Source: Antonospora locustae (taxonomy: Eukaryota; Microsporidia). Taken from it: a stretch of 64,000 nucleotides of DNA. The position numbers were made by a program, and so were the translations under genes. The notes under the pieces were generated by a model, which did not search any database, was not told where the DNA came from, and worked only from the letters and a program-made list of their open reading frames with translations. The stretch spans positions 186,001 through 250,000 of the forward strand of contig CM017448.1 of the NCBI GenBank assembly GCA_007674295.1. Reading direction: 5' to 3'. This document shows, piece by piece, positions 1-64,000 of this stretch; within the stretch, counting starts at the first letter, position 1, and each line of letters opens with the position of its first letter.

Positions 1-330
1 ACAGCAGAGTTCATGCATATGGATGCGGGAAAAAATTACTTCATAGATACTGAATCTGGCAAGGAAACTCTAGAAATTCAATGTTCAGACCTGGTGTATG
101 CACAAAACGGTCAAGCGTGGGTCGAGGGAAACCTGGAATACACAGACAGATATGGTGGCGATATTTGCAGACTCATACTCACTGCAAAGACGCCAAAAAT
201 TCGAGAGCTCTTTGCAAAGGAACAGTACTACTTCTTCAATGGGTTTTACGTGTTTCCAGAGTCTGGTTACAGAATAAATTTTGAAAAGCGTCCCTACATA
301 GAAAAAGTAGAAGATTGTAGCTCTAGCTAG
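1..330 (+). CDS. 3' part of an unrecognised protein (possibly 5'-truncated by the window edge)
   Basis: The frame is open from the first base of the window to a TAG stop at 328-330, so the gene may begin outside. Internal ATGs lie at 13 and 19, but neither has the CCC block seen before most starts in this window, which favours a 5' partial gene. About 105 residues are visible after the first ATG. They are mixed charged and aromatic, with no membrane segment and a Ser-rich end. I do not recognise the family. The gene converges on the Plp1-like gene with only 10 nt between stop codons, typical of this compact genome. Confidence 0.55.
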   Translation, partial: TAEFMHMDAGKNYFIDTESGKETLEIQCSDLVYAQNGQAWVEGNLEYTDRYGGDICRLILTAKTPKIRELFAKEQYYFFNGFYVFPESGYRINFEKRPYIEKVEDCSSS

Positions 331-340
331 ATAGTTGTGT

Positions 341-772
341 TTATTTGAAAATGTTACTGTTTTGTATTAGCTCTACTAGATCTTCTGCCTCAAACCAATC
401 ATCTCCCAGACCTTCAAATCCTGTAACCCAGTCGACAAAATATCCATCCTTAAAGAATGCAAGAAAAGGAAGTTCACTAATATACAACCTCCCTGCGACG
501 AAATCGCACAAGTCAGCTCTGATTTTGTAGAACTCAATGCCAGAAAAGTTTCCACTGACTTTCTCTAGGTTGTGATTCATGATTTGGCATTTTCGAAATT
601 CTGGCTTGTAAAAGTGAACAATCATGGTGTCCAATTTGGACTTCCTAACCAGTTCTTCTTCGCTTTTCAGCTCAATTAAACCACTCGACTCCTCACGTAG
701 CTCTGATATTCGCTTTGCTTTATATTTTATAAAGACCTCATCATCCGATGGGAGTTCTGGAGTTTGAGCCAT
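341..772 (-). CDS. PLP1: Phosducin-like/thioredoxin-domain protein (Plp1/TXNDC9 type)
   Basis: 143 aa. A charged helical N-terminus (residues 10-45) is followed by a thioredoxin-fold domain. In place of the usual CxxC site it carries the family's vvhFYkpeFRkCqImn signature near residues 50-66, and it ends with a VTGFEGLG block like the ivGFeeLG block of TXNDC9/PLP1. Plp1-type proteins bind the cytosolic chaperonin CCT and modulate folding of actin and tubulin. A CCT subunit (CCT2) lies in the same window. The ATG at 772 is the first in frame; no CCC block is seen within 10 nt. Length is close to the thioredoxin part of yeast Plp1. Assignment to the TXNDC9/PLP1 branch rests on these motifs only. 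Confidence 0.82.
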   Translation of the reverse strand: MAQTPELPSDDEVFIKYKAKRISELREESSGLIELKSEEELVRKSKLDTMIVHFYKPEFRKCQIMNHNLEKVSGNFSGIEFYKIRADLCDFVAGRLYISELPFLAFFKDGYFVDWVTGFEGLGDDWFEAEDLVELIQNSNIFK

Positions 773-877
773 TCAGAAGAGCGGCTGCAACTTAAAATTT
801 TTTAAGATAGCTCACTGAATGTTAATACAGCGAAAGCGAACTTGATACGTTTAGTTACAGTACACACATATACAAGC

Positions 878-1318
878 TTAGCATATCCAGAATACGTCCA
901 TGATCTCTTGCGCTGAACCAGTGGACTCTGCACTTACAGAAGTGGTGTCGTATGCATACGCAATTTTGCTTGCCAATTCGTACAGAAAACCGCCTGAGAA
1001 GGCACATTTCCCATTTTCCTCTTCTGGATACCTTGTATTTCCCATGTAATAGATGGCTGCGTATAAAAAACCCGACTTACACATTTTTGTGATTTCCAGG
1101 AGCGTGTTTGCTGCTAGAGAAGCAAAAACAAATGCGGCTGCTGCCTTCATTTTTCCACATAGTGGGTATATGCATGCAAGAACCAAAGCTCTGTGTATAA
1201 ATAGTCCGTGGAAAAAAGAGTAGACGGACGTAGCTGCATATATAGAGAAAACACATGCTCTGTACAGCCACTGTGCCCATTTGACATCAGAAAACACCCT
1301 TGCTGCAGACTTCGTCAT
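878..1318 (-). CDS. Small multi-pass membrane protein of unknown family
   Basis: 146 aa from the ATG at 1318. Hydrophobic stretches around residues 18-37, 42-55 and 58-75, and a weaker one near 82-92, suggest two to four membrane passes. The C-terminal third is polar and Ser/Glu-rich. There is no recognisable motif. Cysteines (C22, C49, C54 and others) are frequent but not patterned. It lies between the Plp1-like gene and a 215-nt spacer, and all three genes here run on the minus strand. Alternatives such as a small ER membrane factor cannot be tested by eye. Confidence 0.5.
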   Translation of the reverse strand: MTKSAARVFSDVKWAQWLYRACVFSIYAATSVYSFFHGLFIHRALVLACIYPLCGKMKAAAAFVFASLAANTLLEITKMCKSGFLYAAIYYMGNTRYPEEENGKCAFSGGFLYELASKIAYAYDTTSVSAESTGSAQEIMDVFWIC

Positions 1319-1533
1319 GGAGGACTACCCAGTTTATAGAAATTCATTTTCTAGAAAATTTTGATGGACAACGTGACATTTCCTGCTTGGGAATACGGCA
1401 TCTAGCATTGACTAAATCTAAATCATTTTCGCCTGGATGCAGTTTGTAGTCTTTCCAGTGTGATTATCTATCAGGTACAGCACCAACATGTTCATCTAAA
1501 TGTAGATCTGCACATATTTAGAGATAGGCGTGT

Positions 1534-3330
1534 TTAGCTGAAATGTGCATCTATCTTGGTCTGGAGCTTAGATATTATCTCACTCTTGCATTTTAGTTCC
1601 TTTTCAACACTGTTGTACCGATCACGCATTCGCATAAGAACGTTCTGCAGCTCTGCTCTTTTTCTTTCTGATACCTTCAGCTTGTTGTCAAACTCCATCT
1701 TCTCCTTTTTTGCAAGCTTTATCTCTCTATTTTTCTTTTCAAGGTATGCCCTGCATTCCTCAAGCTCTGTCTTTGCTGCAGAAAATTCCCTTGTGAAGTT
1801 CTCTAAAAGCCTCAGTGTACGTGTATGCAAAACATTTTTGTTGTTTTCTGCAAAGTATGTTATTTCGCCTATCTCCTTCTCCATCACTCTAATTCTGTCC
1901 ATCAGCTCATTGTGCATCTTTGCGAAGTGCGCGACTATGCTACTGCGGTCCTCATTACCGCTCAGTCCAATTGAGTTCAAAAACTTTGTGCATTTCTCCG
2001 AAAGCACGTCCTTTTCTTTTGTTCGGGCTACTTCGCTCTTAATGGCCTGGACTTCATCTATAAGCCGCTTTTTCTCACACTCTAGTGCTCTTTTATCCTC
2101 TAGGGCTTTTTTCCTGCCATCAGCAACGTTGTTTTTCAGCAATATCAACTTACACACAGAAATTCGGAGCCTAAGGACGCTTTCTTTGGTGTTTCTGACT
2201 CTCTCTGTTTCAAAGAAGATGCTGTTGATTGCCTGGCGCATGACATGTTGGTACTTGTTTTTTAGCGTGTGAAATTGGTTTTTAAGATCGCTGTTTTCCG
2301 TCTCATATCTTTTTATCTCTCGGTTGTAAAAATCCTCGAGTTCGCTTTCCTTAGAACATAATGCTTGAAGCTTTTTTCGCATTGCACTTTCCTTCTCCTC
2401 TGTTTGTGACTTGATTCTTTCAAATTCCCTTTCGTACCTTCCCAGAATATCTTGAATCTCGGAAATCTGTGTCCTTAGCACGCTAATATCCCTCTCTTTT
2501 CCCTCTCTAAGCTCTCGCTCGTACCTGAGCTCTCCATTTGCTCTTTCAAGCTCTGCCTTGTACGTGTTCTCTCTTTCTCTCAACTCATATATAAATCGTT
2601 CTCTCTCCTTCACAGCAGCCTCAAGCTCTCTTCCATATTCCTCAAGCTTTGCTGTGTTCATCTCCTTGCTTCTCAAAGCCTCTCTCAGGCAGCCTATCTC
2701 TTCCTCGTTCTTTTTCAGGAAATGCCCCAGTTCCTCTCTTTTCTTGTCAATACTTTCTGCTCTACTTGCGTCGATGCTAGCCTTCTCTTGCAGCTCATGG
2801 ATTTTCTCTTGATATTCAGCGTCTTGATGGCGAAGTGCATCATCCTTTCTCTTTATCTCGTATTCCATTTGCGATATAAGATTCTTCAATCGCTCGTTTT
2901 CAGCTAATATATGGACAGAATGCACTCTGTCATTCTCATCTAGGCTCTTTTGCTGGGAAATAAGCTCGTTTAACTTCTGGTTGTCCATTCTTATTCTTTC
3001 GTTATCATTGTTGAGCTTTTCTATACACATCACAAGTCTTTTGTTTTCGTTTTCCATGCTCAGAATCTTCTCTCTTGTGCACTTGACATCTTCCTCATAC
3101 TTCTTTGTTATCAAAGCCTTTTCTCTTTCCAATATCTCTATGGATCGATGACTGTCCTCTATCAACTGCTTGATCTCAGGACTTACTTCGCCCTTGTTAC
3201 TCTTGTAGTGGGAAAGCTCGTGCTTGATTGAGAAGTTCTCGCTACGCAGTCTTTCGAGCTCTTTTTCATACTCTTTGATCGTTTTTATGTCTGTGATCGG
3301 GTTAAAGTGCAGCGAAAAGGACTTGTCCAT
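1534..3330 (-). CDS. Long coiled-coil protein with a CM1-like (centrosomin/Spc110-type) N-terminal motif
   Basis: 598 aa from an ATG with a CCC block 8 nt upstream; the longer frame to 3405 starts only at TTG. Almost the whole protein is heptad-rich, charged coiled coil (E/K/R/L repeats, no membrane segment). Residues about 17-42 contain IKEYEKEL-x3-SENFSIKHEL. This matches the CM1 motif (a 'KENF.LK' core within a short helix) by which centrosomin, Spc110, Mto1 and pericentrin relatives bind and activate the gamma-tubulin complex. I infer a scaffold at the microsporidian spindle plaque. Other long coiled-coil proteins (golgins, SMC-like) lack this N-terminal motif, but a chance match in a Glu/Lys-rich coil is possible. 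Confidence 0.75.
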   Translation of the reverse strand: MDKSFSLHFNPITDIKTIKEYEKELERLRSENFSIKHELSHYKSNKGEVSPEIKQLIEDSHRSIEILEREKALITKKYEEDVKCTREKILSMENENKRLVMCIEKLNNDNERIRMDNQKLNELISQQKSLDENDRVHSVHILAENERLKNLISQMEYEIKRKDDALRHQDAEYQEKIHELQEKASIDASRAESIDKKREELGHFLKKNEEEIGCLREALRSKEMNTAKLEEYGRELEAAVKERERFIYELRERENTYKAELERANGELRYERELREGKERDISVLRTQISEIQDILGRYEREFERIKSQTEEKESAMRKKLQALCSKESELEDFYNREIKRYETENSDLKNQFHTLKNKYQHVMRQAINSIFFETERVRNTKESVLRLRISVCKLILLKNNVADGRKKALEDKRALECEKKRLIDEVQAIKSEVARTKEKDVLSEKCTKFLNSIGLSGNEDRSSIVAHFAKMHNELMDRIRVMEKEIGEITYFAENNKNVLHTRTLRLLENFTREFSAAKTELEECRAYLEKKNREIKLAKKEKMEFDNKLKVSERKRAELQNVLMRMRDRYNSVEKELKCKSEIISKLQTKIDAHFS

Positions 3331-3430
3331 TTCCGTAAGGGTCGTCAAAATCTCAAACAAAGAAACCTGGATTTCTTGCGCGCCTTTGCTCAGAGCCAGA
3401 GGCAACAGGTGAGAAGCAGAAAAGAACTTT

Positions 3431-3715
3431 TTAATATGGGTTTCTGCACATTTCCGAAAAAAAATCTCGAATGGACGGCTTCACGCAACAGGGCAACTTT
3501 TCCCACAACTTCATCATGAAGTACCTGTAGGTCAGTTCCTGCGTACTCAGCTCTTTTCTTTTTTTCTCTAAGAGTACTTTAAGCAGCTCGTTTTGCTTCT
3601 TAATATCTTCCACATACTTTTCAGCCTCGCTTCGGCTTTGTTTTCTCAAGTGCGACTTTATCTCCTCGCTTCTCATGAAATGCATACAGCCTGAGCAGGA
3701 CATTTCTGATTGCAT
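3431..3715 (-). CDS. Small Cys-containing coiled-coil protein, unknown
   Basis: 94 aa from the ATG at 3715, which directly follows CCC. An ATG two codons earlier (3721) is less likely. An N-terminal CxxC pair (residues 7-10) precedes a Lys/Glu-rich helix (about 18-60) and a short aromatic C-terminus with a CC pair. Family unknown. It sits 100 nt upstream of the CM1 coiled-coil gene on the same strand. Confidence 0.5.
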   Translation of the reverse strand: MQSEMSCSGCMHFMRSEEIKSHLRKQSRSEAEKYVEDIKKQNELLKVLLEKKRKELSTQELTYRYFMMKLWEKLPCCVKPSIRDFFSEMCRNPY

Positions 3716-3721
3716 GGGCAT

Positions 3722-3922
3722 CTAATTTGTCTGCATGTTATGTTGTTCATTGTACATGTAGCCATGGTAACTGTCTGCATTTTGAAATACGTGGCACCGC
3801 GAAGCTGCCGTTTCTAATAAAGCAACATTGCAAGAGATGCGGTAGGCCAGTTGTATATCCTCTGCATGCAAAGCTCTTGCGGTGACACTTGAACATTCTA
3901 TCCTATATGCGGCTTCTGTCAT
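3722..3922 (-). CDS. Possible 66-aa ORF, unknown
   Basis: An ATG-initiated frame whose TAG stop abuts the next gene's first ATG. There is no CCC block upstream and no recognisable motif. The protein is Cys/His/Tyr-rich. The opposite strand has an equally long frame with a CxxCG pair. Coding status is doubtful. The remaining 274 nt to the alpha-actinin stop (3923-4196) hold no convincing gene. Confidence 0.22.
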   Translation of the reverse strand: MTEAAYRIECSSVTARALHAEDIQLAYRISCNVALLETAASRCHVFQNADSYHGYMYNEQHNMQTN

Positions 3923-4196
3923 AAAGGATCAATTAAATACAATACAAAGTAGATCAGTGACAAAGCTGCGGCGATCGATTATAGATAGACCAAAGTGTCT
4001 GCACATTCCAAAGCTGTAAGCAATAAGTTAAATCATGAATTGAATTTCTCTTTAACTTGCAGGCAAAAAAGTCTTATTGCAGGACAGGTGAGGTCTTCTT
4101 GAGACTTCATGATACAATGGCCCATCCATAAATGGACATGGGTTCTTTTGTTTATTGAAACAAATAGGCCACTGGATATAACGCTTAGCTCAAGTA

Positions 4197-5879
4197 CTAA
4201 ACATCAAGGCCATCAGTAACCTTTTCTAAGTCAATTGCGCCAGATTTGTCTAGAAGAAGATCGATGTCTTCTATGGATAAATCTAGCATGCAAGGTGTGA
4301 CAGTACCGTTGCGAGCGAGCTCCTCAATGTCCTGTAGAAATTGTACTGCTCCTGCATCTTCTGTACGAAGATATTTGATTGCATCTAAATACTCCTCAAA
4401 CGTGAAAACATTTTGAGTACCCTCTAGCACCTTTTTCTCAAGATCTTTGCTCAAATGGCAATTCAGTGACTTTAAGCATTTTACCATGTCGTTCAAGTGA
4501 ATCTTGTTCTTGTTAGAAGTATCGTACTTTCTAAACAACGAAATAGCATTAGTGTAAACAAGGTTTCTGCTTTTAACGGCTTCTGCCATATGCTCTAGGT
4601 ATGCTATTTTGCTTTTAGCAGTGCTAACGGGATCGAGAAGGTCCCCAAATGGAGTGCAATCCTTATCTATTATCTCGCTTTTTATGTCTCCTATCTGCCC
4701 ATTGATATCACCCTTATGCTCAAAGTGCTTTTTTATTCTTTCAATGGTTTCAATCTGATCCAGAATATCCTTTCTGAGCTGAGAAGACACCATTTTAGCA
4801 AGACTCTTGGCATCGTTGAAGCTTCGAAGCCCTGCCTCGTGGACTCCTTTGTCTAGCACCTCTATTCTCAGGTTTTCAGGCGGCTTGTATTTCTTGATCT
4901 TGTAAATATCGTGTGTTGATTCAATGTTGCCATACAAAGACTTTAGGTCTAGAAACATTTTGTTAAGAATTTGGGCCATCTCTTGTCTCTTTGTAAGCTT
5001 GGTGAGAAATGTGTTGAGAAGCGCACCCAACTCCTTTCTATCAGACTCAAAACTTTCTTGCATCAGAAGAAGCTGCGAAGCGGTTTTTTCATATTCTTCT
5101 CTAGCTCTTATTGACCAATTCAGTATTTTCAGAAGGTGCGAGGCTCTTTTTTTCATGGCGTTTTCTCTTTCAAGCGAGCTGAACTTATTGTAGTACTGAG
5201 AAATGTATGTAAATATGCTTCTTTCATCAGGCCTCACTGCATCAGTTATGTCCTCAGGATCTAACAGCTGTGGAATATCCAGGTGTTTTTCTGCTGTGTC
5301 AAACGCCTTCTTGATATTGTACAGAGAGTTGTTGCCACACAGACTCTCATAGTCTCCTACAAGGTCAGGTCTGAAATGATGGATTATTGCATTGAATGCA
5401 AGACCGTCTCGCCACGAGCTTGAAAAGTCCTTGATGTCCACATTGCGATATGACGCAGTGACTGCGTTGCACCATGCAAGAAGCGCTTTTTTTGCATTTA
5501 TGTTTTCTTCGCCAAGCCCTGTAATGCCAAATCGCAGTATGATGATCCATATTATGCCAAGTATGAGCTTGTGATTTCCGTCTGCCAGATCAGAAGGCCT
5601 GATATTAACAACCTGAAGATTGTTTTTTTCAAGAAACTCAATTAGAAATTGGTTATTCTCAAGCTTTTTGTATCTCGTTGCAGCAACTTTATTGTGCTTG
5701 ATATCCACACCTGTTATTCCCTGAAGAAGGTTGATTAGTGCAGTTCCGTCACAGCAATCTTTAAATACGTCCTCTATCGTATCATAACCGAAGCTAGATA
5801 GCTTGTTGTTTATCCATTTGGTGAAAGTTTTCACCTGCACCGTTTTCCAATTCTCATTGTTTACTTCTGCAGTTGTCAT
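4197..5879 (-). CDS. Alpha-actinin-like actin crosslinker (two CH domains, short rod, EF-hand region)
   Basis: 560 aa from an ATG preceded by CCCC-A; the longer frame to 6077 does not start with this signal. CH1 (about 10-120) starts with VQVKTFTKWINNKL, as in actinins, and includes DLADGNHKLILGIIW. CH2 (about 125-235) has the SSSWRDGLAFNAIIHHFRPDL block. A short helical rod of about 170 residues follows, then an EF-hand-like stretch around residues 445-510 (ISLFRKYDTSNKNKIHLNDM), where the calcium-loop acids are only partly kept. Architecture and size match the short actinins of fungi and protists. The likely role is bundling cortical actin. A TATA-like palindrome (TTATATAA) lies about 85 nt upstream of the start. 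Confidence 0.9.
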   Translation of the reverse strand: MTTAEVNNENWKTVQVKTFTKWINNKLSSFGYDTIEDVFKDCCDGTALINLLQGITGVDIKHNKVAATRYKKLENNQFLIEFLEKNNLQVVNIRPSDLADGNHKLILGIIWIIILRFGITGLGEENINAKKALLAWCNAVTASYRNVDIKDFSSSWRDGLAFNAIIHHFRPDLVGDYESLCGNNSLYNIKKAFDTAEKHLDIPQLLDPEDITDAVRPDERSIFTYISQYYNKFSSLERENAMKKRASHLLKILNWSIRAREEYEKTASQLLLMQESFESDRKELGALLNTFLTKLTKRQEMAQILNKMFLDLKSLYGNIESTHDIYKIKKYKPPENLRIEVLDKGVHEAGLRSFNDAKSLAKMVSSQLRKDILDQIETIERIKKHFEHKGDINGQIGDIKSEIIDKDCTPFGDLLDPVSTAKSKIAYLEHMAEAVKSRNLVYTNAISLFRKYDTSNKNKIHLNDMVKCLKSLNCHLSKDLEKKVLEGTQNVFTFEEYLDAIKYLRTEDAGAVQFLQDIEELARNGTVTPCMLDLSIEDIDLLLDKSGAIDLEKVTDGLDV

Positions 5880-6132
5880 TGGGGCTCCTTTGTTCGAAAA
5901 TTTATGCATTCGGGCTCTAGGAATATTGTACATGCATGTATTGCATGAAAGCATGGACAGGCTTATATAACACAAAGCACACTCTATGGTATTAGTCCAT
6001 TGTCTCGCCGAGCCACTAACTAGCTCGAACTCATCATCTTGCCATCTACTTGTCCAAAAAAATGAACATGCGTACATTCAACAGAAAGTACGGAGATGTC
6101 TCAGAGCAAAGCTCTTATGCGTAAACAGTTCT

Positions 6133-6636
6133 TTATTTTGGTGTTGCGTATCTTCTGATGTAGTCCTGGCACTTTTCGATGTATTTCGCACGGTCACTAA
6201 GATACAACCTAGCTATTTCCGGGACGAGTGGATCCTTTGGGTTTGGATCGTCAAGCCAGCTCAGAAGACTTATAAGAACCTTCTCAATGGTCAATGCTGG
6301 AGACCACTTGTCGTTAAGAATGTCTAGACACACTGCACCGCTAGAGTTGATATTTGGATGGTAGATTTTTGTCTTAAAGTACACCTTTGGTGGCTTAAAG
6401 GGATAGTCCGGGGCAAAGCTGATCTTCAAATCGAAGACGCCATTGTGGTACATGCTTCCCTCAGGGGGTATTAGCTTTGCATCCCACTCAAAGACATTTC
6501 CATTTGATGGTATGCAGATGACAAAATGCGAAAGCGTACTATCCTTCATTTCTTTTGGATCAGACTGCAGCCTCTGTAGGTCCTTTATCTCCTTTGTTAT
6601 TCTTTTATGTGCAGTGCTATCTTTTGAGTACTTCAT
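6133..6636 (-). CDS. Ubiquitin-conjugating enzyme E2, Ubc4/Ubc5 type
   Basis: 167 aa. A UBC fold with the HPN motif at residues 93-95 and catalytic cysteine C103 in the block GAVCLDIL. The downstream W-x-P-A-L-T stretch and the DPNP-x-DPLVPEIA-x-LY-x-DR signature are those of Ubc4/Ubc5-class enzymes, which pass ubiquitin to RING and HECT ligases. The N-terminus (KRITKEIKDLQRL) is the standard helix 1. A cullin, four 20S alpha subunits and Rpt6 are encoded elsewhere in the window. The ATG at 6636 is the natural family start; a CCC lies 17 nt upstream. Confidence 0.9.
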   Translation of the reverse strand: MKYSKDSTAHKRITKEIKDLQRLQSDPKEMKDSTLSHFVICIPSNGNVFEWDAKLIPPEGSMYHNGVFDLKISFAPDYPFKPPKVYFKTKIYHPNINSSGAVCLDILNDKWSPALTIEKVLISLLSWLDDPNPKDPLVPEIARLYLSDRAKYIEKCQDYIRRYATPK

Positions 6637-6995
6637 TTGTTTTGGTTGCTAAGGGAGTGTTTATGTTTTCAAAGAATTTCATCACAATTCCTCACAATAA
6701 TCAAAAGTGAACGCCTCCGTCATACACCACTACGTCTTGTTTTGTCCGTGTTCAACTTGATCCAAGAATAACATATTGCGCTCATCTAGAAGGCCTTTGT
6801 CAAGGAGCTTTTGCAATCTTTCCTAATGAGGACAGCATCACTTTTATTTTTTACTACCCATTGGAGTACTTTCTTACAAAAAGGGTTGTATGTTCTGTTA
6901 TGTTATGTCCACCACCCTTTCTTTATGTGACGTTGTTTTGTTTCAGACCACGTTTCTCCTGTAACAAATATAAACAAAAAGAGTGTGCTGTAATT
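6637..6995. other. Divergent intergenic spacer, 359 nt
   Basis: It separates the divergent E2 and PRA1 genes. The in-frame extension of the PRA1 frame to 6861 begins at TTG and is not supported. No RNA gene or repeat was recognised; the stretch is A+T-rich and presumably carries both promoters. Confidence 0.4.
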
Positions 6996-7472
6996 ATGCA
7001 TGGGGGTCCAAGCGCACATGACGATGAAACCAACATAATAGACTATCTAAAGAACGAGATTGTGAACATGCCTCCTCCAAATGAGTTCCTTGAACTGAAG
7101 AAGTTCAAAGTTCCAAAAAGCATGGGAGAGTGTCAAGAAAGAATTAAGGAGAACTTTCCCAAGTTTAGAGGAAACTATTTGGCTCTTTTCTTAATGTTCG
7201 CTGTTTTCTTCATAATTTTGAACCACTATGCTATTTTGATTGGCCTAGTGTGGATTTTGTATCTTTTCATGAAGAAGCGTGGCACCTCGTTCAACGTAGG
7301 TGAATTTCGTGTCACGCCACAGCATCTTTTCTTTGCAGCCATTGGCATCACGACTCTGTTTCTTGTGTTAGGCCGCATGATCTGCACAGCATTAGTGATT
7401 TTCTCCGTCTTCACGCTGTGTACACTTGCACATCTGTGTCTTTATGCTGTGCAGAATGATGAAAGCGTCTGA
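6996..7472 (+). CDS. PRA1/Yip3-family Rab-interacting membrane protein
   Basis: 158 aa from the ATG at 6996 (a TTG-started frame reaches 6861). A cytosolic N-terminus ends in a 'mgecqeRikeNfpkFrgNYlal' segment, the region that in PRA1 proteins leads into the first hydrophobic pair. Two hydrophobic hairpins follow (about 65-95 and 112-150), giving the PRA1 topology. PRA1 proteins act in the ER/Golgi membrane on prenylated Rab GTPases. The 3' end overlaps the next gene by 17 nt on the same strand, so the two may share a transcript. Confidence 0.7.
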   Translation: MHGGPSAHDDETNIIDYLKNEIVNMPPPNEFLELKKFKVPKSMGECQERIKENFPKFRGNYLALFLMFAVFFIILNHYAILIGLVWILYLFMKKRGTSFNVGEFRVTPQHLFFAAIGITTLFLVLGRMICTALVIFSVFTLCTLAHLCLYAVQNDESV

Positions 7473-8241
7473 CACTAACTTTGAGTTTTGTAAGCCCAGA
7501 ATGGATGGTATCAACAACAAGGAAAGGCAAGGTACTTCGCAGAAATCACATGAAAAATGCCTTGTTCTATGTGGACAGGGTTTAGACAGCCTTAGTGAAC
7601 AGGACGTGGTTTTTTTCAACACGCTGCGAAAGAAAAAAATGCCAGATGCAGAGGAGAGGACCTTTGAAAAGAAATGGATATACAAGCACATGAGGATATT
7701 TAGCTCTAAGCTACTGGAAATACCCTCGGTGAAATATTACAAATTTCCGTTCTCAAGCAACATAAAGAACGATGGCAGCACTATATTCAAGATGCTGTAT
7801 GCAGAGTGGATAAAGGCTGCACACTCAGCATACATAAACTTCAAAAGGCATACTAGCCCCTTTTATGTGAAGCTTGACAAATGCATTTTGTGCTTTGAAA
7901 GCGATGCGTTGTGGATATCTGAGAATTTTAGAGGTAGTTTGGAAAGAAGCGAGATAGATTACACCAACAAAGGTGGGTGGCTATGTGTAGTTAAGTCAGA
8001 AGTGAACCTAGTTTTTGATTTGATAGCAAACTTTCCTGTTAGCAGAAATAGCGAGATGCCATTTATAATCTCCAGGTACGAGTTTGATGGCTCCTCCTCA
8101 TACTACACAAGGATCAATAAAAAGCCAGCAGTTAGATACAGAAGCACTACAAAATACCACTACGAAGTTGACTCATACTTCATTGGTGCAGACTATTCAG
8201 ACTTTTTTATGTACAACATTGACATGGAAGGTATTGTATGA
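7456..8241 (+). CDS. DONSON-like protein (putative replication initiation/fork factor)
   Basis: 261 aa from ATG-ATG at 7456, inside the end of the PRA1 gene; the frame further upstream starts at TTG. Residues about 110-168 carry a block of the form ..L-x2-EW-x2-a-x2-SaYinf...PFYVkldk-x-ilcF...LwiS-x2-FRGSLE...IdY. It resembles the conserved core of DONSON/Humpty-dumpty proteins (W..f..LY..l....pyFYv....f..lF, then a TRGLR-like step). DONSON delivers GINS to the MCM helicase at origins in animals and plants. The resemblance is by eye and the protein is much shorter than animal DONSON. If wrong, the gene is an orphan. Confidence 0.55.
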   Translation: MMKASDTNFEFCKPRMDGINNKERQGTSQKSHEKCLVLCGQGLDSLSEQDVVFFNTLRKKKMPDAEERTFEKKWIYKHMRIFSSKLLEIPSVKYYKFPFSSNIKNDGSTIFKMLYAEWIKAAHSAYINFKRHTSPFYVKLDKCILCFESDALWISENFRGSLERSEIDYTNKGGWLCVVKSEVNLVFDLIANFPVSRNSEMPFIISRYEFDGSSSYYTRINKKPAVRYRSTTKYHYEVDSYFIGADYSDFFMYNIDMEGIV

Positions 8242-8399
8242 TTCAGTGACAATGCACTCTCTACAAATATACTACTTTTCTTGAGCAGCTTGTTAAAAGT
8301 ACGATATTTAGTAATTCCACAAGTCTTGAACACGGTGAAACAAATTCTTTTGGTTCACGAATAGAGCAACTGAAACAGAACAACTTTTTAGACTCTTGT

Positions 8400-9680
8400 A
8401 TGCACTATGCAATGTATGAATACGTGAAGTACATATACCCAGAGATTCTGAAGATAATATCAGAGCTTATTATTGTGTTTCTGCTGATTCGATATAGATA
8501 CAAACACCGCATATCAGAGCTAAAGCTTTCTAAAGAGCAGATTGAAAAGATTATTGACGACTTCGTTCCAGACGACTTCGTTCCAAATGAATCTCAAGAT
8601 CATAACGTAAAAAAAGTCGAGTGCCTCTACGAGCTAGCTGACTTCGATGTATTTGATCTGAAACATGAGAACAAAGATGCAATAAAGGACACCATAATGA
8701 AGTATGGCATAGGAACTTGCGGGCCAAGGGGTTTCTATGGCACACTTGACCTGCATTTGTCTCTAGAAAAGCAAATATGTGATATTTTTGACACAGAATC
8801 TTCTGTTCTGTATCCTAACGGATTCACATGTGTCAACTCAGTGATTTCGTGCTTCTGCAAACAATACGACATTGTCTTCTACCACAAAGACTCTAACGAA
8901 GCTATCATTAGGGGAATAAGTATTTCAAAAGCCTGTACCGTTAGTTTTGGAGATCTCATGGACCTTAGGCAAAAGATACTGCGCTACAGAAACCCAAAAA
9001 AGCGTAACTTTGTGGTCACAGAGGCTCTCTTTAAAAACACAGGGGCAATAACTGATCTTTGCCAATTGATCAGGTTGAAGAAAGAGTTTAAGCTCTGGGT
9101 CATACTTGACGAAACATATTCGTTTCCAATTATGGGAAGCAGGGGTGTATCCACGTACTTTTGTATTGATTCCAAGGAGATAGATATCATAATAGGGTCT
9201 TTTTCACATTACCTGTGTTCAAGCGGGGCTTTTTCAACAGGCATCGGCCATATTATGGAATACCAGAGATTGAGTGCACAAGCATACTGCTTTTCTGCTT
9301 CGCTTCCTGGTGTTTTGACAATGAATGCAATGCAAAACCTGCATAGAAGACTGGACACTACAAAGGCTCGTAAAGTGGCAAACATGTTTCGAAGAAAGTT
9401 CACACATGCAAAACTTGTTATTATGTCGTCTGTTGACTCTCCGGTGATAATTATCACAAAAAAAAGCATATACGACGAGTATGTACAGAACCTGGATATA
9501 TGTATGAGTTATTCTGAGCTAGAGGCTTTTAGAAACAGTCTCATTCGGGTCTCTGTGCGAGCTGCACTGGTAGAAAATCCGATCCCAGCCATTCGCATAT
9601 GCTTGAAGGCTAGATATAGCAAGAAGGAGATAGACGATATACTCCTGCGCGTGAAAAGTGCTGCAGATACACTATTGTGA
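8400..9680 (+). CDS. LCB1: Serine palmitoyltransferase, LCB1-type subunit
   Basis: 426 aa. An N-terminal membrane anchor (about 15-33) precedes an alpha-oxoamine-synthase fold. The GIGTCGPRGFYGT-x-DLH-x-LE block is the LCB1/LCB2 signature. In the active-site segment (about 262-275, DIIIGSFSHYL) the pyridoxal-phosphate lysine is absent, as expected for LCB1, whose partner LCB2 supplies it. The complex condenses serine with palmitoyl-CoA at the ER, the first step of sphingolipid synthesis. Conserved DETYSFP and CFSASLPG blocks are present. No CCC is seen near the ATG at 8400. An in-frame 15-bp tandem duplication sits in the linker after the anchor. Confidence 0.92.
   Translation: MHYAMYEYVKYIYPEILKIISELIIVFLLIRYRYKHRISELKLSKEQIEKIIDDFVPDDFVPNESQDHNVKKVECLYELADFDVFDLKHENKDAIKDTIMKYGIGTCGPRGFYGTLDLHLSLEKQICDIFDTESSVLYPNGFTCVNSVISCFCKQYDIVFYHKDSNEAIIRGISISKACTVSFGDLMDLRQKILRYRNPKKRNFVVTEALFKNTGAITDLCQLIRLKKEFKLWVILDETYSFPIMGSRGVSTYFCIDSKEIDIIIGSFSHYLCSSGAFSTGIGHIMEYQRLSAQAYCFSASLPGVLTMNAMQNLHRRLDTTKARKVANMFRRKFTHAKLVIMSSVDSPVIIITKKSIYDEYVQNLDICMSYSELEAFRNSLIRVSVRAALVENPIPAIRICLKARYSKKEIDDILLRVKSAADTLL
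8556..8585 (+). repeat. Perfect tandem duplication of a 15-bp unit inside LCB1
   Basis: GACGACTTCGTTCCA occurs twice in immediate succession, encoding DDFVP-DDFVP in the linker between the membrane anchor and the catalytic fold. The identical copies suggest a recent in-frame slippage event. Confidence 0.95.
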
Positions 9681-9728
9681 AAACATACATTTAATTTGCA
9701 AAATAAAAAATTTGGAGTACTTAAGGGC

Positions 9729-12191
9729 ATGGATCTTGTTTCAAAGGTAGAAGAACTGGATCAAAGAGTAGCAAACAATGTGTCGGATATAAAACTCGAA
9801 GACATCAAGCTTGTAAAGAACACACTTGCGATGGATCCCAAAGAGCAAATCATATCACAGCTTCAGGGAGTGGTTCTGGACATCATTATTTTTCTAGAGG
9901 ATAACCACATCTCGATTGTGGACGATGAGATGATAGGTTCGCTCTTCAAGCTCTTGCTGAAGGAAGACGAGTACACGTTTGGAGGCATTCTTAGACTGTT
10001 TGCAGGTCTGAAGAGCCAGAGCCTAAATGAACTGGTGAAGGCACACTTGGAAGGTTCTGACAAGGCGGACAAAGTGTCTGTAAACCTTGCCATTCTCAAC
10101 AAAAGACAATTGGCATGGAAGAGCAAGGAGCTGATGATTCTAAACAACATGAAAAATGAGGCAGTTACTGCCAATGTCCTAAAGGCGTACAAGGATCAAA
10201 TTGTGAGGCCGTGCATGGAGATTCTGTATTCCAAGCTAGATAAAAAGGAGCCAATGAAAATTTTCTATAAAATATTTGCTGAAGTTAACGAGGTGTTGAA
10301 ACATAAGAACGTAGATCTTATGTCGAGCAATCCAGAACATGATGAGGACTATGTTCGTTTCATATGTTCTTTGATAGTTGACGAGGAGACATGCACAGTT
10401 GCATACGAAAGACTATATTTGAGCGGGTTTTTTTCGTCTCTCTTTAATGCAATGCAGTCTCTGGCCAAGCTGCACAAAATCGAGGAAAAGGCAATACTTC
10501 CTGAAGATGTTGTTTACATCGAGGCGTTGTTAAGTGTGATATGCAAACTTGTGGACAGAAAATATGCAACCACATTAGAGGAAATAAGAAGTAAGTTCTA
10601 TGGGTTTGTTGATGCTTTTCTTGAGGTTCTAGCCACAAAGCTTCCGCTAAATCTTAAGAGACTGATATATGAGGTTCTGGGCCATCTTTGTGGCACAAGC
10701 GACATAAACCGTAAGATACAGGACTTTTTGAACACAGGATACATAAAAAGAAACTCATATGTAGACTTTGAATATGAAAGATTGTGCGCAAACTTTGACT
10801 GCACGGCACAACTCCTGTTTCTCTGCCTGAATCTTTCATATGTTCCTGAGCTACTTGACTTTGCTATTTATTCTCTCTCAAGCGAAAGTCCAACTGTATC
10901 GATATATGCATTGAGAATATTTAAGGCTTTGAGGTTCAAGGAGATAGGCGGGTGCTCTCATAAGTATCTGCGAGAAGCATGTTATAAAGACAAGCGCGTT
11001 GCTCAAGAGATCATTGATTACTGCATTGAGATGCAGCATGTGATTCCAAGCGTAGAGTTGACAAAGGCTATCATGGCTGTAGACTCGCGCAACTTTTTCG
11101 ATTATGTTGCACTGTTTAAAGACTTCTCCATATACTTGAATCCAGACTTTCTGGGAAGACTGCTTGATGACAAGAAGGGCGGCATTGGGTACCTGAAATG
11201 CTGTAACGAGGAGATTGCAAGGTTTGTTGTGGCAAACAAAAAATGGTTTAACAGCTTCGCCATGAGGGAGGAGGATCCGGAAATACAGAGGCTCTTGTTG
11301 GAAATGTACTCAAACATCGCATGCATTTCTAGAACTGCGGATTTTTCTTTTGACAACAATTCAGCAATAATATTGCCACGTATGTATTGTGCCCCTCTTT
11401 TTAGAATTTTTTCACAATGCCTTCTCCACTGTTACTACAATGGAATGGACTTCAAGAGGTATTTGATACCAGATGTAAGAATAGGCGACGAAGATCTTGA
11501 GGATTACTGCACATATGTAAAATGCAAGATTGTTGTAGGTGCAGATGTTAATATGAACTTTGTGATACAGAACTACGGAGGGCCCTATGTGGACGACCTT
11601 GTTGGATTTTACAGGGCATGTGGCGGAAAGACGCATTTTGAGCCTTTGAGCCTGAAAAACAGAATTCTTGAGGGAAAAAAGGACAACAGCATTTTTGTAA
11701 GAAACTATGAGTCTTCCTCAAGGTTCGAGAAATTCATAATGTTCAACATAATCAATACAGAAGAGCTTATACAAAGCTATGCAACGCAAAGAGCCTTTGA
11801 GAGAATCTTGAAGACAGAATTCAATAGATTCAGAATCGAAGGACTTGGGACAAAAGAAAATCTCTTGCTGGCAAGAAACTGTATGATTCTTTTGCTTCTT
11901 CTTGAGAGCATAGACTCCATAGTCCGAATTATAGATGACATCTCTGTGCTTCCAGATTCTCTTAATGACTTAGCTGTTGCTGTCTCGGTAAAAAATCTGT
12001 GCAACGGAGGAACTGCTTATGTACATTCTGCAGCAAAAAAATGCAATATAGAAATGCAGGCAAGACTGTTATTGATGCTTTTCATTAGAAACCTCTGGTC
12101 AAATGAGATGTATGCATGGGCAGAGTCTCTTAAGAAAAGTGCCCGCAACAACAATAACCTTGTGTATCTTTTTGAATCATTGCACCATTGA
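9729..12191 (+). CDS. Large all-helical repeat protein, possibly a Nup188/Nup192-type scaffold nucleoporin
   Basis: 820 aa from the ATG at 9729, which follows AAGGGC (a GGG-type upstream motif); the frame start at 9696 is TTG. The protein is soluble and leucine-rich, a helical solenoid throughout with no catalytic motif. The stretch near 310-330 (LNLKRLIYEVLGHLCG, then a linker and an aromatic segment) recalls the inner-ring nucleoporin solenoids Nup188/Nup192/Nup205. That is only a suggestion. HEAT-repeat karyopherins or coatomer-like proteins are alternatives. It follows LCB1 by 48 nt on the same strand. Confidence 0.45.
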   Translation: MDLVSKVEELDQRVANNVSDIKLEDIKLVKNTLAMDPKEQIISQLQGVVLDIIIFLEDNHISIVDDEMIGSLFKLLLKEDEYTFGGILRLFAGLKSQSLNELVKAHLEGSDKADKVSVNLAILNKRQLAWKSKELMILNNMKNEAVTANVLKAYKDQIVRPCMEILYSKLDKKEPMKIFYKIFAEVNEVLKHKNVDLMSSNPEHDEDYVRFICSLIVDEETCTVAYERLYLSGFFSSLFNAMQSLAKLHKIEEKAILPEDVVYIEALLSVICKLVDRKYATTLEEIRSKFYGFVDAFLEVLATKLPLNLKRLIYEVLGHLCGTSDINRKIQDFLNTGYIKRNSYVDFEYERLCANFDCTAQLLFLCLNLSYVPELLDFAIYSLSSESPTVSIYALRIFKALRFKEIGGCSHKYLREACYKDKRVAQEIIDYCIEMQHVIPSVELTKAIMAVDSRNFFDYVALFKDFSIYLNPDFLGRLLDDKKGGIGYLKCCNEEIARFVVANKKWFNSFAMREEDPEIQRLLLEMYSNIACISRTADFSFDNNSAIILPRMYCAPLFRIFSQCLLHCYYNGMDFKRYLIPDVRIGDEDLEDYCTYVKCKIVVGADVNMNFVIQNYGGPYVDDLVGFYRACGGKTHFEPLSLKNRILEGKKDNSIFVRNYESSSRFEKFIMFNIINTEELIQSYATQRAFERILKTEFNRFRIEGLGTKENLLLARNCMILLLLLESIDSIVRIIDDISVLPDSLNDLAVAVSVKNLCNGGTAYVHSAAKKCNIEMQARLLLMLFIRNLWSNEMYAWAESLKKSARNNNNLVYLFESLHH

Positions 12192-12430
12192 ACATCTGAG
12201 TCACACTCGCTGTGAAGATGCTTTTCAATGTCTACATATTTAGCATTGCCGACTCTTTCATTTAGTTGTTACCACAATAAAGACAACTTCTAAATTTTCT
12301 GCAGGCGCCCCATCACAGCATGTAACCAGGGGTATTGTGAAACTTGTTGCTTCTCCATCTGTTGTTTGTTATTGTAAAAGAACGTTTTTTCTGACAAATA
12401 CTCAAAAATAAAAAATCATAGGAGGGCATT

Positions 12431-12730
12431 ATGATGAGAAAAAAATTGAGAAGGATGCGTGTAAAGTATCCTGTGACGCCACTAGTGGGTATTGAGCCAA
12501 TTCCACGTCCAGGTAAAAAGCATGACTGGAACAATCATGGCTCGCCCATGGCCAAGGCAATTGCGTCTGAGATATGCGGACTTGCACCCTACGAAAAGAA
12601 GGCGTTGGAGCTCATAAAAAGCGACCAGGAGAGGAAGTGCAGGAGGTTTCTAAAAAAAAGATTGGGAAATCTCACGCGCACAAAGAGAAAACAGGAAGCA
12701 CTCACTGCAATTGCAAGGGAACAACAGTAA
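12431..12730 (+). CDS. RPL36: 60S ribosomal protein eL36
   Basis: 99 aa. The diagnostic eL36 block is present around residues 44-62 (ASEICGLAPYEKKALELIK), followed by KKRLGNLTRTKRKQEAL. The N-terminus is basic as usual. The ATG is preceded by AGGAGGGCATT, a GGG-type motif, and the N-terminus aligns without needing an intron. An AATAAA signal lies at 12765-12770, 35 nt after the stop. The protein is part of the large-subunit surface of the cytosolic ribosome. Confidence 0.93.
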   Translation: MMRKKLRRMRVKYPVTPLVGIEPIPRPGKKHDWNNHGSPMAKAIASEICGLAPYEKKALELIKSDQERKCRRFLKKRLGNLTRTKRKQEALTAIAREQQ

Positions 12731-12834
12731 AGCAATCTTCACTTATTCTGAATGTGCTTCCATAAATAAAGCTTTCTAGCAAGCACTTCTAAGTATGGTT
12801 GCCAAAGGTTGCTGCGGATGCTGCAAAACGGCAT

Positions 12835-12906
12835 TTCCTCGACCGGGAATCGAACCCGGGCCAACTGGGTGAAAACCAATTATCCTAACCACTGGACCAT
12901 CGAGGA
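12835..12906 (-). tRNA. tRNA-Glu (anticodon UUC)
   Basis: A 72-nt cloverleaf. The acceptor stem is 7 bp (TCCTCGA pairing with TCGAGGA), and the D arm contains AGTGGTTAGGAT. The anticodon stem ATTGG/CCAGT (one G-T pair) carries the loop TTTTCAC with anticodon TTC. The T arm CCGGG-TTCGATT-CCCGG is perfect. There is no intron and no encoded CCA. It lies between eL36 and TERT. Confidence 0.97.
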
Positions 12907-13013
12907 TGGTGAAATGGCAATCATCGCCCATAACTGCAAGCATATGTCTTAATATGCTATGACCACATGAATGCTGGGCAGCAATACACCCTCAGAAAGT
13001 TTCTAGGCTGACT

Positions 13014-15512
13014 ATGAACGACATAACTACAGAACTTGGGTTTTATAGAATAGACACCATCCTGTGCAACTACAATTTAAAGGTTGAGATCGACGAGGTG
13101 GAGAATATATATGTGAAGCATCCGTCTCTTCCAAAGCTACAATCATTTGAGAGCACCATGTCAGTATCGCAGATAATAAATAAGTCGATACTTATACTGC
13201 TCGCAGAAGGTAAATACAACGTTTTGTCGACAGGGTATACAAAAGTGGGGAGATACTTTACTGACCTCCAGCTGAGATGTGCGTTTCCCAACACAACAAC
13301 CAACTTTTTCAAACACTGGCATTGGTCTGTACTGCTGAAGTCTCTTGGAGATGAACTTTCTGTATTTCTTTTGACAAGATGCTCCATAATAGAGAAGATT
13401 AACAATAAAAATGTCTTGCTGGCAGGAGACATTAGAAAGATAAAAGGAGAGTCAAACAGAAACATGGTAGTTAACAGACATGCAATTTTTCACAAGATGG
13501 CTGGTCTGCAAAGGCTGGAGTATGAGCATGTTATTCGCATATTTGAACACAATTGCACATACGTAGAAGAAAAAAACACCGGCTGTACTTGCACCAACGA
13601 GTGTACGCAGTGCCTTTATAAACAGTATGAAACTGCCTCTGCATGCACAGCAAACAAACTAATATACAAGGGTGGTTTTAGTACTGTTTCCTGTCTATTT
13701 CCAAGGAGATGCTGCGTAAGGTACGAGAACATTCAGAGATTTGTGGATGCATACAAAAAGCTCAGAATAACACCTATATTCAAATGTAAATTTCAAAAGG
13801 AGAACACGTTAGGAGAAAACACAGATATTCTTGAGCACCAGGTCAACCCGAAAAAACTTGTAGAATTTTTGTTCTGCATCTCTAAAAGAATACTTTCGGG
13901 ATGTATTTCCTTCTACAACTTCAGAATTCTAAAGTCAAAGCTTACACTTTTTATTGCCAGAAACAAATTTGAAAGTCTAACATTTCATGAGATAAGAAAA
14001 TACTTCAGGTTGAACGATACAAAGCTTTTCAGGTCCCGCAGATGTACAGGCCCTGAGTTTTGTAAAAGAGCAAATGTTTTTGTTGAATTTATGGTGTTTC
14101 TGTTTGAAAGAATCTACATTCCGATTATGTCTAAATACTTCCATGCAACAGAAACAAGCTTTTCCAAGCTCAAGGTAGTCTACTTCACAAGAAAAATCTG
14201 GAACACTTTGTCTGAAAGCTCCATAAGAGAGTTTCTGGCCAACTACGAAGCTGCCGAAGCCGATGGTTCTTTCAACAAAATAAGAGCTATTCCAAAAAAG
14301 AAAGGCTTCAGAATAGTTGTAAACGTGTGCAGAAGACGTGGCCTCCGATCTGTACATGCCATTCTGCTCGAGGAACTTAAAGGGTGTCTTGGAAATTCTG
14401 TGCTCAAGTACAGAGAGGCAAACCAGCGCATACAGGAGTACAGAACAAAGTGTTCGCAGCCACTTCTACTCAAATTTGACTTGGAGAAGTGTTTTGACAA
14501 CATTCCACATGACAAATTGAGAAATGTTCTCACATCCATATTCAAGAAGAAAGAATATTACATAAAAAAGTTCTACATTCTTGAGAAGATTTCGGGAACT
14601 CTGAGACTGAGACAAGCTAGAAGGTGTGCAAATAGAAGTGTTTCAATGGCAGAGATTGTTAGAACAGAGAAAGTACAAAAAAACCAGATCATATGTGACA
14701 GCATATTTGACGAAGAAAGAAATAGTGCACAAACTCTAGCAGAGATAGAGGATACGCTGTTTAAAAACATAATAAAGCATAGAGGCCGGTTCTATAAGCA
14801 GACAAAGGGAATTCCACAGGGCTCCATGTTGTCACCCATTGTATGCAGTCTGTACTTTGCATACATTGACATGCAGCTTTTAGATGATATTGTCAAGGAC
14901 GGTATTGTGATGCGCTACATCGATGACTTCATAGTGATAACACCAACTTTACGTGAAATATATGCATATCTTGAAGCTATAAAAGGTCTCCGTCACTTTG
15001 GAATGGCGCTCAATAACGATAAAATTGAGTCTACATTTGTGCTTGAAGAGCCATCTAGCTGTAGAAACGCAAGGCTGCGCCCTGTCACTAACTACGTGAC
15101 GTGGTGTGGCATGAGGATTTTCTCCGCTGGCATTGGTGTGAAGTGTGCCTTTAATACGAGGTTTCTTCAGCACTCATTTGCATTTGGAAGTTCCACAGGA
15201 GGTCTTGCAGTCTTTCACAAGCTTCAGAGACTGCTTCAGCGCAGAATGAGCATCGTGTTTGTAAATCCTAGCAACGTGAGGACATTTGAGAACATATACG
15301 ATACGTTTTTCATCATTGGAACGCGGCTAATGTTGCTTCTTGGGCGAATAGATTTTGTTAATGTGAATTTTGTTCGCAAAATATGCAAAACCTTTGTGCA
15401 GTATACACACAGAGACCTAAGGCGCAAAAGCGTCTTTATTTCCAAACAGAAAGTCAGGATAATTGCAAAGAAGGCTTTACAGAGCACAGGATTACATCAC
15501 ATTCTTAAGTAG
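13014..15512 (+). CDS. TERT: Telomerase reverse transcriptase catalytic subunit
   Basis: 832 aa. The RNA-binding domain includes a T-motif-like stretch (FLFCISKRILSGCISFYNF). RT motif 1/2 is IPKKKGFRIVVNVC. Motif A is LLKFDLEKCFDNIPHDKL, with the catalytic Asp near residue 489. Motif B' is KGIPQGSMLSPIVCSLYF, motif C is YIDDF with aspartates at about 637 and 638, and motif E is TWCGM. These features and the long insertion between motifs A and B' define TERT rather than a retrotransposon RT; no endonuclease or RNase H domain follows. It extends chromosome ends using an RNA template not found here. The ATG at 13014 has no close CCC. Confidence 0.95.
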   Translation: MNDITTELGFYRIDTILCNYNLKVEIDEVENIYVKHPSLPKLQSFESTMSVSQIINKSILILLAEGKYNVLSTGYTKVGRYFTDLQLRCAFPNTTTNFFKHWHWSVLLKSLGDELSVFLLTRCSIIEKINNKNVLLAGDIRKIKGESNRNMVVNRHAIFHKMAGLQRLEYEHVIRIFEHNCTYVEEKNTGCTCTNECTQCLYKQYETASACTANKLIYKGGFSTVSCLFPRRCCVRYENIQRFVDAYKKLRITPIFKCKFQKENTLGENTDILEHQVNPKKLVEFLFCISKRILSGCISFYNFRILKSKLTLFIARNKFESLTFHEIRKYFRLNDTKLFRSRRCTGPEFCKRANVFVEFMVFLFERIYIPIMSKYFHATETSFSKLKVVYFTRKIWNTLSESSIREFLANYEAAEADGSFNKIRAIPKKKGFRIVVNVCRRRGLRSVHAILLEELKGCLGNSVLKYREANQRIQEYRTKCSQPLLLKFDLEKCFDNIPHDKLRNVLTSIFKKKEYYIKKFYILEKISGTLRLRQARRCANRSVSMAEIVRTEKVQKNQIICDSIFDEERNSAQTLAEIEDTLFKNIIKHRGRFYKQTKGIPQGSMLSPIVCSLYFAYIDMQLLDDIVKDGIVMRYIDDFIVITPTLREIYAYLEAIKGLRHFGMALNNDKIESTFVLEEPSSCRNARLRPVTNYVTWCGMRIFSAGIGVKCAFNTRFLQHSFAFGSSTGGLAVFHKLQRLLQRRMSIVFVNPSNVRTFENIYDTFFIIGTRLMLLLGRIDFVNVNFVRKICKTFVQYTHRDLRRKSVFISKQKVRIIAKKALQSTGLHHILK

Positions 15513-15558
15513 ATGCGCTGAGTTTTAGATGAAAGGCATACGAGTTCGCAGTGGCATT

Positions 15559-16290
15559 CTATTCGCCATCTACAGTATACTCCTGGTATTTTTCAACAAG
15601 CGATGCAAGCTTTTCTCCATCGATTTCTTGCATCATGAAGTTGGTCTCCTCGCTCATATACCCAAGTTCAATACTAAACTCCTTGTCTCTGAGAGGATCG
15701 TAGCTCTTATACATGATTCTGACAGCGTGGTCTGCCATTTCATTTACGCACATATCATCGCAGTCTATCTTCTCCAGCTCTGTCTTGGCTCTCATTGCCC
15801 CTTTACCTATCGCATATGCCTTGAAAAACATCGTCCTGGATGTGCAATCTGTTGCAAGGAGTCTATACTTACCATTATGATACAGCGCACACAGAAGGTG
15901 GCATCCAAGTGGCCGATATGAAAAATATGTCGTAAACATAGACACGTTCTTGCTTACGATGGCCTTCAAGTAGTTTGGGTTTATTTTCTCCTGAAAGCTT
16001 TGCAGCATGTCAAGGACATCGTACTTCACATACTCGGCTATTATAATTCCATCAGACAGCAGGCCTGTATATGCCATGTACACACCATTGACCAGCTTCT
16101 TTATTCGCTTATTTTCCGTATCTGATAGGAGCCTTGATTCTCTGGGCTTCTCAACTGCAATGACCAATCCTTTTCTGCCTTTAAGTGCAATAACCGTGCT
16201 TCCTGCTTCTGCACACTTAGTTGCATAATCGAGCTGAATAATATTGCCTGTAGACGTGTATATTGGACCAAAGTCCAGAATGTTTGACAT
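15559..16290 (-). CDS. PRE10: 20S proteasome subunit alpha7 (PSMA3/Pre10 type)
   Basis: 243 aa; the start ATG directly follows CCCC. An N-terminal alpha signature (FGPIYTSTGNIIQLDYATKCAE) is present but divergent. The YFSYRPLGCHLL and AIGKGAMRAKTELEKI blocks are specific to alpha7. The subunit sits in the outer ring of the 20S core. One of four alpha subunits in this window (alpha2, alpha3, alpha5, alpha7), all unlinked. It converges on TERT with 46 nt between stop codons. Confidence 0.9.
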   Translation of the reverse strand: MSNILDFGPIYTSTGNIIQLDYATKCAEAGSTVIALKGRKGLVIAVEKPRESRLLSDTENKRIKKLVNGVYMAYTGLLSDGIIIAEYVKYDVLDMLQSFQEKINPNYLKAIVSKNVSMFTTYFSYRPLGCHLLCALYHNGKYRLLATDCTSRTMFFKAYAIGKGAMRAKTELEKIDCDDMCVNEMADHAVRIMYKSYDPLRDKEFSIELGYMSEETNFMMQEIDGEKLASLVEKYQEYTVDGE

Positions 16291-16773
16291 GGGGTGCTAT
16301 TTTTTGTGAACAAGAGCCATAAGGGCGATCAGCACACGTTGCTATCATGCTCTAATCGTATTTAAAAATCTTGTATAGTGCATGACATCGCCTTGCCTCA
16401 TGTCATGTGATGTTCGCAGTTGAAACCAAGCTTGACCGCTTGCTGATATCTCAAAACTCAAGTTTTCAAAGACTAGTTTCAATGTACGATAACACAAACT
16501 CAGGTCTACTGTTCTTTTAGAGGTATGTGTGGCGACATGCAATTTTTATCACAGCCAAGTACCGTGTTGCGGCAGGAATATAACTTGATATTATCGAAAG
16601 CATCTACACATATTCTTTTTAATCTGTGCATATTATGCTTTCCAAGCAGTTTAGGTTACCCGTTTATATGGAAAAAACATTTTTGTTGCGGCAGTATCTT
16701 TCGTCTGTCCAAACGAAAGAAATTCTAATGCTAGTTATATGTATTGTTGTATTCTGTTTCTTACAAAGCCCCT
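16291..16773. other. Divergent intergenic region, 483 nt, with a hairpin
   Basis: It lies between the alpha7 and Esf1 starts. It contains a perfect 8-bp inverted repeat (CATGACAT/ATGTCATG, 11-nt loop) at 16381-16407. No protein or recognised RNA gene was found; frames here start with GTG/TTG or are short. Confidence 0.4.
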
Positions 16774-17253
16774 ATGGGAAACAGACTCCCGAAAAACAGC
16801 GTAAGCGATGATACTGTAGCAAGCACCAGAGCATCTGCTAGTGAGGAGGTGTCTTGCAAAGAAAAAGATGTCATATACACGAAAATGACATCAAGGCTTG
16901 CAATAAAAGGTCTGAACTGGTCCCACACAAGTGTCACTGATGTATTTCAAGTATTTTCATCGATGCTCCAAGACCCTTCAGAGATTCTAAGTGTCAAGTT
17001 GTATTGCTGGAATGTGCCAAAACCAAATAAAACATATCTCTTTGGTGTGGCCAACTTTAGATCAGCGGAGTCCGCAAAAACTGCTTTTGAAAAGATTAAT
17101 TCTGTGGAGCTTAGTAAAAAGGGCGGCGTGTTTATACTAGAGGTCATTCCAGATGATATGACTTTTGAGGATCCCGTGGATGTATGCACTAGGTGTGATA
17201 TAGGCCAACTGGAAAATAACGCGCAAGAGAAGGGGTGTGGTAATTCTTTATGA
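16774..17253 (+). CDS. ESF1: Miniature Esf1-like pre-rRNA processing factor
   Basis: 159 aa from an ATG preceded by CCCC-T; the longer frame starts at TTG. Residues about 48-135 carry the Esf1 N-terminal domain pattern. SRLAIKGLNWSHTSVTDVF (RLAv.nlDWd.v...Dl in Esf1) is followed by a VFSSML...ILSVKLY block. After a helix the chain ends in FILEVIPDDMTFEDPVDVC, matching Esf1's RFIPDD..F.d...d. Yeast Esf1 is about 630 aa and adds acidic coils and an NUC153 C-terminus, none of which is encoded here. Its role would be early 18S rRNA processing in the small-subunit processome. The recognised core is quite specific; the size is the surprise. Confidence 0.75.
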   Translation: MGNRLPKNSVSDDTVASTRASASEEVSCKEKDVIYTKMTSRLAIKGLNWSHTSVTDVFQVFSSMLQDPSEILSVKLYCWNVPKPNKTYLFGVANFRSAESAKTAFEKINSVELSKKGGVFILEVIPDDMTFEDPVDVCTRCDIGQLENNAQEKGCGNSL

Positions 17254-17312
17254 AGCTGTAAGCCAGCTTTACTCATAATCTGCTAAGCTTTATAGACACA
17301 TGTTCAGAAAGC

Positions 17313-17465
17313 ATGGACAATGATTGCTACTTGAACAACTACAATGCAGTCTTTCTGTATATCTCTGATTATGAAATACAGTCCGTGATAAGGTCTTTGT
17401 ACTTAAAAAGCCAGCCAATAATCATTGTACTGAACACCGCCAATTACTCTTCCATGAAATCCTGA
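17313..17465 (+). CDS. Possible 50-aa ORF overlapping the MSH5-like 3' end
   Basis: An ATG-started frame of 50 codons with a hydrophobic core (AVFLYISDYEIQSVIRSLYL and an IIIVLN strand). The stop lies 22 nt inside the 3' end of the convergent MSH5-like gene. There is no CCC motif or known family, so it may be noncoding. Confidence 0.22.
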   Translation: MDNDCYLNNYNAVFLYISDYEIQSVIRSLYLKSQPIIIVLNTANYSSMKS

Positions 17466-19810
17466 ATGAGCTTTACGGCCCACTGATCGTTTCTTTTCTT
17501 TCTGCTAGAAAATGCCATTTTTTTCTTGTTCATATGGCATTTTAAGATGAATTCTTTTGAGAACCCAAACTTCTCTGCATATTCTATGCCCTCATGTTCA
17601 AAATAAACACCTTCTTGAATAAAGAATCTTTTTGACCTATTTTTCATTGCAGAGTGAATAAACATCATCTTCCAGTGATTTAAAAAGCTAAAGTTAAAAG
17701 GTATACTCCTCTGTGCTAGCTCTTCTCTTGCTTCCAAGCACGCTCTTTTACTGGTTCCGTGTATAGAACTGCTGCGCTGTCTCACTAGACCTCTTTTTTC
17801 GCTTTTGTTGACATGCCCTGTGATCCTTGAAGACCTGTGATCAGCATCTCTTTCTCTGAAAGCTATTTTATCCTCGCGTACACTACCTATTGATCTAGAT
17901 GCAAAATATGTGTCTGTACTTGTGTAATTGACTCCGTCATATGGAGGATAGCTCCTGTTGCTGATAGAGACGCCAGGGATCTGTTGCTGAAAAGGGCTGA
18001 TAAGAAAGAAGCTCTGAAGATGAGTTGTAAGCAGAACTCGCGGATAGTCAAAGTTCTTAATTATAGATAGTAGCAGTGAAGTTCCATCAATAATGTCCGA
18101 TCCACGGCCAAACTCGTCAATAAGAACCAGGCTATCGCTTGTTGCAAACCTAATTCCCTCGCTCAGCTGCAGAAGGTCGCATTTGAATGAGCTTGTGTTT
18201 TCCTTTGTGGTGATCTTAGTAAATATTTTGTCAAAGATAGGTATTTTTGCCTGCCTGCAAGGAACAAAGGACCCCATCTGGTTCATTATAACAATATTGG
18301 CAACGTTTCGCAGAAAAGTGGATTTTCCACTTCCATTAGACCCCGTGACTATTATGTTTTTGTCAATGACTATGCTGTTTTCCACGGAGTCTCCGAGGCC
18401 AAAAAATCCACCAAGAACCATCTTTCTGTCGCTACTTATTTCGCCCTTTACAAAATTGTGCTTTTCAGCTGCAATTGCAAGAGAAACAAAGCAATCAATG
18501 GTGGATACTAGGTTTTTAGCTGCAGAATAAAACCTCGCAATCTCCTCCAGAATCAGATTGGTGAGTTCAATTTCAAGGTCGTTGATTCTGTTCTTCAGGT
18601 CGCCAAATTCGCAGTCCAATGTTTCCATGAAGTCATTTTTGTAATAAAAGACATCTTCAATTCTGAACTTCAGCTCCCACTCCATTTCCTGGCTTGTCTC
18701 TATGAGATAGCCAACTTGTGGAAAGTAGATAATACTGATACCTACCTTGTTGCATTCGGAGGCTACTTTCTTAGCCACTTCATCGAGATACTTTGGAAGA
18801 TCCTGATACATCTCTCGAAGTCTATGGAGCTCTGTGTCCACGCTGCTTTTAAATATGAAGTCACTTTCAAGATCTATCTTATATACAATGTCGAAAAGAT
18901 ATATATCAGTATCGTCCAGTCTGTTGTTTGGAACAAGAGCGTCAATGTCAAAGCTGTATATTTTCCTTAGAGCTTCCTGAATTATAGACACAGATCTGTA
19001 GAACTCACCAGCCAGTCTAAGATATCTTTTAACATCACATGCTGCAAAGCTTTTCAAAGACTCGTCTACAAAACTGCACTTTTTTAGAGCCTTGGCCAGT
19101 GTGCTCTGTAGCTTGTTTCTGATAATAAACTCCACAACTTCCTTTCTCTCTGAAATCAGGTCTGCGCTTGTTAAGGGAAAGGAAATCCACATTCTGAGCA
19201 TCTCGGCCCCAGACTTTGTCTGGCAGAAGTTTATGCTGGAAAACAAAGATAAATCATGCTTTTCTGTATGTACAAACTTGTTTGGGTGTGACCTTATTCT
19301 AAAAAGGTTAAGACCTGCTATGCTGTTATATCCTATAAACAGCGAGTTGTCCTCGTTATAGAGAAATAATGTGTACTTTGAGATCTTTCCAAGCCTTACC
19401 AGAAAGTCTTTCTCCTTTCCAGGTGCTGCTTCTAAGAAGACATGTGTGTTCATAATTGCGGTGTAGCTTTCTGCAGCTTCGCTAAGGTACGAGTCTAGTA
19501 TGCTGAGACTAGCCAGGCTTAGATTGCAGTCATCTCTATTTATTTTAATTCGTTTTCGTCTAGATTTGGACACGATTTTGATCTCCACACCTGTTTCAGA
19601 AATCATATCAAACTTATCCAGCCCAATGTCAAGCGTGCACACACATACATCCACGCAAAACTTATATATCATCGTTTTTGCTCTCTCGCAACTGAGTGTG
19701 TCAAAGAAGTCTTTGCATATTACAAACGCATCGTTTCTAAACACGCAGACTCCAGTTATTCCCTTGTTATACTCCATGCAGATGTAGTTCTTCTCCTCTG
19801 TATTTGTCAT
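17444..19810 (-). CDS. MSH5: MutS-family protein, MSH5-like (meiotic MutSgamma type)
   Basis: 788 aa. The lever/clamp region carries the MutS core block LFSSINFCQTKSGAEMLRMW. The C-terminal ATPase has Walker A GSNGSGKST, then MGSFVPCRQAKI, the signature DLLQLSEGIRF, and Walker B SLVLIDEFGRGSD followed by TTH. The SFVP-x2-A...IFTKITT-x-E pattern and the missing N-terminal mismatch-binding domain (no GxFYE) point to MSH5 rather than MSH2/3/6. MSH4 is the main alternative. An unusual Ser/Arg-rich insertion of about 90-100 residues (about 610-705) separates the TTH step from the terminal helices. MSH4-MSH5 stabilises crossover intermediates in meiosis. The ATG at 19810 has no CCC. Confidence 0.82.
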   Translation of the reverse strand: MTNTEEKNYICMEYNKGITGVCVFRNDAFVICKDFFDTLSCERAKTMIYKFCVDVCVCTLDIGLDKFDMISETGVEIKIVSKSRRKRIKINRDDCNLSLASLSILDSYLSEAAESYTAIMNTHVFLEAAPGKEKDFLVRLGKISKYTLFLYNEDNSLFIGYNSIAGLNLFRIRSHPNKFVHTEKHDLSLFSSINFCQTKSGAEMLRMWISFPLTSADLISERKEVVEFIIRNKLQSTLAKALKKCSFVDESLKSFAACDVKRYLRLAGEFYRSVSIIQEALRKIYSFDIDALVPNNRLDDTDIYLFDIVYKIDLESDFIFKSSVDTELHRLREMYQDLPKYLDEVAKKVASECNKVGISIIYFPQVGYLIETSQEMEWELKFRIEDVFYYKNDFMETLDCEFGDLKNRINDLEIELTNLILEEIARFYSAAKNLVSTIDCFVSLAIAAEKHNFVKGEISSDRKMVLGGFFGLGDSVENSIVIDKNIIVTGSNGSGKSTFLRNVANIVIMNQMGSFVPCRQAKIPIFDKIFTKITTKENTSSFKCDLLQLSEGIRFATSDSLVLIDEFGRGSDIIDGTSLLLSIIKNFDYPRVLLTTHLQSFFLISPFQQQIPGVSISNRSYPPYDGVNYTSTDTYFASRSIGSVREDKIAFRERDADHRSSRITGHVNKSEKRGLVRQRSSSIHGTSKRACLEAREELAQRSIPFNFSFLNHWKMMFIHSAMKNRSKRFFIQEGVYFEHEGIEYAEKFGFSKEFILKCHMNKKKMAFSSRKKRNDQWAVKLIQDFMEE

Positions 19811-19997
19811 TTTATGCGATTTTCTTGTATTCGCAGCTTAAGGCTAGTGTGTTGACTACAACAGATTGCAAAAAATACCGTATGCATGAGAACTAAAACA
19901 AGTACCCTGACTTCGCAGTTTGGTGAGCGGTGTTTTTAGAGAAAATGTAGACAGAGTAAAAGATGCGAAAGTAAAATTGTTTCTTTAGGTCAAAGCC

Positions 19998-20007
19998 TTT
20001 ATTTATT
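19998..20007 (-). terminator. Overlapping AATAAA poly(A) signals after eL39
   Basis: On the minus strand CAATAAATAAAG contains two overlapping AATAAA hexamers about 25 nt beyond the eL39 stop codon. Spacing and sequence fit a polyadenylation signal. Confidence 0.6.
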
Positions 20008-20031
20008 GCATTACGCATGCTGACATATTAG

Positions 20032-20210
20032 CTAGTATATCTTGAGTTTATTTCTCCTCCAATGGCGACGCTTCATGTTATATTGCTGTGTATTTCCTCT
20101 CATTCTTCTCTTCCATACAGGTATTGGTCTATTTCTAACCAGTGCCCTCGACAGTCTTGTCTTGATTATCTCCGTTTTTCTCGATCCCTAATTAAAGTTT
20201 TACTTACCAT
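20032..20210 (-). CDS. RPL39: 60S ribosomal protein eL39, interrupted by a 20-nt intron
   Basis: Exon 1 is only the ATG (20210-20208) and exon 2 is 20187-20032. Joined, they encode 52 aa beginning MGSRKT. The block [11 protein letters not shown] (RQNRPIPQW.R in eL39), then [16 protein letters not shown], covers the entire eL39 signature, and the length is exact for the family. Unspliced, the ATG frame does not reach these residues. CCC lies 5 nt before the ATG. The gene is divergent from DNA2 (106 nt between starts). The protein lines the ribosomal exit tunnel. Because of its size and intron, a simple ORF scan misses it. Confidence 0.93.
20188..20207 (-). other. 20-nt spliceosomal mini-intron in eL39
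   Basis: Begins GTAAGT and ends TTTAATTAG, directly after the initiator ATG. The branch-like TTTAAT is fused to the 3' AG, as in the very short introns of microsporidian ribosomal-protein genes. Removal restores a complete eL39 protein. Bud31, a core spliceosome factor, is encoded in this window. Confidence 0.9.
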
Positions 20211-20315
20211 TTGATGGGTAGCGTTTTCTGTCTCAAGAGATCAGAGATCATAGAAAACCAAAACAGCAATCCAGGGGTCCTGTGAAGATTCAATACTTGT
20301 AGCAATAAAGCCCCA

Positions 20316-23096
20316 ATGAAGAACAGAGTATCATGGTCAGCCTCACCTGTGAAGGCAAAAAAAGCAAAGAGAGAATACACAATCCCTGAGGTCACCACAC
20401 AGGAAACCACAAGGTTCTGGAAGGAACCCCCTAGTTCTTTTACAGAAAGCAGCGATACGTTTGATGATTTCAGCTCAGCACTTTCCACAACAAATGGCGT
20501 GCATTCATTTACAATAGCATCAATTGACCGTAGAGACGGTCGTTTGGTGCTGTCATCAGGTACAAGTAGAATAAGAGTCGAAGGCGCTTGGCAAGAAATA
20601 AATTTCCAGGTCGGACAGCGAATCAACGTGTTCAGCTGTCCGTGTTGTATGCACGAAAGCGTACCGGGGGACAACATAGTCATTGACGACGACCACAACT
20701 TGCTTACAGTAGAAAGCGACGTTATATCAGTGACTACTTTTGTACGTGCATTTAAGTGCACAAACCTTGTATTTTTCGGACAAAAAGTTCTAGATCTTAA
20801 CCTTGAATACCAGGACTCGTCGGCAGTTGTTGGCAGTATAATTCATTCTCTTGCTGAGATTGCACTGAAAGAATACAATTTCAGCTTGGAGTTTATGGTA
20901 CAGAAACTTAAAGCACTTGTGCATGATAATATTCGGCTTATATACATGTCGAATTCAACTGAAAAAAAAATAATAAGCGAATGCATGAAGCATGTTAAAC
21001 ATCTGCTTAAGATGAGAGTTAAATATATCGAAACCGAGAAAAAGCTCACGTCCTTTGTGCTTAACCTAAAGGGAAAGGTCGATGTTGTCACCGAAACAGA
21101 CTTGATTGAAATAAAGACGGGAAAGCCGTCAGCAACACACAGGGCTCAACTGATACTGTATGGCATGATGCATCGCGAACCAAAAAACTTAAAGCTCTAC
21201 TACACAAACACTGGTGAGTGGGTAAATGTAAATTTGAGACACAGCGAAGTTCGGTCTATCGTCCTAATGAGAAATTTTCTGAGTCTTAAGGACTGCAAGT
21301 GCAGCACTTATTGCTGTCTAATGCAACAAATGGACCTGTTCTGCAAGTTATACTGGGATGCGCTTGAAAGAGAAGAACAAAACAGAATGAACAGAGTTTT
21401 GGAGGCGTTCTGCATCTCTCAAGCAAATGATATTCTGACTGTTGAGTGTCCTGATTGCAATTCTGGCTATAGACAGCAGTGCACTTCTAATGAAGCTACA
21501 CCAATCGAACGATGTGCATATAAATCAGATTTCATTAAATGTGAAGAATATGCGGAAAGTATGGCCGGAGACGTTTACATACACATTTTTACGAAAAACA
21601 AACTTCGCCTCTGTAGAGGAAGAGTTGCTGGGGTAAAAGAAAGGAGAGTTACCATACAATTGCTTGATAACATCAAATTAGACACGCAGGCATCTGTGTT
21701 TCTTTCAATGGACTACTCTGATATTTTATACAAAAGCATACGATATGCATTGCTGAATTGTCACTCAACATACCAAAGACTATTGAGACACTTTGGAGAT
21801 CCTCATCACTTTCTAAAACGACTGCAAAGGGACAATGTCTTGAGCAGTAAGACAAAGAAAGAAGTCTGTGAGGGCTTCTCAGACACAAAAACCATAACAC
21901 CAGAGATATGCAATGAAGAGCTAAAATACGGCAAAGTAGAGATGAGACCCATCTGGGAGAAAATCAGTAAAGAACCTTCTCCTCATTTAAGTCGCTATTC
22001 CATTCTTGAGTATAAGTTCAAGATACCCGAAACACTCAGAAATGACTTTCTTTCTCTAAATGAGCACCAAAGGTCGTCTTTATTTCTTTCTCTGAACACC
22101 CCATTTTTCCATTTAGTGCATGGCATGCCAGGTTCGGGAAAAACTGGAATTGTAACTTTGCTCATTCGTATACTAAGCTACTACAAGCAGTCTGTATTAG
22201 TTGTGTCATATACTAATTTATCACTAAATAACATAGCGAAAAGGCTAGGGCTACATGTATACACAGCAAATCGAGGTGCTATAGATAGAACAGCCAGAAA
22301 TAACAGCGGCGCAACACAGACGAAGTTGACTACAAGCACAGAAGAATCAAAAAGTAGCTCATGCTTTAGCGATTTCAACTCAATAGACGATGCAAGGGCG
22401 CGACTTGACGACACAAAAATAGTTACTGCAACATGTTTTTCATTTTCAGATCCGGTGTTCACAAATCGGACATTTGACTTTCTGATCGTTGATGAGGGAT
22501 CTCAAATACACTTTCCTCTAGGTCTTCTGCCAATAAGTATATGCAAAAGGTTTGTTGTATTTGGAGACCATCTTCAGCTAAAGCCTCTTGTATTCAGCGA
22601 GGAGACGCTTTCTTTGAGTTTGTTTCAGGGACTGATGGATGGAAGCCAAAGCGAGCTTAGAGTGCAGTATAGAATGGGCAGAGAAATCATGAGGTTGCCA
22701 AACATACTGTTTTATGGAGGCAGAATGATGTGCGGTGTAGGCTACAAAGGAAGTGTTTGCTATATTGACACAGGTCTACCAATGTACAGTGATGGGCTTG
22801 AGGCTTTTTTTCGCACAGTTGATGAGGATGTGGTGGTTCTATGTTACTTCAATACACAGGTTAGCTATCTGAGGCAAATAATAAAGAACACTGTGGAAAC
22901 TGTGGATAGATACCAGGGCAGCGAGGCTGACCGTGTTGTTATCGTCTTTGACCCTGTTGTGGACTGCAGCGTTATAAGAAATCGAGAAAGGCTAAATGTT
23001 GCTCTTACTAGGGCACGAAAATCGTTACTTCTTCTAGGGGACAGAAAAAAAATGACTCAAATACCAGTTCTTGAACAGCTGCTAAATCTTCTATAG
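20316..23096 (+). CDS. DNA2: DNA2 helicase/nuclease
   Basis: 926 aa from an ATG preceded by CCCC-A. A RecB-like nuclease core (LKGKVDVVTETDLIEIKTGKP, about residues 250-270) is flanked by cysteines fitting the iron-sulfur cluster (one near 150, then CKCSTYCC). A superfamily 1 helicase follows: Walker A GMPGSGKT near 607, Walker B DFLIVDEGSQ, GDHLQLKP, motif V VDRYQGSEADRVVIVF, motif VI ERLNVALTRAR. DNA2 cleaves 5' flaps in Okazaki fragment maturation and resects breaks. It is somewhat shorter than the yeast enzyme (1522 aa), mainly at the N-terminus. Shares a divergent promoter with eL39. Confidence 0.95.
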   Translation: MKNRVSWSASPVKAKKAKREYTIPEVTTQETTRFWKEPPSSFTESSDTFDDFSSALSTTNGVHSFTIASIDRRDGRLVLSSGTSRIRVEGAWQEINFQVGQRINVFSCPCCMHESVPGDNIVIDDDHNLLTVESDVISVTTFVRAFKCTNLVFFGQKVLDLNLEYQDSSAVVGSIIHSLAEIALKEYNFSLEFMVQKLKALVHDNIRLIYMSNSTEKKIISECMKHVKHLLKMRVKYIETEKKLTSFVLNLKGKVDVVTETDLIEIKTGKPSATHRAQLILYGMMHREPKNLKLYYTNTGEWVNVNLRHSEVRSIVLMRNFLSLKDCKCSTYCCLMQQMDLFCKLYWDALEREEQNRMNRVLEAFCISQANDILTVECPDCNSGYRQQCTSNEATPIERCAYKSDFIKCEEYAESMAGDVYIHIFTKNKLRLCRGRVAGVKERRVTIQLLDNIKLDTQASVFLSMDYSDILYKSIRYALLNCHSTYQRLLRHFGDPHHFLKRLQRDNVLSSKTKKEVCEGFSDTKTITPEICNEELKYGKVEMRPIWEKISKEPSPHLSRYSILEYKFKIPETLRNDFLSLNEHQRSSLFLSLNTPFFHLVHGMPGSGKTGIVTLLIRILSYYKQSVLVVSYTNLSLNNIAKRLGLHVYTANRGAIDRTARNNSGATQTKLTTSTEESKSSSCFSDFNSIDDARARLDDTKIVTATCFSFSDPVFTNRTFDFLIVDEGSQIHFPLGLLPISICKRFVVFGDHLQLKPLVFSEETLSLSLFQGLMDGSQSELRVQYRMGREIMRLPNILFYGGRMMCGVGYKGSVCYIDTGLPMYSDGLEAFFRTVDEDVVVLCYFNTQVSYLRQIIKNTVETVDRYQGSEADRVVIVFDPVVDCSVIRNRERLNVALTRARKSLLLLGDRKKMTQIPVLEQLLNLL

Positions 23097-23164
23097 AGCA
23101 GTATCTTTTCATATAAATGCACCTTTTATCTGGTCTAAGATACCCAAACACCCTTTTTTTTGAC

Positions 23165-23791
23165 ATGAAAATACTTCGCTTTGATGAGCTGAACTCCACG
23201 CAGGACAAAGCTGCAGAGATAGCATGCTACGGAATGCATAAGGAAGGGTGCTTTATTGTCGCCAAGCACCAGCTTATAGGACGCGGGCGTGCAAATACCA
23301 CATGGGTTGGGTTCGAGGGATGTCTGATGTTTTCTTATGTGATATACGAAAGACAGTCAATGTTGAATGTCCTAGAAAACATAAAAAAAACTCTGAACAA
23401 GTTTGGTGTTTGTGCAGATGTTAAGTGGCCAAACGATGTAGTACTAAGAGACCGCAAGGTTTGTGGAGTCATAATAGAGCGTCACGCAATGTTTGATGTT
23501 GTTGGCATTGGAGTAAACTTATTTGGAAAAACAGACTATAGCACTGTTGATGCACTTACTGGTATCAGAATTTGCAAGGATGACTTTCTGACTTCGTATG
23601 GAAAGTTGTACAGAGATAAATGCAGAGCAGACATTAAAATGAGCAGTTTGTGGTTTGGAAATGATGTATGCAAAGTCAAGGAGATGTTCGACGACTGTCT
23701 TGTGCTTGAAACTAGTCAAGGAGAGCACGTCCGCATCAGCGCACAAGACTACTCATATATAAAAGAGCTGAACAGAGTTGTAAGAAAGTAG
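23165..23791 (+). CDS. Biotin--protein ligase (BirA/BPL catalytic domain)
   Basis: 208 aa from the ATG at 23165, which aligns best with the family (MKILRFDELNSTQDKA); an in-frame ATG also lies at 23117. BPL motifs are clear: GRGRANTTW, then the catalytic KWPNDVVLRDRKVCGVIIE block, then VVGIGVNLF. The C-terminal domain is short. The enzyme activates biotin as biotinyl-AMP and attaches it to a lysine of carboxylase carrier domains. No carboxylase is present in this window, so its target here is unknown. It follows DNA2 and ends 44 nt from the convergent RPT6 gene. Confidence 0.88.
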   Translation: MKILRFDELNSTQDKAAEIACYGMHKEGCFIVAKHQLIGRGRANTTWVGFEGCLMFSYVIYERQSMLNVLENIKKTLNKFGVCADVKWPNDVVLRDRKVCGVIIERHAMFDVVGIGVNLFGKTDYSTVDALTGIRICKDDFLTSYGKLYRDKCRADIKMSSLWFGNDVCKVKEMFDDCLVLETSQGEHVRISAQDYSYIKELNRVVRK

Positions 23792-23835
23792 TGAAGAGTA
23801 AGATGTTCTTTGTCTGGAAAATGACGACAATAAAT

Positions 23836-25044
23836 TTACTTGAGAACCCTGCGTAAGTCCTCGTTCGGATCTGTCGTTTTCTTCATGACCTTGGAAACGG
23901 CCATGTCAAAGTCCTCTTGTGTCACATGGATTCGCCTTTCTCTTAAAGCAAACATTCCTGCCTCAGTACATACTGCCTTGACTTCTGCTCCGCACGTGTT
24001 GACTAGCTTGGACGCTACCAAAGACAGATTTATTCCTTTAACAAGATTCATCTTTCTAGAGTGAATCTTCAGTATCTCTAAGCGTGCTGTCTCTTTAGGA
24101 TGTGGAAATTCTATCTTCCTGTCGATTCTTCCAGTTCTTAGAAGAGCAGGGTCGAGAATGTCAATACGGTTTGTCGCCATGATGATCTTTATGTTCTGAG
24201 TTGACTCGAACCCATCAAGCTGATTTAGAAGCTCCAACATTGTCCTCTGAACCTCTGAGTCACCCCCTCTACTTTCGTTTCGTGTAGACCCTATGGAGTC
24301 TATTTCATCCATGAATATTATGCTAGGTGCATGTTCTCTTGCCATGATGAAAAGCTCTCTCACAAGTCGTGATCCTTCTCCAATGTACTTCTGCACTAGC
24401 TCCGAACCGCTTACCCTAATGAATTTGCATTTTGTGTGATGTGCAACTGCCCTTGCCAACAGTGTTTTTCCTGTTCCTGGCGGCCCGTACAGAAGAACAC
24501 CTTTTGGCTGTGCTATACCCAGATTCTCAAACAGCTCTGGATGACGAATGGGCAGCTCGATGACCTCCTTGATTTCCTTTATTTGCTCATCAAGCCCTCC
24601 GATCATGTCATACGTAGAGTCGGGGACCTTCTCCATTATCATGAGAGACACCAGTGGATCTACAACAGAGGGCAGAATCTTGTGGAGCTCATAGCTATCG
24701 CTCCTAAGAGCAACTCTCATGCCAGATCTCAACTTGTTGTAGTCAACACTCTCGTCAACCTTCACCAAGAACTTGCCTTCGTGGTTTGCCTTCACCAATA
24801 CCTCTCTCTTTCCCATCTTTTTTACTACGGTCCCTACGTTAGAGCAAGGATCCTGTACATCCTCTATCTCTTCCCGCAGCTCTCGTATCTGCTTGTTTAT
24901 ATCAGAGAGCTGCTGCTCAAGGCCTTTTAGCTCTGTCTCTTTTCTGTATATAAGTGCCTCAAGCTCTTCTGCCTTCAAGTTGAAGTATTTTGAACATGTC
25001 GTCATCAGGGTATTGTTTAGCTTCCGTAAACTTTGCTGAGACAT
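23836..25044 (-). CDS. RPT6: 26S proteasome regulatory ATPase Rpt6
   Basis: 402 aa from the ATG at 25044 (the longer frame starts at TTG). An N-terminal coiled coil (about 20-50) leads into an OB domain ([16 protein letters not shown]...EGKF). The AAA domain has [20 protein letters not shown], Walker A GPPGTGKT, Walker [10 protein letters not shown] and the second region of homology [36 protein letters not shown] is characteristic of Rpt6 (PSMC5/Sug1). The ATPase unfolds substrates in the 19S base. Only the C-terminal tail differs from typical Rpt6; it ends RRVLK. Confidence 0.93.
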
Positions 25045-25214
25045 CAGGTGTACATGTTTAAATAAGATTCTGACTTGACCTAAGGAAACAGCCGATCGCA
25101 AAGCACATCAGAACAGCTTGATTATTTTTGCACTTGTTTTAAGTGGCGAGCAATGTTCTGAAAATGTAAAAATGTCAAGCAAACTAGGGCAGAAACATGT
25201 ATTGCAATCACCTT

Positions 25215-26345
25215 TCATCTTCTGAGAAACCCATAACTACGCATGTTCCCGTTGTCATTCAAGAGATAGTATCCATCGTAGACAACACCGCCGCAGTCAC
25301 CGCTTTTTTGGACATCAGCATTCATCAATCTTACAAATGTATCTGCATTAACCTTCATACGATCTCCAAATATATTATATGTGTCTTTCTCCATTCCCTC
25401 TCGGACTTTTTCTAAAACAAAAAGAGAGCTCGCAAAGCCAGATCCAAAAGAATACATCAAGATGCAGTCATTAACCAAGACTCTCGTGTTGGCAAGTAAA
25501 GAGGCCAGGGAAATATAGAGAGATGCTGTGTATGAGTTTCCTATTTTTCTAGCCCATATGAGAGACGGCAGAACCTTCTCTGCAGGTATGCCAAGTGCAT
25601 TGCAATTCTTTTCAGGAAGCCTTGGATATGGCGTGTGGAACACTGCATGTTTACACATATCTACACAGGGGCCAATTCTTCTGTAATTCTCTGCAAAGGC
25701 TTCATTGTATACAGCAACAGAGAACCTGCCATCAATGACAGGATACGGGTAGTTCTTGCAAGGCTTATAGAAGTCAAACGTGTTTCCAAAGTGATGATGA
25801 ACCATATCGCTTCTAAATCTTAACACGGGATTTGGCCCTAGTAAGATTGCACACGCTGCAGCTCCTGCAAGTGGCATGAGTGCATGTTCTTTGTATATAG
25901 CTGCGTCTGTGCAGACGACAATAGCATATCTTCCGTCATAGAAGCTTGACTCTAGCCAGTGTATTGCATTAAAAAGAGCACTTGTACCTCCATAGCATGC
26001 GTTCTTTGTATCGCATCCACCAATATTCCTGTTGCTCTTAAAAAGGTCCATTAAGCATGTTTTAAGAGACTTTGATCCATCCCAGTTTGACTCTGTCCCA
26101 ACCTCCAGGCGACCAATGTCCTCAGGCCTCAGGTCGTGTTTGCACAACAGCTTGTGTACGGCATTCATTGCTAGAGAAACAGGATCCTCATTATAGTTGC
26201 ATACGCTAGCCTCTTCCAATCCAAGGCCAATGAGATATTTTCCTGGATCAAGTTTCAGATGGTCCAGCAATTCCTTCTGGTCAACATATAGCGAAGGAAG
26301 ATGGACAGCGATGTCGATTATTCCAAATAATGCAGACTTTGCCAT
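25215..26345 (-). CDS. Hydroxymethylglutaryl-CoA synthase
   Basis: 376 aa from an ATG with CCCC 10 nt upstream. The active site is complete: E83 (EVGTE), nucleophile C117 in NACYGGT, and H237 in VFHTPYPRL. GNSYTASLY and YSFGSGFASSLF blocks follow. Eukaryotic enzymes are about 450-500 aa, so loops and the C-terminus are trimmed. It condenses acetyl-CoA with acetoacetyl-CoA, the committed entry to the mevalonate pathway, giving isoprenoids for protein prenylation and dolichol. Ste24, which processes prenylated proteins, is encoded at 51.6 kb. Confidence 0.93.
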   Translation of the reverse strand: MAKSALFGIIDIAVHLPSLYVDQKELLDHLKLDPGKYLIGLGLEEASVCNYNEDPVSLAMNAVHKLLCKHDLRPEDIGRLEVGTESNWDGSKSLKTCLMDLFKSNRNIGGCDTKNACYGGTSALFNAIHWLESSFYDGRYAIVVCTDAAIYKEHALMPLAGAAACAILLGPNPVLRFRSDMVHHHFGNTFDFYKPCKNYPYPVIDGRFSVAVYNEAFAENYRRIGPCVDMCKHAVFHTPYPRLPEKNCNALGIPAEKVLPSLIWARKIGNSYTASLYISLASLLANTRVLVNDCILMYSFGSGFASSLFVLEKVREGMEKDTYNIFGDRMKVNADTFVRLMNADVQKSGDCGGVVYDGYYLLNDNGNMRSYGFLRR

Positions 26346-26716
26346 GTGTAATTTTGGGGTGTTCTACTTCTAATGACCCATAAAGCAAAATTATTCGCAT
26401 AAATAGAATATTACAGCAAAATAAGTACTTAAGAACCATCTGATTTTCTCGAAACCAATGGCTTCTGTGCGCAATAATACAGTATCTATCTTTGTGCTAA
26501 GAAAACTAGAGCTAGAATCAAGAGTCATTCGTTTCATTTGAAGCAAAATAGTGGTAGTAGCAAATGCATCAAGATATCTGGTATTCATATACACATGCCA
26601 ACATGTGTAGTAGCGTCGTGTTTTTTGTGGACTATATCTTCATGCTGTGCACTCACCTGGCACTGCTCAGATGATATTCAAACTTTCTGATAAATTAAAA
26701 AAATAAGGACCGAGGA
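26346..26716. other. Divergent intergenic region, 371 nt
   Basis: It separates HMG-CoA synthase and the LRR gene. It holds only short frames: one of 27 codons on + near 26458, and a 65-codon minus frame starting at 26588, neither with a CCC motif or a recognisable sequence. An A/T run lies just before the LRR start. Confidence 0.35.
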
Positions 26717-27385
26717 ATGAACACTGAAGAAGTTTACATTGTGCATGAAAAGCTAGAAACAATTCCAGAGGTGCACGAGCCGTGTAAAAAAGCTACTTTT
26801 AGGCGAAACAGAATATCAAATATGAAGCTAACGCCGTGCAGCACTTTGGAGGAGCTTGATCTGTACGACAACACTATACGAAAAATAGAAGGTCTTGAGA
26901 GGGTATCCAATCTGAAGATATTGGACTTAAGCTTCAATTTGATAGAGAGAAACACAATTCCTCTTCTGCCGCATCTTACTGAGTTGTATTTAATAGGAAA
27001 TGACATTCACACAATCGAGTACATGTACCTGCCTTGCTTAGAAAAGCTGGACATGGCAGAGAACGATTTAAAGAAAATTGAACATCTAGAGGGCCTTCAG
27101 AACCTTCGTGAGCTATATCTGGGATGCAACAAGATAGAAAAAATAGAGAATGTAAAACATCTTGTTTATCTTGAGGTGCTTGACCTTCAAAACAATAACA
27201 TAAGAGAGGTTGACTGTGCTTATCTTCCTGCTTCTATCAAAACATTGCTTCTGTGCAGCAATTTTGATCTTGTGCAAATTAAGAACATCAGTTTGCTCCC
27301 AAATCTCAACTTTCTCGGAATAAACAAGACCCGGCTCGATGTTAAAGCCATTTCTGAAGTTTGTAAAGCAGAAATATGGAGCTAA
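26717..27385 (+). CDS. SDS22: Leucine-rich repeat protein, Sds22-like (PP1 regulatory subunit 7)
   Basis: 222 aa made of about seven 22-residue SDS22-class repeats (LEELDLYDNTIRKIEGLE, LKILDLSFNLIE, LRELYLGCNKIEKIENV, LEVLDLQNNNIREV and so on) from residue 30 to the end. The 'N.I..IE.L..L..L..L.L..N.I' periodicity is diagnostic of the SDS22 subclass. Sds22 binds and matures the catalytic subunit of protein phosphatase 1. The length is short (yeast 338 aa). Other small LRR proteins such as U2A' are alternatives but have fewer repeats. Confidence 0.75.
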   Translation: MNTEEVYIVHEKLETIPEVHEPCKKATFRRNRISNMKLTPCSTLEELDLYDNTIRKIEGLERVSNLKILDLSFNLIERNTIPLLPHLTELYLIGNDIHTIEYMYLPCLEKLDMAENDLKKIEHLEGLQNLRELYLGCNKIEKIENVKHLVYLEVLDLQNNNIREVDCAYLPASIKTLLLCSNFDLVQIKNISLLPNLNFLGINKTRLDVKAISEVCKAEIWS

Positions 27386-27674
27386 TATGGAATGCTGGGC
27401 CGTTTATTGCAATACCTGTGTATCCAGATGCTTTCGCTGTCTGGTCTAGAGTATCACGTGAATTGTGATTATATTCTTCGTAAATAGTAGGTTTGGGCTT
27501 TTTTGCATCTCTGCAGTAATAAAAGAATTTTGTGCGTCCTTTCCTTACTTTGCGCATTGCCATACACACACATATCTTTGCTAACTACCAGGCGCATGTC
27601 TTGAATTGCATAATTATAAGATACAATTATCATAGTATGACCTGAGCACAAGCGACTTAAAAAGTAAGCACAAA

Positions 27675-29690
27675 ATGTTACTTAGGAAAAAGGGCATGAG
27701 AAAGTGCGACTCCGAGAAACTCAGCGAGACAACGCTCCAAGTTTTAAAGGACCCGGACACTGTTACTTCTGACGATTTTATGACTGTGTATAACATCATA
27801 TACAAGTTCTGCACACAACCAACAAGTAAATATGAAATAAAAGGCGCGCCTATCTATGACATTCTAGTTGAGGTCTTAAGTGCACACACAAGCTGTCTAG
27901 AAAGCTTTTCCTCCATTGAATCATTTAATTGTGAATTTCAGAGGTTTGAGAAAGCGGCATTCATATTGTCTAAGGCATACGAATATCTAGAAAGGTACTA
28001 TATAAAGGTATCAGTGATGAAGGGAGGCAGTAAAGTTAGAAAGATAAAGGATCTATTTTACTTTTACTATTACACAAATTATGTAGACAAGTTGAAGTTT
28101 GTGTTTGAGAACATGGTTCTTCTTGAGATAACAAGAATAAGGCGCGAAAAAACATGTATTGCAGAGCTCAAGGCTGCCATGAACACGTATTGGACACTAC
28201 TTATATGCAGTGATCAGGAAAACAGATATACTGCATTGAAAGAGCTGTATGTTGCGGCGTTTAAGAGAGACATACACTATAACGAGCCAATAAACAGACT
28301 CATTTCGATTTTTTGCAGGGAATTGCTTATTGCATCAGAGATATTTGATACTGGGTCGTATGAGCAACTGTCCAAGAGAATGGTTCTGAGGCTTGATGCT
28401 AGAAGCGGCGAGATTGTGGATTACATTCTGGGAAGAATAGAGAAGAGAAGGACCTTCAGGCATGCCTACAAAATTCTTGAGATCATGAGCCACACGAATG
28501 TTGAGGCGCTTATAAAAAAGCTAGAAAGCTACATTGATAAAAGACTGGAGCTATGTACGGACTTTGACACTATGTTTGGGTTTTATTTTGAGCTGACTGT
28601 GCATGTAGAAAGTGGGTTTAACAGAAACAAAAGTGTCAGAAAGGCGATAAAAGTGCGTTTTCATCGTGTAATAAACACACACATATCAACAGGACCCCGT
28701 GACAGTGCGAGGAGATTTATAGAGATGCTTGTACATAAAGTTGACTCGATCAGCGAGCTTATTGACAAAGAAGAGATAAAGGCTATAGTTTCCTTTTTTG
28801 GATTGGTAGATAAAAAAGAATTGGTGATGGAAAAAGTTGTCACTAACCTCCAAAAGAGACTAATTCTCGAAAGCAGAGAGCTCGATACAGAGAAATTTCT
28901 TTTAACACAGATTAGCGGCGTCACACAGCATGAGGATATTTTTAGGGCAAAAATATCGGTGGCAGACATGGTGTTTTCTAAAAACTTCTGCACAACAAGC
29001 CGCAAGCTTGCCAGCTCTATCTGTAGTGACGAAGAAGACGCAGACTTCATAATAGAGCCTAAGTTTCTAACATCAGGGTTTTGGAATTTTGAAAAGGTAA
29101 ATGTAAGACTCATAGAAAAACTAAGCAGATGCAAAGATCACCTTGTAAATGTATTGAGAAAAACGTACAAGAGGTCCTCGATTGAGTTCAACTACGCAGC
29201 ATCTGCAATCATATTGGAATTTAGAGCTTTCAGAATTGTTGCACAAACAGATGTGGCATCAATATTGCTTAACATAGAAAGTTGTGGAGAAGTCTCACTC
29301 AAAAGGCTGGAACACATGTCGGAGGACTCTAATCTGATAAAAAACCTGCGTATCTTAGTTGAGAATGGGCTTGTAAATGCCACAAACAATGTGTTTTCTA
29401 TTAACTATGGCTATTCTGGGGGTGATCTCAATCTGTTTAGCATTGCTTATTTGGAAACCGGCAAGTCCATGGTCAAGTCGCTTGCATGTGCGCGTGTTGA
29501 AAAAGAGATGAAGATTGAGGCTGAAGTGATGAGGCTCATGAAAAAGACTAAGATATGCAGACTGCTGTCGCTTGTACATGCAATGCAAAAGCTAGGTTTT
29601 TGCTACAGCGAAACCACTGATGCTATAAAAAACCTGGTCAATAATAGCTATATCGAGATTGATGGCGAGAATGTCCGCTATGTTCCATAA
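27675..29690 (+). CDS. Cullin-family scaffold (CUL1/CUL3-like)
   Basis: 671 aa. The N-terminal helical repeats include the cullin pattern (FMTVYNIIYKFCTQP, then IYDILVEVLSAH; 'vY.lC....' and 'lY..l'). The C-terminus has the winged-helix tail with VMRLMKKTKI near residues 615-625, where the lysine of the R[IL]MK block is the NEDD8 site in cullins, and a terminal ..AIKNLVNNSYIEID segment. Cullins nucleate RING ubiquitin ligases together with E2s such as the one at 6.1 kb. Divergence is strong, so the class cannot be fixed. Confidence 0.8.
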   Translation: MLLRKKGMRKCDSEKLSETTLQVLKDPDTVTSDDFMTVYNIIYKFCTQPTSKYEIKGAPIYDILVEVLSAHTSCLESFSSIESFNCEFQRFEKAAFILSKAYEYLERYYIKVSVMKGGSKVRKIKDLFYFYYYTNYVDKLKFVFENMVLLEITRIRREKTCIAELKAAMNTYWTLLICSDQENRYTALKELYVAAFKRDIHYNEPINRLISIFCRELLIASEIFDTGSYEQLSKRMVLRLDARSGEIVDYILGRIEKRRTFRHAYKILEIMSHTNVEALIKKLESYIDKRLELCTDFDTMFGFYFELTVHVESGFNRNKSVRKAIKVRFHRVINTHISTGPRDSARRFIEMLVHKVDSISELIDKEEIKAIVSFFGLVDKKELVMEKVVTNLQKRLILESRELDTEKFLLTQISGVTQHEDIFRAKISVADMVFSKNFCTTSRKLASSICSDEEDADFIIEPKFLTSGFWNFEKVNVRLIEKLSRCKDHLVNVLRKTYKRSSIEFNYAASAIILEFRAFRIVAQTDVASILLNIESCGEVSLKRLEHMSEDSNLIKNLRILVENGLVNATNNVFSINYGYSGGDLNLFSIAYLETGKSMVKSLACARVEKEMKIEAEVMRLMKKTKICRLLSLVHAMQKLGFCYSETTDAIKNLVNNSYIEIDGENVRYVP

Positions 29691-29741
29691 AACTGAAAGA
29701 AAGATATTGCACTGCCACCACAGCTATTCTAGCAAAACTTT

Positions 29742-30080
29742 TTATATAACATCCAGAATTTTGTAAATATCATCTGAACACTGGACTCTATTTACAAGGA
29801 TGAACTCAATCCTTTGCTCCAGCGTCTCTGGGCTTTTGTATAACAAGCTTGCTAGCTTTCGATAAAAGACCTTAAAATCAATGCAAAGGCCTGCAAGATA
29901 CCCACAAAACACCTCTAGGACTTTTTCAGTGCGAACTTTCATTCTTTCCATCGCCTCTGTGTATCCGATATCCTTCTGCCGAAGTAGCTTTTTTCGAATC
30001 TCTCGAATCTTTTCATCTTTTGCCCGCCTGTGGCGGTCCTTTCTCGAAAAAAAAAGCTCTTCGTCTAGTCCATTGTGCAT
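29742..30080 (-). CDS. Small basic/helical protein, unknown
   Basis: 112 aa from an ATG directly preceded by CCC, which supports a real gene. A highly charged N-terminal half (RKDRHRRAKDEKIREIRKKLL) is followed by a helical half ending in an acidic tail. There are no membrane segments and no family I recognise. The 3' end converges on the cullin gene with a 51-nt gap. Confidence 0.6.
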   Translation of the reverse strand: MHNGLDEELFFSRKDRHRRAKDEKIREIRKKLLRQKDIGYTEAMERMKVRTEKVLEVFCGYLAGLCIDFKVFYRKLASLLYKSPETLEQRIEFILVNRVQCSDDIYKILDVI

Positions 30081-30214
30081 GGGTATAGTAGTAAATGCAG
30101 GTATTTATGTGATAAGCTAGAACGTTAGCAGACGCTCAGACGAGCTCAAGTCAGAATTACTCCGCGCTGTTTTTTTGTAGACCATAGACCATATCTTGAA
30201 ATGCTATATTACCC

Positions 30215-31264
30215 ATGACGAGTTACACTGTACAGCTTTTTGAAGACGGAAAAGCCCTATGTGATGCAGGTCTTGTTCAAATACCAGGTGAGTTTACTTG
30301 CGAGGACTTATCTGAATATGTTCAGAAGTTGACCGGTACTTCTTGCAAATTTAACTTCTATATCAAAGGAAAGCTATTTAGAGACACATTAGAACACATG
30401 GTGTCTGTTACAGAACAAACCTCTGAAGATATAGTCAGAATAGATTATCTGTTGTTTCGCTGCGAGCTGAAACCAGACTACGTGCTTGAATTTCCAAACA
30501 CAGTCATGGCTCTCCGTGTTTCAAAAGACGGAGAAAGTCTCTTTATAACAACGCATAATAGACGACTTTACAAGTATAGCATAACTTCTGGCTTTTCTCC
30601 TGTTTTTGAGCAAGAGATAGTGGATGATATTATATGTCTGGAAGCAAGCATTCAAATGGTATTTGGGCTGTCTGTTTCAAATAAGATTTGGAATCTGCAT
30701 ACTAGTGAGGAGATTTACAACGGAGGCACGATGCCTATCACAGCGTTCACAAAAGGTAATGTTTTGGCGGTTGGATTTTATGATGGAACAGTCAAAATAC
30801 AGAGTGAGGTTGTTGTTACCTTGGAGTCGTCAATAATTTCTATACACTGCATGGAGCCCAGTGACGAAGAGACCTTGTGGATAGCTGCGGAAGCAGGCCA
30901 TATAGTAAAGTATGATCTGAGAACAAAAAGACGCGCTGTTACATTCATTGGCACTGAAATAACTGCATGTTGTTATTTTGACATGTCTCTGTACTTGGGC
31001 ACAACAGAAGCTAAAGTTGTTCTTGTAGACGCGAAGTCAAGAGTTCGCACATTTGATTCGACATTTTACTACATCGACTGGATTTTTGTGAATAGAAATG
31101 TATGTGCAACCTCGTGCTTCCAAACCCTGCATATACAAAGACCAAGCGACGGTACTCTCTGTGCCTCATCTCTGCACGAAAGCCAGATAGTAACCGTTGA
31201 AGGAAACGAAAACATGCTTATAACGGGGTTCGGTAGCTATGTTTATGGGTTTAAAAATAAATAG
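30215..31264 (+). CDS. YTM1: Ytm1/WDR12-like ribosome biogenesis WD40 protein
   Basis: 349 aa; CCC directly precedes the ATG. Residues 1-85 form an NLE domain: LSEYVQKLTG...FNFYIKGKLFRDTLEHM...TSEDIVRIDYLL matches the 'FDFLi.G.fLR.tL...S.E..l.ieY' pattern of Ytm1. About six degenerate WD40 blades follow. Ytm1 works with Erb1 and Nop7 (PeBoW) in 27S pre-rRNA processing, and its NLE domain is the handle pulled by the Rea1 ATPase. Rsa4/NLE1 shares the N-domain but is larger, so Ytm1 fits better. Confidence 0.82.
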   Translation: MTSYTVQLFEDGKALCDAGLVQIPGEFTCEDLSEYVQKLTGTSCKFNFYIKGKLFRDTLEHMVSVTEQTSEDIVRIDYLLFRCELKPDYVLEFPNTVMALRVSKDGESLFITTHNRRLYKYSITSGFSPVFEQEIVDDIICLEASIQMVFGLSVSNKIWNLHTSEEIYNGGTMPITAFTKGNVLAVGFYDGTVKIQSEVVVTLESSIISIHCMEPSDEETLWIAAEAGHIVKYDLRTKRRAVTFIGTEITACCYFDMSLYLGTTEAKVVLVDAKSRVRTFDSTFYYIDWIFVNRNVCATSCFQTLHIQRPSDGTLCASSLHESQIVTVEGNENMLITGFGSYVYGFKNK

Positions 31265-31317
31265 ATTCTTTTACCGTAGGTTTATCTTATGATCACCAGA
31301 ATCACAAAACAAAGCCC

Positions 31318-31488
31318 ATGGTAAAAGACTACATGCATGAACTAGATTCTACATTTTCAATCTTATCGGCGCCAGATACCAAAGAAATGATGCAGAAAAC
31401 AAAGCCAAAGGATATAAGAATTCTCAATAAAGAATTCTGGCAGAAAGACGATGACCTTTCTACAACTACAAACAATTTTGTGTTCTAG
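31318..31488 (+). CDS. 56-aa conserved-looking small protein, unknown
   Basis: The ATG is directly preceded by CCC, as at many genes here, and the frame runs 56 codons to TAG. The sequence is soluble and charged, with Lys/Asp-rich middle blocks (APDTKEMMQKTKPKDIRIL) and an aromatic end. The motif and position 53 nt after Ytm1 argue for a gene, although the family is unknown. Confidence 0.5.
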   Translation: MVKDYMHELDSTFSILSAPDTKEMMQKTKPKDIRILNKEFWQKDDDLSTTTNNFVF

Positions 31489-32740
31489 GACATTCAAGGC
31501 GTATCGAATATATGCAGAAGTGGCTGCTTTCTGATGCCCTTCAGTCAGAAATGAATTGTTTTGGTTAAAATCAAAGCAGAAGATGTCATTTATTAGCCAC
31601 TCAAGAAGTAGAGCGTTTGTTGTTTTAATAAATTTTTGAGCATATGTAGCAAATACAACGGAAAAAAATGATTCACAAGTCCTCTATCCTAAATAGAGTT
31701 GAACTTCCAGAATGCTTGCATAAACAGTGTAATTAGAAGTAAAAAGTCGTTTGGCGCAGAAACAGCCAAGCTGGTGTATTTGAATGCATGTTTAGCTAGT
31801 TTAAGTGCATTTATGCCAAAATACAATGTACATATGCCAACCTGGTAAGCATGTTGAAACTCATGTATGTAGAAGAAACAATGACACTATTCTCTCAGAC
31901 ATCTATTTTCTTGTAATGTAACTAGACAAGAACACACTAAAAGAATTTGTCAATGTATCTCTTGTGTCAAATTCCAAAAAAGTAGCATTTATACATTAAT
32001 GCTTTAAAAGAAGCACATTATTAGACACCAAACGTGTACAGGAGACTGCAGTTTACAGTAGAGCATTGCAATATCTCCATACCGAAAAGAAGCGTTTATG
32101 TGAAGAAGGTATGTCTTTCAAATGTGAACATACATAAGAGAAACGCATATCAGGACAGGCCATGCAATTTCATTTGTAGCCTAGGCACGTGTAATGAAAG
32201 ACGCAACCAACATTAGTATGACAACATAAAACATATGCACAGATAACGTTGTCTTATAATGGCGCAATACAGAGTCTATGCAAGTTGTGTCATATGAAAA
32301 AGTGACTTGTAGAAGCCGGAGATCATGAATGTACAATCTACTCTTTTCGTAGTGCTGTATATCCGATACTGATACACATACTTTTCCATTTGACAAATGC
32401 AAGAAAAAAAAAAGCAAAATGCACGAGGAGAAGAGAACCTACAAAGTGTATGGTAAAAGTTGCTTACGAGCACCTTGTAGCATAAGTGTTTTTAATCACC
32501 ATGTCCGCTACAAAATAAGTATATCGGCAGATTCAAAGAAAAATGAATTGAAAAGCGAAGAACAGTACGATATAAAGATTACAAAAAATAGATGAATACA
32601 GAAGACAGACACGTAAGAATATTTTAATATTTATTATAAAACACATGTGTCACCATTGTGCAGATGTTCTTTAATGAACTTGTTCGCATGTGGATAGGAA
32701 AAATGTGTGTTAGAGTGACAAGCAGGTTCTGTTTTCCGTA
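31489..32740. other. Longest gene-poor stretch of the window (about 1.25 kb)
   Basis: It is A+T-rich with many scattered stops. The only sizeable ATG frame is 32419-32595 (listed separately); a 60-codon frame at 32034 starts with GTG. No tRNA, rRNA or transposon feature and no telomeric repeat was recognised. It may hold an unrecognised noncoding RNA or a decayed gene. Confidence 0.5.
32419..32595 (+). CDS. Possible 58-aa charged protein
   Basis: ATG frame of 58 codons directly after a poly-A tract, with no CCC motif. The sequence is polar and protein-like (two Cys, a Lys/Glu-rich second half) but resembles no family I know. It lies 145 nt upstream of the NF-YC-like gene. Confidence 0.3.
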   Translation: MHEEKRTYKVYGKSCLRAPCSISVFNHHVRYKISISADSKKNELKSEEQYDIKITKNR

Positions 32741-33148
32741 ATGTGCATCTACACAATAACATTGACAAGCGAAAAAAGCCCCTGCGCAGTTGTTATTTGC
32801 ATGGAAGAAGAGAGCAGAGAAAGATCATTTTGCTGTGCAACAGAAGAATATCTTGAAAAAAAGAAGCATGAGGCAGATACTGAGCACTTCAGTACAAAAC
32901 CTCTGAAATTGCCCCTAGCAAGAATAAGGAGGCTGATGAAAGTAGAGGAAAATGCAAATCACATTGCATCAGAGGTTCTATTTCTCTATTCTAAGGTTAC
33001 AGAAGTTTTTATAGAGGTGCTGACTATGAAAGCATGGAAGAGCACAGAGGCAGATGGACGCCGTATCATACAATTTACAGACCTTGCAAGGGCCATAAAA
33101 TCAACGGATACCTATGACTTTTTGCGGTACATACTATCATTGAACTAG
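32741..33148 (+). CDS. HAP5: Histone-fold protein, NF-YC/Hap5-like
   Basis: 135 aa (an alternative start at ATG 32801 would give 115 aa). Residues about 55-132 are a histone fold of the H2A-like NF-YC type: LPLARIRRLMKVEENANHIA, then VFIEVLTMKAW, then RRIIQFTDLARAI and TYDFLRYIL. NF-YC pairs with NF-YB and NF-YA to bind CCAAT boxes. Dpb3 and DRAP1 share the fold and cannot be excluded. The 'kAW..te...RRi.q..Dla.Ai...d..DFL' order favours NF-YC. Its partners are not in this window. Confidence 0.75.
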   Translation: MCIYTITLTSEKSPCAVVICMEEESRERSFCCATEEYLEKKKHEADTEHFSTKPLKLPLARIRRLMKVEENANHIASEVLFLYSKVTEVFIEVLTMKAWKSTEADGRRIIQFTDLARAIKSTDTYDFLRYILSLN

Positions 33149-33286
33149 ACACCGCATGCATTTCTATAAATATGCTGTCATTTCTCTTTATTGTATAGTC
33201 GTTGTAACATTATAAACTTCTGGTACATCTGCTTCTTACCAAAACATCTGGCTCTTGTTGCAACAAAACTGCAATCGCATCACCCC

Positions 33287-33823
33287 ATGAACCCACTTGT
33301 GGCATTCAATATCCCTAACACGATATGTTATGCGCGCATCTTACTTCTTGTAATGTCACTTAAGTACTACTTTCCTGTTATGTATATTGCCTCCGTGTCT
33401 CTTGACCTGGTTGACGGTGAAGTTGCACGTAGATTAGGACAGTGCACGGTGCTAGGTTCTATTCTTGATATGGCCATTGACAGAGTATCAAACATCGTAA
33501 TTTTATGCAAAATTATATCAAAAGAGAGAGGAAATTTGCTTATTCTTCTTTTAGTTCTAGATTTCCTCTCTCACTTTTTATACTTCACAGGATCCATGTT
33601 TACAAAGGTGCATCACAAACGAAGTACAGGGCTTCTGTCTGTGTACTACAACAAAAGAATGCTTATTCCTATATGTATGTTTTCGGAGATGTACTTTGTA
33701 GCATGCTATCTCTCTCTCAAGGTACGCTTTGTTCTCAGCATATTCTATTTTGTGAAAAGCTTTTTTCATGCAATTCAGTTGATAAACGCAATTGGCATGA
33801 TAAGCGAAATAGAACCCAAGTAA
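33287..33823 (+). CDS. PIS1: Phosphatidylinositol synthase (CDP-alcohol phosphatidyltransferase)
   Basis: 178 aa from an ATG directly preceded by CCCC; the longer frame begins at TTG. The complete CDP-alcohol motif D40-x2-D43-G44-x2-A47-R48-x8-G57-x3-D61-x3-D65 is present. Several membrane helices follow. Length and the N-terminal NIPN-x4-R segment match PIS1. It transfers myo-inositol to CDP-diacylglycerol in the ER. The CDP-DAG it needs is made by the CDS1-type enzyme encoded at 39.9 kb. The alpha2 proteasome gene follows after 64 nt. Confidence 0.9.
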   Translation: MNPLVAFNIPNTICYARILLLVMSLKYYFPVMYIASVSLDLVDGEVARRLGQCTVLGSILDMAIDRVSNIVILCKIISKERGNLLILLLVLDFLSHFLYFTGSMFTKVHHKRSTGLLSVYYNKRMLIPICMFSEMYFVACYLSLKVRFVLSIFYFVKSFFHAIQLINAIGMISEIEPK

Positions 33824-33887
33824 GTATGTACTTTGAGCGGCTTCATAGAGATTCATTCTGAGTGTTGTGAATTTTATTATGGGGCCC

Positions 33888-34601
33888 ATGAACTTCGAGA
33901 AAGATCGCTCTCTTACACTATTTTCCAGCGAGGGAAAGATCAAGCAGTGCGATTATGCGCTCACAGCAGCAATCAATGGTGCTTTGTCTGTGGGAGCATG
34001 CTCTGAGGACGGTGTTGTCCTTGCATCGCTGAAGAAGCTCTCTCCGCTTGTTGACAGACGTTTTGTCTTCAAGGTTCAGAACATTTGTGACACAATAGGC
34101 ATTACTTATGCAGGTCTTCAGCCAGACTTCAGAGTGATGTTTGTAAAGGCAGTGCATCTAGCTGAGGACTATAAGGAGGTGTATGGCCACTATCCGTTTG
34201 TTGACGTATTTGTAACTGAGTTTTCTCAAATAATACAGGAGCACACGCAGAAGGGGGGCTTCAGGCCTTTTGGAGTACTGCTTCTTGTCTGTGGTGCAGT
34301 TCACGCTAAAGAAGGTCTGCAGCCTGCAATGTACCAGATGGACCCAAGTGGGTCGTTTATTTCTTTTAAAAGCGCTGCTATAGGAAAGGACTATGCACAG
34401 TCAGTTAAGTACATCGAAAATCGCTTGGAAATGCTTGATGACAATATTGTGACTTGCCTAAACGCAATAAGAGAAAATTCTGGGGCACAGGTGAACGAAG
34501 ATGACGTGGACATTGGTGTCTTCAGCAAAAAAAGTGGTGAGTTCAAGGTGCTCAGTAGAGTACACATACAAGAAGTGTTTGACTCACTGAAAGTAAAGTA
34601 G
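33888..34601 (+). CDS. PRE8: 20S proteasome subunit alpha2 (PSMA2/Pre8 type)
   Basis: 237 aa from an ATG preceded by CCC; a second ATG lies four codons upstream. The N-terminal signature FSSEGKIKQCDYALTAAINGA is the alpha2 form (FSPSGKLVQIEYAL). GGFRPFGVLLLVCG, the QMDPSGSF block and the AIGKDYAQSVKYIENR block also match alpha2. An outer-ring subunit of the 20S core, without catalytic threonine as expected. Confidence 0.92.
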   Translation: MNFEKDRSLTLFSSEGKIKQCDYALTAAINGALSVGACSEDGVVLASLKKLSPLVDRRFVFKVQNICDTIGITYAGLQPDFRVMFVKAVHLAEDYKEVYGHYPFVDVFVTEFSQIIQEHTQKGGFRPFGVLLLVCGAVHAKEGLQPAMYQMDPSGSFISFKSAAIGKDYAQSVKYIENRLEMLDDNIVTCLNAIRENSGAQVNEDDVDIGVFSKKSGEFKVLSRVHIQEVFDSLKVK

Positions 34602-34692
34602 ACCTCACTATTCAATCTGAAGCATCTCTATCCTGCACATGAAGCTCATCAGTATATCATGTTTCCTGTTAAGACAAAAAAACCCTCCCCCA

Positions 34693-35049
34693 ATGTTTCT
34701 TGTGTCGCTCAAACAATTTCTAAGGGCAAAAAGCCTAGAACCAACGGAAACGAATAGCAACAATAACAACGTGCCCCTGTACATGAAAACACCGTTAGCA
34801 CTTGCGTTGACGATGTCTGAGCCATCGTCACTATCAAGCTTCAAAGGCCTTGTATCTAACCTGTATACAAGTTTTCTTCGTGTTTCCTTTTTGCCTTTCA
34901 AAAAGGGCGACTATATAAGAACACAGGGACATGAGGGTGTTGTGCAGGACATTGATTTTATGTATCTCAAGCTTCTAAGAAGAGACAAAGCATATGTTTT
35001 CATACCAACGCCAAGTGTCTACAAAAGCATAATTGAAGTTTTCAAATAA
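34693..35049 (+). CDS. Truncated MscS-like mechanosensitive channel protein
   Basis: 118 aa from an ATG with a C-run one base upstream. Residues about 40-115 match the MscS pore helix and beta domain: a short Ala/Leu/Ser-rich helix, SNLYTSFLRVSFLPFKKGDY, then GHEGVVQDIDFMYLKLLRRD and VFIPTPSVY ('PF..GD.I...g..G.V..I......l......v.iPN'). TM1-TM2 and the C-terminal alpha/beta cage are missing. Small MscS homologues are known in microsporidia and have been ascribed partly to transfer from bacteria. Whether this minimal form gates a pore or is a relict cannot be told. Confidence 0.68.
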   Translation: MFLVSLKQFLRAKSLEPTETNSNNNNVPLYMKTPLALALTMSEPSSLSSFKGLVSNLYTSFLRVSFLPFKKGDYIRTQGHEGVVQDIDFMYLKLLRRDKAYVFIPTPSVYKSIIEVFK

Positions 35050-35370
35050 ATGCACATTTGGCATTCCCTCTAGGTTCTTTTCAGTCCAGACAGCAATGCA
35101 CCATTGTGCTTATGGTCTGGACCATGCATACACACTGTGCATCTCTATTGGCGTCCCCTCATCCAGCATTCTGCAGAATATGTGAATTGAGTACAAAAAC
35201 AAATGCAATTCCTACGTTTGATGTCCAAACACTTTTTGATATTACATGAATCATCTTTGAAGTTGAAAACACACAACGTATGATAAAAAGCTGCAATACG
35301 AAAATCAAATGAGATGGGAGTCGAACATTTACGTGTAGCAAAAAACCCAGGCCATAACCACTAACCCAAA
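35050..35370. other. Intergenic region with tRNA-like control elements
   Basis: 321 nt between the MscS-like and Tfc4 genes. No coding frame has a supporting motif. It contains the A box/B box pair annotated separately. Confidence 0.4.
35317..35368 (-). promoter_or_regulatory. A box/B box pair at tRNA spacing (degenerate tRNA or extra TFIIIC site)
   Basis: On the minus strand TGGGTTAGTGG (35368-35358) matches the A box with one mismatch, and GTTCGACTCC (35326-35317) matches the B box exactly. The 31-nt gap is that of a real tRNA gene. The flanking acceptor halves (GCCATTT and CTCATTT) and the T stem do not pair, so it is not a functional tRNA. It ends 2 nt before the start of the gene for a TFIIIC subunit. 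Confidence 0.6.
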
Positions 35371-38082
35371 ATGGCCAAGAAAAAAAAGACATCCAGTGCT
35401 TTACAGTCCAGAAACACACGGAGCACAGGTGCCTGGAATCATAGCACAGATAGAACATATGGTTTGATACAAGAAATTAGAGCAAATCGGAGAGGAAAAG
35501 GCAAGATTAGTGCAGAAGTACAGGATCTTTTAAGAGACGCCTATATGTTTTTTGTGCAAAGCGATCTGACAAAGTGCAAACAGAAGTTGGAAATTGCCAT
35601 GCAACTTTCATCCACGTGTCCTCAGATATACCAGACACTTGGCACAATCTTTGAGGACCAGGGAAACATGGAAAAAGCTTTCTACTTTTTTCTCATATCA
35701 GCACATATAAAAAAGACAGACATCGAGCTCTGGAAGAAGCTTTACTTTTTCACATTCGAACTGAACATGCTTGAGGAAAGAGTCAAAATATTATCTGAAA
35801 TACAGAAGCTTCATGATAGTAAGGATATTGTCTTGGAAAAGATTTGGCTCTATGAGAAGATTGGCAACGAATTTAAGGCCAGTGAAGCGGAGACAGAGCT
35901 TATAAAATTTGAAGGGTGCGTGCCAGCTATTTTGTACTCTGCACTAGCCAAGTTGAAAAATATGCTTCAAGTACGCAAAGTGTGTAAAAAGGTGCTGTTG
36001 ATTGTAATGAAAAGCCAGCTACGCATGGACACAAGCTTCATGATTCAGCTGATATACATATCCTTCAAGTCAAAGTGCTTCTACTACCTGAGGAAGTTTT
36101 TCCATAAAAACGTAATTTTCACATCTGAAAAGCTGTCCTTGGATCTTAGGCTTATTTTTCTAATTACAGAGATAATGTGCACAGATAAGCTTTTGGAAAC
36201 AATGTGTTTTTTTGCAGAATATGAAGAAAAAGATGTCTATGCAAACATGGATCTGATTTTGTACCTTGCAGATGCACTGTACTTTAAGAAATTTTATGAT
36301 GCATGCAATGAAGTGCTCCTTATGTTGAAAAACCTTAAGGGAATGTGCCATTTGTGTTTTTTGGAATATGAGGCAGATACAAAGTACACTATCAGTAGCA
36401 GTCCCAGCAGTAGCCACGGGCTTTTAATGCTTCGGTCGTCTGCAAGGACAGCAGTCACACGCCACGGCTCTGGAATGATCTTGGGCGAGACCATTTCATA
36501 CATACTCTCTAAAGAAGAGCACGATAAGGAAATGAAATGCAGCACAGGAAACATGGAATTGGCAGCAGGTGAGGAAAACCAGTCGCAGACTGTGATCAAA
36601 AAGTTCTTTGGAAGCTCCGTCGTTAACCGAAGAGGAAGAGCGCTATTTCTCCAAGACGAGATAGATATAAGACAAGCTCCTCTTTTAGTCAAGCTGAACA
36701 GAAAGGACGAGGGTCTCCAGCTATACCTGAAACTCTATGCAGAAGACCCGCTAAACTACCAAGTAAAACAAGCAATAAGCGAAATATACTACGAGCTAGG
36801 CGCACATGACCTTGCAAGACAATACTCCATAAAGAAAGATGCTGTTGACATCATAAACGATCTAACTGACATTGACAAGAGAGTGTTCAGATACACAATA
36901 GAGGAATGCCGAACAATTCGCGAAGCATTTCTTGCTGTCAGTCATATAGACCCTTTGAGCATTGATTATGCATGCATACCAAGCTTTTTAAGTGCATGTC
37001 AACCTCTTGTACGCGACTGTGAGAGCAACCCATTTCTTCTGAATTCAGATAAGAAGTTCAAGGCATTTCTCACACAGGATGAACGCCTTGGAAACCAGAT
37101 GCCAGACATAGACGTGTGCAAGATTATTGAGGAGAGGAAGGAGCTGACTGTAAGAGAAAAGCGATATAAAAGTGCCAGACTAATGAGTCTGCATGGCCTT
37201 GACATAAACGAGTGGCACTGTCTTCTCACAAAATATGTACTAGGATGCCACAGAGTAGGGCAGAACCATGATGCAACTCGTGTTCTGAAGAGAGCACTTT
37301 CTTCTTTTATTATGAGGGACGACGAAGTGGTTCTTGTTAAAATGGTTTTTTTAGGCATTCGAGTAGCTGTGCAAAGCAATGATCTGAATCTTCTGATATA
37401 CAGTGTCAAAAAGTTGGACACCAAGCTCTCTGCCCGCTATTTCTCGCTAGTTTACTACTTTCTGAACTTCCTAAACACTTCCTTGCAGAGAGGAGATTTC
37501 ATGGCTTTTCAGCGTAACCTTCAGAGACTTTACAAACGCAAGTTGAAGAATGTTTGCAAGGACTTAGAAAATCTGGATTTTTCTTCATCAGAAAGTGATG
37601 ATAAGCCTATCACACACGCTACAAAAGAACATGAGAGCCTCTTTATGTATCTCAACAGTTGCCTTCCTAACTTTCTGTATCCTTCTACACTAGAAAGAAT
37701 ATGTAGAATGACCAGAAGTCGCTCAAAGTCGTTAGAAACCGAGATCACGCTCTCAGCGATATTTCTTTGCCAAAGCACAAGTCGCAAGATCAGTAACCGA
37801 AAGCTGTTTATCGACAAAGGCCTAGGAATTTTGAAGAACCTAGAGAAGAGGGCAAAACAGGAGGACAAGGCTGTTGTGTGGTACAATCTTGGAAGAGCGT
37901 ATCATCAATTTGGAATTCTAGGAATAGCAGAGATGTTTTACAGAAAAAGCATGGAGACCATAAACATGGAGCTGAAAAGAATGGCTGCATTCAACCTTGT
38001 ACTTATTTATAAGAAAAATGGGTCATCTGCGCTACATCGTGGAATTCTTGAGAGGCTGAGAAGACAGGAAGAGACATCATAG
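35371..38082 (+). CDS. TFC4: TFIIIC subunit Tfc4-like (tau131), TPR protein
   Basis: 903 aa; CCC lies 3 nt before the ATG. A basic N-terminus (MAKKKKT) precedes two arrays of tetratricopeptide repeats. The first, from about residue 55, contains LRDAYMFFVQSDLTKCKQKL and YQTLGTIFEDQGNMEKAFYFFLISAHIKKTDIELWKKL, the Tfc4 pattern with the 'AAhl...D.e.W..L' step. A second array lies near residues 440-490 and further TPRs at the C-terminus. Tfc4 assembles TFIIIB on tRNA genes. Other TPR proteins (Cdc16/Cdc27, Prp6) are alternatives, but the N-terminal repeat wording favours Tfc4. Confidence 0.8.
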   Translation: MAKKKKTSSALQSRNTRSTGAWNHSTDRTYGLIQEIRANRRGKGKISAEVQDLLRDAYMFFVQSDLTKCKQKLEIAMQLSSTCPQIYQTLGTIFEDQGNMEKAFYFFLISAHIKKTDIELWKKLYFFTFELNMLEERVKILSEIQKLHDSKDIVLEKIWLYEKIGNEFKASEAETELIKFEGCVPAILYSALAKLKNMLQVRKVCKKVLLIVMKSQLRMDTSFMIQLIYISFKSKCFYYLRKFFHKNVIFTSEKLSLDLRLIFLITEIMCTDKLLETMCFFAEYEEKDVYANMDLILYLADALYFKKFYDACNEVLLMLKNLKGMCHLCFLEYEADTKYTISSSPSSSHGLLMLRSSARTAVTRHGSGMILGETISYILSKEEHDKEMKCSTGNMELAAGEENQSQTVIKKFFGSSVVNRRGRALFLQDEIDIRQAPLLVKLNRKDEGLQLYLKLYAEDPLNYQVKQAISEIYYELGAHDLARQYSIKKDAVDIINDLTDIDKRVFRYTIEECRTIREAFLAVSHIDPLSIDYACIPSFLSACQPLVRDCESNPFLLNSDKKFKAFLTQDERLGNQMPDIDVCKIIEERKELTVREKRYKSARLMSLHGLDINEWHCLLTKYVLGCHRVGQNHDATRVLKRALSSFIMRDDEVVLVKMVFLGIRVAVQSNDLNLLIYSVKKLDTKLSARYFSLVYYFLNFLNTSLQRGDFMAFQRNLQRLYKRKLKNVCKDLENLDFSSSESDDKPITHATKEHESLFMYLNSCLPNFLYPSTLERICRMTRSRSKSLETEITLSAIFLCQSTSRKISNRKLFIDKGLGILKNLEKRAKQEDKAVVWYNLGRAYHQFGILGIAEMFYRKSMETINMELKRMAAFNLVLIYKKNGSSALHRGILERLRRQEETS

Positions 38083-38183
38083 AAAATAATATATCTGCAA
38101 AAACGCAATCAAGCTGCCATTTGCATGTTCTCAGAAAAAGCTCGATGCAGTGCGCATATGTGCATAACACTAAAAGGAAATCT

Positions 38184-39824
38184 CTACTCACGTGTCCTCT
38201 CTCGTGGCTTATGTTTGATAAATCCATCACATTTTATGACCATCTGTGCAACCTCAACAGCGGCTGCGATTATTCTTCTCTTTATTCTAAGACTCTCGAC
38301 AACGCCTGCGCGTCTCATGCATTCGACACTTCCGTTGGCCATGTTGACACCTGCTGTCTTGTTTCCGTTGAAATGTTCCGACCTCATTCTGGCTTTGATC
38401 TCCTCTCCATCAAAGCCTCCGTTTTCGCATATTATCATTGGAATTCTTTGAAGTGCGTTCGAAAATGCAATAATAGACTCACTCTCCTTACCTGGAAACT
38501 CAAGTGCATATCTCCCCAGGCACAGTGCCAGCTCCATTTCCGTTGCACCACCCCCGCATACAACCTTTTTTTCGTGCTTGATCTTATTCAGGACACACAG
38601 CGCATCATGAATGCTTCTTTCAGCCTCATCAAGAACTTCCTGGCTGCTTCCTCTCAAGATAATTGTAGATGCGTTTTGGCCTTTCTTCTCAAACTTTATC
38701 ATTCTTTCGTTTCCAATCAACACGTTTGCTACTTTTGTGCACGACCCAAAGTGTTCTTCGTCCAGCTTGTCAAAGGTACTCATAATCCTCCCTCCAAGAA
38801 ACTTTGTAAGTCTTTCCACACCGTCAAAGTCCGCGTGCTCTATTGCAATCACACCTTTTTCACGAAAAAGCTCAAGAGGATAGTCATATATAAGCTGTCT
38901 GTTGATAAAAACCTTGATTGGAACAACGCATATTTTGTCAATCTTCTCTTTCATTCTATTTCTCTCCGCCTCTTCGATATCACTCAGCTTAGATATCGAA
39001 TCCACATTGATCTTTGCTCCAAATATTTTTATTTTGTCTGTGTCAAGTGATGTGTTTGCTGTCAGCACTCTTATTTCGCTTGCTTCAGTTTCATGCTGGT
39101 TTTTGTTCTTTTCATAAAGTAGCTTCTCATCGATGAACTGGTCTTTTTTCAGTATGAACCCATCGCTTAAAAATGACTCCTCCAGCTTTCCAGAGCTTTT
39201 TATGATCTGTATCATATTCAGATCATCGTTATCACCAAGTCTGCTAACAGCCTCTAGACAGATTCTGGAAAACAGGTCCAAGTTGCATTTCAAGACCTTA
39301 GAGCATATTGTTGTTCGTGCTAAGTTATGCAAGTCCTCGTCGGTCGCATCGCTTGCAAGAAAAAGAAGCTCCTCCTTTATCTTTTCTAGCGCCAGTTGAT
39401 AGCCTTCAATGACCTTTATCGGGTGTATTTTGAGCTTGTATGCTTCGTCAATTAGAAGAGATGCTAGAACAGAGACAGATGTTGTTCCGTCACCCTCCTC
39501 CCAGTCTTGAGAAATGGAAGCGTTTATGAGTACTTTTGCTGCAGGATTATCCACAACCAGGTTCTTTAGAATCGTTGCGCCGTCGTTTGTAACCGAAACC
39601 GATTGGGGCCCCTGCATGATCTTCATGGCGCCCTTTGGACCTAGTGTTGTGCCAAGTATTGCCCCTATCAGCTCAGCACCTGCCTTGAATGTCCTTATTG
39701 CATCATCTCCACGTTCCTCGTGTGTGTCTTCATTATTGTGAGAAAATATGTTCATGTGAGGGTAAAAATTTTGTAGCTCTGAATTCGTACTGGAGTCCTC
39801 TGCTATGAGTGTTTTTGCCATCAT
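38184..39824 (-). CDS. CCT2: Chaperonin CCT/TRiC subunit beta
   Basis: 546 aa from ATG-ATG at 39824/39821; the frame beyond starts with TTG. TCP-1 signatures are complete: LGTTLGPKGAMKIM, VTNDGATILKN, and the nucleotide motif GDGTTSVSVLA (a Trp-Glu pair precedes it). CFINRQLIYDYP-type and IAIEHADFDGVERL blocks, and GSCTKVANVLIG, identify the beta subunit. CCT folds actin and tubulin in the cytosol; its modulator Plp1 is encoded at 0.3 kb. It shares a 110-nt divergent promoter with the CDP-DAG synthase gene and converges on TFC4. Confidence 0.94.
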   Translation of the reverse strand: MMAKTLIAEDSSTNSELQNFYPHMNIFSHNNEDTHEERGDDAIRTFKAGAELIGAILGTTLGPKGAMKIMQGPQSVSVTNDGATILKNLVVDNPAAKVLINASISQDWEEGDGTTSVSVLASLLIDEAYKLKIHPIKVIEGYQLALEKIKEELLFLASDATDEDLHNLARTTICSKVLKCNLDLFSRICLEAVSRLGDNDDLNMIQIIKSSGKLEESFLSDGFILKKDQFIDEKLLYEKNKNQHETEASEIRVLTANTSLDTDKIKIFGAKINVDSISKLSDIEEAERNRMKEKIDKICVVPIKVFINRQLIYDYPLELFREKGVIAIEHADFDGVERLTKFLGGRIMSTFDKLDEEHFGSCTKVANVLIGNERMIKFEKKGQNASTIILRGSSQEVLDEAERSIHDALCVLNKIKHEKKVVCGGGATEMELALCLGRYALEFPGKESESIIAFSNALQRIPMIICENGGFDGEEIKARMRSEHFNGNKTAGVNMANGSVECMRRAGVVESLRIKRRIIAAAVEVAQMVIKCDGFIKHKPRERTRE

Positions 39825-39934
39825 TATGCCGCAAAACAATGCACAAGACAATCATTTACCTCATTTGTTTCCTTATTCTCGCATGGAAGACAGATTCCGG
39901 TCTTTTTAGTTTCTTGAAAATCCATAGCCCATTG

Positions 39935-41113
39935 ATGAAAGCTAAGCAGAACTTGCATACAGAGCCGGTCCTGAAAAGAAGCTATGCAATGAAAATGTCC
40001 CAAGATGCCCCTGAGCAGCTTTCATGTAGCAATGCAACAGAGAAGAGCTGCAGAAGCAGATGCATAAAGCGAGTTCTCAGCACAGTTTGTGTGGATAGTC
40101 TTACAAGACGTGCATTACTGACCATATTTATGATAGGATCCTTTGGATATCTTGCCATGAAAGACAAGATGTTCATAACGGTTCTTATTCTTTTTATACA
40201 GATCTGTTCGTTCCGGGAAGTTATATCGGTTGCACTCATTAAGAGAAAAATGACACGTCTATCAAAATATCTTATCTTCCATTTTTTCATAACTGCAAAC
40301 ATCTTTTTGCTACATAAATCAATCATAAGCATATTTAGCAAAACTATGCTCATAAAATACAACAGGTTTTGTACGCTCATGAGCTTTTGCTTTTACGTCA
40401 TGGGATTTTGTATATTCACATATAGCCTCAGGAAAAAGAGCCTGAAAAAGCAATTCTATGTATTTGGAGTCACACACCTGACTACAATTTTGATGTGCAA
40501 GGCTGTGCAGGCGGCCATTCTAAATCTTGAAAGAGGCAAGTTTTGGGTTGTTTTCCCAGCATCACTTGTGATATCTAATGATATATCTGCGTATGTTGTA
40601 GGAAAACTAATAGGACGGAGACCTCTGTTTAAAATAAGCCCCAAAAAGACAACTGAAGGCTTCGTAGGTGGATTTATCGGCACAGGAATCTTGGGCATCG
40701 TGATAGCCTATTCTACGCTAAGATTCAAGCTAGTTAGCGATGAGTACCTAGAAAAGTTTTCAGAGCAATTTATACTGAGTATTGCTGGATGTGCGTTTAC
40801 AGTGAAGGCAATATACGTTCACTCGCTGTTCTTTATACTGTTTGCATCTTTTGTTGCACCCTTTGGCGGATTTTTTGCAAGCGGATACAAAAGAACTTTT
40901 GGTGTTAAGGACTTTGGTACGATCATTCCAGGCCATGGAGGAATGATGGACAGAATGGACTGTCAGTTTATGATGGCTGTTTTTACAAATGTCTACATCA
41001 GTACATTTCTGAATGTGGGCCTGTGGAATGTTGCAGACGTTGTAATATTTGTTCAGAAAAGACTGAGCCAACCACAAATCGAGGAATTGGTTCGCATACT
41101 GACATCGACATAA
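39935..41113 (+). CDS. CDS1: Phosphatidate cytidylyltransferase (CDP-DAG synthase)
   Basis: 392 aa from the ATG at 39935, four bases after CCC (the upstream in-frame ATG at 39839 lacks the motif). About eight membrane helices. The CdsA signature is KRTFGVKDFGTIIPGHGGMMDRMD near the end, with SNDISAYVVGKLIGRRPLFKISPKKT-EGF before it, both as in fungal CDS1. The enzyme makes CDP-diacylglycerol from phosphatidate and CTP in the ER, the substrate of the PI synthase at 33.3 kb. Confidence 0.92.
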   Translation: MKAKQNLHTEPVLKRSYAMKMSQDAPEQLSCSNATEKSCRSRCIKRVLSTVCVDSLTRRALLTIFMIGSFGYLAMKDKMFITVLILFIQICSFREVISVALIKRKMTRLSKYLIFHFFITANIFLLHKSIISIFSKTMLIKYNRFCTLMSFCFYVMGFCIFTYSLRKKSLKKQFYVFGVTHLTTILMCKAVQAAILNLERGKFWVVFPASLVISNDISAYVVGKLIGRRPLFKISPKKTTEGFVGGFIGTGILGIVIAYSTLRFKLVSDEYLEKFSEQFILSIAGCAFTVKAIYVHSLFFILFASFVAPFGGFFASGYKRTFGVKDFGTIIPGHGGMMDRMDCQFMMAVFTNVYISTFLNVGLWNVADVVIFVQKRLSQPQIEELVRILTST

Positions 41114-41135
41114 GTAAAAAGATATGTTTATATCA

Positions 41136-41900
41136 TTATGTTTTCTCTGAAAGTCCACGAGTCTCTACCAAGGCTCGATGTTTCACAGAACTTCGCTGTC
41201 TTCTTGTCATCTTTACCATACTTGCACAGAAAAGGATTACGACGAAAAGCACTAGAACGAATATTATTCTATTTTTGAGAAACACTCCTTTAGACGGTGT
41301 CAATGCAAGCTCTCTGTTTGTACACTTTATGTTCTCGTTTGTCTGAGCCATGAAAAACTCGATTCTATCGAGCTTCCATGTCTGCGACCCTATTGCAATT
41401 TTCAACTCCATTAAGATTGTGGTGAGTCCAAATATCGACTGCCTGATATCATTAGCCTGCACCATACTTTCGTTCAGCAGCACTTTCTCGTCACGTTCGT
41501 CAAGTCTGTCAAATATCTCCATGCAGCTTACCTTTTTTAGAAAGTCCTGCTGCATGGATCTGTAGCTGTGAACTATTTTTTGGAGTTCTAGAGAAAGGTA
41601 GTCACTGATATTCTTCTTCATGGTATCTGTTATGCTGTACGAACCTACGCGGCGTATAGCACGTTCGATCTCTTCAATTCCCGCGTCAATCTCTGCCTTT
41701 TTAATTGTTATGTCTTCCATTCGCTGTTTTCTTGACACAAAGCTTGGCAGACACTGACGCTCTTGCATGACATGCAAGTCGTTAATATTAGACTTGGTCT
41801 TTGTGATATTCATCTTTACGTCATCAATACTTATAGGTCTAAATGCATATCCGTCTTCTCTTCTGCGCCGCAAAACGGCTCTTCCCCTGTTTACCAACAT
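41136..41900 (-). CDS. TLG2: Qa-SNARE, Tlg2/syntaxin-16-like
   Basis: 254 aa. An N-terminal segment of the syntaxin-16 type (LPSFVSR...I-x3-E-I-D-x-GIEEIERAI) leads into a helical domain. The SNARE motif is about residues 150-205, with the zero-layer glutamine in the IGSQ-x4-DRIE block (syntaxins: 'DQG..vDRIDynie'). The membrane anchor (about 210-228) is followed by a basic tail of about 25 residues, in which the lumenal side is unusually long. Tlg2 acts at the trans-Golgi/endosome. Sed5 is the alternative. Stops of this gene and CDS1 converge within 22 nt. Confidence 0.7.
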   Translation of the reverse strand: MLVNRGRAVLRRRREDGYAFRPISIDDVKMNITKTKSNINDLHVMQERQCLPSFVSRKQRMEDITIKKAEIDAGIEEIERAIRRVGSYSITDTMKKNISDYLSLELQKIVHSYRSMQQDFLKKVSCMEIFDRLDERDEKVLLNESMVQANDIRQSIFGLTTILMELKIAIGSQTWKLDRIEFFMAQTNENIKCTNRELALTPSKGVFLKNRIIFVLVLFVVILFCASMVKMTRRQRSSVKHRALVETRGLSEKT

Positions 41901-41999
41901 CCAACTGTTTTCGGCTTTGTTTGAAACGCTTTCCTGTTATAAGGTTTGAGAGTTTGTTTCATCCTCTTCTTTCAATGTTGCAGTGAAAGAATCTCGCCT

Positions 42000-42422
42000 C
42001 TAGTATCCAGAGCATCCTCTGCATCCACAGTTATCACACTCCACTACACTGTTTGTCTCTAAATTTCTCCGTGGAACTCTACATATGCACACGTTGCCAT
42101 GTTTGCTGTCGTTCTGTATGCACCGGAGACAGCAAAGATTTTCATACCCGTTTTTTTTCCAATAGCATACAAGAACATGGTCGCAGTAGAAATTTTCTGT
42201 GCAATATCTGTACATGCGTTTGGAAATCTTCCCGCTCTTATACATGTCATATATATTCTTTGTGCGCTCTCTGTGCAGGCGAAATATTGGCCAGTACCTC
42301 TCCTGCTCGCGAATACCTGTGTCCTGGCTAGCTTCAATATCACGCATTTTCTGCTCAACCTCGTCGATGTAATTTGAAATTACAGGCCATTCATCGGGCG
42401 GATCCTGGTGATAGCGAGGCAT
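42000..42422 (-). CDS. BUD31: Spliceosome protein Bud31 (G10 family)
   Basis: 140 aa; the ATG directly follows CCC. The G10 family pattern spans the entire length: PPDEWPVISNYIDEVEQKMRD, WPIFRLHRERTKNIYDMY, then the zinc-cluster region YWKKNGYENLCCLRCIQ, NVCICRVPRRNLE and CDNCGCRGCSGY, with all cysteines present. Bud31 sits near the catalytic centre of the spliceosome. It fits the presence of a real intron in eL39 at 20.2 kb. Confidence 0.95.
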   Translation of the reverse strand: MPRYHQDPPDEWPVISNYIDEVEQKMRDIEASQDTGIREQERYWPIFRLHRERTKNIYDMYKSGKISKRMYRYCTENFYCDHVLVCYWKKNGYENLCCLRCIQNDSKHGNVCICRVPRRNLETNSVVECDNCGCRGCSGY

Positions 42423-42881
42423 GGGCGGTATTTGTGTTTTGGTAAATACATTACAAAAAAGAGTTCGTGGAATTTTTTATTCTCGAGAATATTTTCGCAA
42501 ACATTTGCTGATATAGTGATGGATCTGTCTTTGAATACGAACCCCACAATATATAACTGATACCTGCAAAGCAACAGTATCAGATGTGCTACTATTCTTA
42601 CATTTCAATTAAAGACCTACAGATAAGTGGCATCATGTCTAAACCAGCCGCTTAGATAATTGTGGAATCTAACAGATTATCTTCTTTATTAAACCATCAT
42701 TGATGTCACATTCTAACAAGTAATAGAATTATGTGCTTTTCATATGCTACTTTCTGTCTCGCTAAAGCGACTTGCAAATGGCACCAATGGCAAACCTCTG
42801 CTTTTGAAAAGGAATATGTAATTTCCATTAGCGAAACACAGTCAATGTGCACAATACCTAGAAGTTGGTTTATTTAAACGA
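42423..42881. other. Divergent intergenic region, 459 nt, with a hairpin
   Basis: It lies between BUD31 and the GGT gene. No coding frame of note was found. A perfect 7-bp inverted repeat (CTGATAC/GTATCAG, 13-nt loop) sits at 42557-42583. A GTGATGG about 30 nt before it and a CTGA inside its left arm loosely recall box C/D elements, too weak to call a snoRNA. Confidence 0.35.
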
Positions 42882-44708
42882 ATGTTTCATGTTAAAATGA
42901 AAAACATTCTAGCACCAAAAGCAAACATGAGCAGCCTGATGGTTCAGAAAACATGGACTGTTGTACTTTTGGTAACATTTTTATACATTGAGACTAAAAT
43001 GAGCCATCAAGAGACTAAAGATTTCCTCAATTTCAGGGATCTTGAAAAACAGCATACTGTACAAAGTACAAGTGAGAACGCTGGAGCGGTATTTAGAACG
43101 TGTGCAGTTAGTACAGAGGTTCCGATTTGTTCGAAGATAGGTGTTGAAATTATGAGGATGGGCGGAAATGCAATGGATGCAGCAGTAGCATCCACAATCT
43201 GCGTGGGCATAATAAACTCATTTTCATCTGGAATTGGTGGTGGTGGCTTCATGCTCATAAGAAAGCCTGCTGATGATGGAGATGTGGTTGACATGATTGA
43301 CTTTAGGGAAACAGCCCCATCTGGTATTACTGTTGAATATCTCCAGGCCAAGGCAGACCTTACAAAGGTAAGCGGAACTTCGGTTGCCGTCCCTGGAGAG
43401 ATTAAGGGCTTGTACATGGCACACAAGAAGTATGGGAGGCTTCCCTGGAAGGAGCTATTTACAAAGAACATAGAAATAGCAAATGACTTTGAAGCAAGCG
43501 AGCAACTGTGCAGAAGACTAAAAAAGTTGCAAACATATATATTTGCAGATGAGGGTCTCAGAAAAACATATACAAGAGGCGACAACTTGGTTGTTCCAGG
43601 CCAGAAGATACAGAGAAAAAACTATGCAAAAACACTTAGAACAGTTGCTGAAGACCCAGATTCATTTTATACAGGCGAGATAGCTGAAAAAATAGTAAGG
43701 TCTGTGCGGTCAAATGGTGGAATACTAAATAAGCAAGACCTTGCATCATATAAAGCAGTGCACAGAAAGGTTCTAGCTGGAAAGTATCGAGATTACACGG
43801 TGTACACAACAAACCTGCCAACAAGTGGTGCATTTATCATACAAGCCCTGAATGTAATGGAGAACTTTGATTTGCCAGATATAGCAAGGGTTGGGAGGGA
43901 AACGAAGCAGTATCCTCACTATCATCTTTTGATCGAAATATTTAAGTTCATGGCAGCAAAAAGGGGTGAACTTGCTGATCCTGATTTCCTACCTAGGTGG
44001 GAGGAACTTGTGAAAGAAATCATCTCGGAAAAGTATGCAAAGTCAATTGTTGAGAAGATTGACTTCAACAGTGTACTTGCACCGGAGGAGTATGGGAGAG
44101 TTCTAGAAAGCACAGATGATCACGGCACCACGCATCTAAATGTTGTTGATAAGGATGACATGGTTGTGCTTGTCACAAGCACAGTGAATCTTGAGTTTGG
44201 TGCCAAGTTCATGGACTTGGAGACTGGAATCATATTCAACAACGAAGTTGACGACTTCTATGTCCCCAAGGTCAAAAATGCTTTTGATCTTGACAAAATG
44301 GGAAAGAATATCATCAAGCCTGGAAAGAGACCTTTTTCGTCAGCAGCACCTGTTATAATGATGAAGCACGACGAAATAATTGCAATTGGTGCTGCTGGAG
44401 GCACTAGAATACCAACGTCTATCTTTTCCGTGATATTTCACCTGATTCTAGGCAGGAGTCTTCAAGACGCAATCATGGAATCACGCATACACAACCAACT
44501 AGTGCCCGCATATACATACATTGAGAATAGCCTTGACAAAAAGATAATAAAATACTTGAGATCGCTAGGCCACAACGTGGCTGTGTCATCACAGAATTCG
44601 ATATTCACTTCTGTGCAAGGCATCAGAGTTATGAGGCTGGAAAATGGGGAAAGACAAATAGAGGCATTTTCGGACAAGAGGAAAGGTGGTCTCTCGTCGG
44701 GGATGTGA
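42882..44708 (+). CDS. Gamma-glutamyltransferase (GGT), secreted or membrane-anchored
   Basis: 608 aa. An N-terminal hydrophobic signal anchor (about 24-37) indicates entry to the secretory pathway. GGT blocks are complete: GGNAMDAAVAS, SSGIGGGGFMLI, DFRETAP, the autocleavage/nucleophile site DHGT-TH (T416, first residue of the small subunit), FNNEVDDF, KRPFSSAAPVIM and GAAGGTRIPT. The enzyme removes gamma-glutamyl groups from glutathione outside the cytosol, starting cysteine salvage. In a genome this reduced it suggests use of host glutathione. Base composition is like its neighbours. The start could also be one of several nearby ATGs (42897, 42927). Confidence 0.93.
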   Translation: MFHVKMKNILAPKANMSSLMVQKTWTVVLLVTFLYIETKMSHQETKDFLNFRDLEKQHTVQSTSENAGAVFRTCAVSTEVPICSKIGVEIMRMGGNAMDAAVASTICVGIINSFSSGIGGGGFMLIRKPADDGDVVDMIDFRETAPSGITVEYLQAKADLTKVSGTSVAVPGEIKGLYMAHKKYGRLPWKELFTKNIEIANDFEASEQLCRRLKKLQTYIFADEGLRKTYTRGDNLVVPGQKIQRKNYAKTLRTVAEDPDSFYTGEIAEKIVRSVRSNGGILNKQDLASYKAVHRKVLAGKYRDYTVYTTNLPTSGAFIIQALNVMENFDLPDIARVGRETKQYPHYHLLIEIFKFMAAKRGELADPDFLPRWEELVKEIISEKYAKSIVEKIDFNSVLAPEEYGRVLESTDDHGTTHLNVVDKDDMVVLVTSTVNLEFGAKFMDLETGIIFNNEVDDFYVPKVKNAFDLDKMGKNIIKPGKRPFSSAAPVIMMKHDEIIAIGAAGGTRIPTSIFSVIFHLILGRSLQDAIMESRIHNQLVPAYTYIENSLDKKIIKYLRSLGHNVAVSSQNSIFTSVQGIRVMRLENGERQIEAFSDKRKGGLSSGM

Positions 44709-44766
44709 CAAGTTTGTCGCAATTGTTTGCTCATTAAGAAAACACAACCATGAAGACAAAGACCCC

Positions 44767-45726
44767 ATGCTACTGAATGCTTTGCTTGAAAATGCGAATG
44801 CTGTTAGACTACAACACAAGAAAATCAGTGCAATCATGATCTTTACCGCAATGTACTTCCTCTGCATTCCAAAATCTAAAGATAAGATTCTCACAGACGA
44901 AGCACTTCACGAAAGAATGACACAGATTGATAAAGTATGCCTGGATAAGGGCGTGTGCTTTTACACAGAAGGCGAATCCGAGGTTTTCTCCTTGAACAAT
45001 CTTTCTCCAAACTTGACTATTCTTATATATGGAAAAAAGGCAGAACAGAAGTTGTTTGAAAGACTAGCCCTTTCTCTGCAGAAGGCAAAGGTTATAACTA
45101 AAAATGTAAAAATAGTTCTTTCAGATAACGAAAAACAACCGCCACAAAACATTCAATACTTTTGCACAATTAGATTAGGGTTTAATAGTACATGCTACAC
45201 GTTGGTCTCGCCTTTTAGAAGCTGGCAGCCAAACTCCGATTTGTTTTTCTTGTCAAAAGAATACTTTCCTGCAAAGATGTCATACAAGTTCGATTTTACA
45301 TATAACTATCCTAACAACGTAAACAGTCTATGCATATCTCTTACTGACTCAATTCAGGATACCATGAAATTCATGCTGTTCATGCGTGCTCTGCATAATC
45401 TCCACTCACATTCTCTTGGGTCATACTTCTACGTTCCCTTTCGTGATTACCACGTAAGCATGTTGCATTTGACTCCTTTTGTGGCTATAAATATTATGCA
45501 TTCTGCATTCTCCTCGCTATGCCATGAAAGACAGAGGTTCAACGTGAAGCTCATATGTGCCCTTTTGTACTTGTTCTCGCCTCTGTTTTTGTTTCTTTTC
45601 ATATTCGATAATCATGCTGTAAATGCTGCATGCATGTTTTTTTTCACGTTTGTAAATTTTAGACACGGAGTTTTGTATGTGATTCTCGTCTTTGCAAAGA
45701 ACTTAATCCATTTTCTTTTGGAATAA
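44767..45726 (+). CDS. Membrane protein, possibly GPI-transamidase subunit Gaa1-like
   Basis: 319 aa from an ATG directly preceded by CCCC; a GTG-started extension overlaps the GGT gene. One N-terminal hydrophobic segment (about 21-33), a lumenal domain of about 200 residues, then SIQDTMKFMLFMRALHNLHSHSLGSYFYVPF and three C-terminal membrane helices. The layout and the 'LH.s...G.Y.yvPf' stretch recall Gaa1, which presents proteins to the GPI transamidase in the ER. The likeness is weak and unconfirmed; without it the gene is an orphan membrane protein. Confidence 0.45.
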   Translation: MLLNALLENANAVRLQHKKISAIMIFTAMYFLCIPKSKDKILTDEALHERMTQIDKVCLDKGVCFYTEGESEVFSLNNLSPNLTILIYGKKAEQKLFERLALSLQKAKVITKNVKIVLSDNEKQPPQNIQYFCTIRLGFNSTCYTLVSPFRSWQPNSDLFFLSKEYFPAKMSYKFDFTYNYPNNVNSLCISLTDSIQDTMKFMLFMRALHNLHSHSLGSYFYVPFRDYHVSMLHLTPFVAINIMHSAFSSLCHERQRFNVKLICALLYLFSPLFLFLFIFDNHAVNAACMFFFTFVNFRHGVLYVILVFAKNLIHFLLE

Positions 45727-46377
45727 AGACAAAAAAGCGTATGTCGCATGGTGTCTGCCTGAAAATGGCACACATGTTTCCTGTATCTGTGTAGCTTTTG
45801 AGGATTTAAAACACAGCACCTTTGCTATTTGTTTGTGATGGATCAGAAACTTGGTTGCTAGAAGCTCAGGCTTTTTAATATATAATCCCTAACCTTGAAC
45901 ACTGTACTGAACAAAACGCAAGTAGATCTGAGTCCAGTGCTCTAGAAATACAAGTTTTATTCTTCATACCATTATACGCCTTTTGGCATGTTCAAATACA
46001 CCCGAAACATCTTCAAACTCTTCTTTCTTCCTACTTTGATGCTGATAACAACTTTACTCTAGCTTTCACACAGCAAATCCATTACATAAGGAATCTTGCT
46101 CGACACTTTAATAACATTATTTTATCTCACAACATCTATTATTATAAACAATGGAAAAATGTGATTCTAGGGCAAAATATAACTGCTCAGCTAGCAGATG
46201 CTGAACTGAAAGATTAGCAAACAAGCTTTCCTAGGTGAATTTTAGAATATGCCTTGATGAGGTCTGCGATTATGGTAGAAACTCTATCCTTTGCATCTGC
46301 AGTGCATACTTTTGTATCTGAACTACACGGTGCATAACGTACTTAAACCTAGCTATTTCATGCTAATAAACACACCC
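45727..46377. other. Gene-free stretch, 651 nt
   Basis: It lies between two plus-strand genes. ATG frames are all below 20 codons, and the upstream extension of the next frame starts at TTG. A+T-rich with no recognised RNA. It may contain the promoter of the following small gene or an unidentified noncoding RNA. Confidence 0.4.
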
Positions 46378-46545
46378 ATGCACAGAGATCTGTTTTTTGA
46401 TCTAGAAAGCAACGATACGGAGCTTGAGTACAACTCAGATGTGAGTGTGGACTTTCTAGAAAGCGATGAGAGCGGAATGAGCTGTGGCGAAGCAGCAGAG
46501 CTCAAGGCAGAGCTACTAAGGCTCAATAAACTAAAGGATCTGTAA
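46378..46545 (+). CDS. 55-aa acidic protein, unknown
   Basis: The ATG directly follows CCC, supporting the start; the longer frame begins with TTG. Residues 8-35 are strongly acidic (Asp/Glu/Ser), and a Leu/Lys/Ala-rich helix ends the protein. It has the look of a small acidic cofactor, but no family is recognised. Confidence 0.55.
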   Translation: MHRDLFFDLESNDTELEYNSDVSVDFLESDESGMSCGEAAELKAELLRLNKLKDL

Positions 46546-46624
46546 AGGTGTAATGCTTTGCTACAAACTTACACTAGAATAGAGATCTATCCACGAAGTG
46601 CAAATGCATTGTGCTTCACAGGTG

Positions 46625-46942
46625 CTAAACTGGTATGCTATCTCTGCTGCTTAACTTCTCTGTAACTATGTTCCAATCTACCTTTTTAAAACGACTTAGA
46701 TCAAGCTTGGGGATCCCAATGAAAACAATGCTTTCGCCGCGTATAATGTGTAGTCCTACCTTTCTTTCAGAAAACATGTTTTCAAAAAATATGCGCTCGG
46801 TTGCGTTCTCCAGCGTTATGTTGCTAAACTGGTCAAAGGATCTAAAAATGCCATATAGATATTTGCCATCGCGCATGTGCACAACGACCTTCTTATCTAA
46901 AAACATTTCGTTGTCGTGTGTTCCAATAATAGGCTCGTCCAT
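46625..46942 (-). CDS. LSM1: LSm1, subunit of the cytoplasmic Lsm1-7 ring
   Basis: 105 aa from an ATG with CCCC three bases upstream. Sm1 motif LDKKVVVHMRDGKYLYGIFRSFDQFSNITLENATERIF and Sm2 motif IIRGESIVFIG are complete. LDKKV-x4-RDG and the ERIFFE-x-MFSERK-x-GL block mark LSm1 rather than other LSm proteins. The ring binds oligoadenylated mRNA 3' ends and promotes decapping. Confidence 0.92.
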   Translation of the reverse strand: MDEPIIGTHDNEMFLDKKVVVHMRDGKYLYGIFRSFDQFSNITLENATERIFFENMFSERKVGLHIIRGESIVFIGIPKLDLSRFKKVDWNIVTEKLSSRDSIPV

Positions 46943-47121
46943 AGCGGGGTTTCTTGTTTTTGGATACAAAAGAGAGTCACGAGCACAAGCCTTTGTATTG
47001 TCTTATGCCTGACAGCATGCTGGCGCTTGCAATGCTCTGCACTTCTACACACAGTGCCGCTTGATGTTGCCCATACAAGGATACATATCTGATTTAATAA
47101 AAGCTAGACCCAAATGCATAT

Positions 47122-48480
47122 ATGATTAAACTACCGTTCACAGCAAGAGAAAGCATTCTCACACACTCCAAGAGACACTGGATTACCGTTTCGGAAGGTT
47201 ATACATCTTCACCTGCGGAGGACGCTGTGTTTATATCAAAGGTGCTGGCTCGCTCTGTGTTTCTTCCTTTGAACAGGTCCTTTCTGCTTGGCTTGTTTCA
47301 GAACTCTGGTTACGCTCTGCTAAAGCTGGGACAGTGGATGTCCACACGACGAGATATACTTCCAGAAAAAGTTTGCGACGTTCTTTCTCAGCTAAGAGAC
47401 AGTGCACCGCAGCATTCTCTTGCAGAGTCATACAGAAGCATCGATATAAACGGCATTTGCCTTGGAGAGATAATAGGGTCAGGCTCTGTTGCCCAGGTTT
47501 ACAAGGCTAGATTTAATGGAAAGGACGTAGCAGTAAAGGTGCTGCATCCTGGAATCAGATATAAGATCGAAAGAGAGCTTTCAACCATATCAAAGATAGT
47601 TTGTATTCTCTCTAACATTAGCTTCTTCAAGTCATACGATCTGAAGAGCCACCTTGATGAGTTTCGTAGAGGATTTCTGTCACAGTGCGACATGCGAAAT
47701 GAGGCACGTAACCTGAGACTTCTAAAGATGCTTAATCAAGACATTACAATTCCAGAGCCCATTTATGCAAGCGAGCACGTACTTGTTGAAAGCCTGATTT
47801 CTTTTGACGAGATCACAAGCAACATAGATGAAACGTTTGTAACAAAATGCATAGACTTTCTAATGCGTGTTGTAAGTCGCCAGCGACTTGTACACATAGA
47901 CCTTCATCCCGGAAACATTAAAAAGACAAAGGATGGAAAAATTGCACTATTGGATGCAGGTCTTTGTAAGTGTCTGACCAAAAGAGAGCACAAGAACCTC
48001 CATGATCTTGTGTTTGCTCTGCTGTGTCGTAAAAGCGGAAAAAGAGCAGGTGAGCTTCTGGTGGAACGACTTCCAAGAAATGCACTTGTTGATAAGAAAA
48101 AATTCTCCACAGATTTTGACGAAGTTTTTCGACGGCATCTTCTGAAAGCAACAAGAACCACTCCCGCTTATTCATTCTTCTCTCTTTCCTGCATTGCACC
48201 AGGTTATGTGATGGAGCGTTTTGCTCTTTACTTCGATATGTCCAAGGCACGACAAGTTGCAGACGACTTTCACAAAGTCCTGACCTCACACGGCGTAATA
48301 CTTGACTCTACATACTCACACATTCTGGCAAGCATGCTGTGCTTCGAGGGAATTTTGCAAAAGCAGCATCTGTCTCCTAAAAACAGACAGATGAAGCAAC
48401 TTATGTTGAGGAAAACACCGCTACTACAGTTTTTGTACTGGGACTTTGTGGATCGAATGAGTGAAGTACTCCACAAATAG
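47122..48480 (+). CDS. ABC1/UbiB (COQ8/ADCK)-family atypical kinase
   Basis: 452 aa. The UbiB family motif KLGQ lies at residues 68-71 (ALLKLGQWMSTRRDILP). A Ser-containing nucleotide loop GSGSVAQVYKARF, the kinase lysine in VAVKVLHPGI, the catalytic DLHPGNI and metal-binding LLDAGL follow. Known members act in mitochondria on coenzyme Q or lipid metabolism. Microsporidia have only mitosomes and are not known to make coenzyme Q, so the substrate is open. There is no obvious cleavable presequence, though the first 20 residues are basic and free of acids except one. CCC lies 10 nt before the ATG. Confidence 0.9.
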   Translation: MIKLPFTARESILTHSKRHWITVSEGYTSSPAEDAVFISKVLARSVFLPLNRSFLLGLFQNSGYALLKLGQWMSTRRDILPEKVCDVLSQLRDSAPQHSLAESYRSIDINGICLGEIIGSGSVAQVYKARFNGKDVAVKVLHPGIRYKIERELSTISKIVCILSNISFFKSYDLKSHLDEFRRGFLSQCDMRNEARNLRLLKMLNQDITIPEPIYASEHVLVESLISFDEITSNIDETFVTKCIDFLMRVVSRQRLVHIDLHPGNIKKTKDGKIALLDAGLCKCLTKREHKNLHDLVFALLCRKSGKRAGELLVERLPRNALVDKKKFSTDFDEVFRRHLLKATRTTPAYSFFSLSCIAPGYVMERFALYFDMSKARQVADDFHKVLTSHGVILDSTYSHILASMLCFEGILQKQHLSPKNRQMKQLMLRKTPLLQFLYWDFVDRMSEVLHK

Positions 48481-48656
48481 GCAAAGCACGCACACAACAG
48501 CAGTTGGAAAAGAAGAAAGCAAGTCAACATCAAAGACTTTTTGAGTGGCACTCACTCTACCCTTCTGCATTGTATTATGTTTGCCTCCATTCGATTCTTT
48601 TTATTTTTAAATCCCGCCATTTAAATGCCACTCGGAGGGGATGTTGGCCCGCAAAA

Positions 48657-49001
48657 ATGAAAAAGTACGTGATTTTCAAAAAACCTTACATACTCGTAGA
48701 AGATATGAGAAGAAGATACCAGTCATTCTACAAGGAATACGAGGACAGAAAGCCGACTCTTTCTCTTGATAGTCCAATACTTGGCTGTCCGTTTCTTGAA
48801 AACAAAAAAGTCAGGTTTCAAAAAAAAAAAGAAACTAAGCCTGGAATGTGTGAGGTCTGCTATACGAAGTACACAGACTACAGAGCACATGTTCAGGAAG
48901 CAGAACACCGAGAGTTTGCCACTGATGACAGAAATTACAGAGAGATAGACATGTTCATAGCAATGCTATCTAGCGAAAATGCCAATGCAAAAATGTTATA
49001 A
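48657..49001 (+). CDS. DBF4: Minimal Dbf4-like regulatory subunit of Cdc7 kinase
   Basis: 114 aa from an ATG with CCC six bases upstream; the longer frame is not ATG-started. It combines the two Cdc7-binding motifs of Dbf4 and little else. Motif M (about 8-29) is KKPYILVEDMRRRYQSFYKE. Motif C (about 62-100) is the Dbf4 zinc finger C65-x2-C68-x9-H78-x5-H84 followed by REFATDDRNYREIDMFI. The N-terminal BRCT-like motif N is absent. Yeast Dbf4 is about 700 aa. It should activate Cdc7 for MCM phosphorylation at origins. Confidence 0.82.
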   Translation: MKKYVIFKKPYILVEDMRRRYQSFYKEYEDRKPTLSLDSPILGCPFLENKKVRFQKKKETKPGMCEVCYTKYTDYRAHVQEAEHREFATDDRNYREIDMFIAMLSSENANAKML

Positions 49002-49140
49002 GCACTGATGCGGCATTAAGATGTCGATAGCTACATGATTTAATAAATAAAGCACTACTTTGGTAGCTACCACATAAATATATGCCAGCATGGCGAGCAC
49101 AGAGCTGCTTTTCCTAAGCAGAATACCGTCTGGTATCAGC

Positions 49141-49854
49141 TTATTTTGCCTTGCCCTGCGTATTCTGAACCTCTGCAAGAATAGCTCTTACATGTTCCAT
49201 ATCAAGATAGCTCGTCGAGGCTCCCTTGAAGTGTAGAACCTCAACTATGCTTGCTTCCTTTTCTCCAAATTCCCTTACAGATGCAAGTATTGAAAACATT
49301 TTTGAAGTTGCCTCGTCCAAGCAAGGTGTACTATCGGAGAACTCCTTTTTCATTGCGGTGTTGATTGCATCCTCGTTTTCGCCGTAGCACTTTCCCCTCC
49401 ACTCACCTACAGTTCCACTGGGGTCTGTGGAGAACATCACGTACCTACCGTCCTCCTCGCCTATGTACAACATCGCGACGCCAAAAGGCCGTGTTCCACC
49501 CATCTGAGTTAGCCTCTGCTTCATTTCACCGATATTCCGTGCAAGAGTACTAACTGGGTATGCAATGCCAAACTCTTCAAGGACGTCGTGTGCCTTCAGA
49601 CGTGCATGTTTGACAACACGAATACAGTCTGAAAATAGCCCGCTAACAGCACAGTAAATGCTGCTGCAGACTTTGTATATCTTCTCTTGTCTACCTGCGG
49701 ACGAGCCCTTTTTTATACCTAGGAGCAGGACGCCGTCAGTGCACACAAGCCCGGCTATTGTGCCTGCATTTGCAACGTTCTTTATTGCATACTCAACCTG
49801 CAGGATTCTTCCCTCCTCTGTGAAAACATTTGCTCTCTTCTCAGTTGTAGACAT
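49141..49854 (-). CDS. PRE9: 20S proteasome subunit alpha3 (PSMA4/Pre9 type)
   Basis: 237 aa from the second in-frame ATG, directly preceded by CCC (the first is at 49869). FTEEGRILQVEYAIKNVANAG is the alpha signature. KQRLTQMGGTRPFGVAMLYIGEEDG and STDPSGTVGEWRGKCYGEN match alpha3 ([20 protein letters not shown]). Yeast can lose this subunit and replace it with alpha4, yet it is kept here. An outer-ring component of the 20S core. Confidence 0.92.
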   Translation of the reverse strand: MSTTEKRANVFTEEGRILQVEYAIKNVANAGTIAGLVCTDGVLLLGIKKGSSAGRQEKIYKVCSSIYCAVSGLFSDCIRVVKHARLKAHDVLEEFGIAYPVSTLARNIGEMKQRLTQMGGTRPFGVAMLYIGEEDGRYVMFSTDPSGTVGEWRGKCYGENEDAINTAMKKEFSDSTPCLDEATSKMFSILASVREFGEKEASIVEVLHFKGASTSYLDMEHVRAILAEVQNTQGKAK

Positions 49855-50000
49855 GGGTAACAGGCTCATAAGCAGCTATGCACTGCACAGTGCTGTAACA
49901 ACCGGAATGCAAAAAGCAGCACCTGCATGTAAACGAAAAGAAAAAAAGCACCTTAGAAACGACAAGAACGGCACCTTATTCACAACTCATACTGCAAAAA

Positions 50001-50073
50001 CTCTCCCTCCGGGATTCGAACCCGGGTCGTACGCGTGACAGGCGTACATGCTTAACCCCTACACCAAGGGAGA
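50001..50073 (-). tRNA. tRNA-Asp (anticodon GUC)
   Basis: A 73-nt cloverleaf. Acceptor stem TCTCCCT/AGGGAGA, D arm with GTGTAGGGGTTAAGC, anticodon stem GTACG/CGTAC with loop CCTGTCACG-type sequence containing GTC, and T arm CCGGG-TTCGAAT-CCCGG. No intron, no encoded CCA, discriminator G. It lies between the alpha3 and TMA20 genes. Confidence 0.96.
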
Positions 50074-50192
50074 TGCTAAGAGAGCGTGACACTTATATGA
50101 TCTCTCAAAGTTCTTAGGTGAACAGAACGTGCTTTTCAACGTTTTTGAGCTTGCATGTTTTGAGGACATGTTCTCAGTGGCCACCCTTTAGA

Positions 50193-50696
50193 ATGAGAAT
50201 TGCTACAAAGATAGAGGTGATTTCAACCTCTATACTTGGAAAACAAGACAGAAAGTCATTAAACAAATCTCTGAGATACATTCAACTGGAGCAGCACATG
50301 GAGTACAAGCTGCACAAGTGTAGGGGTAAGATAGCAATCGTAACTGAACAAAGCATACCATTGTTGTTTTCATTTCATAAATCCCCATACTTGCCAACTC
50401 TGCACTTATTGAGAAGAGGAATCTCATTAGTAAAGCAGGCGTATCTTGACAAGGGGGCGCTCAATCCCATTTTAAAGGGCGCTGATGTGATGTGTCCTGG
50501 TGTGTACAAGTACAAAAGCCAGATTGAGGACCAGTGGGTGCGCGGAGATACGGTTGCCGTGTTCATAATAGACCATGGCCTTCTAGCTGTAGGGATAGCA
50601 GAGATTGGAAGTGAGGAGATAACAGATACATCTACAGGGGCATGCATTGTTGTTCTCCACAGACGGGAGGACCCAATATACAACTTTCAAGCATAG
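50193..50696 (+). CDS. TMA20: Tma20/MCT-1-like PUA-domain translation factor
   Basis: 167 aa from an ATG with CCC six bases upstream; the longer frame starts at GTG. An N-terminal MCT-1 domain is followed by FHKSPYLPTLHLLRR, then a PUA domain with VDKGAL-like LDKGALNPILKGADVMCPGV, RGDTVAVFIIDHGLLAVGIAEIGSEEI. That sequence order is specific to MCT-1/Tma20, which with Tma22/DENR releases tRNA from recycled 40S subunits and supports reinitiation. Confidence 0.9.
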   Translation: MRIATKIEVISTSILGKQDRKSLNKSLRYIQLEQHMEYKLHKCRGKIAIVTEQSIPLLFSFHKSPYLPTLHLLRRGISLVKQAYLDKGALNPILKGADVMCPGVYKYKSQIEDQWVRGDTVAVFIIDHGLLAVGIAEIGSEEITDTSTGACIVVLHRREDPIYNFQA

Positions 50697-50800
50697 TGAT
50701 TAGCATTCTGCAGAAGTACTTGAGGTGTGAAATGTGTCGATACTGTTACTGAAGAAATAGATCTGTGCATAATACATTTAAAGTTATTCTGAGCCCCAAA

Positions 50801-51424
50801 ATGACCAACAGAGAAGAAGAAAAGCACATGGATGTGTTTGAGGAGCTAGGTAAGTATAACACCATCATTGCATATTCTGATGGCAGGGATGACTTGTCAA
50901 TCTTTGAGAAAAACGCGGGATGCAGCAAGACTTATGTTGATTTGAGAGTGTCTGAAAAGCTGAGATGTAAGTTTGTGGAGCACTACAATATTGAGAAGCT
51001 ACCATGCATGATCAAGTTTGGGTGTAAGATTTATAAGGACGGAAATTTGGAAAAAGCACTCCTGGAGGCAAGCGAGAAAGAAACCCAATACTACATGCGC
51101 CTGGTAAGTGATTTAGTAGGCAGCGCTAATGTCTTTATATTTATAAAAGGTAGAGCATCTGCTCCAAGGTGCAAGTTCACTCGACAACTTCTGAGTATCT
51201 TTGACAAGGAGAGACTGATTTATGGAAGAGACTTTCTTGACTTTGATGTGCTTACAGATCATGTATTGAGGGAGAAACTGAAAGCTTTGCACAATTGGCC
51301 TACATTTCCCCAAATATTTGTGCAAGGCAAGTTTCTAGGTGGAATCGATGCTTTGAAGGTAGCCATAGAAAACGGAATGTTCCATAAAATGCTGAATCGA
51401 AAAGATAGTAAAGTCCCTCCATGA
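50801..51424 (+). CDS. Monothiol glutaredoxin Grx3/Grx4-like, with altered CGFS site
   Basis: 207 aa from an ATG with CCCC three bases upstream (GTG-started extension ignored). An N-terminal thioredoxin-like domain (about 12-95; cis-proline in IEKLPCM) lacks the CxxC pair. The glutaredoxin domain (about 105-200) has FIKGRASAPRCKFTRQLL, WPTFPQIFVQGKFLGGID. The Trx-Grx order is that of Grx3/Grx4/PICOT, cytosolic iron-sulfur carriers. The usual CGFS is CKFT: C124 is kept, Gly is Lys and Ser is Thr. This may alter cluster binding. Confidence 0.85.
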   Translation: MTNREEEKHMDVFEELGKYNTIIAYSDGRDDLSIFEKNAGCSKTYVDLRVSEKLRCKFVEHYNIEKLPCMIKFGCKIYKDGNLEKALLEASEKETQYYMRLVSDLVGSANVFIFIKGRASAPRCKFTRQLLSIFDKERLIYGRDFLDFDVLTDHVLREKLKALHNWPTFPQIFVQGKFLGGIDALKVAIENGMFHKMLNRKDSKVPP

Positions 51425-51579
51425 ATGCGAAGCAAGGCGTACTGCTGAGCAAAACATATCTGTTGCGCTTTCCCTTAAATCATCGCTGTGCAAAAGCAGG
51501 GTAAATATGTGAACTATAGACGTTAATGTAACAAAACACGGCGGAATATACTGTTTTGTAACTGTTGCTAGGTTTTATC

Positions 51580-51636
51580 ATGAAACACATTGATTTTGTC
51601 GAGACAATTCAAGAAGAACTCAGGCTTCTGCGATGA
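51580..51636 (+). promoter_or_regulatory. Possible upstream ORF overlapping the STE24 start
   Basis: An ATG at 51580 opens an 18-codon frame whose TGA (51634-51636) overlaps the STE24 initiator as ATGA. This is a stop/start arrangement that could couple or restrain translation. Short frames also arise by chance. Confidence 0.25.
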
Positions 51637-52868
51637 GGGCGGCGGTTTTTGTGTTTATTCTGGCAATATTTTCTGCAACACTAATCACACTTGTGCACGA
51701 ACTTATAACCGTGCGTCTTAACAAGAAATACCTAGAACGGCAAGAGCCAAACCTTCCTCCAAACTCAAAAACAATGATTTTTGTAAGAAAGAACATGGGA
51801 AGGTTTTTTGAATCACAGAAAAAGGCCTCAAAAAAAAGAGAAAGACTATTGTACAGAGATCTCTGCGAGCAGCTGCTGTTCATTAGCATAAGCTCTCTGT
51901 TTCTGTTTAACGCACTTCAAAAAAAGCTTCTGCAGCTGTCTGAGAACCGAATTACAATTTTAAAAGGTGGAAACAATGTACACAACGTAAGCGAGATAAA
52001 TGTTGTATGTCTTCTTTTCAGTGCGTACCTTTGTGTCCATTTTTGGTTTTCGGGATATGCAACTAACATCTGGGACGCTGCAAAGCTGTACATGTGTCTC
52101 TTTTTCGGATACTTTTTTGTATTTCCGTTTGTTTGTATCATTATTCTCGCACTTCTCCGAAGCTTTGGTGTTAAGATTATTGTTGCATGCTATTTAGCTT
52201 ACATACTGAAGACGCTGCCAGACATATTCTCTGTTGATCCTCTGGACAAGGCTAACATGGTAAAGATATCGGTGGAACGCTTTCCAGACGAAATACAAGA
52301 AGCACTTGCAAAATACAAGCTTTCTGAAAACGTGTATGGAGAGAAAACACCGGGAAGCACTATGAATGCAGCGCTTATTGGGTATGGAAAAAAGACACGG
52401 ATTGAAATATATGGCGATATTGACCAGCTAGACGAGAACAAGCTCTTCTCAGTATTTCTGCACGAGCTAGGCCATGCATATGAAAATAGTCTTTTCAAGA
52501 AGGCAGGCGCATACTTTTCCCTTGTCCTTGTAGAATGTGTGCTTGCAATGCTTCTGTACCTCTGGATATCCCCTGAGTTCACGCAGGAAAAACTGGCAAG
52601 GTCTGTTGTGTTTCTGTTGATGTCTCTAATATACAAGATGTGCATTAGACAATGGCTCTTTACAAACTACAAGATGGTTTCACAACACTCTGAGATTGTA
52701 TCCGATTACTTTGCAAAGCACTATGGTTACAACAACGACCTAGCATCAGCACTGTACACAATAGCCCTGGACAGCCACGACTATGTTAGACCAAACGTAC
52801 TTTACAACATTCTGAGAAGCGGCCATCCATCTATCTATGATAGAATTGAATATCTAGTTGAGAAATAA
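51633..52868 (+). CDS. STE24: CAAX prenyl protease Ste24
   Basis: 411 aa. About six membrane helices surround a zinc metalloprotease site: HELGH at residues 277-281, with the third ligand in the SQHSEIVSDYFAKHYGY block ('SR..E..AD.fa'). The C-terminal NILRSGHPSIYDRIEYL tail matches Ste24 ('HP....Ri..L'). The N-terminal region includes TNIWDAAKLYMCLFF, a Ste24-like step. It removes the AAX residues from farnesylated proteins and further trims pheromone-type precursors at the ER/nuclear envelope. Confidence 0.9.
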   Translation: MRAAVFVFILAIFSATLITLVHELITVRLNKKYLERQEPNLPPNSKTMIFVRKNMGRFFESQKKASKKRERLLYRDLCEQLLFISISSLFLFNALQKKLLQLSENRITILKGGNNVHNVSEINVVCLLFSAYLCVHFWFSGYATNIWDAAKLYMCLFFGYFFVFPFVCIIILALLRSFGVKIIVACYLAYILKTLPDIFSVDPLDKANMVKISVERFPDEIQEALAKYKLSENVYGEKTPGSTMNAALIGYGKKTRIEIYGDIDQLDENKLFSVFLHELGHAYENSLFKKAGAYFSLVLVECVLAMLLYLWISPEFTQEKLARSVVFLLMSLIYKMCIRQWLFTNYKMVSQHSEIVSDYFAKHYGYNNDLASALYTIALDSHDYVRPNVLYNILRSGHPSIYDRIEYLVEK

Positions 52869-52998
52869 ACAAACTTATACACGTATGCAGCATGTATTTT
52901 TTAGCATCTTTATACGACGGGTACTTGACTCAAGCATCACACTTCTGTGCTGCATGTATCTGAGGCGTGAGACACGCAGAAAGACAGAAAACCCCTCC

Positions 52999-53703
52999 AT
53001 GTCAAGTGCAAAGCATGATGTCAATACTTACAGCCCAGAGGGAAGGCTGTACCAGATAGAGTATGCCATGAAGGCATCTAACCTGGGGACCACGATTCTA
53101 GGAGTTGTGACAGACGACTTTGCAGTGCTGATATCTGAAAAGAAGAAGGTCAATCCACTGCAGAAGATTGAGTCAATAAAAAAGCACTACAAGATATCTG
53201 ATCACATGGCATTTGGATACAGCGGAATTGCGGGCGATGCAAGAGCCATCGCTGACATAGCGCGAAAATTTTCACTGCACCACCAGAGGATGTACAACGA
53301 AAACGTGACTGCAGAGTCTCTTCTAAAGTACCTGTGCTCTCTTGCACTCAAATTTGGCGAGAAAGACGAGTCAAGAAAGATATTTAGCAGGCCCTTTGGG
53401 TCATCAATTCTTGTTGTATCGTACGAGGAAAAGCCCAAGATGTACCTTTTGGAACCTTCTGGATCGTACAGAAGATACAGGGCAAAAGCCCTAGGATCTG
53501 TAGCACCAAACCTAGAAAACGAGATAATGGGGCTGGTAAACGAAAGTACCACACAGGAAGCGATTATTTCGGGTGCGTTGGGAATGCTAAGAACAGTAAT
53601 GAGAGAGTCTCTTACATACGAAAACGTAGAGATCTTAACTGTTAGTAAGACCGGAGTGAAGAACTTTACTGCCGATGAAATCAAGGTAATTCTTCATGAA
53701 TGA
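52999..53703 (+). CDS. PUP2: 20S proteasome subunit alpha5 (PSMA5/Pup2 type)
   Basis: 234 aa from an ATG with CCCC three bases upstream; a longer frame into the STE24 end is not ATG-supported there. VNTYSPEGRLYQIEYAMKASNLGTT is the alpha5 signature ('[25 protein letters not shown]'). FGEKDESRKIFSRPFGSSIL and the LEPSGSYRRYRAKALGS block agree. It ends just before the convergent symplekin gene. Confidence 0.92.
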   Translation: MSSAKHDVNTYSPEGRLYQIEYAMKASNLGTTILGVVTDDFAVLISEKKKVNPLQKIESIKKHYKISDHMAFGYSGIAGDARAIADIARKFSLHHQRMYNENVTAESLLKYLCSLALKFGEKDESRKIFSRPFGSSILVVSYEEKPKMYLLEPSGSYRRYRAKALGSVAPNLENEIMGLVNESTTQEAIISGALGMLRTVMRESLTYENVEILTVSKTGVKNFTADEIKVILHE

Positions 53704-53801
53704 AGGTGTATCGAAAGGTTTACTTGAACACGCTTGCTGCATCAGTTTCTCTGTTAGTCACTGTCCGCACGGACCAAATTTACTTTGCATGTTCGAAATT
53801 G

Positions 53802-55547
53802 CTATCTCAGCGACAGTAAAATGCTTCTAAAGCGTCTTTCATTTCTGTCTTTTATGTTGCCATCTGCAAAGTATTTTTTGGAAGTGTTAACAAGTTTTTT
53901 GCTTTTTCTAAGAACCTCTGCTATCTGATCTGGGGGCATCTGCGCAATGATTCCGATGCCTTCGTCTCCTATAATCTCAAGGGTCTTTATGAACCCTTCA
54001 AAAAGCCCTGGGTCTAGCCAAATTGCTCTTCTTACTAGTTTGTACAGCAGCGAAACAACAAATTTCTTCAGAGATGGGAGCTTCATATACGACAGAATGA
54101 CGCTTCTCATGAAGAGAGGCGGAAGAGCATCCATTTCCATCTTTGGAATAGCAAACAGAACGACTGATTCGTTGAATCCCGGGTTGTCTATGCACAGTTT
54201 TGTAATATTCTTTGCAGATTCAACATTTGAAACATAGTGCGCAAAGTAAAAGATTTCGTTCAGCGTAAAGATTCGCAGGAAATGTTTCAGCGATGCTTCA
54301 TCAACAAGCAGCTTGCTCAGGGCCTCCAGGTTTTTTTCTCTCTTGAAGTATGGCATGAGGCTGTAGAAGTAGCTAGGGTTGTCCGACAGATGGCTCAGAA
54401 AGAATCCCCTCAAATCTTCCGAAAGCGGCTTGGAAAGCAAATATGAATTTATTAACGCAATCCAGTTTTTGTCCTTGCTGTTGAGTACAGGCGCAAAAAG
54501 GCCTTTTATGAACGATTCATCCTTTCTGTGCAGAAACGTAGCAATCTTCGTGATTTCGGATGCGTTCAGACGTCCAACATCCTTCAGCATACACAGGATT
54601 ATTTCCTCGTTTTTCTCTGCTATTTTCAATGACTCCTCAATGTCAAAGCCGAACGCTTCTATCTTTGGGGCAAAAATTTCATAATTATTCGCCACGAGAT
54701 CAACAATGGAATACCGCTCGTACACAACATTTCCAGAAGCAAGTGCATTCAGTAGAGTCTCCCTAAAGCAGGGCCTACTGACAACAAGCTTTCCGTATGT
54801 GTCAAAGTCCAGCGATGCAAGATTTATTCGCGATATGTCCACTCTTGGAAGTAAATCGTAAAGGGAATGCAGCTCGTGCAAGTATATATAGTTCTCAACA
54901 ACTTCGTAAAACTTCCGATTGAACACGTATGCAGAAAGAGCCATCTCACATGCCCTGTCTCTATTTCTGCCAAGAAGCTCAATAAAGAAATGAATGTCCT
55001 TTTCTTGAAGACACATCACAACATACTTTCTGCAGTTCTTCAGGCCCGTCCAATTTTCCTGTGCTTTTTCTAGGAAGTACTTGGAAAAAGAAAAATCGGT
55101 GCATACTTTCTCTTTTGGCTCGTAGAAGTTTTTGACAAAGTTCTCTATTTCCCTTGTGCTGTATGTTATAAGAGCTTCTACAACCTTGGAAACCAGGTAT
55201 TCGTGTTCGTCAAATTCAGAGGCAACAGGGTCTGTGATGCTGAGCTGTCTGATATTCTCCAGAAAAGAGACACACTCTGCAGGAAGGTGTTGCAGAAGGA
55301 GGCTTCTTAGTCGACCAAAGTGAAAGCAAAGGGTGCGCTCTGCCATTGAAGGCATTTCTATAGGATTCTCACATAGCACCATGACAAACGATAGAACAAG
55401 AATTGCGTTGCCTTTGGTGATGCTACAGCAGAGACGAGAGAGTGCATGCATCTTTCTCAGATAACTTAGCGAGCGAAAGCTCAGCATCAGCTGAATGAGC
55501 TGCTCGCTGTTCGCTGCGTCTGTTCGTGCGTTTTGTAGCATGTTCAT
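53802..55547 (-). CDS. PTA1: Symplekin/Pta1-like 3'-end processing scaffold
   Basis: 581 aa from an ATG directly preceded by CCCC; another ATG lies 11 codons upstream. Helical HEAT-like protein. The symplekin C-terminal signature is clear: LKKFVVSLLYKLVRRAIWLDPGLFEGFIKTLEIIG followed by IAQMPPDQIAEVL ('P.L..Fv...L..Lv...vW...kLWeGFi.c.....p.s...llqLP..ql'). The N-terminal part is reduced. Symplekin bridges the cleavage factor and polyadenylation factor modules for mRNA 3'-end formation. Confidence 0.82.
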   Translation of the reverse strand: MNMLQNARTDAANSEQLIQLMLSFRSLSYLRKMHALSRLCCSITKGNAILVLSFVMVLCENPIEMPSMAERTLCFHFGRLRSLLLQHLPAECVSFLENIRQLSITDPVASEFDEHEYLVSKVVEALITYSTREIENFVKNFYEPKEKVCTDFSFSKYFLEKAQENWTGLKNCRKYVVMCLQEKDIHFFIELLGRNRDRACEMALSAYVFNRKFYEVVENYIYLHELHSLYDLLPRVDISRINLASLDFDTYGKLVVSRPCFRETLLNALASGNVVYERYSIVDLVANNYEIFAPKIEAFGFDIEESLKIAEKNEEIILCMLKDVGRLNASEITKIATFLHRKDESFIKGLFAPVLNSKDKNWIALINSYLLSKPLSEDLRGFFLSHLSDNPSYFYSLMPYFKREKNLEALSKLLVDEASLKHFLRIFTLNEIFYFAHYVSNVESAKNITKLCIDNPGFNESVVLFAIPKMEMDALPPLFMRSVILSYMKLPSLKKFVVSLLYKLVRRAIWLDPGLFEGFIKTLEIIGDEGIGIIAQMPPDQIAEVLRKSKKLVNTSKKYFADGNIKDRNERRFRSILLSLR

Positions 55548-55679
55548 GGGGTATGTTTTGGCTGCAACAAAGGATGACATGCAGCATCAAAAAGCAACAT
55601 GCAGCCAGCAAGCTGAATACATAGAAGTGCAAAGGCCCAAGCCACAAACCATTGTTTAGGAGGTTTATTCAGGTGGTAC

Positions 55680-56258
55680 CTAAGTGTGCTTTTTCTTCTT
55701 TCTGCCCTCAAAGATCTTGTTGGTGCGCCTTCGCTGCTTTATCATGTGATAGTAAAGGTACGGAAACAGCGGAAAGTACAGAAGCATTGTGGCACCAAAT
55801 ATCCAGGATCTTTTGTCGTCGTACATCATATATGCGCAATTTATCATGTATATTTCCAACGATATTCCCAGTGGATAGAGCACAATAAAGGCATTGTAGC
55901 GTAGCTTCTTGAGCCATCCTGCATGCGAGAGGTAAAACATGTACCTGATGAGGTCTGAGATGTTCCAACAAACAAGCATAACAGTCAACATCACGTTTTG
56001 GAGGCTGTGCATGTACGCAATAACCCACACAACATACAGCCTAGACATCACCTGTATCAGTGTGGGCGAATATGTAGACCTTGAGGCCCCCACCAAGATG
56101 TTGAATATCTCAACAATAAAAAAAGTCTGAGACAGCCCAGCCCTGAACAGATACGTCTTTTTTTTGTAGATCTGATACATCACTGCGCTTGCGAGCCCAT
56201 ATACAATTACCAGTATTCCAACAAGGTTATAAGAATAAGTGTATGCTTTCTTCAACAT
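55680..56258 (-). CDS. PHS1: 3-hydroxyacyl-CoA dehydratase (Phs1/HACD)
   Basis: 192 aa; CCCCTAACCC lies 9-19 nt upstream of the ATG. Six membrane helices in the PTPLA fold. Catalytic Tyr128 and Glu135 are at the family's 7-residue spacing in KLRYNAFIVLYPLGISLE. SRSTYSPTLIQVMSRLYVVW and WNISDLIRYMFY are family blocks. A basic Lys-rich tail provides an ER retention-like end (KKKKHT). It dehydrates 3-hydroxyacyl-CoA in very-long-chain fatty acid elongation, supplying acyl chains for ceramide (see LCB1). Confidence 0.92.
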   Translation of the reverse strand: MLKKAYTYSYNLVGILVIVYGLASAVMYQIYKKKTYLFRAGLSQTFFIVEIFNILVGASRSTYSPTLIQVMSRLYVVWVIAYMHSLQNVMLTVMLVCWNISDLIRYMFYLSHAGWLKKLRYNAFIVLYPLGISLEIYMINCAYMMYDDKRSWIFGATMLLYFPLFPYLYYHMIKQRRRTNKIFEGRKKKKHT

Positions 56259-56473
56259 CTCTTTTGTGGGTTAGGGGTTTTTGCAAACAACAATGCACGA
56301 ATACCGGCGCTGTTGGGCATTTCCTCTTACTTCCTTTTGCAAGAGTGGCGCGGTGACAAAGCTAAAAAAGACTTCAGAGTAAGTGATTGACCACGTAGCC
56401 GGACTAAAGAAATGCTGTGATCTGCGTTCACGAAGACATTCAAGTTGATAAAGAATACAAAATTTACCCCTCG

Positions 56474-57412
56474 ATGCAGCTTTTTATTGGAAAAGTCCCT
56501 AGCTCAATTAGTTATGATGAGCTTTACGACTATTTTAGCAAGTTTGGAAAGGTAAGCGAGCTAAGGTTAAAGGAGTCGTACGGGTTTTTGAGATACGAAC
56601 AGGACGACGTTGCAGAAAAAGTAGTTGAGGAGAAGCACAAAATAAACGAGTTTGAGATTCACGTGGAGGCAGCAAGCAACGGAAGAAAATTCCAGGGCGC
56701 AGAATACAGGCCAAGAAGTCCCCCCAGATACCATCCGCGGAGCCCCGTGTACCGTCCAGGCCCAAGAGACATGCGATACCGGCCTCGTTCTCCTGAGAGA
56801 ATGAGAGGCCGCTCACCGCCATATACACCAGACTGGGCCCGAAAAAGATACAGGTCACCAACGCCAGAAAGAAGTCCTTGCGACTACTGCGATCGCTGTG
56901 AAAGACATGGGCGCTACGGAAGAGGTTACAGAGATGTCTTTTTGAAAAGAGAAAAGAGAAGCATGGATTACGGAGGACCAGGCCGCTTCAGCAGCCAGAT
57001 GAAGATTGTCCTGGACAACATTGGCGAGAACGTGGGGCAGCGCGACCTTTTTGACTTCGTGGAGCGGTACAACCTCAAGCCAACATTCACAAAGGTTACT
57101 GCAAGCGGAAACCACGGAATCGTTGAGTTTGCTACGATTGAGGAGAAAGAGGATGCCCTTAACAAGCTGAACGGCGTGGAGTTCATGGGAAGAGTGGTGT
57201 CTGCAAGACCGTACTTCCAGCGTGAGCGGGGGTTTGGTAGAGATCTCCGTTACCGAAGACCAGCTGGCGAGGGTATTCCGCAGCCAAGCAACATCTACGA
57301 CGACATTAAAACGGGTGAAGACTGGCCTAAGAACCCGCAGAACGAGGGTGAGTGGCAGAGTGGCGCAGGCGGCTGGACAGACACCAAGGAGGGAGAGAAG
57401 CCCGAGCTATAA
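56474..57412 (+). CDS. SR-type RNA-binding protein with two RRMs
   Basis: 312 aa from an ATG with CCCC three bases upstream (the longer frame starts at GTG). RRM1 (1-70) has RNP2 LFIGKVP and a reduced RNP1 YGFLRYEQ. An Arg/Ser/Pro/Tyr linker (about 75-150) contains several RSP repeats. RRM2 (about 178-250; KIVLDNIG, NHGIVEFATIEE) lacks the aromatic RNP1 residues, as in the pseudo-RRM of SR proteins. The tail is Gly/Trp/acid-rich. Likely roles are splicing or mRNA export, as for Npl3-like proteins. Confidence 0.85.
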   Translation: MQLFIGKVPSSISYDELYDYFSKFGKVSELRLKESYGFLRYEQDDVAEKVVEEKHKINEFEIHVEAASNGRKFQGAEYRPRSPPRYHPRSPVYRPGPRDMRYRPRSPERMRGRSPPYTPDWARKRYRSPTPERSPCDYCDRCERHGRYGRGYRDVFLKREKRSMDYGGPGRFSSQMKIVLDNIGENVGQRDLFDFVERYNLKPTFTKVTASGNHGIVEFATIEEKEDALNKLNGVEFMGRVVSARPYFQRERGFGRDLRYRRPAGEGIPQPSNIYDDIKTGEDWPKNPQNEGEWQSGAGGWTDTKEGEKPEL

Positions 57413-57541
57413 AAGTCTTTGCAATGAAGTCGTTTTGAATCAGCACATTTATTCATGGATTAGCTTCTCAGGAGGAAGCTGTGCAGCAGACCAATCTCAA
57501 GGCTGACTGGTGTTTCTGAAGCAGCTGCAGGCTACATCGAG

Positions 57542-58573
57542 TCAGGATGCTGCATAGTTAGGCACACCATGCTCCCTTTTCCTCAGAATATCGGAGCTAA
57601 GTCCATGCTTCTCTATAAGCTGGCTTATTTTGAAGTTCATGTAGAATTGCTCCGTGGATTCTCTGAGCTCGCAAAACCTCTTTTTGATGACAATGTCCTG
57701 GAGGATGAGGAAATCGTTGGCGGCAGGGCTTTCAAGTTGAAGAACTCCCCATGGGTACTCACGCACATAGTCGCCGTTTTCGTTTTTCGAAAACGATACT
57801 ATAAAGTACGGCGGTGCATTCTCTCCTGCGTCATCGTTCCAGCATGCACTGAAGACATGTATTCCGTGATTGTACATGTCCTCTCTGATTTTATTATAGC
57901 ACTGCGGTATTTCTCCAGAAGACAGCATGTCACTCTTTGCAACAATCGGAACCAAGTTGCAGAGCCTTGATATTTTCTTCATGACAGAAATGTCGACACA
58001 TCGGAGTCCTTCTGGATTTGGCTCCACGAAAAACAGGCATAGATGGATTCTGGTGTCTCTAATGTGCAGCCTGATTGTTTCCAACTCGCTTTCTTGATAC
58101 AGCACGAACTGTCTCTTTATATATCCTTCTATGGGTTCCCAGCATCGGTCATTAGAGGTGTTGCCACCAAGGTTGTCGACTTCAAGAAGCGACAGCCTGA
58201 CAGAAAACCCCTTCTCAACCACATCTGCAACGTACTTTCTGAACGTAACAACATGCTCCTTCTGTGCCAATGTGCTATCTGCATCGCTGCTGGAAACCGG
58301 CACAACTTCTCCATTGTTACACAGATACCTCACAGGGGAAGCGTCCTCGCACGAGGACCCTCCAGATGGGATTTTGTCTGTGTCTAGAAGCATGTTGAGG
58401 AAAGTGGTCTTTCCTAAGCCGTTTGCACCCACAACCATGATGTTGTAGTCAATCTTCCTCCTGAAGGGTGTCTGGTACCTCTGGTTGGGAAGGTTTGAGA
58501 CACCAATTCCCCTGGCGTTCATGTTTACAAACATCAGATTCTCTATAAATCCTGAAACATCTATTTCAAACAT
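57542..58573 (-). CDS. Septin
   Basis: 343 aa. P-loop GANGLGKT at residues 49-56, the G4 motif VAKSD, and the septin-specific EYPWGV tryptophan block. The G3 motif, normally DTPG, reads DNLGGN, which may impair GTP hydrolysis. The C-terminus is short with only a brief coil. Septins form membrane-associated filaments. No CCC is found near the ATG at 58573; ATGs at 58534 or 58522 are possible starts. Divergent from the small SNARE gene with 24 nt between starts. Confidence 0.9.
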   Translation of the reverse strand: MFEIDVSGFIENLMFVNMNARGIGVSNLPNQRYQTPFRRKIDYNIMVVGANGLGKTTFLNMLLDTDKIPSGGSSCEDASPVRYLCNNGEVVPVSSSDADSTLAQKEHVVTFRKYVADVVEKGFSVRLSLLEVDNLGGNTSNDRCWEPIEGYIKRQFVLYQESELETIRLHIRDTRIHLCLFFVEPNPEGLRCVDISVMKKISRLCNLVPIVAKSDMLSSGEIPQCYNKIREDMYNHGIHVFSACWNDDAGENAPPYFIVSFSKNENGDYVREYPWGVLQLESPAANDFLILQDIVIKKRFCELRESTEQFYMNFKISQLIEKHGLSSDILRKREHGVPNYAAS

Positions 58574-58597
58574 AGCACTTGTTGATGCAAAAGCTAG

Positions 58598-58873
58598 ATG
58601 CAGAGCGACTACTCCAGTAAAATGAAAGAAGCGCTACGAATAACGGAGTATGCAGATAGAGAGGCCAAGAGCATTCTGTCTGAGATAGACATGCAGAACG
58701 AGAAACTTGTGGAGATTCAAAAGATGTCCGGAGAGTCGCTGGGGCTTCTTTCTCTAAACAACCAGCTGATAGAGAAGACAGGAAAAGGCATGAGCGCCAA
58801 GCTTTTGATTGCCGTTCTGCTTTTTCTTCTCATTGTGCTTGTCTTAGTGTTTGTGAAGATCAGCCTCTACTGA
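58598..58873 (+). CDS. Minimal tail-anchored Q-SNARE (Vti1/Bos1-like)
   Basis: 91 aa consisting of a single SNARE helix and a C-terminal anchor (about 69-88). The core ALRITEYADREAKSIL-x4-MQNEKLVEIQKM contains a central glutamine, followed by LLSLNNQLIEKTGKG before the membrane. The heptad pattern is closest to Qb SNAREs of the Vti1 or Bos1 type, without their N-terminal Habc bundle. The class is uncertain. Confidence 0.65.
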   Translation: MQSDYSSKMKEALRITEYADREAKSILSEIDMQNEKLVEIQKMSGESLGLLSLNNQLIEKTGKGMSAKLLIAVLLFLLIVLVLVFVKISLY

Positions 58874-58958
58874 TAGATAAGATAACCCTGCAGCACGTAC
58901 TCAAATAAATTTATTAGATGCCCTTTCATGTGTAAGGCAGAAGCATGCAGTACTGGTT

Positions 58959-59447
58959 CTATTTTGCCACATTGCCAGGAGATTGCATCTGGCTATTTTT
59001 CTCAAGCAGTTTTTTCAAAAGCTCTTCCTTCTCAAGATCCTCCTTGCTCTTTCCCTGCGCTTTCATTTTCTGGCCATACATCATCTCTTCTACAACACTT
59101 CTCTCCTCTGGATCCAGTGTGCTCAGATCCGATATGGTCTTTGACTCTGCAAGCTTTCCAACATCGATCCTGCGATGTCCCTTTATCACACACTCCCACC
59201 ATCCACCTTTCTTCTTGCACAAGACAAACTTGAGCTTTTTGCCCTCTGCTATGTACCAGTACGTCTCGTCTGCGTTGATCGTGCTGAACAGGTCGCCGTC
59301 TACAAGCACAGTATCTCTGTACATGATCTTCAGCCTATTCTGCGTAGCAATAAACTTGATGGCACTTCTGTCGATCACTTCTGGCATCTCCAGCATCATC
59401 TCCACCTCTGTGAACTCCTGTGTCCATGTGTATACTTCGCTATTCAT
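58959..59447 (-). CDS. NUDC: NudC-like p23/CS-domain protein
   Basis: 162 aa from an ATG directly preceded by CCC. CS domain: YTWTQEFTEVEMMLEMP, RLKIMYRDTVLVDGDLFSTI, YWYIAEGKKLKFVLCKKKGGWWECVIKGHRRIDVGKL. The tail LSTLDPEERSVVEEMMYGQKMKAQG is characteristic of NudC (LDPETR..VEKMMfDQR.K). NudC proteins are Hsp90-linked chaperones for dynein/LIS1 and WD40 proteins. The N-terminal coil of animal NudC is missing. Confidence 0.92.
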   Translation of the reverse strand: MNSEVYTWTQEFTEVEMMLEMPEVIDRSAIKFIATQNRLKIMYRDTVLVDGDLFSTINADETYWYIAEGKKLKFVLCKKKGGWWECVIKGHRRIDVGKLAESKTISDLSTLDPEERSVVEEMMYGQKMKAQGKSKEDLEKEELLKKLLEKNSQMQSPGNVAK

Positions 59448-59489
59448 GGGCACTTTTTTTCAAAACACTTGATCATGCATACATGCCGG

Positions 59490-59858
59490 TCACTTTTTAT
59501 CGCTACCACGCCCTTGTATGTTGCGCAAATGTTTTTCATACTGCTCAAACAAAAAGGTCAAGTCCTTCGATGCATCTGTATCCAGAACCCTTGTAACTGA
59601 GCGTAGAAAGCACTTGTTGAGACTGGACACCTTGTTTCGAGCATCCTCATCTTTCTTGCGAATGTCCGGAAACAAGTCTACACCAGAGAACATGCGCGCA
59701 ATCTTTCCACCATACGTTGCAGCAGGGCTCTCAATACGTGCATGTGCAATCTTTCTTGTCTGCAAACCCGGTTGGAGAATCTTCGCATGCGTGACAAGGT
59801 CTTCATCGTTGCTGTATGGCGACAACTGAGACGTTGCTTTTCTCTTTTTGCCCTGCAT
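59490..59858 (-). CDS. Basic protein of unknown family, 122 aa
   Basis: The ATG has CCC six bases upstream. A Lys/Arg-rich N-terminus (a nuclear-localisation-like KKRK at 4-7) precedes a central Gly/Ala/Arg part and a helical end with LFEQYEKHL. No membrane segment, no known domain. Probably a nuclear protein, judging from the basic cluster only. Confidence 0.5.
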   Translation of the reverse strand: MQGKKRKATSQLSPYSNDEDLVTHAKILQPGLQTRKIAHARIESPAATYGGKIARMFSGVDLFPDIRKKDEDARNKVSSLNKCFLRSVTRVLDTDASKDLTFLFEQYEKHLRNIQGRGSDKK

Positions 59859-60074
59859 TCCAGAGGGTATTTTGCATGAATATGGTTCTCCGTCCAGGAG
59901 ACCTTCGAAAAAGACCTCTCTTTCACCGAGAGCAATGGCACGTGATTACAATACCATATCGAAAGTAATATAACGATAAACACTACAAAAATTTACTTTG
60001 CAGCATGTATCTGTTAAGTAAGCATGAACTGCACAGAGCGCGAAATTAAAATTCTACTGCACACTAAATGTTTC

Positions 60075-60977
60075 TTATCTGTCGTCAGCGTCACGATCCT
60101 GCACTACGCTCTCAGCACCTCCTCGCCTGCTGTCTGCATTTCCACCGTTAGTTATGCTTCTGGCACCACCTGCCCATCCAGGCCCGTAGCGGAGAAGCAG
60201 AAACAAGAGACCAAAGATAACTCCAAGAGATATGAGGCCATATATGATTCTTTTGAGCCACATTGCATTCACCTGATATCTGTATGCAGTCTCAAGATCC
60301 TTATTTGCAGTCTCTGTGCTGGTCTTCGTCTTTGCCATCTTGACCTCGATCTTGTCCACAACAGCACCTGACTGGTTAACCATTCTCTGCAGCTCAGTGA
60401 TCAGCTCCAAAAGCTCATCCAGCCGCTTTGACAGCGACCTTATTCTTGCGTTTTTGTCCTTCACATCTTCCAATTGCTTTCGAGAGGACTCAGACCCTCC
60501 TGCAAGAGCCTTCTGCATGACAACATCGCTGTCTCTTCTTGATATTATCTTGTTGACCTCCTCCTCGGTAGCTCCCGGGTTCACTGCCATATATTGCGAC
60601 TTCAGCTTGCTCTCCTCATCGTGTGCATACTTCAGCTGCCCATGTCGGAATCGGTTGATCTCTGAAGTCAGGTTCTTCATGCATCTCTGCCAGTGCATGT
60701 TCCGAGACTGGTACTCTAAAGAATCCTCCTTCTGCTTTTTTCTTACAGCATCGTTCTCTTCTTTAATATTCTCCAGCTCGTCCTTGATATCATGCGACTG
60801 TCTTTTGAAGAGCTCTGCAACTGCCTCTATCTCCTGTGTTATCTTTTTCTCCTCGTCCTCCTTGAGCACGTCCCGCAACTTTCTAGAGTACAACTCGCCG
60901 AACTTGCTCGTGTAATCCCTAAGTCTGTCTATGCTCTCTTTGAGACGCGTTATCCTTCTCAGGAAATCGTCCAGCAT
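60075..60977 (-). CDS. Syntaxin-type Qa-SNARE (Sso1/Stx1-like) with an extended lumenal tail
   Basis: 300 aa from an ATG with CCCC three bases upstream. N-terminal helices (about 10-120) fit a Habc bundle. HWQRCMKNLTSEINRFR and the NPGATEEEV step are syntaxin-1-like. The SNARE motif (about 175-240) has the zero-layer Gln in MVNQSGAVVDKIE. A membrane anchor (about 243-265) follows. Unusually, about 35 polar residues rich in Gly/Arg/Asp lie beyond the anchor, on the extracellular side. Likely drives plasma-membrane fusion. Confidence 0.85.
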   Translation of the reverse strand: MLDDFLRRITRLKESIDRLRDYTSKFGELYSRKLRDVLKEDEEKKITQEIEAVAELFKRQSHDIKDELENIKEENDAVRKKQKEDSLEYQSRNMHWQRCMKNLTSEINRFRHGQLKYAHDEESKLKSQYMAVNPGATEEEVNKIISRRDSDVVMQKALAGGSESSRKQLEDVKDKNARIRSLSKRLDELLELITELQRMVNQSGAVVDKIEVKMAKTKTSTETANKDLETAYRYQVNAMWLKRIIYGLISLGVIFGLLFLLLRYGPGWAGGARSITNGGNADSRRGGAESVVQDRDADDR

Positions 60978-61185
60978 AAAGGGGAGCTGCATGTTTTTTC
61001 CATATGGTGTGGAAAACCAATTGAAACAACCAGTAGAGACCAGTTCTGTCATTCCGGCAGTCCGTACGAACCTTCTTCAGTTGCTATTTTCGTAAAGCAG
61101 GACAACATTCTCGAGCTACAGCCGCACGTTTGTGGCAGGAAAAAGCGGGCTGGGCTGTCTATTTCCCCTCAAGCAGACTCCTCCC

Positions 61186-61596
61186 ATGGCCATCTTCTCC
61201 ACGCAAGTGTCCGACGACGAAGACCTCTACGACAAGTTTCAAGTGGATAACCGAACATTTTACAGAAGAAAGCAAGAAAGCAGCGGCATCGCAACTTCTC
61301 CAAAAAAGACACAACCAAGAAGAAAAAAAAGATACTCTGACCAGTTCAAGGACCCTATCTTTGAGCAAAAAGACATGCTCCGCAAGTTGAACATGATCGT
61401 GACCTTCAGAGAAAAAAACGGGGACTTGGACGCCATCACAGAAAGATGGCGAGAGTGCATATGTGAGTGCACACATGTTCTAAGCAACGAGTATGGGTTT
61501 TCTCCTGCAGAGATTTTCAACACGTTCAGGTTGGAAAAGTACGGATTTGACTGCGAAGATTTTGGCATTGACAAAGACAACTTTACTGGACATTAG
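61186..61596 (+). CDS. Sfr1/Mei5-like recombination accessory protein
   Basis: 136 aa from an ATG directly preceded by CCC; the longer frame starts at GTG. A disordered basic N-terminal half precedes a Mei5-type C-terminus (about 60-130): MLRKLNMIVTFREKNGDLDAITERWREC..., then S-x-AEIFNTFRLEKYGFDCEDFGID. The 'LrklK.v..yr.k.dl..li.kWr' then 's..ell..f.id...l.yd...e.F' order is that of Sfr1/Mei5. With Swi5, this family stimulates Rad51/Dmc1 filaments. The match is by eye. Confidence 0.65.
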   Translation: MAIFSTQVSDDEDLYDKFQVDNRTFYRRKQESSGIATSPKKTQPRRKKRYSDQFKDPIFEQKDMLRKLNMIVTFREKNGDLDAITERWRECICECTHVLSNEYGFSPAEIFNTFRLEKYGFDCEDFGIDKDNFTGH

Positions 61597-62114
61597 TGTG
61601 CTGCCCAGCGTTTAAAGAATCGCTCAAAGACAGCATCAGGCATGGCACAGTCATGATATGCGGCCCTGTACTGAAAATAAAGCATGAAGCAAGACTTGGC
61701 ATATTCTTAGAATGCTGGGAGTTACCAGTGCTTTCTCCTTGGACGTTCTTTCGTATCGCAGCACTGCATGTTGGTCAGGGACTGCATTATTTTTTGTACT
61801 TGAATTGTGTGCAGGGCAAGTTGCGTCGGAGCATTGAATGCTTTCTTTCTCTCTGTACACCTTTATGCAACTTCAATCCACGATTGCGTATATATGCCTC
61901 TGTTAATAAAGCGATACTGTGCTCGCAGTTTCTTGCATTGCGTAACCGTGATATAAACATCGACGCATATGATTAAGCATTTTCAATTTAGTTTTGCATC
62001 TTACAGCGAATAGTTCACCAAACTTCTACTAGTAGCGAAGAATGAAGTATCCTTGGTCGCATGTTCTGAAACCCATGCAATGTACCAACTACTGTCAGTG
62101 CAGAGATAGAATAG
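61597..62114. other. Intergenic stretch, 518 nt
   Basis: An ATG frame at 61653-61976 (107 codons, Cys/Leu-rich, no motif, no CCC) and a minus frame overlap it; neither looks convincing. AATAAA at about 61677-61682 probably serves the Sfr1-like gene. No RNA gene was recognised. Confidence 0.35.
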
Positions 62115-62435
62115 CTACCTTCTCTCCATGTACTGTGCAAGTACCCTGTCCATCTCCTCCTTGGATGGAAGAGGCTCTCTCTGCGGCCTCTCTGCGACAT
62201 AGTGGCGTCTTGGTGCGTAGTTGCGCCGAGGTTCATAGAACCCGCGCATGTAGTTTCTCTCGTCCCTGTATCCCCTGTGCTCGCGCGGGAAGAGGTGCCT
62301 CTCTCTGTAGTTTCTTGTAAAGGGTGCTCGCTCGTGTGCATCTCGCCTTTCTGCAGCGTTGCCGCCACGGTCTCTCAGGTATCTCTGTCTTCTCACATGG
62401 CTGTCTTTGCGCCCTGCGTCTCTCTCCTTGTCCAT
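62115..62435 (-). CDS. Arg-rich protein with a C-terminal UAP56-binding-like motif (mRNA export adaptor candidate)
   Basis: 106 aa; a run of six C directly precedes the ATG, the strongest such motif in the window. Residues 5-85 are Arg/Tyr/Asp/Glu-rich and low-complexity (REH-RGYRDERNYMRGFYEPRRNY). The end, LPSKEEMDRVLAQYMERR, follows the pattern S-x-E-[ED]-[LM]-D-x2-[LM]-x2-Y-x2-[KR] of the C-terminal UAP56/Sub2-binding motif of Yra1/ALYREF. No RRM is present. The role in mRNA export is inferred. It lies 31 nt downstream of the XPB stop on the same strand. Confidence 0.55.
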   Translation of the reverse strand: MDKERDAGRKDSHVRRQRYLRDRGGNAAERRDAHERAPFTRNYRERHLFPREHRGYRDERNYMRGFYEPRRNYAPRRHYVAERPQREPLPSKEEMDRVLAQYMERR

Positions 62436-62466
62436 GGGGGGCTGCTTTTTTCCTGTCTCTGCCAAG

Positions 62467-64000
62467 TCAGCGCCTGTGTCTCTTGTGCATCTTTCTGAAG
62501 AGCAGGTGCCTTTCTGTGCGGGTCCTGCTTGCAGGCACAGTGTCCTCTGCACCTCCCCGTGTGCGCAGATGCCGCCTATCTGCAGCCGCCTCGTCGCCGT
62601 CCTCGCTCTCCTCGCTCTCGAGGTCCTCTTCAGACGCAAGCAGCACCGTGGCAAGCAGCTCTCTCTGCTCAGCCTTGCCCCGAAAGACACGCACGTCCGT
62701 GTCGCGAAAGCCCTCGAGGGCAGTCACTGTCCGAAATGTGTAGCCCTGATCCACCAGAAACTGCTGCCGCTTTCTCGAGTAGTACATCTCCTCGGTGTCC
62801 TTCGAGACAAGCGTGTAGAAGTACACACGGAACCCGGGGTCGTTGCGCCGCTTTGCCCGCAGAATGCGCCCCAGCCGCTGCGCCTCCTGCCGTCTGCTGC
62901 CAAAGTGCGAGCTTATCTGAATCAGACACGATGCCTCTGGGAGGTCGATCGACGTGTCGCCCACCTTGCTCAGAAACAGCGTGTTGATCGCAGGGTTTGT
63001 CTGAAACTGCCGCAGAATCCGCATTCGCTCTGTCTGCCCTGTCGGCCCATATATGAACGGCTTGCCGAGCTTCAGAGCGTACGTCCGCAGCGCAAGGACA
63101 TTGTCCGAGAACACAATGATCTTCTCGCCCAGCGCCTCGTGCTTTCTGATGAGAAACTCGCACGTCTGGAACTTCGCAGGGTTCATGATCGAGAGCACAC
63201 GCCGCCTCCGCGGGTCCTGCCCCAGGTACTCGCGGTAGAACTCGGCAGTCATGTCGCACCACACCTCCACACACTCCACACGTGCAATGTGCCCCTGCAT
63301 GCTCAGGTCCTGCCAGTCCGCCTCGTAGAGCTTTGGCCCAATCAGGAAGTTCAGGTCCTCGATCTTGTCGTCCTCCCGCACAAGCGTCGCAGTCAGACCC
63401 AGCTTGCAGTGGTGCGACACCGCAGACACAACCTTCCTGAACATCGCAGCAGGCACCACGTGCACCTCGTCCAGTATCATCAGCCCCCATTCAGTGCCCC
63501 GCAGCCACTCCATGACACGCTGCGCCTCCGCAGACCGCCGCCCCGAGAACGCAAGCATCGTGTACGTCGTGATCAGAATCCCTGCATCCGCCTCAAACAT
63601 CTCCTTCCGCTCCGACGTGAACCGCGACACAGCGTCCGCAGACACCGTCGAGAACGCAAGCACCTGCTGCCGCCACTGCTCCACAGACACACCCGACGTG
63701 CACAGCACAATGCACGGCTTCTTGATCGTGCACATCGCCGTGATGCCCACCAGCGTCTTTCCTGCGCCGCATGGCAGCACAATGACGCCTGACCGTGCAC
63801 GCCGGTTTCCAAACATCTTGTTGAGCGACACCTCCTGGTACGTCCGAATGCTCACCGTGTCCCGCAGGTCCATGTCGAGGCTCCGCAGCGCCACGTCGTC
63901 TCGGAAGTCGTACTCCTCAATCATCGGGTAGTCAATCTCAATGCACCGCCGCCGCACCTGTTCGATGCAGTCCACGCGCACCTCGAACACGTACCGCGCA
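62467..64000 (-). CDS. SSL2: TFIIH helicase/translocase XPB (Rad25/Ssl2), 5' end outside the window
   Basis: The frame is open to the window edge, so the N-terminal part is missing; about 511 residues are visible. Superfamily 2 motifs: Walker A GAGKT in [19 protein letters not shown] box in [23 protein letters not shown] containing the RED motif typical of XPB, and motif [28 protein letters not shown] and [15 protein letters not shown] are XPB blocks. XPB opens promoters and repair bubbles as part of TFIIH. The tail is acidic ([14 protein letters not shown]) then Arg-rich. The gene is clearly richer in G+C than genes to the left. Confidence 0.95.

Follow-up and report, generated by a model that had tools for sequence, protein, structure and literature searches.

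A probable 20-nt spliceosomal intron directly behind the start codon of the Antonospora locustae eL39 gene, further short introns and an altered U6 ACAGA box

The gene for ribosomal protein eL39 of the microsporidian Antonospora locustae harbours an insert of exactly 20 nucleotides directly after its initiator ATG, and this insert is with high probability a genuine U2-type spliceosomal mini-intron. It would correspond to the L39 introns reported at the start codon in other microsporidia, shortened to 20 nt. Its removal would join the ATG to the eL39 reading frame, and its retention would yield a peptide of 14 amino acids. From the sequence we infer that the eL39 RNA is spliced, and the branch nucleotide and the pairings with U6 RNA are predictions of the same kind. 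The gene is located on the minus strand of a 64,000-nt stretch of DNA, termed the window, and the search for related introns was extended to the whole genome.

Read directly and recomputed, the minus-strand layout of the gene is CTACCCATCAA, ATG, GTAAGTAAAACTTTAATTAG and GGATCGAGAAAAACGGAG. Exon 1 consists of the initiator ATG alone (20208..20210, minus strand) and is followed by the intron GTAAGTAAAACTTTAATTAG (20188..20207, minus strand), both delimited by reading the sequence, and by exon 2, which comprises 51 codons plus the stop (20032..20187, minus strand) and is delimited by translation, by its Pfam match and by a chain of the ribosome structure 6ZU5. The intron has GT-AG ends with a strict GTAAGT-type 5' splice site, and its 3' region TTTAATTAG carries a YTAAY branch motif near, or merged with, the 3' AG. 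Within the branch-like TTTAAT, the presumed branch A is intron base 16, four nucleotides from the end. These splice ends and the TTTAAT fused to the AG had been described in an earlier, sequence-only reading as fitting microsporidian mini-introns, an assessment in line with the GTAAGT and TAAY signals that other introns of the genome share.

The intron interrupts a ribosomal protein gene at its 5' end, and its retention breaks the frame: translated from the ATG, the unspliced RNA offers 14 codons and then a stop. The terminal TAG of the intron is in frame with exon 2 and directly abuts its first codon, and therefore, no ATG in the frame of exon 2 precedes that exon unless the 20 nt are removed. 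Within exon 2 itself, an ATG first appears at codon 30, counted along the spliced protein. In keeping with this stop structure, the claim that translation of eL39 requires splicing holds. According to a first-order Markov model built on the window, chance should produce the pattern ATGGTAAGT followed by 1-22 nt and TAAYTAG 0.001 times in the window and 0.06 times per 3.17 Mb. The window contains it once, and the genome has two matches to a very similar pattern, both within ribosomal protein genes. When the window was scanned with a far more permissive motif, the eL39 intron was the sole credible one; three other loose-motif matches there that lack a long through frame were rejected, as they lie antisense to long frames. 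The eL39 gene is adjoined by a gene for a MutS-family protein (17444-19810, minus strand) and diverges from a gene for a DNA2-like helicase/nuclease (20316-23096, plus strand), with 105 bp between the two start codons.

A CCC triplet upstream of the start codon has been described as a signal of microsporidian genes (PMC2803860, PMC2685015). In eL39 it is found at 20216..20218 on the minus strand, 8 nt upstream of the ATG, and because this start signal precedes the ATG, the ATG-only first exon is supported. CCC occurs at -5 to -9 in all five short-intron genes with a clear start (eL39, eL37, eS30, eS6 and a ThiF gene), and uS12 likewise displays CACCCCAACGA ahead of its ATG. By comparison, CCC precedes 7% of all 2687 ATGs present in the window and 36% of the first ATGs in 25 open reading frames of at least 300 amino acids.

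The spliced open reading frame encodes a complete protein of 52 amino acids, as proposed from the sequence alone. It matches the Pfam family PF00832 (Ribosomal_L39) with 54.6 bits (cut-off 21.6) over the full model (positions 1-42 of 42), and its N-terminus is the same as in V. necatrix eL39 and two further relatives. A search for an intron-free eL39 elsewhere had been suggested as a check; the family search across the whole genome (3,170,203 bases, 17 contigs) gave one match only, and hence no intron-free copy was found.

Residues 2-52 of eL39 are identical to the 51-residue chain LLL of PDB entry 6ZU5, the ribosome of Paranosema locustae spores (PMC7644102), and the eL37, eS30, eS6 and uS12 proteins of the same genome match 6ZU5 chains with no mismatches over the aligned stretch. 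The window accordingly derives from P. (Antonospora) locustae or a strain very close to it. Since the protein sequences of 6ZU5 were identified by tblastn in non-annotated genomes (PMC7644102), the letter identity of eL39 is expected and by itself no proof of expression; it is the chain modelled in the spore ribosome that counts as proof that eL39 is made. Moreover, the 6ZU5 eL39 stems from genomic tblastn and begins at exon 2, and therefore the identity shows the species and the modelled protein, not the junction between ATG and exon 2. The deposited sequences of eL39 and eL37 start exactly at the first codon of exon 2, and the deposited eS30 (chain SEE) has Leu-Glu as its first two residues, which are encoded by the final six bases of the eS30 intron. 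The eS6 chain correctly starts with Met-Lys, and in the uS12 chain the parts on either side of the intron are joined. On the simplest reading, three of these five chains (eL39, eL37 and eS30) would be stop-opened frames in which the introns were overlooked. Start-codon introns would then explain the missing initiator Met of eL39 and eL37, as well as the two intron-coded residues of eS30 in the 6ZU5 chains.

Motif searches across the genome, which the sequence-only reading had proposed for ribosomal genes, yielded nine distinct coding-supported introns including that of eL39, namely eight of 19-23 nt (one of them weak) and one of 70 nt. Three further ribosomal genes bear start-proximal introns: eL37 (23 nt) and eS30 (22 nt; contig C14, 129847-129868, plus strand) directly after the ATG, and eS6 (23 nt) after ATGAAG. 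An intron of 21 nt is located inside the glycine-rich loop of a ThiF/E1-like gene (contig C6, 59997-60017, plus strand). All four are supported by a Pfam family and by their frames. The eS6 intron has already been printed for A. locustae (PMC2803860), and its recovery by the same search accordingly serves as an independent positive control. The remaining short introns reside in genes without a Pfam match: a membrane protein gene with an intron of 19 nt is present in copies with identical flanks on contigs C1 and C11, on contig C10 a degenerate relative of this gene has kept the splice signals of a weakly supported 20-nt intron, and a second, different membrane protein gene contains an intron of 19 nt. 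The C1 copy lies 6.6 kb and the C11 copy 8.7 kb from an end of its contig.

The 70-nt intron interrupts uS12 (S23; contig C9, 70737-70806, minus strand) 155 nt past the start of its ATG. Its signals are as in eL39, and the joined protein equals 6ZU5 chain SX0 in 140 of 140 residues with 0 mismatches. A probable intron of 47 nt (contig C1, 53679-53725, plus strand) has no Pfam match; when spliced, the frames are open to both ends of a 347-nt piece, and when unspliced, stops fall inside the insert. Besides the contig of eL39, like signals are found on contigs C1, C5, C6, C7, C9, C10, C11 and C14. As judged from sequence, the genome thus possesses a class of short introns of 19-23 nt, start-proximal in five genes with a Pfam family, plus at least one long intron. 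Along with the protein family, the stop structure and the CCC signal, the eight like introns (one weak) bear out the claim that a 20-nt intron directly follows the eL39 ATG.

Strict GTAAGT...TAAYTAG sites of 19-23 nt number seven in the whole genome versus 0.85 expected, and all seven are coding-supported, one weakly. At 29-40 nt the strict motif occurs six times, each time without coding support, and the rough expectation (for 24-42 nt) is 3.2. The pattern GTAAG...TAAYTAG of 16-46 nt has 18 sites in the whole genome versus 12 for the reversed control, while the looser GTAAGT...TAAY(0-3)AG (63 sites versus 130 for the reversed pattern) and its longer version (45 versus 116) are not enriched. 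Given that the wider motifs show no enrichment and that the non-coding sites of 29-40 nt exceed expectation, the motif alone proves nothing, and the coding context decides. All 63 loose-motif places were read and their 61 distinct sequences frame-scored, and the best ones were judged by hand. Eight of the 45 longer GTAAGT candidates were read; one was supported (uS12), one was probable (the 47-nt candidate), one was the eL39 site and five were unsupported.

Several candidates were rejected. A 17-nt candidate (contig C9, 20903) had a favourable automatic score, but its unspliced frame runs straight through; a 41-nt candidate and a 25-nt GTGAGT candidate are antisense to long frames. GTGAGT produced 22 matches, eight of which passed a loose frame filter: five of these eight are inside continuous frames of at least 260 codons, one is the antisense 25-nt candidate, and two are without a convincing frame. 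GTATGT...TAAYTAG has six matches in the whole genome, four of them distinct, and none of the three distinct ones examined has coding support. A DNA search of plasmid records gave no match, as expected. On contig C4 (150762-160139), two pairs of identical pattern matches recur with the same spacing on opposite strands, which suggests that at least 1.27 kb has been duplicated in inverted orientation, with a spacer in between.

The genome also retains components of a spliceosome, in line with the proposal that the machinery is kept, which had been based on BUD31 at 42 kb. The gene for this pre-mRNA splicing factor (42000..42422, minus strand) was recovered with 160.7 bits, and a U2 RNA with GTAGTA (contig C17, 71.8 bits, above cut-off) as well as a PROCN domain of the PRP8 type (contig C6, 230 bits), which we take to mark PRP8, are present. 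U6 RNA is encoded on contig C3 (143216-143314, plus strand; 63.5 bits), and no other U6 match of the genome exceeds the Rfam cut-off. A second, U6-like match that contains ACAGA (contig C13, 10053-10150, minus strand) reaches 19.4 bits versus a cut-off of 44 and is probably due to chance.

In a region that aligns without gaps, this U6 reads ACACUGAGAAG versus AUACAGAGAAG in the Rfam consensus: ACUGA replaces ACAGA by a change of the central A to U, and beside it a neighbouring U is changed to C. An A at intron position +4 is present in all nine supported introns, a small sample for which the main search patterns themselves imposed +4A, and in five of the nine, position +7, which faces the second U6 change, is a G. 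At positions +4 to +7, the U6 of A. locustae would make three to four Watson-Crick pairs versus two for the consensus U6 in seven of the nine introns; for the eL39 and uS12 introns, the numbers are three versus three. The profile PF05971, presumably the Pfam family that includes METTL16, gives no hit at an E-value of 0.1 anywhere in the genome, and the same profile matches five of 14 control genomes.

The central base of ACAGA is reported to face intron position +4, and METTL16 methylates this A in several eukaryotes; a change of the central A to U could pair with +4A, and ACAGA was invariant in all 240 species examined (PMC10581693). A likeness is provided by Cyanidioschyzon merolae, whose U6 also carries ACUGA with the central A changed to U and a possible Watson-Crick pair with +4A of the 5' splice site, but this organism, unlike the one studied here, is a red alga (PMC10581693). 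We consider it probable that a compensatory U6 change has re-tuned splicing in A. locustae, such that ACUGA and the U-to-C change would pair with +4A (9/9) and +7G (5/9) of a near-uniform GUAAGU(G), with METTL16 not found. If true, A. locustae would represent a further, independent lineage besides C. merolae that solved +4A by changing U6 rather than the introns. With ACUGA beside +4A introns, it becomes testable whether lineages that are poor in introns and lack METTL16 retain +4A splice sites through mutation of U6. The U2 and U6 genes of A. locustae were reportedly published in a paper of 1998, and the change to ACUGA may thus have been published before.

An alternative to splicing is that the insert is a decayed, no longer spliced intron, and that eL39 is made by another route, either from a non-AUG start in exon 2 or from a second gene copy. 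Precedents exist in Spraguea lophii, where six intron-like sequences next to an ATG, most of them in ribosomal genes, remained in the sampled transcripts (PMC3749934), and hence removal is not to be assumed in every species. Furthermore, 22 of 37 introns of Encephalitozoon cuniculi are spliced in less than 20% of transcripts (PMC3629993). Yet, decay is very unlikely for eL39: the genome gives a single eL39 match, a TAG stands directly ahead of exon 2, the first ATG of this exon is at codon 30, and the modelled ribosomal eL39 begins at exon-2 codon 1; in addition, the GTAAGT and TAAY signals are intact and common to other introns. The chance that a sequencing or assembly error inserted 20 nt into an intronless eL39 gene is negligible, as the inserted letters make up an entire intron, including its two splice sites and its branch motif, the same signals recur in other genes on eight further contigs, and L39 start-codon introns have been printed for other species (PMC3486916, PMC2784321).

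If the insert is a genuine mini-intron, as we favour, its retention might still be controlled in a gene-specific manner and set the output of eL39, as opposed to a constitutive and generally inefficient splicing. The dependence of eL39 translation on intron removal is compatible with such a switch, as are the spliced fractions in E. cuniculi, which vary widely between introns and time points (PMC3629993). However, the RNA fold around the eL39 start is not beyond chance (z = 1.14), and because several other genes share the splice signals, control through these signals would be common to all of them. A gene-specific switch is thus improbable, and the suggestion of the sequence-only reading that the ATG-only exon is a point of regulation is left unsupported by the fold and by the generally low splicing in E. 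cuniculi, where 30 of 37 introns are spliced in less than 50% of transcripts (PMC3629993). Low splicing is likewise general in V. culicis, with a median of 25.3% (PMC4435813).

Start-codon mini-introns have their counterparts in print. L39 and L37 start-codon introns are described for Octosporea bayeri and E. cuniculi (PMC2784321), where the statements refer to the gene and the start-codon region: the introns of O. bayeri measure 24-33 nt and those of E. cuniculi 23-52 nt (PMC2784321; 22-76 nt according to PMC3629993), compared with 20 nt (eL39) and 23 nt (eL37) here. In Trachipleistophora hominis an L39 intron has likewise been printed, and the regular expression GTA[AG]GT...TAATT...AG given for this species fits the eL39 intron of A. 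locustae (PMC3486916). The S23 intron reported for S. lophii resembles that of uS12 (S23) and bears on the longer class, not on eL39 (PMC3749934). For A. locustae itself, the only intron found in print is that of eS6, a different gene (PMC2803860); additional file 3 of that paper, which marks introns of ribosomal genes, may list the eL39 intron as well. Among the matches listed in a search of mainly open-access literature, none mentions the A. locustae eL39 intron or the U6 box.

Accordingly, the eL39 intron is not new in kind, and its 20 nt are new only in degree; it would extend the known microsporidian class to this length. To place 20 nt at the extreme lower limit of spliceosomal introns, as had been done from the sequence alone, is too strong, given that introns of 16-17 nt are documented in mikrocytids (PMC10245619). 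These introns are similarly very short, with strict motifs and a reduced spliceosome, but the mikrocytids belong to the Rhizaria and possess 224 introns of uniform length, compared with a handful of 19-23 nt and at least one of 70 nt in A. locustae (PMC10245619). With its class of 19-23 nt, A. locustae would bring the microsporidia near the lower end of known intron lengths. Finally, an intron in a ThiF-domain gene of V. culicis has been said to be confined to this species and its close relatives (PMC4435813), a claim on which the ThiF intron of A. locustae may bear.
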